DNA of 45,354 nt from Saprospiraceae bacterium. GTDB lineage: Bacteria > Bacteroidota > Bacteroidia > Chitinophagales > Saprospiraceae. Positions 1 to 45,354 of the stretch are shown piece by piece (positions within the stretch are counted from its first letter, which is position 1; every line of letters begins with the position of its first letter). The notes below the pieces were generated by a model. That model saw only the letters and a program-made list of their open reading frames with translations. It was not told where the DNA came from and searched no databases. The stretch spans positions 1 to 45,354 of the forward strand of contig JADLHA010000049.1 of NCBI GenBank assembly GCA_020848995.1, in the 5' to 3' direction. A program made the translations under genes and the position numbers.

Positions 1-1822
1 GGTAGTAATCGCAAGCGCGGTTCCATGCCGGCGGATTCGACGGCGGTGCTCCAGGCACGTAGCCCGGGTAACCGGTGATGTCGTTGCGAACACAATAGTT
101 ATAGCAAACCAGGTCGCGCGTTACGACCTTCTTGCGGTCGGTCAGGTCGGTAACCACCCTACCAAAGGTTGGGTCGTTGGGATCTGACAGTTTGTCCACG
201 TCAAACCAGAACCCGCAGCTCACCACGATGTTTGGCGGTGCAACTATCGTCGGAACGCTCTTGTCCTGTACTTCCACTTCGACTATGCAGTCGCTGAAGC
301 GGTTGAACAGGTCTCCACCCTGGTTCATGCGGGTCGGAGCGATCGGGCCTGCGCCAGGTTCGCGGTCAAACACGCGGAAGACCACCATTATTTTCGTGCC
401 AACATCGGAGCAGCAGAACTTTGTAGCATCATCAAAGTATACTTGATTTCCAGGAAGATTCTTATCATCATCTCCATTGAATCCTATACAACTTCTTGTA
501 TTGTCTATTGTACTTCCGTTATTAGTACCTAACAATTCCTCCAGTCGGATGACCTTATAGAATACCGAGTTACAATTATCCCACGATCCATCATCAAAAT
601 ATTCTGCGAATACTTTTACATAGTTTGATCCAGGAGTTTGATTACCATTGATACTTACTACTTCTTTAGTGTCGCAAACGGTCACTGGGGGAGTAGTGTC
701 TTCTACCATTAAAACAACTCCCTTCCTTGAAACGTTACCAGTATGGTTCGTAACAATAATTTCGGCATAGTTAAAACCAATTGGAAGATTAATTATTATA
801 TATCCACTGGATTCACTGCCTAAAACATCTCCATCGAGAGTTCTAATCTTATATGAAAAGTCCTTAAAACAACCTTGTATATTGGGTTTTGGCACATCCC
901 ATCGTCCGAAACAAAAATATCTTTCAGTACCAACTTTAATAGTATCCGGAAATATAATAATTGGTAACAGAGTATCAATAACCTCAACTGTACCCCAGCA
1001 AGTATTTCCCGTAACTGTATCCTTTACAATAGCTCGAATTGCCCTTCCAAAATCACGATCATCAACCTGAGCTCCATTTTCAAGGCTATCTCTATCAACT
1101 CTAGTGTTATCAAACCCATCTCTCAACTCAACCATATAGCGGCCCCAGCAACCATAAGGCCCACCAATTAACAACTGATCACATGTAATCGTAGCCTTGC
1201 AGCTTGTATCAAGAGCAACCTGAAAATCATCACGGCAAGTTAAAAGAGTAATAGGATACTGATACGCAAGCCCACCACAATCAACAATCCAAATATTTTG
1301 AGTATCCCTAAGCAGAGAATCGCTAAAATTAGGTGCTGTAAAAATGCGCTGTATCCATCCATATCTTGCTCCACCTTCTATTTTCGTTGTTTGATCAATA
1401 ATCTCAACCTTAAGTGAATCCCAATTAATAAATCCCCCATATCCATCCTTACCCCAAACCAATATATATGTTTTATCCGGATAACTAGAATCATATAAAT
1501 TTTGGTATAAGTGACAGGCAAGATTACCAGCTAGAGAAAGATTACCTCCTCCGTCAGATTTACCCGGGTATCCTGTACACGGATCCATCGAACAAAAATA
1601 AGAACACACTCTGTCATTTGAAATCACTTCTTCCCGCATTGAACTGTCTCTGACAATCTTACCAAAATTACCCCCATCCAGATGTTTCAACATATCCAGC
1701 GACACTTGCACCTTTGTTGTGAGCACAACATCCGAAGGCGCAACTAAGAATGCCTGTTGCGAATAGCACAGTTTCATCAAGATAAACGGTAACAATATGC
1801 AAATTCTTTTAATATTTTCCAT
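1..1822 (-). CDS. Secreted modular surface protein, 5' part (runs off window start)
   Basis: The reverse strand is open from ATG at 1822 to base 1, giving at least 607 residues without a stop; the 3' end lies outside the window. The N-terminus (MENIKRICILLPFILMKLCYS) looks like a signal peptide. A Cys-rich module with the pattern FGxIVxD...R...V...D.VC.Y.C...D..TGYPG appears twice: near residues 30-105 (about 1510-1730) and again in the last ~75 residues (about 1-225). Near residue 500 a VEVQDKSVPT strand precedes PPNIVVSC, a HYR-like linker. The family resembles large T9SS-exported Saprospiria surface proteins (inference; no C-terminus visible). Composition changes abruptly near 410-430: upstream codons are AT-rich, downstream codons GC-rich, without a frame break. 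Function unknown. Confidence 0.8.
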   Translation of the reverse strand, partial: MENIKRICILLPFILMKLCYSQQAFLVAPSDVVLTTKVQVSLDMLKHLDGGNFGKIVRDSSMREEVISNDRVCSYFCSMDPCTGYPGKSDGGGNLSLAGNLACHLYQNLYDSSYPDKTYILVWGKDGYGGFINWDSLKVEIIDQTTKIEGGARYGWIQRIFTAPNFSDSLLRDTQNIWIVDCGGLAYQYPITLLTCRDDFQVALDTSCKATITCDQLLIGGPYGCWGRYMVELRDGFDNTRVDRDSLENGAQVDDRDFGRAIRAIVKDTVTGNTCWGTVEVIDTLLPIIIFPDTIKVGTERYFCFGRWDVPKPNIQGCFKDFSYKIRTLDGDVLGSESSGYIIINLPIGFNYAEIIVTNHTGNVSRKGVVLMVEDTTPPVTVCDTKEVVSINGNQTPGSNYVKVFAEYFDDGSWDNCNSVFYKVIRLEELLGTNNGSTIDNTRSCIGFNGDDDKNLPGNQVYFDDATKFCCSDVGTKIMVVFRVFDREPGAGPIAPTRMNQGGDLFNRFSDCIVEVEVQDKSVPTIVAPPNIVVSCGFWFDVDKLSDPNDPTFGRVVTDLTDRKKVVTRDLVCYNYCVRNDITGYPGYVPGAPPSNPPAWNRACDYY

Positions 1823-2000
1823 GATGCTTACTTTTTTATACACTCAAATGAAAATCAGCTTATGCCCATTACAGAAAACCTCATATTTTTTTATCTATAC
1901 TGATTACAAGCGAAGCAGAATTTCCGGCCTGCCCCCCCCCATTCATCAGACCCACTGCGCAAAGTTAATAAATAGATCAAATTAACCAAATGATTTTGTA

Positions 2001-2184
2001 GGACACTTCTAAAAATTCCTTATTGCGGCAGCCAGTCCGCATAGGCCCACGCGCTCAATGAATTTAGCTTCACAATACTTCGTTGCAGCTCATCCGTTAT
2101 AGTTCCACATAGCTTCCTTCGCTGCGCCTCGTCTTGTTTTGCTAAATTCATTTTGGCACCAAAATGGAGTTTTTAGAAGTGCCC
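2001..2184. mobile_element. MITE-like inverted-repeat element with 4-bp direct repeat
   Basis: The left end GGACACTTCTAAAAATTCC (2001-2019) and the reverse complement of the right end, GGGCACTTCTAAAAACTCC (2166-2184), match at 17 of 19 bases. The element is flanked by TGTA on both sides (1997-2000 and 2185-2188), as expected for a target-site duplication. Inside is a second, perfect 12-bp inverted repeat: AATGAATTTAGC at 2057-2068 and its complement at 2141-2152. By eye the interior is more GC-rich than the surrounding AT-rich DNA. There is no transposase, so this would be a non-autonomous element. The IS family is not assigned. The 4-bp duplication alone could be chance; with the terminal repeats it is persuasive. 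Confidence 0.7.
2020..2151 (-). CDS. Possible 43-residue ORF inside the inverted-repeat element
   Basis: The minus strand carries ATG at 2151 and TAA at 2020, encoding MNLAKQDEAQRR... ending ...AWAYADWLPQ. It fills nearly the whole interior of the element between the terminal repeats, starts inside the inner inverted repeat, and stops just before the left terminus. It may be a remnant of a transposase C-terminus, a passenger peptide, or chance. No domain recognised. Confidence 0.25.
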   Translation of the reverse strand: MNLAKQDEAQRRKLCGTITDELQRSIVKLNSLSAWAYADWLPQ

Positions 2185-2256
2185 TGTACTTACAGGAAAC
2201 GTCCTCCGGCGATCTTTACACCGATGGGAAAAGTGGTAGCATTCTGCTTTTTTCCT

Positions 2257-4107
2257 TTAGCTTCCCTTCTTGCCAACATACTTTGCGTAGAGCTTTTCCA
2301 TTAGGATTCCTTCCTTAAATAAGCCCTCTGTGCTAGCAATAATGCCACACTCCGCCTCACCTCCAGAGGTCTCTAAAACGAGCAATTTTGCTACCGGCCA
2401 ATATTGATTATTCTGATCATACACCCAAAACTGAGAACCCACCTCAACCCCTAATTTCTCTCCCCCATTTATACTCACTACTAATCTGCCAGATTTGACA
2501 GATTGGAAACACTTAATAGGCTTACACTTGATTCCGATAAAAAAATCAAGTATATCTTTAATTTTATTATTAAGAAGATTTGCTGCGCCATATTCCGCGA
2601 GTTCTCTAAAAGAAATACCATTTACCTCGCTATACACCGTTCTGCTATATAAAAATTGCTCCCTGTCAGATACTTTAATTGTCAAATAGGTTTTGACATG
2701 AGCGCTATATGCAAGATTAAATGAACTTGCAGACATTAATGAAGAATCGATACTTGAAACTGGCAAAAACCTCTTTGTAATATAAGTGGACTGATCACGA
2801 AATTCAAAAGAGTATTCCCTATGCAACTCTTTGCACAAGATTGGTGCTTCAACATCCAGCAAGCAAAATCTACGCTCAAATACTCCTAAAATATTCTTCA
2901 TCAATGCTTTCGCTCTTGTGTTTTTTGGATAATCAAACCTTACCCTAATCATAAAGCTATCATCATGCACTCCCTGAACTCCCACAAATACAAACTCACT
3001 TCGATTTCTCATCTGTTCTTCCACCAATTCCCGTCGTCTGGCAATATCTATTGTCTCACCAGGCACCCCATCTGTAAACTCAATTGTTCGTAAACTGTCC
3101 CCCCCTGGGTCCCAATAAGTCCATAAACCCTGTTCCAGATCTGCTGAATATTTACCTCTCCTTTCAACCTTGCCATTGGGAAACCAGAAGGTCCACGAAC
3201 TGTCCCTTTTACCATTTTTGGTAATACCTGCTGCCGAAATTACATCTGTATTTTCATAATATTCAATTACTTTTTCTACCCAATTCAATTTTCTCGTTTC
3301 ACAACTATTGTCAATCCAGTAAGCTGCAGATGAATCAACCTGACTTATTACGATATCAACCGCTTCAGGTTGTTCATGAGATTTTGGTACCTGATGGGCC
3401 TTACTTAATATGTTAACGGTGTCTGTAGTAGAAATAAATTCAACAACAATCGGATTGCCATTAATATCCCACTCTTTACATTGCTCCTTTAGAACACCAT
3501 TCATATACATACATTGCAATTTTAAACGCAGATCAGCATCATACCACTCTTCATATAATCCATCCTCAACGCCATTTTTATAGCTAAGATTCTTATGCAC
3601 TAGACCGCTCGCATACCAGCTCTTGAAGTGATCCGTCAATACACCATTGACATAATAAGCCATAGACATTCTCCTGTTAGGGAGGTCGTACCAATTAAGA
3701 TGTAATCCATCCTTTTGCCCTTTTCGATACACACCTTCAGATTTCAAGTTACCACTTTCATACCATTCGATACACAGTCCGTCTAACAGGTTATTTTTAA
3801 ATGTATATGCATTTTTCGAAATCCCGTTAGAATAGCGGGTCTTAAAAACCCCTTCTTTTAATCCTAAAACATAGCGCCCACATACATCACCAGTAATCTC
3901 ATTTGTTACCAATCCAGAATAAAGAATACCTTCATAAAATGCAGTATCTGCAATCATCATAATCTTTGCCTCACTTATGGAAGGAACACTCTGAGCAGAT
4001 AGGTAGTTGTCGAAATTCCAGAGAAAAAGAAATCGTAATGCAACTGAAAGAACATGCAGATGATGATCGCCACTGTAATTAAAAAGACCTAAAATACTAA
4101 TTCTCAT
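2257..4107 (-). CDS. MORN/YwqK-like repeat protein, probably exported
   Basis: 616 residues. Residues about 75-240 hold degenerate ~22-residue repeats of the YwqK/MORN_2 type (examples: LDGLCIEWYESGNLKSEGVY, VEDGLYEEWYDADLRLKL), and two more lie near 285-345 (WTFWFPNGKVERRGKY, GLWTYWDPGGDSLRT). The C-terminal ~230 residues form a separate domain of mixed hydrophobic strands ending in a compact segment (VVSINGGEKLGVEVGSQFWVY) that resembles the final part of CsgG/FlgT-like secretion-accessory proteins; that likeness is weak. The hydrophobic stretch LSVALRFLFLWNFDNYLSAQS near residues 20-40 could be a signal sequence, so the annotated ATG may be upstream of the true start. It lies 96 bp downstream of a lipoprotein gene on the same strand, a plausible operon. 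Function unknown. Confidence 0.75.
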   Translation of the reverse strand: MRISILGLFNYSGDHHLHVLSVALRFLFLWNFDNYLSAQSVPSISEAKIMMIADTAFYEGILYSGLVTNEITGDVCGRYVLGLKEGVFKTRYSNGISKNAYTFKNNLLDGLCIEWYESGNLKSEGVYRKGQKDGLHLNWYDLPNRRMSMAYYVNGVLTDHFKSWYASGLVHKNLSYKNGVEDGLYEEWYDADLRLKLQCMYMNGVLKEQCKEWDINGNPIVVEFISTTDTVNILSKAHQVPKSHEQPEAVDIVISQVDSSAAYWIDNSCETRKLNWVEKVIEYYENTDVISAAGITKNGKRDSSWTFWFPNGKVERRGKYSADLEQGLWTYWDPGGDSLRTIEFTDGVPGETIDIARRRELVEEQMRNRSEFVFVGVQGVHDDSFMIRVRFDYPKNTRAKALMKNILGVFERRFCLLDVEAPILCKELHREYSFEFRDQSTYITKRFLPVSSIDSSLMSASSFNLAYSAHVKTYLTIKVSDREQFLYSRTVYSEVNGISFRELAEYGAANLLNNKIKDILDFFIGIKCKPIKCFQSVKSGRLVVSINGGEKLGVEVGSQFWVYDQNNQYWPVAKLLVLETSGGEAECGIIASTEGLFKEGILMEKLYAKYVGKKGS

Positions 4108-4203
4108 AATGCTTTATGTTAGTACATCACAATTATTCCATAAATTCGTCACCTTAAACTTGACAATTTCTTCTGGGATTAAGAATTCCTTCCCTTCAAT
4201 TCT

Positions 4204-4722
4204 CTACTTGTCACCAGCAAGCGCTAGCGCTCCTGCTAAGCCACCCAGAAGAACTACAGTCCATACTACTGCCTTTCCCTTCAAATTTTCCTTAACCACA
4301 GGAGGTTCATATACGTTCGCCTTATGTAATACTCCAGAATTAAGCAAGAATTCATCCCCCGGCTGCATAGGTCTAAAATTTGTGTAGAAAGCGGGATAAC
4401 CGGTTACTGTAACTGTTCTTCTGCCGCCAATAGTCTCACTTTCAAACTTGGGCTCCACCAAAATGTCAGCTCCAGTCTTTTTCATAGCTTGATTTACAGC
4501 TTCGCTTTTCAGAGTCTCAATACTAGAATTCGCCCTTGCCTGAGTAGCAGCCGTGACCCTTTCAATCTTGACTTCGAGCTCAGCGACCACAGGTTGCTGC
4601 ACGACTCCGGACCCGTAGATATCGAGGGTCTTGGATGTAGCTGTAGTCAATTTTGTAGACACGCAGGATACCAACGAGTAAGAAGCGGTCAGCAACATTA
4701 AAGTCATTTTTGTCGTTTTCAT
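4204..4722 (-). CDS. Small lipoprotein with C-terminal transmembrane segment
   Basis: 172 residues. The N-terminus has a type II signal peptide with a lipobox-like LVSC ending at Cys20. The middle contains a conserved-looking block (ADILVEPKFESET followed by TVTVTGYPAFYTNFRPM), a pattern I associate with uncharacterised Bacteroidota lipoproteins. The C-terminus has a hydrophobic segment (VVWTVVLLGGLAGALALAG) that could anchor it a second time. It probably shares a transcript with the MORN-like gene downstream. Start chosen at the ATG giving the intact signal peptide. Function unknown. Confidence 0.75.
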   Translation of the reverse strand: MKTTKMTLMLLTASYSLVSCVSTKLTTATSKTLDIYGSGVVQQPVVAELEVKIERVTAATQARANSSIETLKSEAVNQAMKKTGADILVEPKFESETIGGRRTVTVTGYPAFYTNFRPMQPGDEFLLNSGVLHKANVYEPPVVKENLKGKAVVWTVVLLGGLAGALALAGDK

Positions 4723-5145
4723 AAGATATTAAATTTTGTTATTAACCATTTTCTACATTCACTTCATTCACCAGGATCATTTGAATATGCATTATCTCAT
4801 TTCATTCAACTGATTTATGAATACAGACTATACCTATTCTCCAATTTACTCATTGACCTATCACCACCCCCTGCCTCTAACCAACTGTAAATAAACATTG
4901 CGTGCTCGACCAATCAAAAGAATCTATTCTAAATATTTTAACTCATCACAGGAAATTCAGGGTACTTCGATCACTGGCAGACCCTGAAATTGACATTTAA
5001 CTATTTTCCAACTCTTTCGCTGGTGCCACACAAATTCGACAAGTAAATTATTGCTCATTCCTAAATTCAAATCCCCATCTTACCCTCAAAATACAGCTTA
5101 CATTTAAGTTGCGTGCATGTGAATTATCTTCAAATAATCCATTCA
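4723..5145. other. AT-rich intergenic region, nothing recognised
   Basis: This 423-bp AT-rich gap lies between the end of the SBBP/T9SS gene and the start of the lipoprotein gene, both on the minus strand. No ORF with a convincing start, RNA gene, clear terminator stem or repeat was seen. A promoter for the lipoprotein gene presumably lies near 4723-4800, but no good TAnnTTTG element is visible. Confidence 0.5.
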
Positions 5146-8004
5146 TCAAAGTTTATAAATTCTGAATAGATTTCTCGAGGTTTTGGTAATCACTTCCCCC
5201 AGATAAATACCGTTATTAACACTCTCCAATGATATTTTTAAATTAAATCTTCCATTTTCCACTAAATTCTTACCATAATATATATTGCGACCCATTAAAT
5301 CATAGATTTTAACACTGCACATATTCACTCCATTTGATGTACCACCTATATTTAACTCGTCTCCCACAGGGTTCGGAAAAACAGCGAAGTCGCCAATACC
5401 AACAATATCTTTTACATAAATAATAACTACGTCCTTACAAACTGATGTATCAGTGCAATTATTCTGCGTAATTTCTACACAATAACTTCCATTTTGAGTA
5501 GGAGTAAAAGTCTTATCAGTCGCATCACTAATGGCTTTCTTGCCATCATTACAATCTAACCATCGATACGTTGCACTATTTGCATTAGCTGTTAGAGTAT
5601 TACCAACTTTATTAACAGAATTATCCACATTACTAACAAATACATTCATAAATTGTTCAGATCCCTCGCCGCATTGATTAATTCCTCTAACATAAATGCT
5701 AGTAGATAGATTAGAGGCTTTAAAAGTAGCAACTGTTGATTGACTCGGCGGCATTTCACTCCAACTCATTGTCGATTCGCGCCAACGATATTTATCGGCA
5801 TTAGGTAGAGCTAGAATTTCATATGTATTTAAAGAATTAGCGCAAACCGTATCATTGCCGGTAATTAGTTGTGGCGTCTCAGGGAAAGGCACAATGGCAA
5901 TTCCCAAGTCCTGTACTTCACTTTCACCACAATCATTGACGGCGAAAACTTTTAATGTAATTGAAGTGCTTCCAGCTGTCAAATTCACAGAATTATTAGT
6001 CGAATTATCAGATATCCAACCTGAATTAGCGGGAATGGTTTCCCAACGATATTTCTTAGCATTTTGTACTGGAAAAACAGCGTAAGTATTCATAGTTCTT
6101 GGGCAAACCTTAATATTTCCGCTAATTGGACTTGGTTTACCAGGAACAAATTTCACCTCAATATTAAACATTTCCTGATCACTTTCCCCGCATTCATTTA
6201 TTGCGCTAACCTTTAATTGACCAGGCCAATTTCCTGCATTTGCCAAGTATGTATCTGTTATTGATCCATTCCCAGACCACCCAGCTCCTGCTATCTGCCA
6301 AAAATACTTAGTCGCATCTTTGACAGGCAAAATTTTATAGGAATTATTCTGCGACCCTGCGCATACAATGCTATCTCCTACGATACTATCAGGCCTATTT
6401 GGTACAGTAATTATTGTTACATCAAAAGGTTTAGAAACATTAAATGAGCAGTGACCATCAGTTACAGTAACCTTATAGCTTGTGCTCACACTAGGATAAA
6501 CAACGATACTAGACGAACTATCATTTGTGTTCCAATGATAGGTACATCCAGAACAGGTATTAACTGACAAAATTAAACTAGTACCCTTACACAATTTATT
6601 TGGCCCTTTCGATGTTATGGTAGCTTCGGGACTATGAGTGCTGTATTTGATTGTTTGAATATCTTTATCATTGCCATAACAATTTGAATATCCAGTGAGA
6701 TAAATATTATCATATTGATCTAAGCACATTGCTCTCGTAAAATCTAGACCTAAATTACCACAATCATAAGTTTCATTCCATATTAGATAACCAGAGGTAT
6801 CATATTTTATTAAAAATATATTCCCTAATGAATTGTTACCCGATATTACAATTCCTGGTTCATCCATATCATTTGATAACGCCATAGAAATAGGGTATTC
6901 ACTTGCGTTTGAGGTGAAATCATAGCGTCTTACGTCCCAAAATGTGTCTAACTGAGTAGAATTCCATGCCATAGTCAATAAGTAATTATCAGAACCTCTA
7001 ACCTCTGCTGCTGCATAAATAATCCCTAACCTTGAGTCTATAACAGCACTTACTCCACTAATTTCGCCATTACCTAAAGTAAAATGCCTATCGGCCCATG
7101 CATCCCAAGTTATAACTTTCGGTTCCCATTTGTCATAAATGTTAGTAAACTTTGATAGTCTAGTATATTTAGAACTAGTCGGCGCAGAACTTAGAACAAA
7201 AACAGCATCACTGAAATCGACCATCACTGATATTGCTACTCCAGGCATATAAGTACTATAACCTATTGTATTGTATTGATTAATGAGATGACCAAAAGAA
7301 GTATTTAGCTCATAAATTCTAAAATAAACTTCGTTTCCATACACTCCCCCATTATCTGTAACAAGAATATTGCCATTATTCTTTTTAGTAATTAAATTAC
7401 AGTAATTGTTAACATAAGGACTATTACTCTGGTAATAGTTAGACCACAGAGGAGTATTCGATAAATTGGAGTGATATTTTATAACAATACCATCTGTTTT
7501 ATTACTGCTTGAATGAAATGTCGATCCAACAATATAAATATTTCCAACTTGATCAATATCTAAATTGTGAGGTTTGTCATCTTTGTTTAGCGTACCATTG
7601 AAAATCAGAGGCCCACCTTGCATAACTCCGTTTGTGTTATATTTAATAGTAACAATATCAAATCCACCTACAGCACTTTTACTATATCCTGTAACATATA
7701 CATTTCCCGCTTTATCGACCTTAAGAGCGGTTGCAAAATCATCACCATTTCCAGATCCATTGTATCTCCTTGACCATACAGTGTCACCTTTTGTATTATA
7801 TTTAATAATCAAATAATCACTGAAACCATTGGTTGCCTCGCTAGATCCAATAGTATAAGTATTACATTGGTTATCAATAGCAACACTATTACCTTGATCA
7901 TTTGCCAACGGACCATTATACGTAGAAGTCCATTGCAGGTATGGTTGAGATCTCACTGCCAACCAAATGAATAAAACAAAAGTAGTAGAAATTAAATTCT
8001 TCAT
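5146..8004 (-). CDS. T9SS-exported protein with SBBP repeats and PKD/Ig-like domains
   Basis: 952 residues. A signal peptide (MKNLISTTFVLFIWLAVRSQ) is followed by about 440 residues of SBBP-type beta-propeller repeats with the recurring motif GNVYVTGYSxS...DIVTIKYNTNG. Residues about 460-865 hold several PKD/Ig-like domains with repeated Y-x-W-x3-P and ...V.A.N.CGES... motifs. The last ~80 residues are a type A T9SS sorting domain (VFPNPVGDELNIGG, then KIYDLMGRNIYYGK, ending RNLFRIYKL). By family knowledge it would be secreted and anchored at, or released from, the cell surface. Codon use is AT-rich like its neighbours and unlike the genes beyond 11 kb. Ligand or role unknown. Confidence 0.9.
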   Translation of the reverse strand: MKNLISTTFVLFIWLAVRSQPYLQWTSTYNGPLANDQGNSVAIDNQCNTYTIGSSEATNGFSDYLIIKYNTKGDTVWSRRYNGSGNGDDFATALKVDKAGNVYVTGYSKSAVGGFDIVTIKYNTNGVMQGGPLIFNGTLNKDDKPHNLDIDQVGNIYIVGSTFHSSSNKTDGIVIKYHSNLSNTPLWSNYYQSNSPYVNNYCNLITKKNNGNILVTDNGGVYGNEVYFRIYELNTSFGHLINQYNTIGYSTYMPGVAISVMVDFSDAVFVLSSAPTSSKYTRLSKFTNIYDKWEPKVITWDAWADRHFTLGNGEISGVSAVIDSRLGIIYAAAEVRGSDNYLLTMAWNSTQLDTFWDVRRYDFTSNASEYPISMALSNDMDEPGIVISGNNSLGNIFLIKYDTSGYLIWNETYDCGNLGLDFTRAMCLDQYDNIYLTGYSNCYGNDKDIQTIKYSTHSPEATITSKGPNKLCKGTSLILSVNTCSGCTYHWNTNDSSSSIVVYPSVSTSYKVTVTDGHCSFNVSKPFDVTIITVPNRPDSIVGDSIVCAGSQNNSYKILPVKDATKYFWQIAGAGWSGNGSITDTYLANAGNWPGQLKVSAINECGESDQEMFNIEVKFVPGKPSPISGNIKVCPRTMNTYAVFPVQNAKKYRWETIPANSGWISDNSTNNSVNLTAGSTSITLKVFAVNDCGESEVQDLGIAIVPFPETPQLITGNDTVCANSLNTYEILALPNADKYRWRESTMSWSEMPPSQSTVATFKASNLSTSIYVRGINQCGEGSEQFMNVFVSNVDNSVNKVGNTLTANANSATYRWLDCNDGKKAISDATDKTFTPTQNGSYCVEITQNNCTDTSVCKDVVIIYVKDIVGIGDFAVFPNPVGDELNIGGTSNGVNMCSVKIYDLMGRNIYYGKNLVENGRFNLKISLESVNNGIYLGEVITKTSRNLFRIYKL

Positions 8005-8149
8005 AACAAAGAAATTTCAAAAGTAATGAACAAGATTAATGAGACTAGAATAATTTCTTCACCTCATAAGTTATCAAAAAATCATATCCCCTTTCCACGT
8101 GTATATTATCCATCGATATGTTAATATACCTCTCATTATTAGAATAATA

Positions 8150-8299
8150 TTATATACGGGCTTCCACACCATAATTATCAAAATTCATAATTATTTCTCC
8201 AAATCCCTTATGTGTAGAATGTGCTCTTGCCAATACAGATGCCGCAATGCTAACACCATCATTTACTACACCCTTAGTTGAATTGCCTTCACTCTTCAT
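8150..8299 (-). CDS. Possible 49-residue small ORF
   Basis: ATG at 8299, TAA at 8150, on the minus strand. The product begins MKSEGNSTKGVVNDGVSIAA and ends NFDNYGVEARI; composition is soluble and ordinary for a protein, unlike the low-complexity translations around it. No family recognised. It could be a real small gene or the remnant of a larger one. Confidence 0.25.
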   Translation of the reverse strand: MKSEGNSTKGVVNDGVSIAASVLARAHSTHKGFGEIIMNFDNYGVEARI

Positions 8300-8685
8300 A
8301 AAATTGTATTTTCAATTGCTTAAATTATTGCATAAAATTGAAATTCACAAACTTATATCCCCTCCGTGAATATTTCTAATTATTGCTTGAATTGAGACAT
8401 TTAAGTAGCCTAGCAACCACAATCCTAAAGCGTACTGGAAAAAATATGAGTATTCACTAGATCTCATACCACAGTTTTTATCTAGGTTCTTGCATTTGAA
8501 CGCCTGATGCTAGCAATTTAAGTACCACACAAATGATTTACCGCCTCATATCATGAGGTTATAAGTATAGATTATTATTCTCTCCAATTTTACCATCCAT
8601 CATAAAAGTAATCTCGTACAGAATGCTTCTTATACTCAGGATACCTTCTAGAAATTTATTATCATTTAAATGCCGTTGCTCCTCA

Positions 8686-8949
8686 TCAAGTATTAAACTT
8701 ACCATATGATAAATGTACAAATAAGCAATAATAGCATTTGCTTAATACGCTACTGCTAACTGAATCCAAATAACTAACGATTTTGAAAAAAGCCGCTTCA
8801 GCCAAAAAAGATGCAAATTTAAATCCATTGAAACAATTCTGCTCTACCACTACTTCAGAACTCTCATAATTAATACAGCCAATAATTGTGCCCGGAGGTA
8901 AAATCTGAACAGGCAAAATTAAATCGAGTGTTCTTTTAACGTTTCTCAT
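8686..8949 (-). pseudogene. Possible gene remnant, 87-residue frame
   Basis: The minus-strand frame starts with ATG at 8949 (MRNVKRTLDLILPVQILPPG) and ends at 8686. The same frame continues upstream through one TGA into a further protein-like stretch (EEIIDFIENWGRRTTLG, about 8990-9045), which would fit a gene broken by a stop codon. The last third of the 87 residues looks random. No family recognised, so this is weak. Confidence 0.2.
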
Positions 8950-9270
8950 GAATATATTGATTCCGTATACACCATAGAGTCATCCAAGAGTCGTACGTCT
9001 CCCCCAATTTTCAATAAAATCAATAATTTCTTCTGTCAGCTAGCAGGGAGTTTTGATCTATTCATCAAACATACTAGCAGAGGTAATTTGGCCTCATTGT
9101 TAGACGATGATAGCACCACCCCGCTGATCCACCGCACTACCGCGCGTAGATTAAATATCTCAAAATAAACGATAGCAAATTTTATATACATTTTATTAAT
9201 ATACGTTTCCAATTGTTTTGTAATTTATTAACTCCAATGGGTTCCCTTTTGCATCCGATGAAAAAACCAC

Positions 9271-9304
9271 TTTGTACAATCGTTTCCTGTTTTTTTTATA
9301 TTTA
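9271..9304 (+). promoter_or_regulatory. Candidate Bacteroidota promoter of the sigma-factor operon
   Basis: TTTG at 9271-9274 and TATATTTA at 9297-9304 are separated by 22 bases. This is close to the known Bacteroidota -33/-7 pattern, with one mismatch in the -7 box. A start near 9308 would place a small hairpin (CTCCC-AACC-GGGAG, 9306-9319) at the 5' end of the transcript and give a leader of about 48 bases before ATG 9356. Confidence 0.3.
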
Positions 9305-9355
9305 CCCTCCCAACCGGGAGACCTTGATAGCTTTTTAGACTCTAATGAACACGAC

Positions 9356-9916
9356 ATGTACTCAGACCAGGAACTGATTGATATGATCAGGCAGGGGGGC
9401 GCAGGTAACGAGGAGGCTTGGCGATTTATGCTCAAAAACTGGCGAACTAAATTTTTTTCAAAACTCAAAACGGCAGGCGCATCGGAAGATGACTGCCTAA
9501 ATGTGTTAAATGAAATTTATGAACCGATCGTCAACCGAATTCGCAATATAGATCAGCAGGAGATCGGAAATCTTGCGGCATTTATCAGCACCAGTATGCT
9601 ATATAAATGGTATAAAACACATCAAAAACCCGTAGAATTTTTAACTCTTGACCCGGATTTAAAAGTAGTCGATCTAATAAATTCTGAAGCAGAAACACTC
9701 GATGTTGAAACGTTAAACAATTTACATCGCATATTAAATAATCTCAATAAGAATTGCGCACAGATACTCTATTTGTGGTCAGAAGGTTTTTCCATGAGTT
9801 ATATAGCTGAACGTCTTAATTACAAGGATGCTGAGGCGATGAAAAAAAAGAAATATAAATGTCTAGAACAGGCCAAAACTTTAAGCGTTAAGTTCAAAAT
9901 TCGAAATTATGACTGA
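9356..9916 (+). CDS. RNA polymerase sigma-70 family (ECF-like) sigma factor
   Basis: 186 residues from ATG 9356. An upstream TTG at 9272 in the same frame would add 28 residues of unconvincing sequence and overlaps the candidate promoter, so the ATG is preferred. Residues about 1-90 match a sigma region 2 layout (YSDQELIDMIRQGG ... helix ... FISTSMLYKWYKTHQK). Residues about 120-180 match region 4, with a helix-turn-helix around LWSEGFSMSYIAERLNYKDA followed by KKKKYKCLEQ. It would direct core polymerase to a dedicated promoter set. The stop overlaps the next gene by 8 bases, indicating translational coupling to its probable regulator. AT-rich codon use. Confidence 0.85.
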   Translation: MYSDQELIDMIRQGGAGNEEAWRFMLKNWRTKFFSKLKTAGASEDDCLNVLNEIYEPIVNRIRNIDQQEIGNLAAFISTSMLYKWYKTHQKPVEFLTLDPDLKVVDLINSEAETLDVETLNNLHRILNNLNKNCAQILYLWSEGFSMSYIAERLNYKDAEAMKKKKYKCLEQAKTLSVKFKIRNYD

Positions 9917-10892
9917 AGAATTTACCTATTCGGAAATAGTTCGTTACATCAAAGGAACAGCTGATCAAGAGCTTCGATCACGAATTGAATTAGCAATTGC
10001 AACAGATGAAAATCTTAAACTGGAAATTGCCAATTTAAAGGCATCCCTTCGGCTCGTTAGTGAATGTGTAAAGCATACGCGTAAAAAGCAATTCGAATCA
10101 TACATCAAAGAAAATTCATTCACTGCGTATAAAAACCGTTTTGTATTATTCCGGTATGCTGCAGCAATTCTATTACTAATCACTGCCAGTATCTATCTGA
10201 TACATAAAAATACCAACTTCGATAATTCTTCAATTGTTGAATCTGAGTTAAAACTGGACACCCTTAATCAAGAAAGTCGAGAAGTGGCACTACTTTTCGA
10301 TTCAGTTAATTCAATAAATGACACCCTCTTCGGAAAAATGGCGGAATTTGATTCGATTGCAGTCAGAAGTACAGCAGGATCAAAAGAATCAAATGACAAA
10401 AACCATAATTTTCAAGAAGAATCTGCAACTGATGACCTTGAGAACTACATTGCATACAATGATTTTAATTCAGATACTTACCTTGATCAGTACGAATTTG
10501 ATCATATTTCAGTGATGACGCGTGGTTCAAACGTTGATGACTGGAAATTCCGCGCAAGGACTGGAGATTCTCTGTATCAAATAAGAGCATACAAGGAAGC
10601 ATTATTGCTTTATGAAAAACTCAATGATCATCCTGAAATCTGGGAGCGCTTAGCCTTTAGCTATTCAAGACTTAACCATACTCATAATGCTTTAAAATAT
10701 TATGCAAAATATAAAAATATTCAACCAAACAAGGATGAATCTGACTGGGGAGAGTGGCTCTTGCTATTAAGAGGTTTGCCCAAAAGCAAAAAGGGGTTTG
10801 ATTTAAAAACCCATGAAATCCTTTCGAAAAAGGAACATAAATACTATTTTCAAGTTAACCAATTTACCAATAAATATTTTAAAAGAAGATGA
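9909..10892 (+). CDS. Anti-sigma-like membrane protein with C-terminal TPR-like helices
   Basis: 327 residues. The N-terminal ~75 residues are helical and charged, sized like an anti-sigma domain but without a zinc-binding HxxxCxxC motif. One transmembrane helix lies near residues 77-98 (FVLFRYAAAILLLITASIYLIH). A linker follows, then a TPR-like segment (about 215-285: AYKEALLLYEKL ... HTHNALKYYAKYKNIQPN). The gene overlaps the sigma-factor gene by 8 bases. The arrangement sigma factor / membrane TPR protein is common in Saprospiria, where a third exported or CHAT-type gene often follows (family knowledge, recalled). Here the next gene is cut short. Role as an anti-sigma factor is inferred from context and topology. 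Confidence 0.7.
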   Translation: MTEEFTYSEIVRYIKGTADQELRSRIELAIATDENLKLEIANLKASLRLVSECVKHTRKKQFESYIKENSFTAYKNRFVLFRYAAAILLLITASIYLIHKNTNFDNSSIVESELKLDTLNQESREVALLFDSVNSINDTLFGKMAEFDSIAVRSTAGSKESNDKNHNFQEESATDDLENYIAYNDFNSDTYLDQYEFDHISVMTRGSNVDDWKFRARTGDSLYQIRAYKEALLLYEKLNDHPEIWERLAFSYSRLNHTHNALKYYAKYKNIQPNKDESDWGEWLLLLRGLPKSKKGFDLKTHEILSKKEHKYYFQVNQFTNKYFKRR

Positions 10893-11006
10893 ACATCCTG
10901 GTTGATGCGTTCATAAAATTTGGGATATTGTTGAAGTGGTAATGATCAATACGCAATTGAAGGCATGAAACAAAAGCATTGGACTGTCATCTATTTATCG
11001 CTTTAA
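10889..11006 (+). pseudogene. Truncated gene starts at the right edge of the AT-rich island
   Basis: An ATG at 10889 overlaps the preceding stop as ATGA, the usual coupling in this operon, but the frame (MNILVDAFIKFGILLKW) stops at 10942. A second ATG at 10965 begins MKQKHWTVIYLSL, which looks like the first half of a signal peptide, and stops at 11004-11006, where base composition switches to GC-rich. I read this as the beginning of a third operon gene cut off at the junction. Chance short ORFs cannot be excluded. Confidence 0.4.
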
Positions 11007-11075
11007 TGTAGGCTCAGCGGACATAAAAAATGGCAGAGGGAATGGAATCGTCCCTCGAACAGCATTCCAGCCTAT

Positions 11076-11270
11076 ATGAATAAATCCCCCCCTATGCCAC
11101 CCCACACCAAAACCATCCCTTGTCTGCGCTGCCATGGCAGCGGACAAATCAAATGTCCGGGTAACAATCCGCCTATCAGGGACATCCGGGACTGCCCCAA
11201 ATGCCAGGGCACTGACCGCGTGCTTTGTACGCAGTGCGGAGGAACTGGTTATGTGGTGACCCGGGGGTAG
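11076..11270 (+). CDS. Small Cys-rich protein, DnaJ-type zinc-finger-like
   Basis: 64 residues from ATG 11076. Cys pairs occur as CLRCHGSG, KCPGN, CPKCQGTD and CTQCGGTGY, the CxxCxGxG spacing of the DnaJ central zinc domain, enough to coordinate one or two zinc ions. There is no J domain or other domain. Similar stand-alone small zinc-ribbon proteins occur in many bacteria and probably act through protein binding, but the partner is unknown. It is the first gene after the AT-rich island and converges with the end of the polysaccharide operon 49 bases away. Confidence 0.65.
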   Translation: MNKSPPMPPHTKTIPCLRCHGSGQIKCPGNNPPIRDIRDCPKCQGTDRVLCTQCGGTGYVVTRG

Positions 11271-11319
11271 TTCATCGGAGTTTTGAATCGATCGGAGTCC
11301 GCCTGGTGGGGGCAGCGTT

Positions 11320-12420
11320 TCAGCAAACCGCCTGGTGCAGCACGGCGGCAATGCGCTCAGCCGCATGCCCGTCCCAGCCTTCGGGAATCTCGCCGCCTTT
11401 GCCGCGGCCCTCGAGGATGTCGATGAAGTGGGGTTCCAGTTGCTGAGCACTCAGGCTGTCGATGAGCACATTGGTTCCCCGTTCAACGGTAACGGGCCTT
11501 TCCGTGGTCCGCCTGAAAGTCAGGCAGGGAATGCCCAGATAGGTCGTCTCCTCCTGGACACCCCCGGAATCGGTAAGCAGCATTCGCGCACTGCGCATCA
11601 TCCCGATAAACTCCAGATATCCCAAAGGATCCATACAATACAATCCTTCTATGCCGGTAAGCTGGTTCCAAAGGCTAAAGTGCATGAGCCGGTCGCGCGT
11701 GCGCGGATGTACCGGAAACACGAGTGGAATGCGCGAAGTGACCAACCGCACAATTTCAATCACCCTTTCCAGTCCCTCCCGGTCGTCGACATTCGAGGGA
11801 CGGTGCATGGTCATCAGCGCGTACGCTCCGGGATGCAGTTCCAGTGACTGCAGCAGCGGTCCTGCATCGGAAAGCGGCAGGCAATTCTGCAAGCTGTCGA
11901 TCATGCAGTTTCCCACAAAATGGATCTTATCGGCGGGGATGTTTTCGGCAATCAGGTTTTCGTTTGCGTCGCGCTCCGTGGTAAACAACCATTCGCTCAA
12001 CTGGTCGGTGAGCAGGCGGTTGATCTCCTCCGGCATTTCGCGGTCGCGGCTGCGCAAGCCAGATTCCACATGGGCGACGGGAATTCCGCATCTTACACTC
12101 GTGAGTGCGCATGCGAGGGTAGATGTTACGTCCCCTACCACTACGACGAGCCTGGGATTTTCCCTGATCAGTACCCTTTCAAATTCCAGCATGATGGATG
12201 CGGTCATTCCGGTATGTGTACCGGAACGTATCCCCAGGAAATATAGAGGCTCAGGCATGTTTAGTTGACGGAAAAACACTTCGCTCATTGCGTAATCCGC
12301 ATGTTGCCCTGTGTGCACGATCAACGAACGAACGTTTGTATATTGCTGCAGCGCCGTATGCACAGGCGCCACCTTCATAAAATTGGGCCGCGCACCCACA
12401 ACTTGCAGGATCTTCTTCAT
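11320..12420 (-). CDS. wecB: Non-hydrolysing UDP-GlcNAc 2-epimerase family (WecB/WbpI type)
   Basis: 366 residues, usual family length. Motifs include GARPNFMKVAPV near the N-terminus, VVVGDVTSTLA, HVESGLRSRDREMPEEINR, and DSGGVQEETTYLGIPCLTFR in the C-terminal nucleotide-binding lobe, all typical of the WecB fold. The ATG overlaps the stop of the upstream oxidoreductase by 4 bases. WecB makes UDP-ManNAc from UDP-GlcNAc. Because WbpA, B, E and D homologues sit in the same operon, this enzyme could instead be WbpI, which epimerises UDP-GlcNAc(3NAc)A to UDP-ManNAc(3NAc)A. The family is certain; the exact substrate is inferred. It is the last gene of the operon in this window. Confidence 0.9.
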   Translation of the reverse strand: MKKILQVVGARPNFMKVAPVHTALQQYTNVRSLIVHTGQHADYAMSEVFFRQLNMPEPLYFLGIRSGTHTGMTASIMLEFERVLIRENPRLVVVVGDVTSTLACALTSVRCGIPVAHVESGLRSRDREMPEEINRLLTDQLSEWLFTTERDANENLIAENIPADKIHFVGNCMIDSLQNCLPLSDAGPLLQSLELHPGAYALMTMHRPSNVDDREGLERVIEIVRLVTSRIPLVFPVHPRTRDRLMHFSLWNQLTGIEGLYCMDPLGYLEFIGMMRSARMLLTDSGGVQEETTYLGIPCLTFRRTTERPVTVERGTNVLIDSLSAQQLEPHFIDILEGRGKGGEIPEGWDGHAAERIAAVLHQAVC

Positions 12421-14537
12421 TTTTGAAGGTTTTGCGTTCCCACACCGCGTAGGCTTTCCGCCATCGCAAAACTCAGGGTGCTTACCTCAAACACCTGTTC
12501 CAGGTATTTTTCGCTGTAAGCTTCGCTGCCCGGATCGAGCCATTCGCGAAATTGGCGATCGTGCCCTTTGTCGAAATGACCCAAAATCTGGGGAGCGCGC
12601 GGGATGCCCCAGGTTTGCAGGCGACGGAAGTTATCGATTGCTGCAGCCTTGCCTCCAAAATAAGCGGTGATGCGTTCCTTAGGAAGAGAGGCCGGACCGT
12701 TGCAGATGTAGTGCAGTGCCGTAAGATTTCCATTGCAGTGGCGCAGCAATGCGCTGAAATTTTCAGCCGTTGACCCCCTTTTGTCTCCCATTGCACGAAT
12801 GCTGAACGACTCCACAGAAGATTCATTCAAAAAGATTGCCAGGTCGAGGAAGTGCCCACATTCGCCGATCAGCCTGCCGCCCCCCTGCTCAGGATCCTGG
12901 ATCCAGTGATCGGCCGGAATGTATCCGGCATGAACCAGATAATGCAAGTGCACGTCGCCGTGGCATCCCCCGACGTACTCCCGCAATTGCCTGGCGTAGC
13001 GGGAATGGCGACGGTTGTACCCCACCACCAGCCTCTGTCCTGGTTGCCAGGCTTCCCGGATGGCATTGAGTTCTTCCTCGTTGAGTGCCGGCGGTTTCTC
13101 TACGAACACTTGTTTGCCCGCACGCAAGGCTGCGACCACCAGCGCTGCATGCCGGTGATGGCGATTCGCAATGCATACCAGGTCGACTTCCGGGTCTTCA
13201 ATGCATTGCATCGGATCGGAAACCCAGTGTCGAAATCCGTATTTGCGCACGAGGCCGGCTCCCTCCGGCCTGCTGCTGCACAAGATGTGCAGCGATGCTC
13301 CTGCGCGGTGGAGCGCCGGCAAGGCCACCGCACTGCTGAAAGCTCCCGACCCAATATACCCTATTCGATTGGCCTTCTCGCGCAGCGGCGCAAACGGAAC
13401 GCTTATGCGGCGGAGCTCACTTCTTGGCGCTTCTTCGGTGCCCACATAGCGAATGACATTTCCCCAGCGCAGGCGCGAAGGATCTGAATAAAAGGTCTCT
13501 ACCGCCTGATCGAGGGTTGAACTCATGATGAGCAGGTCGTTTGTCGGCAATTTGCCCTCCGCCATGAGACCGAGTACGGCTTCGACGTTGCGCTGCTCTG
13601 TCCACCGCACATAGGCCATCGGATAATCGTTTCCACCTTCTTCGTACGCCGGATCATAGCGTCCGGGGCCGTAGCTACAGGAAACCTGGAAGCTCAGCTC
13701 CTTTTTGTAAAACAAGTCCCGCGAATATTGCCCGCCTTCCACGCCCACGAGCACGATCCGTCCCCGCTTGCGGCAAAGCACAGCGGCCTCATCGACGAGA
13801 CGGGCTTCCGAAGCTGCGGCGATCAGCACCGCATCTGCGCCGGTAGCGTCGAATGCGTTGCGAAACAGCTCTTCTGCTGAGAACACTCCGTTGTCGTAAC
13901 AGGGAATTCCCGTCGCTGCTGCCTTGTCGCGGGCCTCCTGCGAGGGATCGATGCCAACAACCTTACATCCGTTAGCCTGCAGCAGGCGTGCAGCCAAAAT
14001 GCCGATCAGCCCAAGCCCCATCACGACCACCCTTTCGCCCATTTCCGGCCGCAATAGCCGGATTCCCTGAAGGGCAATTGCTCCCAATTGGGCGAAAGCA
14101 GCTTCATCGTCTGAAACCGGATCCGGAATCCGGCAAATGAGATTTTTCGGTACGAGGTTGTACTCCGCATGGTAACCATTGCTCACGACGCGGTCTCCCA
14201 TGGCGAAATGCTCTACCCCGTCTCCCGTTTCAGCAATCCTGCCCACGCAGGAGTAACCCAGGGGCACTGCCTGTTCCAGTTTGCGCTTGGCCTGCTCAAG
14301 TGCGCTCAGAATTCCTTCCTGCCGGGCTTTTCGCAACACCTGCCGGAACTTATCAGGCTGCCGCATGATCTTTCCCAGGTATCCGGCTTTTCCAAATTCG
14401 AGCAACATTTTCTCCGTTCCGGGCGACACGGTAGAGCACACCGAACGGACGAGGCAATGACCACTCCGCACCACGGGAACGGGCATCTCTTCGATGGTGG
14501 TTTTTCCCTCTTTCAGGTCCTGCATCAGGATCTTCAT
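12417..14537 (-). CDS. Fused zinc-less alcohol dehydrogenase / Gfo-Idh-MocA oxidoreductase
   Basis: 706 residues, a known two-domain architecture in polysaccharide clusters. Residues 1-~365 are an MDR-type dehydrogenase: GroES-like part (VCSTVSPGTEKMLLEFG, VPLGYSCVGRI) and a Rossmann GLGLIG nucleotide-binding loop; the four-Cys structural zinc loop is absent. Residues ~385-706 are Gfo/Idh/MocA-like: RIGYIGSGAFSS dinucleotide site, VFVEKPPALNEEEL (EKP motif), and GECGHFLDLAIFL. Start and stop both overlap neighbours by 4 bases. Both halves suggest NAD(P)-linked oxidation and reduction of a sugar or sugar acid, perhaps sequentially. The substrate is not known. Its position next to the cytidylyltransferase suggests work on a nonulosonic acid or a precursor. 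Confidence 0.85.
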   Translation of the reverse strand: MKILMQDLKEGKTTIEEMPVPVVRSGHCLVRSVCSTVSPGTEKMLLEFGKAGYLGKIMRQPDKFRQVLRKARQEGILSALEQAKRKLEQAVPLGYSCVGRIAETGDGVEHFAMGDRVVSNGYHAEYNLVPKNLICRIPDPVSDDEAAFAQLGAIALQGIRLLRPEMGERVVVMGLGLIGILAARLLQANGCKVVGIDPSQEARDKAAATGIPCYDNGVFSAEELFRNAFDATGADAVLIAAASEARLVDEAAVLCRKRGRIVLVGVEGGQYSRDLFYKKELSFQVSCSYGPGRYDPAYEEGGNDYPMAYVRWTEQRNVEAVLGLMAEGKLPTNDLLIMSSTLDQAVETFYSDPSRLRWGNVIRYVGTEEAPRSELRRISVPFAPLREKANRIGYIGSGAFSSAVALPALHRAGASLHILCSSRPEGAGLVRKYGFRHWVSDPMQCIEDPEVDLVCIANRHHRHAALVVAALRAGKQVFVEKPPALNEEELNAIREAWQPGQRLVVGYNRRHSRYARQLREYVGGCHGDVHLHYLVHAGYIPADHWIQDPEQGGGRLIGECGHFLDLAIFLNESSVESFSIRAMGDKRGSTAENFSALLRHCNGNLTALHYICNGPASLPKERITAYFGGKAAAIDNFRRLQTWGIPRAPQILGHFDKGHDRQFREWLDPGSEAYSEKYLEQVFEVSTLSFAMAESLRGVGTQNLQK

Positions 14538-15220
14538 TGCTGCTGGTTTTGCATCAGGAACTCTGCAAAGCGCAGGTCCTGTCCGGTATTGATATCTAAC
14601 GAACGTTCGTTAGGCATTAAATAGGCAGCACAAGGTTCTTCCAACAGGTTTCCCCGCTGGATGGCTGCAAATGAACTGACATATACCGAACCATTGCGAA
14701 CGAAGGCCTCTTTCATTTCGTGGTGCGCTCGCCGGTTGCCCTCATCTTCAAAATAAGGTTTGAGCAAGCCCCCGACGAGTATTTTATACTTAGACGGGTG
14801 GAGGTCATGGCGCACCGCACAGACGCTGGAAGCAGAATGGGCGCCGAGCGCAAAGAGCGCATCGACCGTGGCGTCGATGTCTTCGCCTCGGGTGAACGGA
14901 CTGCTGGGCTGGATGATGGCAACGGCATCGGGTTTGAACCCGCAATGCTCCAGCGCGTGCAGCACGTAGCCTATGGCCGGTGCCTCGTCGGTAGAAAGCG
15001 ACGCAGGGCGCTCCAGGGCAAGAACTCCCGCATAGGCCTCCGCACAAGCGAGGATGTCTGGTGCATCTGAACTGAGAATGACTGCTTCCAGTCTCTCCGC
15101 AGCCAGCGCTGCATCAATGGCATAACAAACCAGGGGTTTCCCCGCCAGGGTGCGCAGGTTTTTACCCACCAGCCTCCGCGAACCCGAGCGCGCAGGTACG
15201 ATCCCCAGCACCTTAGCCAT
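14534..15220 (-). CDS. neuA: Acylneuraminate cytidylyltransferase family protein (CMP-nonulosonate synthetase)
   Basis: 228 residues. The N-terminal signature GIVPARSGSRRLVGKNLRTL matches the nucleotide-binding loop of NeuA, LegF and PseF enzymes (usual form IPARxGSKR/G..KN). IIQPSSPFTRGEDIDATVDA is the expected QPTSP-like segment, and SLDINTGQDLRFAEFL is the metal-binding IDxxxD-like C-terminal motif. The reaction is CTP plus a nonulosonic acid giving the CMP-sugar. It overlaps the upstream dehydrogenase by 8 bases and the downstream oxidoreductase by 4. The specific acid (Neu5Ac, legionaminic or another) cannot be read from sequence. KdsB was considered and set aside because the motif and neighbours fit NeuA better. 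Confidence 0.88.
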   Translation of the reverse strand: MAKVLGIVPARSGSRRLVGKNLRTLAGKPLVCYAIDAALAAERLEAVILSSDAPDILACAEAYAGVLALERPASLSTDEAPAIGYVLHALEHCGFKPDAVAIIQPSSPFTRGEDIDATVDALFALGAHSASSVCAVRHDLHPSKYKILVGGLLKPYFEDEGNRRAHHEMKEAFVRNGSVYVSSFAAIQRGNLLEEPCAAYLMPNERSLDINTGQDLRFAEFLMQNQQQ

Positions 15221-16175
15221 GTTGCAGGGCTTTAATCAGTTTGGTGGCAATGAAAACCTCTGTTCGCTGAAATGACTCTACCGTATTGCCTCCAATGTGG
15301 GGGGTGATGATCAGCCGTTCGCTGTGTTGCAGGTAGTTCAACAGCGGTGCGTCGAAGCAAACGTCCGGCTCTCCTTCGACGACGTCGAGGGCGGCGCCGC
15401 CGAGATGTCCGCTGTCGATCGCCTCGACGAGTGCTGCGCCGTCGATGAGAGCGCCCCGCGCAGTATTGATCAAAAACGCGCCCCGCCTCATCCGTGCAAA
15501 AAATGAAGCGCCGGCGAAGTGGTGGTTGGCTTTGTTGTAGTCGATGTGCAGGCTTATGATGTCTGACTGGTCAAGCAGGATGTCGAGTTCGCAAAATACG
15601 AGACCGGCCGAAAGATCTTCGCGATCCTCGTCGATGTCATTGGCCAGCACCCGCATTCCAAAGGCTCGTGCGTAGGAAGCCACCATGGATCCCAGCCTTC
15701 CGTAACCAATGATGCCGAGGGTCTTTCCCGACAATTCTGTGCCGCGGAACCGATCCCGGTTGAATTGGCCTTCGCGCACGTGGTTGGCGGCAGGAACGAT
15801 CCTACGGACCAACGCGAGCATCAGTGCGAACGTATGTTCGGCAGTAGCGGGGACCTTCGAAAGGAATTCCCGTTCGCCACGAAGGCTGATGACGGCAATT
15901 CCCATCTCGCGGCAGGCGGCCTCGTCGATGTGGTCTGTCCCCGTGACGGGCGTTGCGATGAAACGGCATCGCTGGTTAGCGGAAAGGTCTTCGCGCAGGA
16001 TGCTAAATCCCAAGCGAAAGATCATCGCATCGCAATTCCCGAAAGCCTCCTGCAGGGGCTGGTCACCGGGAGCTCTTGCTACGACGTCTGCGTGCGCCTC
16101 CAGAATCTGTATGGCTTCCGCGCAAAAGCCGTCGGGTTCCGCAATCCAGATCAGGGGTCGTTGGTTCAGTAACAT
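15213..16175 (-). CDS. D-isomer-specific 2-hydroxyacid dehydrogenase
   Basis: 320 residues. The Rossmann domain carries LSGKTLGIIGYGRLGSMVA (GxGxxG) and an acidic end of beta-2 (NDIDED), indicating NAD preference. Catalytic-region features are NTARGALIDGAALVEA (Arg), DVVEGEPDV (Glu) and ITPHIGGNTVES (His). The catalytic domain (ATPVTGTDHIDEAACREMGI) recalls PdxB-type 4-phosphoerythronate dehydrogenases, but the protein lacks the PdxB C-terminal dimerisation domain. It lies between NeuC and NeuA with short overlaps on both sides, so it most likely acts on a sugar acid in the nonulosonate branch rather than in serine or pyridoxal synthesis. That role is inference. Confidence 0.85.
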   Translation of the reverse strand: MLLNQRPLIWIAEPDGFCAEAIQILEAHADVVARAPGDQPLQEAFGNCDAMIFRLGFSILREDLSANQRCRFIATPVTGTDHIDEAACREMGIAVISLRGEREFLSKVPATAEHTFALMLALVRRIVPAANHVREGQFNRDRFRGTELSGKTLGIIGYGRLGSMVASYARAFGMRVLANDIDEDREDLSAGLVFCELDILLDQSDIISLHIDYNKANHHFAGASFFARMRRGAFLINTARGALIDGAALVEAIDSGHLGGAALDVVEGEPDVCFDAPLLNYLQHSERLIITPHIGGNTVESFQRTEVFIATKLIKALQHG

Positions 16176-17344
16176 ATTTTCTTTTCAAAGCGCAGCGGTA
16201 CTTCGCTGAGCACATCCGCAATGCGGGACCCTGCGCAGCCGTCGCCGTAAATGTGTTCGCGTTGATATGGGCCATGTGCCATCTGTCGAAGGATGGCATC
16301 GCGGATTTGCGCTTCGTCGCAATCGACATCGCGCACGTTGGTTCCCCGAGCCCGGCCCGCCTGACGATTTCCAATGTTGACGACCGGGATCCCCAGGAAA
16401 GAACATTCCCGGATGCCGGCGCTCGAATTTCCAACGAGGCATTTGCTGCGCAAAAGCAACCTCAGAAAGTCCTCGGGCTCCATGTTTTTAAAAAAATGGA
16501 TGTTTGCACGGGGTTCGCGTTCCCGGAAAGCGCGGATGCCTTTTGAGGTTCCGTCTGATCCGGCATCGACATTTGGCCAAAACCACAAACAGGGCAGCTC
16601 CAGGGTGTGCACCGCGCGAAGCGTTGTTTCCACCTGTTCCCGCGCCAACTCGTGCTGCGTGGTTACCGGATGCTGCAGGACAACGATGAAGGTATCGAGC
16701 CGGAGCGCGGGTGTGCCGACCCCACCGTATTTGCCGATGGGATCGAAGGACTTTGCGAGATCGGACTCGCCGGCTATGCGTCCGGCCAGGTCGAGGGAAG
16801 GACAGCCGGTAACGATCACTGCATCGGGGTCTTCTCCCATGCGCACAACTCGATCGCGGGCATCCTGTGAAGCAACGAGGTGAAGGTCGGCAAGTTTGGT
16901 GATGGCGTGGCGCACTTTTTCGTCGATGTTGCCGGTGACTTCGCCACCCTGGATGTGCACCAAGGGAATGTTGAGGTAACTGGCTGCGATGGCGGTGGCC
17001 ATGGTTTCAAAGCGGTCGGCGATCGTGACGACTGCGTCCGGGCGCAACTGCTCAAATACCGTGGTCAGTTCAAGGATGCCGAGTCCGGTAGTCTTGGCCT
17101 GCGCGGTCAGGTTTTCGCCTTCCAGCACGTTGAATACTTTCGCCACAATGCGAAATCCGTCTTCTTCGATAAAGCGGTAGGCATTGCCGTAGCGATCGAG
17201 CAGGGCCGATGCTGCAACGACGAGCTGGAGTTCGAGTCCTGGGTGCGCATCGATGGCTTCGAGGGCCGTCTTGATCCTCGAGTAACTCGGTCGTGCGGTG
17301 ACGACCACGCATATCTTTCTTCGATTATTCACCGTCGAGATCAT
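16166..17344 (-). CDS. neuC: Hydrolysing UDP-GlcNAc 2-epimerase
   Basis: 392 residues from ATG 17344 (MISTVNNRRKICVVVTARPS). The frame is open 57 codons further upstream, but that part lies wholly within neuB and is not family-like. Motifs include VTARPSYSRIKTALEAI, AVVTIADRFETMATAIAASY, HIQGGEVTGNIDEKVRHAIT (a hallmark of NeuC-type enzymes), and GNSSAGIRECSFLGIPVVNI. The reaction hydrolyses UDP-GlcNAc (or a UDP-diacetamido sugar) to free ManNAc-type sugar plus UDP, the first committed step of nonulosonate synthesis. It overlaps neuB by 20 bases and the dehydrogenase by 10. No legionaminate dehydratase or aminotransferase is nearby, so UDP-GlcNAc is the simpler substrate guess. Confidence 0.9.
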   Translation of the reverse strand: MISTVNNRRKICVVVTARPSYSRIKTALEAIDAHPGLELQLVVAASALLDRYGNAYRFIEEDGFRIVAKVFNVLEGENLTAQAKTTGLGILELTTVFEQLRPDAVVTIADRFETMATAIAASYLNIPLVHIQGGEVTGNIDEKVRHAITKLADLHLVASQDARDRVVRMGEDPDAVIVTGCPSLDLAGRIAGESDLAKSFDPIGKYGGVGTPALRLDTFIVVLQHPVTTQHELAREQVETTLRAVHTLELPCLWFWPNVDAGSDGTSKGIRAFREREPRANIHFFKNMEPEDFLRLLLRSKCLVGNSSAGIRECSFLGIPVVNIGNRQAGRARGTNVRDVDCDEAQIRDAILRQMAHGPYQREHIYGDGCAGSRIADVLSEVPLRFEKKICY

Positions 17345-18332
17345 CCCATTGAATAAATTCCCAGGCAGCCAGGTCGCGACGGAGCGTTCTGCCCAGGACA
17401 CTTTCGCATTCGGAGACCGGAATGCCCCGGCCTGCGGGTTTTTTTGCCTCGAGGTCTTCGAAGTTGATGGTGTGCCCCGATTGCAGATTTTTATTGGTTG
17501 CGAGGGAGCGTCCAAAGACCTGTTTCAGGTTTTCCGCATCCGGAGCTGACGGTTTGTCCTGGCAGGGTGCATCAGCGCGGTCGAGCATATCGAGTCCTTT
17601 GCGCAGCTCAGTGAGCTCGTCGATCGTCAGCGATGCTTTTGCATCGGGACCGAACATTCGCCGGTCGAAGCACGCGTGTACTTCGATGATCTTTGCGCCA
17701 AGTGCCCTTGCAGCAATGCCTGCGTGTATGCTTCCACTGTGGTCTGAATATCCCACGGGAAAACCGTAACGACTGGCGATGGCGGGGATGCAATGTAAGC
17801 CCCACGCCTCCGGGGGACAAGGATATGCTGTCGTGCATTGCAGGATGGAGATCGCGTCATGAACTCGTTTTACCCTTGCAACGGCCTGGTCGAGCTCGGA
17901 CCAGTTGCTCATTCCACTGGATAATACGATTGGCTTACGCGTCCGTGCTACGCAGTCGAGCAGTAAAGAATTGCCTAAATCTGCTGATCCCAGTTTATAA
18001 CGCGATAGCCCCAGGCGCTCGATGCATTCGACGGCGGCAAGGCTAAAGGGCGTGATCAGGCACTCGATTCCCTTTTCGGCGCAGTGGTCGCGGAGGCCTG
18101 CCCATTGCGTCTCGGTGAATTCCATTCTGCGCCAGTATTCCTGTCGCGTGGTATCCTCATAGGAAAACGGGGTGCGGAAGGGTTCCCACTGACTGCTTTC
18201 GGCATGGGCGAGGTGCATTTGGAATTTTGCGACCTGCGCTCCTGCCGAAGCAATGGCATCGATGAACGCATGGGCCATTCCGAGGCTGCCATCGTGAGCT
18301 TGTCCGATCTCCGCAATCAATTGGCTTGCCAT
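17325..18332 (-). CDS. neuB: N-acetylneuraminate (nonulosonate) synthase
   Basis: 335 residues from ATG 18332 (MASQLIAEIGQAHDGSLGMA); an ATG 13 codons upstream at 18371 is possible, but this start matches the family N-terminus. The TIM-barrel NeuB domain shows VAKFQMH, ITPFSLAAVECIE, YKLGSADLGN, ILQCTTAYPCPPE, GYSDHSGSIHAG and EVHACFDRRMFGPDAKASL. The C-terminal ~65 residues are a SAF/antifreeze-like domain (LATNKNLQSGHTINFEDLEA ... GRGIPV). It condenses PEP with the 2-epimerised amino sugar released by NeuC. It starts 10 bases after the wbpB stop and overlaps neuC. Confidence 0.92.
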   Translation of the reverse strand: MASQLIAEIGQAHDGSLGMAHAFIDAIASAGAQVAKFQMHLAHAESSQWEPFRTPFSYEDTTRQEYWRRMEFTETQWAGLRDHCAEKGIECLITPFSLAAVECIERLGLSRYKLGSADLGNSLLLDCVARTRKPIVLSSGMSNWSELDQAVARVKRVHDAISILQCTTAYPCPPEAWGLHCIPAIASRYGFPVGYSDHSGSIHAGIAARALGAKIIEVHACFDRRMFGPDAKASLTIDELTELRKGLDMLDRADAPCQDKPSAPDAENLKQVFGRSLATNKNLQSGHTINFEDLEAKKPAGRGIPVSECESVLGRTLRRDLAAWEFIQWDDLDGE

Positions 18333-18342
18333 GGTGTATTGA

Positions 18343-19287
18343 TCAGCCGGAAGTTGCGAGTGGATGAACATCGCCCTTCAAGCCAATGGGTTTCATGTTG
18401 CGGATGTCGTGTACGGTCTGTATGCATGCCCTTGCTTCGTCGAGTCCAAAACCGCGACCATTCAGGATTTCCTGGTAAGATACGGTGTGCAGGTCGGTGA
18501 ATCCCTCGCTGAATTCAAATTCCGAACCGTCGATCTCCATGCGCCGGTAGGTGCGTTTGCCGGAAGCCCTCACCGCTTGCGGCAGGGTGTGTTCGTCGAT
18601 GCTGAGGAAATAGCGGACGCGCGCATGCTCGTATTCCAGGAATCCCGCCACGCGGTCAGCCTCATGGAGGTGTACGATGTTCTGCAGAACCCTGCCAAAC
18701 AACCAGCCGAGCAAATCGTAAAAATGTACGCCGATGTTGGTTGCTATGCCCCCTGACTTGCTGATGTCACCCTTCCAGCTCGTGTGATACCATTTACCGC
18801 GCGAGGTGATGTAGACCAGATCCACTTCGTGCTTTTTGCCTGCGGGTGCGTCCTTGAGCGAATTGCGCAATTCGATCACCTTGGGGTGTACGCGGAGTTG
18901 AAGGATGTTGTACACTTTTTTTCCCGTCTCCTCTTCCATTTCGCGCAACGCGTCAATGTTCCAGGGGTTGAGTACCAGTGGTTTTTCGCAAATGACGTCT
19001 GCGCCGAGACGGAGGCCAAATCGAATGTGGGCGTCGTGCAGGTAGTTGGGTGAACACACGCTGAGGTATTCGATTCCGATGCCCTTGCTGCGCAGTTTGT
19101 AGAGGTGGCGGTCGAAGCGTTCGAACTCCGTAAAGAAGTCCGCTTCCGGGAAATAGGCATCCATGATGCCCACCGAATCGTGTCGGTCGAGTGCGGCGAC
19201 CAGCAGATTTTTTGTTTCCTGGATGGCCTTCATGTGTCGGGGGGCGACGTAGCCCCCGGCTCCGATCAATGCAAAGCGCTTGTTCAT
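18343..19287 (-). CDS. wbpB: WbpB/WlbA-type UDP-2-acetamido-glucuronate 3-dehydrogenase
   Basis: 314 residues, Gfo/Idh/MocA family. N-terminus RFALIGAGGYVAPRHMKAIQ is the dinucleotide-binding loop; SVCSPNYLHDAHI and DVICEKPLVLNPWNIDAL hold the EKP catalytic lysine; SGGIATNIGVHFYDLLGWLF carries the conserved His/Asp. These are characteristic of WbpB/WlbA, which oxidise the 3-OH of UDP-GlcNAcA to the 3-keto sugar. Its neighbours WbpD and WbpE are the partners expected for that pathway (WbpB and WbpE recycle NAD in the known system). It overlaps wbpD by 4 bases. Confidence 0.9.
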   Translation of the reverse strand: MNKRFALIGAGGYVAPRHMKAIQETKNLLVAALDRHDSVGIMDAYFPEADFFTEFERFDRHLYKLRSKGIGIEYLSVCSPNYLHDAHIRFGLRLGADVICEKPLVLNPWNIDALREMEEETGKKVYNILQLRVHPKVIELRNSLKDAPAGKKHEVDLVYITSRGKWYHTSWKGDISKSGGIATNIGVHFYDLLGWLFGRVLQNIVHLHEADRVAGFLEYEHARVRYFLSIDEHTLPQAVRASGKRTYRRMEIDGSEFEFSEGFTDLHTVSYQEILNGRGFGLDEARACIQTVHDIRNMKPIGLKGDVHPLATSG

Positions 19288-19862
19288 GGTTGTTTGGTTA
19301 CGCGTCCGTCTTCGAGCCGGTAGCGTTCACCCGATTCGGGGCAAGTGGCATCTCCCTGGTTGTCGAAGGTCAGTTTGTGTCCGTATTCGCTCATCCAGCC
19401 CCGCTGACGGGCCGGGTTGCCCACGACCAACGAATAGGGTGCCACGTCGGAGGTCACCACGGCGCCTGCGCCGATGAAGGCATATTGTCCGATCTCATGT
19501 CCGCACACGACGGTGGCGTTGGCCCCTATGGTTGCACCTTTACGAACGTTAGTTAGCACATATTGACCACGCCGGTTGACTGCGCTGCGGGGATTGATCA
19601 CGTTGGTAAAGACCATCGAAGGTCCGAGAAAGACGTCATCTTCGCAGGTAACGCCCGTATAAACGGAAACGTTGTTTTGGACTTTTACGTTGTTGCCAAG
19701 CGTCACACCGGGCGAGATGACCACATTTTGTCCCAGGTTGCAGTTCTCCCCGATGACGGAGCCCGCCATGATGTGCGAAAAATGCCAGATGCGCGTACCG
19801 GCACCGATGGTACAGGGTTGGTCTATGACGGCGGACGGATGTGCAAAATACGATTCGCTCAT
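19284..19862 (-). CDS. wbpD: WbpD/WlbB-type UDP-sugar N-acetyltransferase
   Basis: 192 residues, a left-handed beta-helix acetyltransferase with hexapeptide repeats throughout (AVIDQPCTIGAGTRIWHFSH, SVIGENCNLGQNVVISPGV, ATIGANATVVCGHEIGQYAF). N-terminal HPSAVID and the insertion VFTNVINPRSAVNR are typical of WbpD/WlbB. It transfers acetyl from acetyl-CoA to the 3-amino group made by WbpE, giving UDP-GlcNAc(3NAc)A. Overlaps of 4 bases with the genes on both sides indicate tight coupling. Confidence 0.92.
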   Translation of the reverse strand: MSESYFAHPSAVIDQPCTIGAGTRIWHFSHIMAGSVIGENCNLGQNVVISPGVTLGNNVKVQNNVSVYTGVTCEDDVFLGPSMVFTNVINPRSAVNRRGQYVLTNVRKGATIGANATVVCGHEIGQYAFIGAGAVVTSDVAPYSLVVGNPARQRGWMSEYGHKLTFDNQGDATCPESGERYRLEDGRVTKQP

Positions 19863-21034
19863 TGGCCGCGGTTTAAAAAGTGAATGACTTGTCCGGCGAT
19901 GTAATCCATTTGCGCCGGTGTTAATTCAGTATGCATGGGCAATGAGATCACTTCGCGACACAGCTGCTCGGTTACCGGCAGGGATTCGAATCCCCCTTTC
20001 GGGGCATAGGCCTTTTGACGGTAAAGGGGCACGGGGTAGTAGATGGCGCAGGGGATCCCGCGCTGGTCGAGGAATTCTTTGAGGGCATCGCGGCGACCGT
20101 CGCAAACGCGCAGCGTGTACTGGTGGAACACGTGATCTGAATGCGGATTGCGGACTGGACGGATCAGTGCATCGACTCCTTCAAAAGCTGAGTCGTAATG
20201 CGCTGCAGCCCTGCGTCGCGCATCGGCGTAACGATCCAGGTAGTTGAGTTTTACGTCGAGTATCGCTGCCTGCAGGGCGTCGAGTCTCGAATTTACTCCG
20301 ACGACATCGTGGTAGTAGCGCACGCTGCCTTGCCCGTGGTTGGCGATGGTCCGTAGGCCATCCGCCAGGGTGTCGTCCATGGTCATCATTGCACCGCCGT
20401 CGCCGTAGCAGCCCAGGTTCTTGGAAGGAAAAAAGGAGGTGCAGCCGATGTGTCCAATGGTTCCCGCCTTTTTGCTGGTGCCGTCGGAGTAGCGGTAACT
20501 GGCGCCGATGGCCTGTGCGTTGTCTTCCACCACAAACAGCCCGTGGTCTTTGGCCAACTGCATGAGCGGTTCCATGTCTGCGCACTGGCCGAACAGGTGT
20601 ACGGGAACGATGGCGCGCGTGCGCGGCGTAATTTTTTTCCTTACTTCCCCGACGTCGATGTTGAAATCGTCCGGGTGGACATCGACCATGACGGGGGTCA
20701 GCTTCAACAAGGCAACCACCTCTGCGGTGGCCACGTAGGTAAATGCCGGAAGAATGACTTCGTCACCCGGTTCAAGGCCGAGGGCCATGAGCGCGATTTG
20801 AAGCGCGTCGGTCCCGTTGGCGCAGGGGATCACGTGGCGCACATTCAAATAATTTTCAAGATGCCTGGCGAAGGCGGCAACGCGTGGTCCGCCGATGAAT
20901 TGGGCAGATTGGACCACTTCGGCCAGCGCGGCGTCGATCTCGGGGCGGATGGCAGCGTACTGTCCCTGCAAATCGACCATGTGCAATTTTCCTGGGGGTA
21001 TGTTCTGGTTTGTCATAGGCGTATTCTTTTTCAT
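19859..21034 (-). CDS. wbpE: WbpE-type DegT/DnrJ/EryC1 PLP aminotransferase
   Basis: 391 residues. The DegT/DnrJ/EryC1/StrS family is shown by CANGTDALQIALMALGLEPG, DEVILPAFTYVATAEVV, VPVHLFGQCADM and the PLP lysine in SFFPSKNLGCYGDGGAM (Lys205). The start at 21034 overlaps the upstream ugd stop as ATGA, which favours it over the ATG six codons later. In this setting the likely reaction is transamination of the 3-keto UDP-GlcNAcA made by WbpB, with glutamate as donor. Family certain; substrate assigned from the wbpB-wbpD neighbourhood. Confidence 0.92.
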   Translation of the reverse strand: MKKNTPMTNQNIPPGKLHMVDLQGQYAAIRPEIDAALAEVVQSAQFIGGPRVAAFARHLENYLNVRHVIPCANGTDALQIALMALGLEPGDEVILPAFTYVATAEVVALLKLTPVMVDVHPDDFNIDVGEVRKKITPRTRAIVPVHLFGQCADMEPLMQLAKDHGLFVVEDNAQAIGASYRYSDGTSKKAGTIGHIGCTSFFPSKNLGCYGDGGAMMTMDDTLADGLRTIANHGQGSVRYYHDVVGVNSRLDALQAAILDVKLNYLDRYADARRRAAAHYDSAFEGVDALIRPVRNPHSDHVFHQYTLRVCDGRRDALKEFLDQRGIPCAIYYPVPLYRQKAYAPKGGFESLPVTEQLCREVISLPMHTELTPAQMDYIAGQVIHFLNRGQ

Positions 21035-22338
21035 GCGCGGCGTCCGATGCTCTCATATTCAAAACCCATTTCGTGCATCCGGGCGGGTTCGAAAACGTTT
21101 CTGCCGTCGAACACGAGGGGAGATGCCATGCGGCGCTTCATTTCCGCGAAATCTGGCGAGCGGAAAACATTCCACTCTGTGATGAGCGCAAGCGCATCAG
21201 CACCGTCGAGTGCGTCGTACATGTCTGTTGCGCAATAGAGCTTTCCACCAAAGAGTTCCGGAGCATGGTCCATGGCCTCGGGATCGTAACAGCGCAGGCT
21301 TGCTCCGGCATCGAGGAGATTTTGCATGATGTCGATGGCGGGAGCTTCGCGGATGTCGTCGGTGTTTGGTTTGAATGCGAGTCCCCACACGGCGATGGTC
21401 ACGCCGGAGAGTTTGCCGCCGAAGTGGCGAATGATCTTTTCGGGCAGGATTTTTTTCTGCGATGCATTGACCTGCATGACGGCATCGAGGATGCGAAAGT
21501 GGTAATGGTGTTCTTCTGCTGTTTTGTGGAGAGCGCGCACGTCTTTGGGGAAGCACGATCCCCCGTAGCCGACACCGGGGAAGAGGAAGCGCTTGCCGAT
21601 GCGGGTGTCGGAACCGATGCCTTTGCGAACCTGGTCGACGTTGGCACCTGTGCTTTCGCAGAGGTTTGCCAGTTCGTTCATAAAGCTGATGCGCGTCGCC
21701 AGGTAGGCGTTTGCGGCGTATTTGGTGAGCTCTGCGCTGCGCAGGTCCATTACATAGACGGGATTGCCCTGGCGGACAAAGGGTTCGTAGAGGGCTTCCA
21801 TGACGGCGGTTGCGCGCGGGGCATTGCTGCCGATGACCACGCGGTCCGGTTTCATAAAATCTTCCACGGCGACGCCCTCGCGGAGAAACTCCGGGTTTGA
21901 TACGATATCGAATAAACTTTGATCAATTTTTTTACTCAATATTTCGTGCACCTTTTCCGCAGTGCCAACGGGTACGGTGCTTTTATTGACCACCACGGTG
22001 TAGTGGCGGATGTGGTCTGCGAGGGCATCTGCAGCGCCAAGGACGTAGCGCAGGTCGGCTGACCCGTCCTCTCCCGGCGGGGTGGGCAGGGCCAGAAAGG
22101 CGATTTCCGCTTCGCGCATGGCCTCCGCAAGCGACGTCGTAAAATGCAGGCGTCCCTCGCGCGCATTGCGCTCGAAAAGTTGCTCGAGCCCGGGTTCGAA
22201 AATCGTCAGCTGCCCCCCCTGCAGACGCCGGATCTTGACGGCATCGATGTCGAGGCAGGTCACCTGGTGACCCGTTTCCGCAAAACATGTCCCCGTGACG
22301 AGTCCGACGTATCCGGTTCCGATGATGGTGATCTTCAT
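21031..22338 (-). CDS. ugd: UDP-glucose 6-dehydrogenase
   Basis: 435 residues. N-terminal Rossmann ITIIGTGYVGLVTGTCFAET, LPTPPGEDGSADL, KSTVPVGTAEKV, and the catalytic cysteine in GVGYGGSCFPKD (Cys262). LAFKPNTDDIREAPAIDI marks the C-terminal UDP-binding domain. It oxidises UDP-glucose twice to UDP-glucuronate. It is distinct from the second nucleotide-sugar dehydrogenase immediately upstream, from which it is separated by 4 bases. UDP-GlcA would be a separate building block for the polysaccharide. Confidence 0.93.
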   Translation of the reverse strand: MKITIIGTGYVGLVTGTCFAETGHQVTCLDIDAVKIRRLQGGQLTIFEPGLEQLFERNAREGRLHFTTSLAEAMREAEIAFLALPTPPGEDGSADLRYVLGAADALADHIRHYTVVVNKSTVPVGTAEKVHEILSKKIDQSLFDIVSNPEFLREGVAVEDFMKPDRVVIGSNAPRATAVMEALYEPFVRQGNPVYVMDLRSAELTKYAANAYLATRISFMNELANLCESTGANVDQVRKGIGSDTRIGKRFLFPGVGYGGSCFPKDVRALHKTAEEHHYHFRILDAVMQVNASQKKILPEKIIRHFGGKLSGVTIAVWGLAFKPNTDDIREAPAIDIMQNLLDAGASLRCYDPEAMDHAPELFGGKLYCATDMYDALDGADALALITEWNVFRSPDFAEMKRRMASPLVFDGRNVFEPARMHEMGFEYESIGRRA

Positions 22339-22342
22339 GTAC

Positions 22343-23647
22343 TTAGAGTCTCCAGTAGGTTAGCGTGTTGTTGGCGGGTCTTTCGTAAAGCCCTTTGAGG
22401 TCTATCAATACGGGGTCTGAGCCCATGCATTTCATAAAGTCGGCGAGGGTTTGCTTTCGGAAGGCATCGTGCGCAACGGCCACCACAACAGCGTCGTAAT
22501 CGACACCCGGCTGTTGGACCATCGGAATGCCGTACTCTTCCATCACCTCCGACGCGTCGGCATAAGGATCAACTACGTCGACCTGCACGGAATAACCGCG
22601 CAGCTCGCCATAGAGGTCCGCCACTTTGGAATTCCGGATGTCGGATACGTTTTCTTTAAACGTGATGCCCTGAAGCAGGACTTTGCATTCGCTGGGGTTC
22701 TTTCCGCGCACGATCAGGAGCTGTACCAGTTTTTTGGCGACGAAAGCAGGCATGCGGTCGTTGATGCGGCGACCGCTGAGGATGACTTCGGGATCGTAGC
22801 CGAGCTTTTTGGCCTTGTGAACGAGGTAATAGGGGTCTACGCCGATGCAATGACCCCCGACGAGTCCGGGAGAAAATTTCAGAAAATTCCACTTCGTCGC
22901 AGCGGCTTCGAGCACCTCGCGCGTGTCGATGCCCATTTTGTCGAAGATGATGGCCAGTTCGTTCACAAAAGAGATGTTGAGGTCGCGCTGACTGTTTTCG
23001 ATGACCTTTGCCGCTTCGGCGACTTTGATGGAAGGTGCCCGGTAGGTTCCGGCGGTGATGATGCTGCCGTACACGCCGGCAATGCAATCCAGCGAGGCTG
23101 CGTCGTTGCCCGAAACGATCTTGGTAATGCTCTCCAGGGGACGCTGTTTGTCGCCCGGGTTGATGCGTTCGGGGGAATATCCGAGCATGAAATCGCGGCC
23201 CATCACCAGGCCCGAGTGGTGCTCCAGCAGGGGAAGGCAGTCTTCCTCGGTGCAACCGGGATACACGGTTGACTCGTACACGACGCAATCTCCTGGTTTG
23301 AGTGCGGCGCCGATGGTTTGTGAGGCCGCCAGCAGGGGCCGCAAATCCGGAACTTTATGGCGGTCAACGGGCGTGGGGACGGCGACGATAAAGAATCGCG
23401 CTTCGCGAAGGCGCCGCGGATCGGTCGTAAACTCGATGTCCGCGTCGCGAAAATCTTCAGGCGAAAGTTCGCGGCTGGGGTCTTGTCCCTGGCAGAGCAG
23501 GTCGATCCGGCTCTGGTTGATGTCGAAGCCCAGTACGCGCATTTTGCGGGCGAAGGCCAGGGCAAGGGGCAGGCCAACGTAGCCAAGCCCCACCACTGCA
23601 AGTTGTTCTCTTTTTTCTATCAGCTCGTGCAAGATCATTTCAGACAA
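22343..23647 (-). CDS. wbpA: UDP-N-acetylglucosamine 6-dehydrogenase (WbpA/TviB type)
   Basis: 434 residues. Rossmann LAVVGLGYVGLPLALAFARK, VPTPVDRHKVPDL, VVYESTVYPGCTEE, and catalytic Cys267 in LVGGHCIGVDPYY are the signature of the UDP-HexNAc dehydrogenase branch rather than Ugd. It would convert UDP-GlcNAc to UDP-GlcNAcA, the entry step for WbpB-E-D. TviB and WbpO are close relatives (WbpO uses UDP-GalNAc), so the symbol is a contextual choice. Four bases separate it from the genes on both sides. Confidence 0.88.
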   Translation of the reverse strand: MSEMILHELIEKREQLAVVGLGYVGLPLALAFARKMRVLGFDINQSRIDLLCQGQDPSRELSPEDFRDADIEFTTDPRRLREARFFIVAVPTPVDRHKVPDLRPLLAASQTIGAALKPGDCVVYESTVYPGCTEEDCLPLLEHHSGLVMGRDFMLGYSPERINPGDKQRPLESITKIVSGNDAASLDCIAGVYGSIITAGTYRAPSIKVAEAAKVIENSQRDLNISFVNELAIIFDKMGIDTREVLEAAATKWNFLKFSPGLVGGHCIGVDPYYLVHKAKKLGYDPEVILSGRRINDRMPAFVAKKLVQLLIVRGKNPSECKVLLQGITFKENVSDIRNSKVADLYGELRGYSVQVDVVDPYADASEVMEEYGIPMVQQPGVDYDAVVVAVAHDAFRKQTLADFMKCMGSDPVLIDLKGLYERPANNTLTYWRL

Positions 23648-23651
23648 AAAC

Positions 23652-24194
23652 TTATGCGTTATGATTCCGGCTCCACAACAACAGGGCTCCTTCCTCGCGC
23701 ACCATGCGCTTCAGTTGCCGGTCGGTCAGGCTTTCGAAGAGGATAAAACGGATTTTGCGCTTCATCCATTGCTCGGCACGGGCAAGCCGCCGCAACAGGA
23801 TGCGCTGGTCCGGCCGGCCGACGAGGATGAGGTCTACGATTTCCGTTTCGAGGCCCCTGGAGAGATCTCCCGTCAGGTAGATTGCGTCCGGTCCCCCGGA
23901 AGGCCTGGTGAGCTTTTCCACGAGGTCTTGCAGGCCCAGGTGTTTGCGCAACATGCTGTTCAGTTCCGGGAACAGGGGGTGGCGGATGTTTGCCTGGAAA
24001 TACTTGCGGTTGCCATTGCGGCTCGTCAGCAACATCCCCGCGGCGACGAGCCGGTTGAGTTCGATGCGGATGCCATTGGTCGAATCGCCGAGCTCGGCTT
24101 CCAGGCCACGGAGGTAGGCCCTGGTGGCCGCGTTCAAAAACATCCGCTGCAGGACCTTCAACCTCGTTCCGGATCCGATGAGCGCTTCTAACAT
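23652..24194 (-). CDS. Winged-helix transcriptional regulator with degenerate nucleotidyltransferase-like domain
   Basis: 180 residues. Residues about 1-75 form an ArsR/MarR-like winged helix (LIGSGTRLKVLQRMFLN, STNGIRIELNRLVAAGML, wing NGNRKYFQAN). Residues ~95-170 contain IYLTGDLSRGLETEIVDLIL, which resembles the nucleotidyltransferase-like tail seen in this family; the catalytic GSxxxxxxxxxSDxD pattern is missing, so it is probably not an active enzyme. It is the second gene of the polysaccharide operon, so autoregulation of the operon is plausible (inference). Confidence 0.7.
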   Translation of the reverse strand: MLEALIGSGTRLKVLQRMFLNAATRAYLRGLEAELGDSTNGIRIELNRLVAAGMLLTSRNGNRKYFQANIRHPLFPELNSMLRKHLGLQDLVEKLTRPSGGPDAIYLTGDLSRGLETEIVDLILVGRPDQRILLRRLARAEQWMKRKIRFILFESLTDRQLKRMVREEGALLLWSRNHNA

Positions 24195-24219
24195 AAATGA
24201 GCAACAAAATTACTCAATT

Positions 24220-25287
24220 TTATTGTTGCTGTTGCCAAAACCTGCGACCAAAGACCCAGGCGCTTCCCGCCAGCAACCCGGCCATGAGCCCAAGGGCCAG
24301 TGCGGCAGGCCAGCTCCGTTGCCGGCTCTTCAGGGGCATCAGGGGCAGGTCGAGGGCCTGGATGAACGGGGTCCTGCTGACCAGGGAGAACGAGGCGATC
24401 TCCCGGTTTTTGAGTGCCTCCGCATAAACGGCCTGCAAGGCGCGGATCTCCTGGTCGAGAATGGACTTTGGTACCTCCCCAGAAAATGACCACCCTCCCC
24501 TGAATTGGTCGCGCAGTCCCGCCAAACCAAATTGCTTTTGTTCGATGAGGGCCTTGAGCGAATCCGTTTTGTGCAATAGCCCACGGTAGGTCTCTTCCTG
24601 TTTTTCGACGGTCTTGCTGATGTAAAACGAGCTCATCTGGTCAAACAAGCGCGTTACCAGTTCGAACGCCAGCAACTCGTCGGTAGATACCACAGAGAGC
24701 TCCATGATGTTGGTCTTCTCGCTGAGCCGGGTGCTGAGCATGCTGAGAAAGTGTTGGTGCACTTGTTGCAAGGCCTGATTTTCCAACCGCGTAAAGCCGT
24801 CCAGGCTGTCGTGTCTGAACCGAAAATCTTTGAGGGGGTCAGGACTCCGGTAGAAGGGAGCGGGGGCCCACAAGCCCTGTGCTTCGCGTTCGGCAATGAG
24901 CCGGTTTGCAAGCAACTCCGCTTCGCCCGATGGGCCCGGGGTGCGCTGAAAAAATACTTTTTGCGCTATGTTGCGCGTGCGCGACAGCTCCAGGATCTTG
25001 AACAGGTTTACCTGATCCGGACTGCCGAGCAAGCCCCCGATCGAGCCGATGGCCGATGCAAGTCCCAGGGGTTGCTCCTCGTTGAGCATGAAGCTGAGGC
25101 TGGCTTCGTAAGTTTTTCTGGAGTTCATCCGCAGGAAAAGACCAAGCAACAGCCCCGCCAATGCAAACAGCATCAGCAAGCGCCGCGCGAGGACCAAGTC
25201 CGCGGCATATCCGCGGGCAATGGTCACCAGATCCCGCAGGCTGTAAGTCTCCGACACGTTGTTTCTCTCCGGATCGATCACATGCAA
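24220..25287 (-). CDS. Wzz-like polysaccharide chain-length determinant / copolymerase
   Basis: 355 residues. Two transmembrane helices bracket a large periplasmic region: about residues 34-53 (LLMLFALAGLLLGLFLR) and about 325-345 (WPAALALGLMAGLLAGSAWV). The region before the second helix has the Pro-rich signature LDLPLMPLKSRQRSWP typical of Wzz/PCP proteins, and the periplasmic part is helical. It sets chain length of surface polysaccharide, usually with Wzy. The start is uncertain: the frame opens with TTG 25287, GTG 25281 is the next option, and no ATG lies before residue 39. First gene of the operon. It lacks the BY-kinase domain found in some copolymerases. Confidence 0.85.
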   Translation of the reverse strand: MHVIDPERNNVSETYSLRDLVTIARGYAADLVLARRLLMLFALAGLLLGLFLRMNSRKTYEASLSFMLNEEQPLGLASAIGSIGGLLGSPDQVNLFKILELSRTRNIAQKVFFQRTPGPSGEAELLANRLIAEREAQGLWAPAPFYRSPDPLKDFRFRHDSLDGFTRLENQALQQVHQHFLSMLSTRLSEKTNIMELSVVSTDELLAFELVTRLFDQMSSFYISKTVEKQEETYRGLLHKTDSLKALIEQKQFGLAGLRDQFRGGWSFSGEVPKSILDQEIRALQAVYAEALKNREIASFSLVSRTPFIQALDLPLMPLKSRQRSWPAALALGLMAGLLAGSAWVFGRRFWQQQQ

Positions 25288-25366
25288 AAATAATTTAATT
25301 TGTTTGAATTCCCGCTGCGGCCTGGAGCCGGTGGAATGGCTACCGATTTAGGATATTTGCAGCGCC
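25288..25366. promoter_or_regulatory. Divergent intergenic region between polysaccharide operon and adenylate cyclase gene
   Basis: Only 79 bases separate the two divergent starts. The half next to the wzz-like gene is AT-rich (25288-25310) and contains TATTTTTG on the minus strand, matching TAnnTTTG, but it abuts the start codon, so either translation begins further in or the match is chance. No clear operator is seen. Confidence 0.3.
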
Positions 25367-27343
25367 ATGTTCCGCCGTTCATTCTTGCCGAGTATCCTCC
25401 AGGGCCTCCGTTCCGCATCGTCGGATTCCGGCAAGGGCCTTGTACTTGTTTCCATTTGCCTCCCCGCCCTGGTCAACCCGGTTCTTAGTCAGGATCCGAC
25501 AGGATCAAACCGAGCTCAGGCAGTCGAACGCGCTCTGGCCATGAACGATCGCATCCGCGACCAATACCTATACCAGCAGCCCGACAGCGCCATCCTGCTT
25601 GCGCGGGAACTGCTGTCTTATGCTACAGACCAGCAGCTCGAGGAAATGCAGGCAAAAGCTTACAACCTCATAGGCGTGGCGCTATACCAGCAAGGACATT
25701 TCGCAGAAGCCATTGGCAACCACGAAGAAGCGCTGGCCATCAGCAGAAGGGCCAGATTGCTGCTTCAGGAAGCGACCGCACTCAACAACATGGGGTCGAT
25801 TTTTCAGGATCAGGGCGACCTGGTCCGTGCATTGGACTGCTTAAGCTCCAGCGCAGCCCTGCTCGAAAAAGCAGATGACCAAAAAATATATCCTGCCGTC
25901 CTCGCCAACCTTGGCATCATCTACTCAGGAACGCGCGATTACCCGCGGGCCATCGAGCATTTTACGCGCAGCCTGGAAGCAGATCGCGCTGTGGGAAACG
26001 ACGTCGGCGTTGCCAGCAGCCTCAACGATCTGGGCCTGATCTGGCTGGAGCAGGGGGATGGGCAAAAAGCCTTGTCGATGTTTGAAGAAGCCCGTCAAAT
26101 TCACGAACGGAACCAAAGCGATAAAGGAACCGCCCATTCCATCAACAACGCGGGTTTGGTATACCTCAGGCAAGGTGACTTTGCCCGGGCGCTGTCGCAT
26201 TTTCGGATGGCGCTTTCCCTACGGAAAAAGATCGACTACCGACAAGGAGTAGCCAACACCCTGGCCGACATAGGCAGGACGTTCCGGTCAATGGAGCGGG
26301 CCGACAGTGCCATGCACTACCTGCATGCTGCACACGATCTGGCCATGAACACCGGATTGATCTCCCTGGCCGGTGAAACGAGTCTGGCTCTTTATCAGGT
26401 TTACAAATACCAGGGCAATCCGGGCAAAGCGCTCGAAATGCTGGAAATTCATCGCCAGACGCAGGACAGTCTTTCTCAGCAGAACATTGAAGAAAAGCTC
26501 GCCCAGCTAAAATTTCAGGCAGAATTCGACCGCAGGGAAGCGCTTTTTGAAGCCGCGGTTGCCAGGCAGAAACTGGAAGCTGAGTTAGCTGCCAGCAAGC
26601 GTTCACAACAACTGAGATTGAGTCTGGCCATCCTCGCAGGTCTCCTTCTGATAACGGGAATCCTCATCTTACAACGCAACCGCATTGCCCTGGAGAAAAA
26701 GAAAAGCGACGCTTTGTTGTGCAACATCCTCCCGGAACAAACTGCCGCGGAGCTCAAGGCCACCGGAACGGCAGAAACGAAGCGTTATGCCCAGGCAACG
26801 GTACTGTTTGCAGATTTCAAAGATTTCACCAGGCACACCCCGCAGTTTTCGCCCAACGCGCTCGTAGCGCGGCTGAATGATTATTTCTCCGCTTTCGACG
26901 AGATCGTCGGGCGCCACGGCGTGGAGAAAATCAAAACCATAGGCGATGCTTACATGGCTGCAGGAGGACTCCCTCAGGAAAGGTCCAGCCATGCCCGGGA
27001 CGCTGTTGCTGCAGCTTGCGAAATGCTGGATTACGTACAGAAGAAGAAAGCTGAATTCGAGGCGCGCAATGAGATCGCCTTTGAACTTCGCATCGGAATT
27101 CACACCGGTCCGCTGATCGCAGGCATCGTTGGAACGCGCAAATTCCAATACGACATCTGGGGAGAGACCGTTAACATTGCCAGTCGCGTTCAAAGTCACG
27201 GCACTTCAGGAAAAATCAATCTTTCGGAATCGACCTATGGACTTGTGAAGAATGATTTCAAGTGCAGCTATGCCGGAGAGACTGAGGCCAAAGGGCTTGG
27301 GAAAATTCATTTGTACCACGTCGAACGCGAGGCCATGTCGTAA
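25367..27343 (+). CDS. TPR-transmembrane adenylate cyclase (class III)
   Basis: 658 residues. A hydrophobic N-terminal segment (LVLVSICLPALVNPVLSQ) would export the following ~8 TPRs (about 65-370; e.g. ALYQQGHFAEAIGNHEEAL). A coiled region leads to one transmembrane helix near 415-437, a linker (KSDALLCNILPEQTAAELKA) and a class III cyclase domain (about 474-655). Catalytic features are present in one chain: metal Asp in LFADFKDFT and KTIGDAYM, substrate Lys in KIKTIGD, Asp in YDIWGETVNIASR, with transition-state Asn and Arg in the same motif. The Lys/Asp pair indicates ATP, so the product is cAMP, made as a homodimer. It is divergent from the polysaccharide operon. Periplasmic TPRs probably sense a ligand or partner (inference). 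Confidence 0.92.
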   Translation: MFRRSFLPSILQGLRSASSDSGKGLVLVSICLPALVNPVLSQDPTGSNRAQAVERALAMNDRIRDQYLYQQPDSAILLARELLSYATDQQLEEMQAKAYNLIGVALYQQGHFAEAIGNHEEALAISRRARLLLQEATALNNMGSIFQDQGDLVRALDCLSSSAALLEKADDQKIYPAVLANLGIIYSGTRDYPRAIEHFTRSLEADRAVGNDVGVASSLNDLGLIWLEQGDGQKALSMFEEARQIHERNQSDKGTAHSINNAGLVYLRQGDFARALSHFRMALSLRKKIDYRQGVANTLADIGRTFRSMERADSAMHYLHAAHDLAMNTGLISLAGETSLALYQVYKYQGNPGKALEMLEIHRQTQDSLSQQNIEEKLAQLKFQAEFDRREALFEAAVARQKLEAELAASKRSQQLRLSLAILAGLLLITGILILQRNRIALEKKKSDALLCNILPEQTAAELKATGTAETKRYAQATVLFADFKDFTRHTPQFSPNALVARLNDYFSAFDEIVGRHGVEKIKTIGDAYMAAGGLPQERSSHARDAVAAACEMLDYVQKKKAEFEARNEIAFELRIGIHTGPLIAGIVGTRKFQYDIWGETVNIASRVQSHGTSGKINLSESTYGLVKNDFKCSYAGETEAKGLGKIHLYHVEREAMS

Positions 27344-27399
27344 TGCACCAGTTCTCTCATTGACTTACCTGCCGCCGTTGGTTCCCATTCGCAAGCTGG

Positions 27400-28269
27400 C
27401 TATCCATGGGGCTCTACGTGAATGGACAGGTGGCCGAGTTCCGGGATAACCTGGTGAAGGTGATCTTTTAGCGCATGTGCGATCTCGTGGCCCCGGCGCA
27501 CAGACACCTCTCCATCGACGCGCACATGCAGGTCCACGTGAAACTTCATTCCGGCCTTTCGTATAAAACACTTTTCCGTATCGAGCACTCCGTCAACGCC
27601 CAGAGACGTTTTGCGGATCTTCTCCACGAGATCTTCGAACAAGTGTTCGTCCATGACCTCACCCAGGGCCGGTCTGAAAATCCGGTAAGCGTTATACATG
27701 ATCACAAATGAAGCCAGGAGTGCGGCCCAGTCGTCGGCTGATTCCCACCCTTCGCCCATGAAGATGGCCAGAGAGATGCCTGAAAATGCTGCCAGCGAAG
27801 TGATGGCGTCGCTGCGGTGATGCCAGGCATCGGCCTTCAGCGCACTGCTCATCGTTCTGTGGCTGGATCGAAGCACCCACCGGTAAGACAATTCCTTCCA
27901 GATGATGATGGCGCCCAGGATGGCGAGGGTGTAGGGTTCCGGGAGCGCGTGGGGACGTCCGATGTTGATGATGGCCTGGTAGGCAATGATGGCTGCGGAA
28001 GCTACCAGGAATCCAACGACGAGAAAAGTGACCAGCGTTTCTGCGCGTCCGTGTCCGTATGGGTGATTCTCATCGGCGGGTCGTTTGGCATAGGCAAATC
28101 CCAGCACGATCAGCAGGGACGAAAAAATGTCGGTGGTCGATTCGATGGCATCTGCAATGAGGGCAAACGAGTTGCCAAAATACCCTGCAAGCCATTTGGC
28201 AGCAGCCAGCAGGGCGTTTCCCGCCATGCTCATCCATGCTGTTTTCATTGCCAAATGCTCTCTGTCCAT
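27400..28269 (-). CDS. Cation diffusion facilitator (CDF) family transporter
   Basis: 289 residues, typical CDF length. Transmembrane helices carry the metal sites: SFALIADAIESTTDIFSS (DxxxD in helix II) and SALKADAWHHRSDAITS (HxxxD in helix V). HPYGHGRAET is the conserved cytoplasmic loop. The C-terminal ~80 residues form the cytoplasmic ferredoxin-like domain (KFHVDLHVRVDGEVSVRRGH). It exports a divalent metal such as Zn or Mn in exchange for protons. The ATG at codon 8 is an alternative start. Convergent with the cyclase gene, 56 bases apart. Confidence 0.9.
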   Translation of the reverse strand: MDREHLAMKTAWMSMAGNALLAAAKWLAGYFGNSFALIADAIESTTDIFSSLLIVLGFAYAKRPADENHPYGHGRAETLVTFLVVGFLVASAAIIAYQAIINIGRPHALPEPYTLAILGAIIIWKELSYRWVLRSSHRTMSSALKADAWHHRSDAITSLAAFSGISLAIFMGEGWESADDWAALLASFVIMYNAYRIFRPALGEVMDEHLFEDLVEKIRKTSLGVDGVLDTEKCFIRKAGMKFHVDLHVRVDGEVSVRRGHEIAHALKDHLHQVIPELGHLSIHVEPHG

Positions 28270-28346
28270 CGCCGCAGAAAATTACACCCTATTGTACCTG
28301 TTCCGAGTTGGTTTGCGACCCGTTTGTTTCCTCCACGGGAAACCAT

Positions 28347-29408
28347 TCAGTGATCGACCAGCCACCGATCCAATCTGTCTGCCGCCTCATAGGGTCGTCC
28401 ACCTCCGTGGGTTCGGAACGCCTCGCGCAGCTGCCGCAACTTTTCCCCATGCGTTGAAGGGGTCGTCTCAAGGCGATCGAGGGTCCGCAGAATGCGCTCC
28501 ATCTCCCAAGAGAACCATTCGGAACTCAACACGGCAGGATCGCTCGTTCCTTCCAGGGTTTTCGCAACGTATTCAGTCGTGTGCTGTAAGCCACCCTCAA
28601 CCCCAAGAACGAACGGTTGTTTGTTTGGTACGTCGTTGGCTGCGAGGAAAACAAACGCTTCCAGCGCTGCGTCTCCCGCCAATGACCTGGCTACTGCATC
28701 GGGCCATCCCTCAACTGCGTGGATGCGCGCCAGTGCGCGATCGCGGATCTCAGGGTCCATTCTAAAATCGGTAAATTGCAGCAGGGAATGGAACTGCAGT
28801 GCCGTATCGAGTTGATCGATTTCCGAAAGCATTTGCTTTTTGCGTTCTGCATCCCGCTCCCCGATGGCCTCCACTTCCTCTTTGGCGGCGGTTGCGCTGT
28901 TGCGCACCCAGGCTGCGACCGCCACCCCGGAGCCAGCCAGGGATGACCAAAAAGCGACCAGCAACAGGAGTTTCCCCATCGCTTCCGGATAGGAGCCGAG
29001 CCAGGAGCCGTTTACCATCAGCAATCCGCCAAATAGCGCCAGGGCCGGCAATAGCCATGCTGCGGTTTCCACAATATGTCCCGGTAATCCGGTTCCGGCA
29101 GCGCCACTCATTTTGCAAAGCGCCGCCATGGCGGAAACGAAAATAACCAATGTAAACCCTATGACAAGCCAGGCCCAGCGCGGTCCAAGGGGAGGCATCA
29201 CCCAATTGAATCCACCCCGGAAATAAGCCCAGGCCACGAAAGCTCCCATGAAAAGCAAAAATCCAAGAAAGAGATAGATCAGACTCCACACCGCTCCCGC
29301 AACGGCGTCGCCTCCCGAGACATGATTCATTTTTCCAAAAAGGATGAAGAGAATGCCAATCCACATGATGGTGGCCAATGCGAGTAGTGCGTTATCGACC
29401 AGGTTCAT
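28347..29408 (-). CDS. Uncharacterised multi-pass membrane protein
   Basis: 353 residues. Five hydrophobic helices in the first ~170 residues (LLALATIMWIGILFILFG, LIYLFLGFLLFMGAFVAW, WAWLVIGFTLVIFVSAMA, WLLPALALFGGLLMV, LLLLVAFWSSLAGSGVAV) are followed by a cytoplasmic or periplasmic helical domain of about 180 residues. No recognised family. The gene is in line with the DUF2752 gene upstream (81 bases) and the CDF gene downstream (77 bases) and could share their transcript. Confidence 0.7.
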   Translation of the reverse strand: MNLVDNALLALATIMWIGILFILFGKMNHVSGGDAVAGAVWSLIYLFLGFLLFMGAFVAWAYFRGGFNWVMPPLGPRWAWLVIGFTLVIFVSAMAALCKMSGAAGTGLPGHIVETAAWLLPALALFGGLLMVNGSWLGSYPEAMGKLLLLVAFWSSLAGSGVAVAAWVRNSATAAKEEVEAIGERDAERKKQMLSEIDQLDTALQFHSLLQFTDFRMDPEIRDRALARIHAVEGWPDAVARSLAGDAALEAFVFLAANDVPNKQPFVLGVEGGLQHTTEYVAKTLEGTSDPAVLSSEWFSWEMERILRTLDRLETTPSTHGEKLRQLREAFRTHGGGRPYEAADRLDRWLVDH

Positions 29409-29489
29409 TGGTCAAAGGTACGCCATTCCAATCCGCACACCGTGCATCCTGCCACAGCATCGGGCATCAGACCTTTACAAGTTCAAATC

Positions 29490-29795
29490 TTACTTACATC
29501 CCAATAGCCAACGGACTTCTCTTACGTACCACCTCCCGGTAACGAACAGCAACAGGGGAAGGACGCCAAAAGACAGAGGGTTGTATCGCCAGGCGGCGGC
29601 AACGTCCAGGTGGATGAGGTGCATCAGGGCGCGGGTCATGCCGCAGGCATAGCACCGGTAGCCTGATAGCGCGGTAAACAAGCAAAGCGATCGACCGTCG
29701 TCAAAAAAACTGGCAGGCAGGAGTACCAGCGCCAGGGCCAGCATACTCACACCTGCCAGTTTTGTCTTGCGCCATGCATTTCGCAGGCCTGACAT
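29490..29795 (-). CDS. DUF2752 family membrane protein
   Basis: 101 residues. It shows the DUF2752 core: GYRCYACGMTRALMHLIHLD (usual CPxCGxTRA), AAWRYNPLSFGVLPLLLF (AxxxNPL), with two hydrophobic segments. Function unknown; the family is often found next to TM2-domain genes, as here (10 bases after the TM2 gene), which suggests a joint membrane role. Confidence 0.85.
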   Translation of the reverse strand: MSGLRNAWRKTKLAGVSMLALALVLLPASFFDDGRSLCLFTALSGYRCYACGMTRALMHLIHLDVAAAWRYNPLSFGVLPLLLFVTGRWYVREVRWLLGCK

Positions 29796-29805
29796 GCGTC
29801 AATGC

Positions 29806-30492
29806 CTAAAGGGTCTCCGTGTAATTTCCGTTTTTCGGCTTGAGGTCGCCGGTAACGATGCGGATCAGGTCGATGAGCGCCCAGATGCCACAACCCCCGA
29901 GGGTCAGCAATTGGATGATGCCAATGGTGGTATAGCCCAGGTAAAACCGGTGAATGCCCAGACCACCTACAAAAATGACCAGGAGCAGGGCTACGAGCTG
30001 GCTTTTTCCACCCGAAGAAGGGGCATCATCGTCGTCGAAAGAGGATAGCTCCTGTTTCTGTTCAATTTTGCGCAACTCCCTTTCGATGGCCTTCCTGGCT
30101 ACAAAAGCTTTTACCTTGCCGCCCAAATTTTGTTTTTTCTTTTCCGCGACTGGCTTTTCCGTCATCACAGGAGCCGATGTCTGCTCATACGCCGGCAAAG
30201 GGAGTTCTCCAACCGATGCCAAAGCACCAGATAGCTGGGGTTCCAGAGAGGGCACTCCGGTCACCGCAAATTCCTCGCGATAAAAATCTTCAACAGCAGC
30301 CTGGCGCTGTTCCGCGGAGCGCATTGAAGAGCTCTTGCGCGCGGTGTGTTTTTTTGCGTGAGAATAATCAACACCGATCGATTCGCTGCGCTTGTTTTTA
30401 AAACTTGGACAGGAAATGTCCCTGGAGGAACTACATGACGACAGCACCAGGACGACCAGGGAGCAGGAAAGTAAAAACCATTTGCTTTTCAT
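29806..30492 (-). CDS. TM2-domain lipoprotein
   Basis: 228 residues from ATG 30492 (MKSKWFLLSCSLVVLVLSSC), a clear lipoprotein signal peptide with lipobox LSSC; an upstream ATG at 30621 would bury it. A charged, low-complexity middle is followed by a C-terminal TM2 domain: LVALLLVIFVGGLGIHRFYL, then GIIQLLTLGGCGIWALIDLI and RIVTGD, the usual two helices with a short turn containing GxHRFYLG. Operon with DUF2752 downstream. Function of TM2 proteins in Bacteroidota is not established. Confidence 0.85.
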   Translation of the reverse strand: MKSKWFLLSCSLVVLVLSSCSSSRDISCPSFKNKRSESIGVDYSHAKKHTARKSSSMRSAEQRQAAVEDFYREEFAVTGVPSLEPQLSGALASVGELPLPAYEQTSAPVMTEKPVAEKKKQNLGGKVKAFVARKAIERELRKIEQKQELSSFDDDDAPSSGGKSQLVALLLVIFVGGLGIHRFYLGYTTIGIIQLLTLGGCGIWALIDLIRIVTGDLKPKNGNYTETL

Positions 30493-30517
30493 AAGATTCT
30501 TTTGGGTTAGTGAAAGA

Positions 30518-30547
30518 AAAATATCGCTCGAGCGCCAAAGATATTTT
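30518..30547 (-). promoter_or_regulatory. Inverted repeat with candidate -7 box upstream of the TM2 gene
   Basis: AAAATATC at 30518-30525 and GATATTTT at 30540-30547 form a perfect 8-bp inverted repeat around a palindromic GCTCGAGC. The minus strand also reads TATCTTTG at 30536-30543, matching the Bacteroidota -7 box TAnnTTTG, about 45 bases before the TM2 start. No -33 TTTG was found at the right distance. The structure could be an operator, or a weak terminator of the SET gene upstream. Confidence 0.3.
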
Positions 30548-30613
30548 GTTAGCTCCTGGCTTCCCATACCTGACCCTAAATTTTTCCGGAATGTCCGGCA
30601 GGGTAGGTCCCCT

Positions 30614-31024
30614 TCATTCATCCGAGTTCACAATGCTTCCGTAATCGACCAGGAGCTCTTCGCCGGCTGAAATGTCGCGCAGGGCTACAAACGCTGCACC
30701 ATCGTCTATTGAGGCGATGTTGGGGGTCTCGCTGTGGTTGAGGAAGAGCGACAGGTCCATCGCCTTAAACCCTCCGGCAGGAACGAAATAGCCGGATTCG
30801 TCGAACAGGCAGTAGGCCTCAACGAGTTTGCGCGCATGTCCGGGCAGTTCATCCACGTCGGCATAGCTCAGGTGTACCCATTCACCGGGGTCTTTCGAGA
30901 ACATTCCGGTGCATCCACAGGGAATTTCGCACAGGGCAAAAACGCCCACACCGTGCAGTGGGGATGGCCTCAAGCCCACCCAATGGTTGGCGGCGAGTTC
31001 GTTCAGGAGGGAATTGGCATCCAT
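30614..31024 (-). CDS. SET-domain protein
   Basis: 136 residues. It has the SET signature: SPLHGVGVFALCEIPCGC near the N-terminus, DLSLFLNHSETPNIASIDDG (NHS motif with the SAM-binding Asn/His), and ALRDISAGEELLVDYG (catalytic Tyr). This is a compact SET domain with no pre- or post-SET Cys clusters. SET proteins methylate lysine; bacterial targets are mostly unknown. An isolated gene, convergent with none, 92 bases from the TM2 signal peptide's alternative upstream start. Confidence 0.85.
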   Translation of the reverse strand: MDANSLLNELAANHWVGLRPSPLHGVGVFALCEIPCGCTGMFSKDPGEWVHLSYADVDELPGHARKLVEAYCLFDESGYFVPAGGFKAMDLSLFLNHSETPNIASIDDGAAFVALRDISAGEELLVDYGSIVNSDE

Positions 31025-31158
31025 CTCAAGGATTGTGCAAACGACGCCAAAAATAAGCCCGGATCCCGTTTACCCGTCCCGCCGTATACCCAATTTCAAA
31101 CTTAGCGTGCAACCCGGGAGCCCGGTTTTGAAATTTTATTCTGCGAATTAAAATTTTG

Positions 31159-31166
31159 TACATTTG
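31159..31166 (+). promoter_or_regulatory. Candidate -7 promoter box (TACATTTG)
   Basis: TACATTTG matches the Bacteroidota -7 consensus TAnnTTTG exactly and lies in AT-rich DNA. A transcript start near 31172 would give a leader of about 100 bases before ATG 31274, supporting that start over the ATG at 31172. No TTTG at -33 was found. Confidence 0.3.
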
Positions 31167-31273
31167 TTTCGATGGCTCCGGTGCCTTCCGTAAAATTTCC
31201 GGCCCGTTTGGGCAGGGAGGGAAGTGTGCAGCCGCCTCTCTGTTTCCGCATTTACTCACTAACCCTCGTTTTT

Positions 31274-32563
31274 ATGAAAAAACTGATCGCATGTGTGCTG
31301 GCTGCAGGGCTCCTGTTGTCGACCGAACTGATTTCGCAGGACAAGAAAACGCTCCAGACGGCAAAGACTTACTTCACCTGGGTGGACCAGGGGAAAACCC
31401 ACCATTTGAATAAATTGCTGGCAGAAGATTTTTCGGGAAACATCTCCTTCGACGTCAATCCGCTGGACAAGGCTGGCTGGAAGGCGATGATGGAATCGCT
31501 CAAAGTGGCTTTTCCCGATATGAAACACGAATTCCAAGCAGAGATCTCCGAAAAGGACAAAGTTGCCCTTAAAGGGCTGCTAAAAGGTACCAACAACGGC
31601 AACTACATGGGGCAGCTCCCCACCAACAAGGCCATCGCCCTGCCATTTAGCGCTGTCCTCCTTTTCAATCCAAAGGGGAAACTCTCTACGATTTCTATGA
31701 GTTTTGATCCAAGGGTCTTTGATATGCAGATGGTTGGTGAAGGTGAAAACCGCAGTGCTCGCGCCAAGCAGACGGTCAGCGGCTTCTTCGCTGCCATTGA
31801 CGCGGGCGAGACAGACCGGTTTGCTGAATTCTGCGCTGCCAATTTCAAAGTGACCTCCCCCCTCCTCACTGGAGAATCGGATTTGGCGGTTTTCCAGAGC
31901 AATTCCTCCATTCTTCGGTTAGGTTTCCCGGACATGAAACACGAGATCACCCGAATGGAATACACCGGCACCCACGTCATGACGACGGGTGTATTCCGTG
32001 GAACCAACTCGGGCCCTTACAATGAAAACCTGGCTACAAACCGCAAGGTGGAATTTCCGTTCCTCGTACTCGACGAACTCGACGCGAAATACAAGATCTC
32101 CAACCGGTGGATCATGTTCGACGGGCAATCGTTCAACACGCAGCTGTACGAAGGGTATTCACAGGTACTCGAAAACCTGTTGCGCGAAATGTTTGCCGCC
32201 TCAGATGCCGGAGACGTGGACAAGGTGGTCAGCTACTGGGATGAATACGGGAAGAGCAATTACAACGGCGCCGAACACAGCATGGACGAGCTAAAAACGC
32301 GACTGAAAAATTTCAAAAAGTCGTTTCCCGACATTCAGCGCACCATTGATGTGGTGACGGTCTGCGGAAACCGCGCCCATGTCCGCGGAACGGTTAGCGG
32401 TACCCAAAGCGGCCCTTACTTGGGCAAACCGGCTACAAATCGGCGGGCAACCATCGGATTTATGGCTGAGTACCTTTTCAATGGCAAAGGAAAAATTGAA
32501 GCAGGCTGGACAGAAGTTGACTTTGGTGCCCTGAACGACCAGTTGTTCGGCAAAAAGCGCTAA
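31274..32563 (+). CDS. Exported protein with three SnoaL/NTF2-like repeats
   Basis: 429 residues from ATG 31274 (MKKLIACVLAAGLLLSTELI), a clear signal peptide; the frame extends 34 codons upstream without one. Three related ~130-residue units follow, each with the SnoaL-like ester-cyclase pattern: an N-terminal helix (TYFTWVDQGKTHHL / FFAAIDAGETDRFAEF / MFAASDAGDVDKVVSY), a FPD(M/I) motif (AFPDMKHEF, GFPDMKHEI, SFPDIQRTI), and G(T/V)xxGTxxGxY followed by P(T)N. The cone-shaped fold binds small hydrophobic molecules. Three domains in one chain is unusual. Substrate unknown; catalytic residues not identified. Convergent with the next large gene. Confidence 0.8.
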   Translation: MKKLIACVLAAGLLLSTELISQDKKTLQTAKTYFTWVDQGKTHHLNKLLAEDFSGNISFDVNPLDKAGWKAMMESLKVAFPDMKHEFQAEISEKDKVALKGLLKGTNNGNYMGQLPTNKAIALPFSAVLLFNPKGKLSTISMSFDPRVFDMQMVGEGENRSARAKQTVSGFFAAIDAGETDRFAEFCAANFKVTSPLLTGESDLAVFQSNSSILRLGFPDMKHEITRMEYTGTHVMTTGVFRGTNSGPYNENLATNRKVEFPFLVLDELDAKYKISNRWIMFDGQSFNTQLYEGYSQVLENLLREMFAASDAGDVDKVVSYWDEYGKSNYNGAEHSMDELKTRLKNFKKSFPDIQRTIDVVTVCGNRAHVRGTVSGTQSGPYLGKPATNRRATIGFMAEYLFNGKGKIEAGWTEVDFGALNDQLFGKKR

Positions 32564-32634
32564 GCCTGACCGCAACAGCCGGCAGCATCACACACGGGCA
32601 TCCCATTGGATTCCCGGATGTGCAGACTCCTGGT

Positions 32635-35600
32635 TCATTGGCGAACAAAACGAGCGTGCATGGGCTTACCCCCGGGAAGCCAAATGGAAATCACATAGGT
32701 TCCCGACGGCCATTGTTCGACTGGTATGCGGACAAATTCACCCTGAACGTTCCGGATGAGATGAATTCGTCCGTGCATGTCGGCAATGCGCAGTGTGCAA
32801 TATCCCGGTAAGGCCGGTGAAATGTGCAGGTCGATGTAGTCGCCGGCGGGATTGGGATAAGCGCGGCATTGGATTGCTCTTTCCGTTTCATTTGTTGAGG
32901 TCAGACAGATCCAACGGTTGAGGAAGCCCTCACCTGAGGCGTACAGGTCGCAGGGATACGTTCCGCAGGAGTCGTAAGCCGCCAGGGCTCTGACTATTTT
33001 ATGGGTGTGCCCTGTGGTGTTCCAACCGGCACCGTTCCATTCTACAACTCCCAGTGCGGGGACATTTCCCACCTGGGTAAATTCACCGCCGACGTACAAT
33101 TTGTTGTCGAAAGGCAGGAAATCATTGACGATGGCCAGGGTATCGGGAATGTCACCGCCTGGCATGGCATTCCAGGCGGAGTTATTCCACTGCGCAATGT
33201 TCTGGGTCGTAGAAACATTGTCTGCGTGTTTGTAATGACCTCCGACGATGAGCGATCCGCCATAATCGATTTGACTGGCTACTCCGTTGTAGGGGAGTTG
33301 GTAAAACAAGGTGATGCCCCCCGACAGCGGACTCCAGGCACTGCCATTCCAGGATGCGATGTTGAGATGAGGAGTAGTAAAGGTTCCTCCCGCAACAAGC
33401 TGTCCTCCATATGTGCCCAGTGTGTAAACGGGCCCGTTGAAGGTGGCGTTGTAGTTGTTGACAAATGCCGCCCCGTTCCACAAGGCCATGTTTTGACAAC
33501 TCAGGTTCGATGTACTCCCCGCCGTTTGAAAATCGCCCCCAACCACCAGCCCCGCAGGAGTGCTCAACAAAGCAGTGACGGATGCCCCGGTCGTACCGGT
33601 CACCCCGTTGTCGACCTGTAGCCAGGATGAACCGTTCCACGCGGCCAGGTTGTTGACATTGCTGAGGTTCCCTGCGGTTTGAAACAAGCCTCCGGCATAG
33701 AGCAAGCCGTTGTGCACCGCAAGTGCCCGGACAGTTCCCGCAACGCCCTGTGCAAGTGGATACCAGTTGGCTCCGTCCCATGCAGCGATGTTATTTACCG
33801 GCACATTGCCCGCCTGGGAAAACTGGCCGGCAACGATCAGCCGGCATTGGTACACGACCATATCGAAAACCTGGCTTAAACCGCTTGCCAGGTTCTGCCA
33901 GCTTCTCATTCCCCCCCGACAAGCCTGGGAGAGGCAGAGGGTGTCTGCCAGGAAAGGGCAGTCGAAGGTCCGTTTAAAAATACAGGTATCCATCAGACCG
34001 CCACTGTTGATGTAATAGGTGGCGGTGATTTGATAGGTCGTGGCCCCTGCCACACAGAAATCGACGGGGTGAATGTTTCCTGCAGGCAGAAAACCGGACG
34101 CATGGCTGATGCTGATGCTTTGCGGGTTGTTAAGCGTGGCCGACCAGCCTGCAAAGCTCTGAACATTTGCAAAACTACCATTCGTTAGTTGAAGGTCAAT
34201 ATGCGTGAAGCAATTGGAAGCGGGAACATTCCCCGTGAGCGCGTAGCAGCAGATCCCTGGAGCTGCCGACACCGGGGTGAATGCATTTTGCAGAGAGTCA
34301 CAGCGGCATACAGGTGGCGGTGGAGGGCAGTCAAAAAAATATTTAAATGTGCAGGTGTCGATCCCTCCCCCTGTCGAATAGAAAAAGTGTACGGTAACTG
34401 TGTACACCGTTGCACCCACTACACAAAAGGAGCCGGGCATCACATTGCCCTGTGGAAAGAAACCGGAAACCGGTGAATAGCAGATGTCCTGAGGACCGTT
34501 TGCCGTGAGGGTGTATCCAGACCCCGCCATTGCATTGGCAAAGTTGCCTGCGCTGAGCAGTATCTGCGCCTTTTGAAAGCAGTTAGTCGCCGGAATCACA
34601 GCGTTCAAATCATAGCAGCACTGTCCTGGCAGAAAGCTCGTTCCGGTCACGTTTGCTTTCAGCGAATCACAGGTACAGGGCGGTGGACCCGAAAAGCACT
34701 CCCGGACGCCACGCTGCTTACAGCTGTCGTTGAGCTTTCCGTTGAGGTCGTAGAATTCAACGATGAACGTGACGGGATTGGCAGCACCGGTCAGGCATAA
34801 GGACCCCGGGGCGACCAGGCCCGAAGGGATGAACGGCCCAACAGGGGAAAAACAGATCCCGCCCGGCGTCTGCGATGCATTCCATCCCGGGTTGGCGACG
34901 ATGTTGCTAAACGTACCGCTGTTTGCACTGATGCAGCATTTGCTGAAGCACTTTGGTTTATTGGTTACCAGTTCAAAATCCCAGCAGCAGGCACCTGGCT
35001 GTGGTGGAGCATCTTTGAAGATCACAAAAAGCGAATCGCAGCATTCCGCGTCGGGAAGTTCCGGGCAATCGAACTCAAAATGAAAACTGCACGAATCGGT
35101 GACGCCCAAAGAAGAGAAGGTGTAATGCACATCAACCTGAACGGGGTTGCTCGTACCACTCAGGCAAAACCATGCAGGACGGTTAACGCCTGCCGGGATA
35201 AAACCTGAATTGTGCACCACCGTGAGCGATTGGGGCCCCACATTCAAGAGGCTGAAGCCTCCGAGCTGGTCAGCCTGCGGGTTGACAAAATATCCCGAGT
35301 TGAGGCTGATGTGAATTTGCTGAAAGGTTGCAGGGTAAGGGTTGTCAACATGCAGATTGTAGCAACATTCAGTCGGAAGGGTGTGCTGGCGTTCGAGATA
35401 GGAAAACAGGGAGTCGCAACGAACGGGCTCCGGAGGCCAGGGACAATCGAAAACATAGCGGAATGAACAACTGTCTGCAACACCTGCGTTTCCAAAATGA
35501 TAATATACGTCGATGGTATAGAATTGCGCTCCGGTCACACAAAATGCTCCTGCACTGAAGTCACCAGGAGTGATAAAACCGGCAACTGGCTGCAAAACCA

Positions 35601-36852
35601 CTACTTGTGGCGCCGGTATGGAGACCGTCCAGTTGGGAAATGCAGCAACATTTGAAAATGATCCAGAGCTGAGGTAAAGTTCTAATGACTGAAAGCAGGC
35701 CGGTGAGGCGACATGCCCCCCTACTTCGTAGCAACAGCCGCCCGGTCCACCGTTGATGGTCTTTATGGTATTGGTGTTGAAAGTGTCGCAGGCGCAGGGC
35801 TTCCCCTTTACATGTATCGTATCCACACACTGTCGTATGCAGTTTCCCTCCCTGGCGATCAGGCGAACGGAATAAGTCCCCGGCAAGGTGTACAGCAGCG
35901 CAAGCGAGTCGACATTGAAAAAACGCAAGCCGCTGAACTGGTCGACGTCGACGATCCAGGTGAGCGTCGTCAAAGGGTCCCTGGTTCCCAGATACCGGAT
36001 GTTCACGGAATCACCTGTACAGATGTCATGGGGCAGGGTGAATTCGCAACTCAGGTCGCAGATGTATTCGTAACATACGGTGTCGGAACACAGGTCATCA
36101 TATACTTCTACGCAATAGCACCCGTCGGCATCCGGTGCATAACAGCTATCGGAAGACAGGGTTCGCGATCCTCCACACAGAAGCCAACGGTATTGCTTAT
36201 TTGACGGAGATACGCACAAAACATTATACTCTTCCCGGATTTCGGCAACAAATGGCGGCACAACCGTCAATTGCGCTTTAGCATTTGGAGCGTCGTTGGT
36301 GCAGAACTGGTCGGTGACCACGGTAATTTCGTAACTCACGGGATCGTCCGGACATACTTCCCAGGAGAGGGTATCCACATCCGAAAGGTGGCGGGTGATG
36401 TCGTTGTTGGTCTTTAGAAAAAAAACGAACGGAGGGGTTCCGGTAATTTTTACGTTCAGCCGGGTGCAGGTTCCTTTGCAGATGACGGGGCGGTGGAGGT
36501 TCAGCGAGGCCTTCGGCTTTGGGTAAACGACGACTTCGACGGTGCAGGAATCAGGGGCCTGGCCACGTTCCTGCCAGACGACTTTGATGGTACAGATCCC
36601 GGACTTATCAAAGCAGGCAATGTGGGGATTGTAGTCGTTGGGGTTTGTGATGGTTCCGCAACTGATGCTCCACTGATAACTCGCCGTGGGGGAACCGGCG
36701 CCGATGTAGGTGACCGGATGGCATTCTCCTACACAAGCGCCGGAAACCACCTCAATGCAGTTGGTCTGGGCGGACAACGAGGGCGCCCACGCCAACATGA
36801 GCAGCGGCATAACGCGCACCGCGAGGTCAACAAACCTTTTTAAGTGCTTCAT
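32635..36852 (-). CDS. T9SS-exported protein with PKD-like domains, five Cys-rich repeats and a beta-propeller-like region
   Basis: 1405 residues. Signal peptide ends near residue 29 (LAWAPSLSAQ). Residues ~30-350 hold PKD/Ig-like domains with many Cys. Five ~124-residue repeats follow (about 353-473, 478-598, 603-721, 726-844, 849-967; DNA about 33,950-35,800), each starting C-x-CDSL and containing a CC(Y/W) pair, a G(S/T/N/Y)F strand, a GF(I/L/F)P.G motif and an F-DC end. Residues ~985-1320 have propeller-like repeats (NIAAWDGANWYPLAQGV; LLYAGGLFQTAGN). The last ~75 residues are a type A T9SS sorting domain (AYPNPAGDYIDLHI ... GTYVISIWLPGG). Surface or secreted protein; partner unknown. Confidence 0.9.
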   Translation of the reverse strand: MKHLKRFVDLAVRVMPLLMLAWAPSLSAQTNCIEVVSGACVGECHPVTYIGAGSPTASYQWSISCGTITNPNDYNPHIACFDKSGICTIKVVWQERGQAPDSCTVEVVVYPKPKASLNLHRPVICKGTCTRLNVKITGTPPFVFFLKTNNDITRHLSDVDTLSWEVCPDDPVSYEITVVTDQFCTNDAPNAKAQLTVVPPFVAEIREEYNVLCVSPSNKQYRWLLCGGSRTLSSDSCYAPDADGCYCVEVYDDLCSDTVCYEYICDLSCEFTLPHDICTGDSVNIRYLGTRDPLTTLTWIVDVDQFSGLRFFNVDSLALLYTLPGTYSVRLIAREGNCIRQCVDTIHVKGKPCACDTFNTNTIKTINGGPGGCCYEVGGHVASPACFQSLELYLSSGSFSNVAAFPNWTVSIPAPQVVVLQPVAGFITPGDFSAGAFCVTGAQFYTIDVYYHFGNAGVADSCSFRYVFDCPWPPEPVRCDSLFSYLERQHTLPTECCYNLHVDNPYPATFQQIHISLNSGYFVNPQADQLGGFSLLNVGPQSLTVVHNSGFIPAGVNRPAWFCLSGTSNPVQVDVHYTFSSLGVTDSCSFHFEFDCPELPDAECCDSLFVIFKDAPPQPGACCWDFELVTNKPKCFSKCCISANSGTFSNIVANPGWNASQTPGGICFSPVGPFIPSGLVAPGSLCLTGAANPVTFIVEFYDLNGKLNDSCKQRGVRECFSGPPPCTCDSLKANVTGTSFLPGQCCYDLNAVIPATNCFQKAQILLSAGNFANAMAGSGYTLTANGPQDICYSPVSGFFPQGNVMPGSFCVVGATVYTVTVHFFYSTGGGIDTCTFKYFFDCPPPPPVCRCDSLQNAFTPVSAAPGICCYALTGNVPASNCFTHIDLQLTNGSFANVQSFAGWSATLNNPQSISISHASGFLPAGNIHPVDFCVAGATTYQITATYYINSGGLMDTCIFKRTFDCPFLADTLCLSQACRGGMRSWQNLASGLSQVFDMVVYQCRLIVAGQFSQAGNVPVNNIAAWDGANWYPLAQGVAGTVRALAVHNGLLYAGGLFQTAGNLSNVNNLAAWNGSSWLQVDNGVTGTTGASVTALLSTPAGLVVGGDFQTAGSTSNLSCQNMALWNGAAFVNNYNATFNGPVYTLGTYGGQLVAGGTFTTPHLNIASWNGSAWSPLSGGITLFYQLPYNGVASQIDYGGSLIVGGHYKHADNVSTTQNIAQWNNSAWNAMPGGDIPDTLAIVNDFLPFDNKLYVGGEFTQVGNVPALGVVEWNGAGWNTTGHTHKIVRALAAYDSCGTYPCDLYASGEGFLNRWICLTSTNETERAIQCRAYPNPAGDYIDLHISPALPGYCTLRIADMHGRIHLIRNVQGEFVRIPVEQWPSGTYVISIWLPGGKPMHARFVRQ
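33952..35796 (-). repeat. Five tandem Cys-rich ~124-codon repeats
   Basis: Within the 1405-residue gene, five units of about 372 bases each encode the same Cys pattern (CDSL ... CC ... CF ... GF(I/F/L)P.G ... FC(V/L).GA ... DTC.F...FDC). Sequence identity is moderate, so duplication is old; the third unit is the most divergent. Confidence 0.75.
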
Positions 36853-36933
36853 TTGATACGCAAATTCTTAATAAACTCATTTAACATGGTTCGCAGATCC
36901 CCACAGGAAACTTAGCCCTCAGCTCTCTACTCA

Positions 36934-37371
36934 TCACTTTGGGATATCAAATCCTTTAAAATCACCTTTCTTATCTGTCTGGAAAGGTACCATATTCGGA
37001 GCGTTCCACCCACAGGGCTGCTGTTGCTGGGCGTCGCAGCCGTTTTCCGGAGTTTTGCAGACCATGTTGATGGTAGCAGCATAGCCTTTGCTGGGCATCA
37101 GCCCGGAGGGATTTTTGGGAAATTTGGCAATGCCATTTTTCTCCGTCTTGGCAACAAGTACCGGAGCTGGAACACACTTCCTGTCCACGCACTTGCACAA
37201 AGGCTTCGCCGGATCGAAGATCATGACTTCGATCCCTGGAACCCCTGTGCCCTTGTTATCCCGCACAGCAATCTGGTTTTTACCCTGTGCGAAAGGGGAC
37301 GCAGGCAAGACGAACAAAAAAAACAGGATAGCGCAATACGGCAGGTGGGATGTTAAAAGTACTCTTTTCAT
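36934..37371 (-). CDS. Small exported protein, Cys-rich, unknown function
   Basis: 145 residues from ATG 37371 (MKRVLLTSHLPYCAILFFLF...), with a signal peptide ending near PFAQG; upstream ATGs in frame would hide it. The mature part starts with a CarboxypepD_reg/transthyretin-like strand pattern (NQIAVRDNKGTGVPGIEVMI) and has Cys at PLCKCVDRKCVP and VCKTPENGCDAQ. Perhaps a small Ca- or carbohydrate-linked domain; not recognised. It follows the 49-bp repeat array and has its own candidate promoter. Confidence 0.6.
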   Translation of the reverse strand: MKRVLLTSHLPYCAILFFLFVLPASPFAQGKNQIAVRDNKGTGVPGIEVMIFDPAKPLCKCVDRKCVPAPVLVAKTEKNGIAKFPKNPSGLMPSKGYAATINMVCKTPENGCDAQQQQPCGWNAPNMVPFQTDKKGDFKGFDIPK

Positions 37372-37452
37372 GATAAAACTTTTAACCGGTGAATTATTAA
37401 TCATTCCTCCCATCCTCTTCAGCGTCCTTGAAGGGATTTCCATTTCAACCTT

Positions 37453-37484
37453 TAAATATACAACTTTCACATGGGAAAAGCAAA
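37453..37484 (-). promoter_or_regulatory. Candidate Bacteroidota promoter of the small exported protein
   Basis: On the minus strand TTTG (37484-37481) and TATATTTA (37460-37453) are 20 bases apart, a good fit to the -33/-7 pattern with one mismatch in the -7 box. A start near 37446 would give a leader of about 75 bases before ATG 37371. Confidence 0.35.
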
Positions 37485-37851
37485 AAAATAGCTGCCTCTT
37501 TTAACAATATCGCCTCGTGCATTTGGCAAGGGTTTAAATCCAATTGGCGTTTTGTCAGATGTAACCTCTTTTACTATATTCTTTTTACAACGGGTCGCCA
37601 TCATAGGGTTTTGCTGAAAGGGGGTAATCGTCACTTTAAGGCAAGACAAAAAGAAGTGGCTGCGCATCACCGAACACAAAAAAGCTCGTTGAGTCAGAGG
37701 AACTTTGAAAAAAGGATCTTATTTGGCATCTGGTATAGATGCGACCAGTTGCCGGCGGGTTCAGATGCAGATCAATAATTTTCTTTGGCTCAGGCATCCC
37801 TTCTTTTCAAATTCATTGCTCACTTCCAAAGCCTCGAAGTTTTGGGACAAA
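37485..37851. other. Intergenic region before the 49-bp array
   Basis: About 370 bases with no convincing ORF on either strand. A stretch near 37739 (GATGCGACCAGTTGCCGGCG) faintly resembles a decayed array unit. Nothing else recognised. Confidence 0.4.
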
Positions 37852-38460
37852 GGTGCGACCCCTCCAGGGTCGGTAATTCCTATTCCCTGCATTCTACCAA
37901 GGTGCGACCCCTTCGGGGTCGGTAATTCCTATTACCATCATTCTACAAAGGTGCGACCCCTTCGGGGTCGGTAAATCTAATAGCCGTCATTCTACAAAGA
38001 TGCGACCCCTTCGGGGTCGGTAATTCATATTACCGTCATTCTACAAAGGTGCAACCCCGACGGGGTCGGTAATATTTATTACCGTTATTCTACCAAGATG
38101 CGACCCCTTAGGGGCCGGTAATTCTTATTACCATCATTCTACAAAGGTGCGACCCCTTCGGGGTCGGGCGTACCAACTGCCGCTTTGCTATAAATGTTCG
38201 ACCCCTACGGGGCCGGTAATTCTTATTACCATCATTCTACAAAGGTGCGACTCCTTCGGGGTCGGTAATTCTAATTACCATCATTCTACATAGGTGCGAC
38301 CCCGACGGGGTCAGTAATTCTTATTACCGTCATTCTACAAAGGTGCGACCCCTACGGGGTCGATTATTTAATAATCTTCAGTCATACAAATTGATAACCT
38401 CAACGGGGTCGGCAATTCTTATTAGCATCACTCCATTCATGTTCGACCTCTACGGGGTCT
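37852..38460. repeat. Tandem array of thirteen 49-bp units, each with two hairpins
   Basis: Unit starts fall exactly every 49 bases: 37852, 37901, 37950, 37999, 38048, 38097, 38146, 38195, 38244, 38293, 38342, 38391, 38440; the last unit is incomplete. Each unit contains a perfect or near-perfect stem CGACCCC-TTC-GGGGTCG and, in most, a second stem GGTAAT-TCTT-ATTACC, then a CATTCTACAAA spacer. Loop bases vary freely (TTC, GAC, TAC, TTA) while stems are largely conserved. It is not CRISPR: there is no unique spacer between conserved repeats. It lies between the terminator of the giant gene and the promoter of the next gene. Confidence 0.9.
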
Positions 38461-38540
38461 CTCTTGGCAACAAGCATCGCGGAACAAATCTGGGATTCAA
38501 TCCTTCCAATGAGCTTTTCGCGAGTTGCAGATGGTGACCA

Positions 38541-38582
38541 AAACAAAGGAAGCGAACCTGATCGGCTCGCCTCCTTTGTTTC
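38541..38582 (-). terminator. Strong 18-bp-stem terminator of the giant surface-protein gene
   Basis: The minus-strand transcript reads AAACAAAGGAGGCGAGCC, a GATCA loop, then GGTTCGCTTCCTTTGTTT. All 18 positions pair, two as G-U. On the plus strand those two become A-C mismatches, so the structure favours the minus-strand RNA. It begins about 20 bases after the giant gene's stop (38603). Confidence 0.8.
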
Positions 38583-38602
38583 AGTATTTATTTGCGCCGG
38601 AC

Positions 38603-41600
38603 TTAGCGCTCGATGATGAGCTGCTCGGTCCGTTGCTGGTAGCCGTCGGATACCTGGATGAGGTACATTCCGCTGCGTACTTCCAGCACATTCATGTCGA
38701 GTTCGAGGACGTTCTGGTTGGCTTTGAGCTTCACGCTAAATACCTTCTTGCCCAGAAGATCCATCATGGTCACTTCCTTCACGCGCTGGTCGAAACCGGT
38801 AATGAAGACTTTGGTCACCACACTGGCTGGATTGGGCACGAGCTCAACATCCACCGGCCGGTATTCGTAAGCCTTCAAATCGTTTTCGCGATCGCGCTCC
38901 TCCGTTCCGGCAAATGCCGTCAGCGTGAAGAACCATCCGTTTACAATGGCTGAGAAGGTCGTACCACATTTGGATCTGATCTGGTAGTGGTAATAGGAAC
39001 CATCGTCGAGGCCTGTGAACGAATGTTTGTTGCCAGGACCGGAAGCGGCTGCCCAGCTACTCCATGGACCCCATACACCGGGGCTGATCTCCTTGCGGAT
39101 GCGCAGCTGATACGACGTTGCGCACAATCCTGCACTCCAGGCAATCTTGGCTGAGCTGGTTGTCGTGTCATAGTGGTACACATTGACCGGCTGACCACAA
39201 TTGTATGCGATCACCGTTACCTTCTGGTTGCACGTGTTCTTGTTGTTGCTCGAGTCTTTCACCGTCCATTTAACCGTTGTGACTCCAACCGGGTAGGAAG
39301 CCGGAGAATTGTTGGTGATCGGGTATTTCACACCACAATTGTCGGAAACCGTTGGTGTGCCCAGCGATACCGACCCAGCCGGTACAGAACACTGTCCGGG
39401 GAGTGTGGTGACCGTAATGTCGGGCGGGCAGGTGATCGATGGCGGCTCGAGGTCTTTCACTTCCACCATAAAGCTGCAGGTCGTAGAATTGCCTGCGGCA
39501 TCGGTGGCCGTCCAGGTTACTGTTGTTACCCCTTTCTTCCAGAGCTGTCCGTCGAGGCTGCCAGAACCAGAGCCCGTTTCGACTCCTGTCAGTACCCATG
39601 TTTTGCTGACCACTCCACAGTTGTCGGATGCAGAGCCATCAAACTCACCGGGTCCACCAGAATACGCTCCGCCCACCGTATAGCGGCAAAGCCCTTCATC
39701 CATTCCACGCATCAGATTAGCCGGACAGGTCATTGTCGGATAGGTCACGTCCTTGCCGGTGAGCACGGTCGTGCAGGTAGCCGAATTGCCGTTGCCATCG
39801 TCAACCGTGACGGTGACCGTATGGGTCATGTTATGTGCCGATGGCAGTGAAGTGCCTGCGGTGGGAGATTGAGCCCAGGTAAAGCTGCTGGAGCAATTAT
39901 CCGTAACGGTAGCACCATCAATCAGGTTCAGAACAACCAGCTCGCAATCTACGTCGAGGGTTACATCCTGAGGTCCTTCACAGACAGGTGCCGGAGGTGT
40001 GGTATCGTCGCCCATCAGGACAACCGTACAAGTTGCTGTATTGCCGTTGGTATCATCGACGGTTACGGTAATGGTATGCGTCATACCCTCCCCTGATGCC
40101 AACTCCGTACCGGCAGTTGGCGACTGGCTCCAATAGAAGCTGGTAGCGCAGTTGTCGTCTGCTGTCGATCCATCCGTCACATCGGGTACCAGCAATTCGC
40201 ATTCTGCATCGAGAGCGATGGTCTGTGGAGCTTCGCAAGTCGGCACCGGAGGTGTCGTGTCGTCGCCTGTCAGCACTACTGTGCACGTTGCCGTATTGCC
40301 GTTTCCGTCGTCGGCCGTTACGGTAATCGTATGCGTCGTGCCTTCGCCAGATGCCAGTTCTGCGCCAGCAGTGGGCGACTGGCTCCAGGTGAAGCTCGAC
40401 GAACAATTATCCGTTGCAGAAGCGCCGTCGGTCAGGTCGGGTACCAGGAGTTCGCACTCTGCATCGAGCACGATGGTTTGTGGTCCCTCGCAGGTCGGCA
40501 CCGGAGGTGTTGTATCGTCGCCCGTCAGCACCACCGTGCAGGTAGAAGTGTTGCCGTTGCCGTCATCTGCCGTTACGGTTACCGTATGCGTTACGCCTTC
40601 ATCTGAAGCCAGAATGGTACCCAACGTTGGCGACTGGCTCCAACTGAGGGTTCCACAGTTGTCGCTGCCGGTGGATCCATCCAATACATTCGGCACCACC
40701 AGTTGGCACAGTGCTGTAAGGCTGACCGATTGGGCAGCTTCGCAACTGATCGACGGCGAGGTATCGTCGTCGCCCGTCAGCACGACCGTGCAGGTTGCAG
40801 AGTTGCCATTGCCGTCGTTGGCTGTAACCGTCACGGTATGCGTCACGCCCTCACCAGAGGGAAGTTCCGCGCCCGCAGCGGGTGACTGGCTCCAGGTAAA
40901 GCTCGAAGAGCAATTGTCGATGGCCACAGCACCGTCTGTGAGATCCGGAACCGGAAGTTCACAGTCACCGTTCAGGCTGACCGTCTGCGGTCCTTCACAA
41001 ATCGGCGTTGGAGGCGTCACGTCGTCGCCCGTCAGTACCGTGGTACACGTGGCGCTGTTGCCGTTGCCATCGCTTACCGTTACGGTAATGGTGTGCGACA
41101 CACCTTCACCGGAAGCCAGAGCAGATCCTGCGATCGGACTCTGTGACCAGGTGAAACTGGAAGAGCAATTATCGGTTGCAGAAACCATGTCGATGACGTT
41201 GGTGACCACCAGGATGCACGCGGCGTTGAGTGAAATGGTTTCCGGCCCTTCGCAGACCGGTACCGGAGGCGTTGTATCGTCGCCGGTCAGTACTACAGTG
41301 CAGGTCGAAGTATTTCCGTTGCCATCGTCAACTGTTACCGTCACGGTGTGGGTCATACCCTCTCCGGAAGCCAGTTCGGTACCCGAAGTAGGCGACTGGC
41401 TCCAATAGAAGCCCGCAGCACAGTTGTCTGTTGCAGATGCACCGTCTGTCAGATCGGGCACCAGCAGGTCGCATTCAGCATCGAGAACAATGGTCTGAGC
41501 TCCTTCACAAGTCGGTACCGGAGGCGTCAGGTCATCACCCGTAAGTACAACGGTGCACGTTGACGTATTTCCGTTGCCGTCGTCGGCCGTAACCGTCACG

Positions 41601-44600
41601 GTGTGGGTCACCCCTTCTCCGGAAGCCAGCAGCGTTCCCATAGTAGGTGACTGGCTCCAACTGAGGCTGCTGCAGTTATCGCTACCCAGTGCACCATCCG
41701 TCAAGTCCGGAACCGCCAGCTCACAGCTTGCGTTGAGCGCAATGGTTGCCGGCCCCTCGCAACTGATGGAAGGCGCAGTTACGTCGTCGCCGGTTAACAC
41801 CACCGTACAGGTCGAAGTATTTCCGTTGGTGTCATCAACTGTAACCGTTATTGTGTGGGTCGTACCCTCTCCGGAAGCCAGTTCGGTGCCCGAAGTAGGA
41901 GACTGGCTCCAGAAGAAGCTCAACGAACAATTATCTGTAGCGGAAGCGCCATCGGTCAGGTCGGGAACGAGTAGCTCGCATTCAGCATCGAGGGCAATGG
42001 TTTGTGGCCCTTCGCAGCTTGGAACCGGCGGGGTATCGTCATCACCCGTCAGCACCACTGTGCAGGTAGTCGTATTTCCGTTGCCGTCGTCGGCCGTAAC
42101 GGTAACAGTATGGGTTACCCCTTCGCCGGACGTTAGCAATGTTCCCATTGTAGGTGACTGGCTCCAGCTCAGGCTGCCGCAGTTATCGCTACCCATTGCA
42201 CCATCCGTCAGATCAGGAACGGGCAATTTACAGGTGGCATCCAGGCTCACCGATTGCGGACTTTCACAACTGATTGAGGGTGCGGTAATGTCGTCCCCAG
42301 TCAGTACGACGGTGCACGTTGCACTGTTTCCGTTTCCATCGTCGGCCGTTACCGTCACGGTATGGGTCGTCCCCTCGCCTGAGGCAAGTTCGGCCCCGGC
42401 AGCAGGAGATTGAGCCCAAGTAAAGCTAGAAGAGCAATTATCGAGCGCCGAAGCCATGTCGGTAAGGTCAGGCACCAGCAATTCACATTCGGCATCGAGC
42501 GTGATGGTCTGTGCGCCCTCGCAGGTGGGTATCGGCGGTGTCGTGTCGTCGCCTGTAAGGACTACTGTGCAAGTAGCCGTATTGCCATTGCCGTCGTCGG
42601 CCGTAACGGTGATCGTATGGGTCGTTCCTTCGCCCGAGGCCAATTCCGAACTGGCTGTGGGCGATTGGCTCCAGGTGAAGCCCGATGCGCAATTATCCGT
42701 TGCGGAAGCGCCGTCGGTCAGGTCGGGGACCAGCAGTTCGCACTCTGCATCCAGCACGATGGTTTGTGGTCCTTCGCAGGTCGGCACCGGAGGCGTCGTG
42801 TCGTCGCCCGTCAGCACCACCGTGCAGGTGGAAGTGTTGCCGTTGCCATCGGTTGCCGATACGGTCACGGTATGCGTAGTGCCTTCTCCGGAAGACAGCA
42901 GCGTTCCCAATGTCGGAGACTGGCTCCAGCTAAGGCTTCCACAATTGTCGCTGCCTATAGAGCCGTCGAGGACATCGGGTACTGACAATAAGCAAAGTGA
43001 CGATAAACTGACGGATTGTCCAGGCTCGCAACTGATCGAAGGCGCAGTTGCATCATCGCCGGTGAGAACCGTCGTGCAGCTGGCGCTGTTGCCATTACCG
43101 TCGGAGACGGTTACGGTAACTGTATGGGTCGTTCCTTCGCCTGACGCCAGTTCACTACCTGCCGCAGGCGACTGGCTCCAGGTAAAGCTCGTTGAACAAT
43201 TATCTAAAGCAACTGCCCCATCAGTCAAGTCAGGGACCAGCAATTCGCATTCTGCATCGAGCGCAATCGTCTGAGGCGCCTCGCATACAGGGGTAGGCGG
43301 CGTCACATCGTCGCCGGTCAGTACCGTGGTGCAAGTAGCCATGTTGCCATTGCCGTCGGAAACCGTTACCGTTACGGTATGGGTGGTACCCTCTCCGGAA
43401 GTCAGGCCTGTTCCTGCGATCGGGCTTTGCGACCAGGTAAAGCTAGAAGAGCAATTATCCATGGCCGCGGCACCATCGGTCAAATCAGGGACAGTCAGAA
43501 TGCACGCCGAAGTCAGACTGATGGTTTGTGCGTCTTCGCAGTCGGGCGTTGGAGGTGTCGCATCGTCGCCGGTGAGGACCACGGTGCACGTTGAAGTATT
43601 TCCATTTCCATCACTGGCTGTAACCGTTACGGTATGTGTAGTTCCTTCCCCGGATACCAGGGCAGTTGAAGCGGTGGGAGATTGGCTCCAGCTCAGGCTT
43701 CCGCAGTTATCACTGCCACTTGCTCCGTCTGTAAGGTCTGGAACGACCAGCTCACAGGATGCATTCAATACAATGGTCTGCGGTCCTTCGCAAGTGACTG
43801 AAGGAGGTGTAATATCGTCTCCGGTGAGTACTACTGTGCAGGTCGCGGTGTTTCCGTTGCCGTCGTCTACCGTCACGGTAACCGTATGAGTTGTGCCGTC
43901 GCCGGAAGCAAGCAAGCTACCGGAAACCGGGCTTTGGGTCCAGGTAAACCCTGCAGAACAGTTATCCGTTGCAGAGGCACCATCTGTGAGATCCGGAACC
44001 AGCAGTTGGCAACTGCCATTGAGCACAATGGTCTGTGCAGGTTCACATGCAATCCCGGGAACCTCGTTGTCTTCAACGGTTACGTCAAAGCTACAGGTAG
44101 TTGAATTCCCAGCTCCGTCGGTTACGCGGAAGGTATTGGTCGTCGTTCCCAATGGGAAAGCCGATCCGCTGGCCAATCCGCCGATTTGTGCCGTCGATGC
44201 ACCAGGACAGTTATCGGTTCCTACCGGAGCAGTATAGCTCACAACAGCCGTGCAAACACCCGGATCGGTATCCACCGCAGTGCTCGAAGGGCAGGCAATT
44301 GCTGGGGCCTCGTCGTCTTCTACGGTAACGTCGAAGCTACAGGTGGTAGAGTTTCCGGCTCCGTCGGTTACGCGGAACGTATTGGTCGTCGTACCGATCG
44401 GGAAGGTCGCTCCGCTCGCCAGCCCGGCAATCTGCGAGGTGCTTGCACCGGGACAGTTGTCTGTGCCGACTGGAGCGGTATAGCTCACCACGGCGTCGCA
44501 ACTGCCGGCATCTGTTCCGACGGTCATATTGGCCGGACAGGTAATGGCGGGATCCTCTGTATCCTCAATGGTTACGGTAAATGTGCACGTAGCCGTGAGG

Positions 44601-45354
44601 CCGCCTGCATCCGTTGCCGTATAGGTGACCGTCGTAGTCCCTATTGCAAAGAAGCTGCCTGGGAAGTTTGTAGTTGCCAGGGATACGCCCGGACAATTAT
44701 CCGAAGCGGTTGGCGCTGTCCAACTCACGGTCCGTCCGCACAGGCCTGGATCATTGCCGAGAGGTCCGATGTTCGACGGGCATCCCGTAATGACAGGATT
44801 TTCAGTATCCTTAACGAGTACCGTAAACGAACAGGTGTTCGTATTCCCGTTGACATCGGTGACCAGGTAGGTCACGGTGGTCGTGCCGACCGGGAAGAGC
44901 GCGAAGGAAGACGTACCTATGGTGACGATCACCACCGAAGGATTGCTGGTGGAAACCGTCATCGATGCCACGCCGCAATTGTCTGCCGGAACAGGTACTG
45001 TCCATGAATGGATCTGCTGGCAGGTACCGCTGGTTGCTGTCAGGGTAACATTGGGCGGACAGGTGACTGTCGGCAGCTCGTCGTCGACTACCACCACCTC
45101 AAACTCACAGGTATTGGTGTTGCCGCTCATGTCCGTTACCGTCCATATTACCAGCGTCGTTCCCTTTGCAAATACATACCCTGCAAGCGTGCTGCTCGCG
45201 TTCAGATTGTTGCTGATCGTTGCCATTGGGCAGTTGTCCGCAAACGTCGGATCAAACTCCCCAGCTACTGCTGTATACGTACATACTCCCGTATTCGTAT
45301 TGCGGCTCTGAGGATTCGAAGGACAGCTGATCGTCGGCAGCTCGATATCGCTCA
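38603..45354 (-). CDS. Giant HYR-repeat T9SS-exported surface protein, C-terminal part (start outside window)
   Basis: The frame is open to the window end. The first in-window ATG (45226) is internal: upstream codons continue a HYR domain (DIELPTISCPSNPQ ... GEFDPTFADNCP). About 2250 residues are visible. In order: about five HYR domains (two near-identical, about 44,050-44,550); 17 tandem ~85-residue Ig/HYR-like repeats (C-E-x-x-Q-T-I ... LVPDLTDG ... DNC ... WSQSP ... THTVTV.DGNGN..TC..VLTGDD.TPP); two more HYR domains; an FN3-like domain (IAWSAGLCATSYQLRI); and a type A T9SS sorting domain (LVPNPASVVTKVFI ... MYLIQVSDGYQQ). Probably a long stalk-like adhesin (inference). Confidence 0.93.
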   Translation of the reverse strand, partial: SDIELPTISCPSNPQSRNTNTGVCTYTAVAGEFDPTFADNCPMATISNNLNASSTLAGYVFAKGTTLVIWTVTDMSGNTNTCEFEVVVVDDELPTVTCPPNVTLTATSGTCQQIHSWTVPVPADNCGVASMTVSTSNPSVVIVTIGTSSFALFPVGTTTVTYLVTDVNGNTNTCSFTVLVKDTENPVITGCPSNIGPLGNDPGLCGRTVSWTAPTASDNCPGVSLATTNFPGSFFAIGTTTVTYTATDAGGLTATCTFTVTIEDTEDPAITCPANMTVGTDAGSCDAVVSYTAPVGTDNCPGASTSQIAGLASGATFPIGTTTNTFRVTDGAGNSTTCSFDVTVEDDEAPAIACPSSTAVDTDPGVCTAVVSYTAPVGTDNCPGASTAQIGGLASGSAFPLGTTTNTFRVTDGAGNSTTCSFDVTVEDNEVPGIACEPAQTIVLNGSCQLLVPDLTDGASATDNCSAGFTWTQSPVSGSLLASGDGTTHTVTVTVDDGNGNTATCTVVLTGDDITPPSVTCEGPQTIVLNASCELVVPDLTDGASGSDNCGSLSWSQSPTASTALVSGEGTTHTVTVTASDGNGNTSTCTVVLTGDDATPPTPDCEDAQTISLTSACILTVPDLTDGAAAMDNCSSSFTWSQSPIAGTGLTSGEGTTHTVTVTVSDGNGNMATCTTVLTGDDVTPPTPVCEAPQTIALDAECELLVPDLTDGAVALDNCSTSFTWSQSPAAGSELASGEGTTHTVTVTVSDGNGNSASCTTVLTGDDATAPSISCEPGQSVSLSSLCLLSVPDVLDGSIGSDNCGSLSWSQSPTLGTLLSSGEGTTHTVTVSATDGNGNTSTCTVVLTGDDTTPPVPTCEGPQTIVLDAECELLVPDLTDGASATDNCASGFTWSQSPTASSELASGEGTTHTITVTADDGNGNTATCTVVLTGDDTTPPIPTCEGAQTITLDAECELLVPDLTDMASALDNCSSSFTWAQSPAAGAELASGEGTTHTVTVTADDGNGNSATCTVVLTGDDITAPSISCESPQSVSLDATCKLPVPDLTDGAMGSDNCGSLSWSQSPTMGTLLTSGEGVTHTVTVTADDGNGNTTTCTVVLTGDDDTPPVPSCEGPQTIALDAECELLVPDLTDGASATDNCSLSFFWSQSPTSGTELASGEGTTHTITVTVDDTNGNTSTCTVVLTGDDVTAPSISCEGPATIALNASCELAVPDLTDGALGSDNCSSLSWSQSPTMGTLLASGEGVTHTVTVTADDGNGNTSTCTVVLTGDDLTPPVPTCEGAQTIVLDAECDLLVPDLTDGASATDNCAAGFYWSQSPTSGTELASGEGMTHTVTVTVDDGNGNTSTCTVVLTGDDTTPPVPVCEGPETISLNAACILVVTNVIDMVSATDNCSSSFTWSQSPIAGSALASGEGVSHTITVTVSDGNGNSATCTTVLTGDDVTPPTPICEGPQTVSLNGDCELPVPDLTDGAVAIDNCSSSFTWSQSPAAGAELPSGEGVTHTVTVTANDGNGNSATCTVVLTGDDDTSPSISCEAAQSVSLTALCQLVVPNVLDGSTGSDNCGTLSWSQSPTLGTILASDEGVTHTVTVTADDGNGNTSTCTVVLTGDDTTPPVPTCEGPQTIVLDAECELLVPDLTDGASATDNCSSSFTWSQSPTAGAELASGEGTTHTITVTADDGNGNTATCTVVLTGDDTTPPVPTCEAPQTIALDAECELLVPDVTDGSTADDNCATSFYWSQSPTAGTELASGEGMTHTITVTVDDTNGNTATCTVVLMGDDTTPPAPVCEGPQDVTLDVDCELVVLNLIDGATVTDNCSSSFTWAQSPTAGTSLPSAHNMTHTVTVTVDDGNGNSATCTTVLTGKDVTYPTMTCPANLMRGMDEGLCRYTVGGAYSGGPGEFDGSASDNCGVVSKTWVLTGVETGSGSGSLDGQLWKKGVTTVTWTATDAAGNSTTCSFMVEVKDLEPPSITCPPDITVTTLPGQCSVPAGSVSLGTPTVSDNCGVKYPITNNSPASYPVGVTTVKWTVKDSSNNKNTCNQKVTVIAYNCGQPVNVYHYDTTTSSAKIAWSAGLCATSYQLRIRKEISPGVWGPWSSWAAASGPGNKHSFTGLDDGSYYHYQIRSKCGTTFSAIVNGWFFTLTAFAGTEERDRENDLKAYEYRPVDVELVPNPASVVTKVFITGFDQRVKEVTMMDLLGKKVFSVKLKANQNVLELDMNVLEVRSGMYLIQVSDGYQQRTEQLIIER
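39731..44050 (-). repeat. Seventeen tandem 252/255-bp coding repeats
   Basis: Twelve units are 85 codons (type F, with FTWSQSP, FFWSQSP or FYWSQSP) and five are 84 codons (type L, with LSWSQSP). From the N-terminal side the order is F L F F L F F L F L F F F L F F F. Outer units, especially the last, are the most diverged. Blocks of consecutive units are duplicated: units 3-6 (about 42,527-43,543) correspond one to one with units 12-15 (about 40,241-41,257). Confidence 0.85.

Follow-up and report, generated by a model that had tools for sequence, protein, structure and literature searches.

A tandem array of a REP-like hairpin element in a Saprospiraceae genome, probably the orphaned partner of an IS200-like Y1 transposase

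Short extragenic hairpins with a conserved tetranucleotide at one end and variable stems have been described as GTAG REPs, and in REPtrons several copies of them flank the gene of a Y1 HUH transposase (PMC3733652 and PMC6006769, in the parts available). The search rules for REPs in the available part of PMC6006769 place GTAG or GTGG 0–2 nt 5′ of the structure. In the same part, single-stranded recognition of tag and hairpin is described for IS608 and the E. coli TnpA-REP, and REPs of other bacteria are stated to affect RNA in some cases. The TnpA-Y1 subclass 1.2 is assigned there to the Bacteroidetes and is closely related to the IS200 transposases; within the sections available it is generally without typical terminal structures, and its table entry under REP is “no” (PMC6006769). 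In Chryseobacterium, RayT genes have been named near a resistance gene, with hairpins or palindromes unmentioned in the available part of that text (PMC11194056).

The window analyzed in this study, a stretch of 45,354 nucleotides from a Saprospiraceae bacterium, contains 13 tandem units of 49 bp each (37843–38479, + strand), which are arranged head-to-tail in a 1.2-kb gap between two − strand genes. The thirteen 49-bp units reported in the initial annotation were borne out by an alignment without any gap. Tandem Repeats Finder determined a period of 49 with a score of 666 and 0% indels across 37847–38362, the final units being more diverged. The mean column identity among the 13 units was 83–84% (two registers tried), and all units share one orientation and one period. 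The consensus unit consists of TTCTAC-AAA-NRT-G, a GC hairpin (CGACCCC-NNN-GGGGTCG), an AT-rich hairpin (approximately GGTAAT-NNNN-ATTACC) and a short spacer, in this order. The element of the array can be written as the tag CTACAAANRT followed by a hairpin, the loop of which begins 18 nt from the tag start.

The inner units u2 to u10 (37892–38332, + strand) are mostly alike. The tag is eroded in the edge unit u1 (37843–37891, + strand) as well as in u12 and u13, which together with u11 form the other end of the array (38333–38479, + strand). The similarity of adjacent units was 0.731 vs. 0.723 for other unit pairs, so a simple duplication of neighbors is not seen. A CRISPR was rejected because the whole 49-bp unit is repeated without spacers, and a coding repeat because 49 is not divisible by 3. 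Approximately 110 bp before u1, the sequence TATAGATGCGACC (37734–37746) might be a worn extra unit; it is absent in the sister species.

The first, GC-rich hairpin retains at least 6 of its 7 pairs in all 13 units. About 8 of 13 units have a sound second, AT-rich hairpin, so that the two conserved hairpins per unit claimed in the initial annotation hold in full for the first stem and in part for the second. In the consensus register, 5/5 pairs of the second stem were found in 7 of 13 units (u2, u4, u5, u6, u8, u9, u10). In u11 it is replaced by a different perfect palindrome (GATTATTTAATAATC), in u1, u7 and u13 it is reduced to a 4-pair stem, and u3 and u12 are without a contiguous second hairpin. 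The mean pairwise difference among the 13 units was 0.114 for stem 1 compared to 0.393 for loop 1, and 0.321 for stem 2 compared to 0.494 for loop 2, with values of 0.378 for the spacer and 0.253 for the tag. This agrees with the earlier statement that stems are kept and loops are free to vary. Compensatory changes, also raised there, are weak inside the array (3 cells, equalled by 36 of 500 shuffles) and clear for the inner pairs across the family of elements described below; the within-array signal was dropped as a proof of structure. The proportion of paired cells inside the array was 87.2%, which was equalled by 15 of 500 shuffles. Folding of the whole array as RNA resulted in a z of −6.8 (20 shuffles), and DNA folding of 4 of the 13 units in z values between −2.1 and −3.5.

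The array follows the stop codon of a gene for 2,207 amino acids (38603–45226, − strand) with HYR domains and a secretion C-terminal sorting domain. Inside this gene, a 255-bp coding tandem repeat is located at 39991–42898. The next − strand gene past the array encodes 145 amino acids (36934–37371; start chosen by the analyst) and has no Pfam match. Its protein was not matched in 60 other genomes of the family sample; in the sister species G456, which lies outside that sample, a 159-aa counterpart occupies the equivalent position. An inverted repeat with 18-nt arms (38541–38581, − strand), also present in the sister species, is a plausible terminator of the 2207-aa gene, and it was not listed by the terminator scan. 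Of the placement between a terminator and a new promoter that had been proposed, the terminator is thus plausible and the promoter unconfirmed: in 36800–38800 a single promoter-like site was found, on the + strand (37552–37580; 1 vs. 2.7 in shuffles), by a scan that covers one promoter type and leaves other types outside its coverage. The promoter box TAnnTTTG of Bacteroidota is similar to the tag as it reads on the opposite strand, a lead that was set aside. The Rfam search of 36800–39000 returned two matches, both outside the array, with E-values of about 0.7–0.8 and far below the gathering scores.

The array site was compared within the genus to that of the sister species G456, which has the same neighboring genes, including a 1405-aa gene with 85% identity. 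Here, 5 units are present at the same site vs. 13 in the window's genome. The distance between two shared anchors is 631 bp in the window and 238 bp in G456, a difference of 8 × 49 + 1 bp. Units u1 and u11 to u13 have counterparts in G456, and u2 to u10 account for the extra length, so it is the inner block that differs. The two genomes are draft assemblies of 52 and about 70 contigs, so the array length might reflect the assembly, although the units are distinct from one another. In the seven other genomes of the genus, the unit model had no match at E ≤ 0.001. For the 1405-aa neighbor, five of these seven members have only partial matches (at most 52% identity) and two have none at E ≤ 1e-20. 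In G456, the interval from the array to the 159-aa gene is longer by about 1.2 kb of additional sequence (L290, about 7493–8662) that includes tandem repeats with GGCTTCGACTCCGCTCAGCCAGCGGA, a motif also present close to the decayed transposase piece on C20 in the window's genome.

Further copies, for which a search had been proposed in the initial annotation, were looked for in the genome of the window. A unit-pattern search identified only the array, besides one match on contig C28, the stem of which is unrelated. A covariance model of the units reported the 13 units and one further element (C20:53151–53210) at E ≤ 0.001, with 150 of 633 candidates scored. The dispersal in many copies that characterizes REPs in the broad sense was thus not found in this search, which left the array and one other copy. 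The C20 element has 28 identical bases in common with u3 (37944–37971, + strand) and u7 (38140–38167, + strand). It lies 90 bp from a degenerate piece of a Y1 transposase of the YxxxQxxHH type with two stops (C20:53300–53533; E 1e-12 in a profile search), in the orientation found downstream of most intact genes elsewhere. The same pairing of a decayed transposase piece with one element was found on contig C10 of G456, which has another short copy of the element on its C20. An intact gene of the YxxxQxxHH type was not matched in the window's genome at E ≤ 1e-15, a threshold at which 168 of 395 genomes of the phylum sample have a match to the profile.

For the analysis of the element in other genomes, a strict tag pattern was used, which was found in 42 of the 395 phylum genomes, the window's own included. 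In many of the matches the tag precedes a GC hairpin, and others look like chance matches inside genes. The tag-positive genomes have 1 to 19 strict matches each, some of them by chance. Y1 transposases (PF01797) were searched in 20 genomes, 18 of them tag-positive, resulting in 90 matches in 18 of the 20. The neighborhoods of 40 of these 90, mostly the stronger ones and three with an internal stop, were examined in stretches of up to 20 kb from 15 source genomes, all tag-positive. Within 250 bp of the 40 matches, the element density was 1.50 per kb (30 elements in 20.0 kb), compared to 0.03 per kb at 5–11 kb (11 in 352 kb). Between these, 24 elements were found at 250–500 bp (19.9 kb), 15 at 500–1000 bp (39.5 kb), 4 at 1–2 kb (79 kb) and 5 at 2–5 kb (232 kb). 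The reversed tag, used as a control, gave 2, 2, 2, 2, 8 and 11 matches in the six bins from near to far, corresponding to 0.10 per kb within 250 bp and 0.03 at 5–11 kb. An element was present within 500 bp of 16 of the 40 Y1 matches vs. 4 of 40 for the control; the other 24 matches are without one at this distance, and one locus supplies 15 of the 54 near elements.

In genomes outside this census, five of them tag-positive, 11 of 18 further genes had an element outside the gene at a distance of up to 600 bp (reversed-tag control 2 of 18) and 7 had none; the profile that ranked these 18 genes was built largely from tag-flanked genes. The hairpin was also assessed after selection by the tag alone at 56 loci, with the off-centre loci L248 and L249 of the 18 further ones left out. 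A stem of at least 5 pairs whose loop begins 18 nt from the start of the tag was found at 73 of 98 tags within 700 bp, compared to 6 of 97 beyond 2 kb. For covariation, 40 non-redundant elements were chosen by their two innermost pairs. The next three pairs were paired in 37, 36 and 36 of the 40, where 1,000 shuffles reached maxima of 30, 28 and 33. For the fourth and fifth outer pairs, covariation was slight or absent, with 20 of 40 paired in each case and shuffle maxima of 20 and 26. Stem sequences vary across the family and inner positions keep their pairing. Of the nearest elements within 500 bp, 10 of 12 upstream elements are on the strand opposite to the gene and 10 of 11 downstream elements on the gene's strand. 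At the level of whole genomes, the window's own left out, the gene was found in 33 of 41 tag-positive genomes vs. 135 of 353 others (Fisher p 4e-7, kinship ignored). In 8 tag-positive genomes the gene is absent, and chance matches occur among the strict tags.

Tandem arrays also occur beside intact genes. In Planktosalinus lacus (G367; Flavobacteriaceae, Bacteroidota), a YxxxQxxHH gene is flanked on both sides by arrays with mostly 49-bp spacing and stems such as TGACCYC/GRGGTCA. Public genomes were scanned with three tags at a spacing near 49, which covers periods near 47–51 only and is therefore uninformative on period preference. At least 119 stretches were found, and among those listed 40 have the hairpin geometry of the family. 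Among the listed stretches, a Y1-profile match was found in 9 of the 40 with this geometry and in 2 of the 79 others (p 0.0009); the nine, again among those listed, include Desulfonema magnum and a draft genome of Melioribacter. At another locus (L203; G302:C1, near 1350329), the elements upstream of a YxxxQxxHH gene are mostly 53–54 bp apart and carry CTATTAAC in place of CTAYAAA, which suggests that variants of the tag exist. In the window's own genus, no tag-plus-hairpin element was found within 500 bp of the near-full-length genes L294 to L296. A weaker relative in this genus (L298) has a tagged palindrome directly after the gene at a different spacing, and GC hairpins without the CTAYAAA tag (TATATAGCCCCGCTGGGGCTATATA and TAGCCCAACTGGGGCTA) are located 54 and 135 bp past the gene L295.

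The partner transposases have H55, H57, Y115, Q119, H122 and H123 invariant in an alignment of 16 rows (A3). Among the 40 census matches, the motif is YxxxQxxHH in 37 and YxxxQxxQH in one, and two are without a readable motif. The partner genes thus combine the HUH and YxxxQxxHH motifs expected of TnpA-Y1 subclass 1.2, which is further marked by a C-terminal domain of its own and by its place in the tree. The one member scanned (L063) scored 66.7 bits with the IS200/IS605 model (cut-off 55) and 33.1 bits with REP_Tyr_transpos, below the cut-off of 80. The A3 profile matches 8 solved chains, including ISHp608, and the nearest structures are IS200/IS605 transposases; the structure 2xm3 is that of ISDra2. 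An IS200-type transposase is indicated by both the score and the structure matches.

Like GTAG REPs, the element is a short extragenic hairpin with a conserved tetranucleotide at one end and variable stems, and as in REPtrons several copies flank a Y1 HUH transposase gene (PMC3733652 and PMC6006769, available parts). This flanking, which marks a REP in the broad sense, was found in other genomes and in the genome of the window only beside the decayed piece. Unlike in GTAG REPs as described in those parts, the tag is CTAC or CTAT 5′ of the hairpin, several bases lie between tag and stem, and the partner enzyme is IS200-like. GTAG or GTGG 0–2 nt 5′ of the hairpin was not found. Since CTAC is the reverse complement of GTAG, the polarity is opposite to that of GTAG REPs. 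The element is REP-like in the broad sense, yet without the defining feature of GTAG REPs. With subclass 1.2 the partners share the YxxxQxxHH motif and the occurrence in Bacteroidetes, and unlike the subclass as far as it is described in the available part of PMC6006769, many members here are flanked by hairpin elements. This suggests that many members of subclass 1.2 do have a REP-like partner element. The enzyme family is that of the IS200/IS605 elements IS608 and ISDra2, the left end of which likewise has a tetranucleotide 5′ of a subterminal hairpin (PMC6006769, available part). An IS200/IS605 element is a mobile unit with a left and a right end around the gene. Here, single hairpin units occur, often several or in tandem, and elements lie inverted around several genes. 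Clustering of REP-type hairpins between genes is shared with BIMEs and REPINs, in which REPs are paired in inverted orientation according to the available part of PMC6006769; the 13 units of the array point one way with one period.

Taken together, the array is best read as a tandem-amplified REP-like hairpin, the partner of an IS200-like YxxxQxxHH Y1 transposase whose gene has decayed, and now probably a passive remnant; a probability of about 0.84 is given to this reading. The transposase would recognize tag and hairpin in single-stranded DNA and would have moved or copied the hairpin element. The array may then have grown or shrunk through slippage, through unequal recombination or by units being inserted repeatedly at its own tag, the data fitting each alike, and decay of the transposase gene would have left it orphaned. 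The expansion of a REP-like unit considered in the initial annotation is supported by the neighborhoods of YxxxQxxHH genes. These also favor its further suggestion of a substrate for a REP-associated transposase, with the difference that the enzyme is of the IS200-like YxxxQxxHH type and decayed here; that it acts on the array unit is what we infer from its neighborhood. Of the other roles suggested there, insulation, RNA stability and protein binding gained neither support nor contradiction. The overall interpretation given there is thus partly supported.

Since the transposase gene is decayed, the array is probably a passive remnant of variable length with, at most, incidental effects on RNA. 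Nothing shows activity here, as the search of the window's genome yielded no intact YxxxQxxHH gene. Neither a cut junction nor an empty site was seen. Unless the unit is served by a different Y1 enzyme, activity in this lineage today is unlikely. A candidate for a different partner is encoded on contig C27 (18109–18339, L067), an apparently open gene of a canonical REP-associated transposase of the YIHNNP type in a 193-aa frame, the protein of which passes the NCBIfam model REP_Tyr_transpos (100 vs. a cut-off of 80 bits). No array-type elements were found beside it: the unit model, with 150 of 633 candidates scored, gave no hit on C27, the tag scan of the 3.2-kb locus gave one weak match with a different stem, and the matching element adjoins the YxxxQxxHH piece instead. 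On these grounds the C27 gene was rejected as the partner. Ownership of the array by this gene is accordingly the most improbable of the readings considered.

A plain minisatellite, in which a hairpin-forming 49-bp segment multiplied by slippage independently of any transposase, would account for sister species that differ in copy number by whole units and for tandem copies found only at the array site in the window's genome (150 of 633 candidates scored). Slippage may well explain the growth of the array but not the unit itself: in the window's genome the core of the unit is found again next to the decayed transposase piece, and many genomes have the tag and the geometry next to YxxxQxxHH genes; this explanation is therefore considered very improbable. 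A role for the host in RNA insulation, 3′-end formation or stability for the 2207-aa or the 145-aa gene, weighed by plausibility, is somewhat less remote and still unlikely. The array lies between two same-strand genes past a plausible terminator, its fold as RNA is strong, and REPs elsewhere can affect RNA (PMC6006769, available part). Terminator-like sites in 36800–38800 numbered 7 vs. 2.4 expected, with 5 of the 7 within the array, but hairpins alone predict such an excess, the number of units is not kept between the sister species, and the edge units are eroded.

Under this reading, a group of transposases that was stated in 2018 to lack such an element would gain a DNA partner, for which tag, 18-nt distance and hairpin are a simple signature that can be tested, and a class of tandem hairpin repeats between genes of Bacteroidota would be accounted for. 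The two sister species differ in array length (13 and 5 units) and both retain a decayed gene piece beside one element, which makes them a test of enzyme-free length change. A published description of CTAY-tagged hairpin elements was not found among the matches listed in a search that was thin on subscription literature. The wider proposal that CTAY-tagged hairpins form a third superfamily of REPs, in addition to GTAG and CGTC, is tentative and rated somewhat below even odds. Such a superfamily would have IS200-like Y1 partners of subclass 1.2 and a geometry resembling that of a left end, in which the tag is 5′ and the loop follows after 18 nt, and would extend across Bacteroidota and into lineages such as Desulfonema and Melioribacter. 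IS200/IS605 enzymes insert 3′ of the tetranucleotide flanking their left end. If YxxxQxxHH enzymes insert likewise, each new unit would be placed at the tag of a unit already present, and head-to-tail arrays of exact period would build by themselves.

Two observations were made outside the Bacteroidota. In the complete genome of Desulfonema magnum (L089; NZ_CP061800.1), tag-hairpin arrays of 49–51 bp are located near two Y1-profile matches. In cyanobacteria (L082, L092, L101, L161, L163, L174 and L175, the last in Oscillatoria), 25-bp tandem arrays of the form CTACRAACTTTGGGCTAAAGCCCAA were found, which have most of the tag in common with the array of this study and carry the hairpin at a shorter distance.
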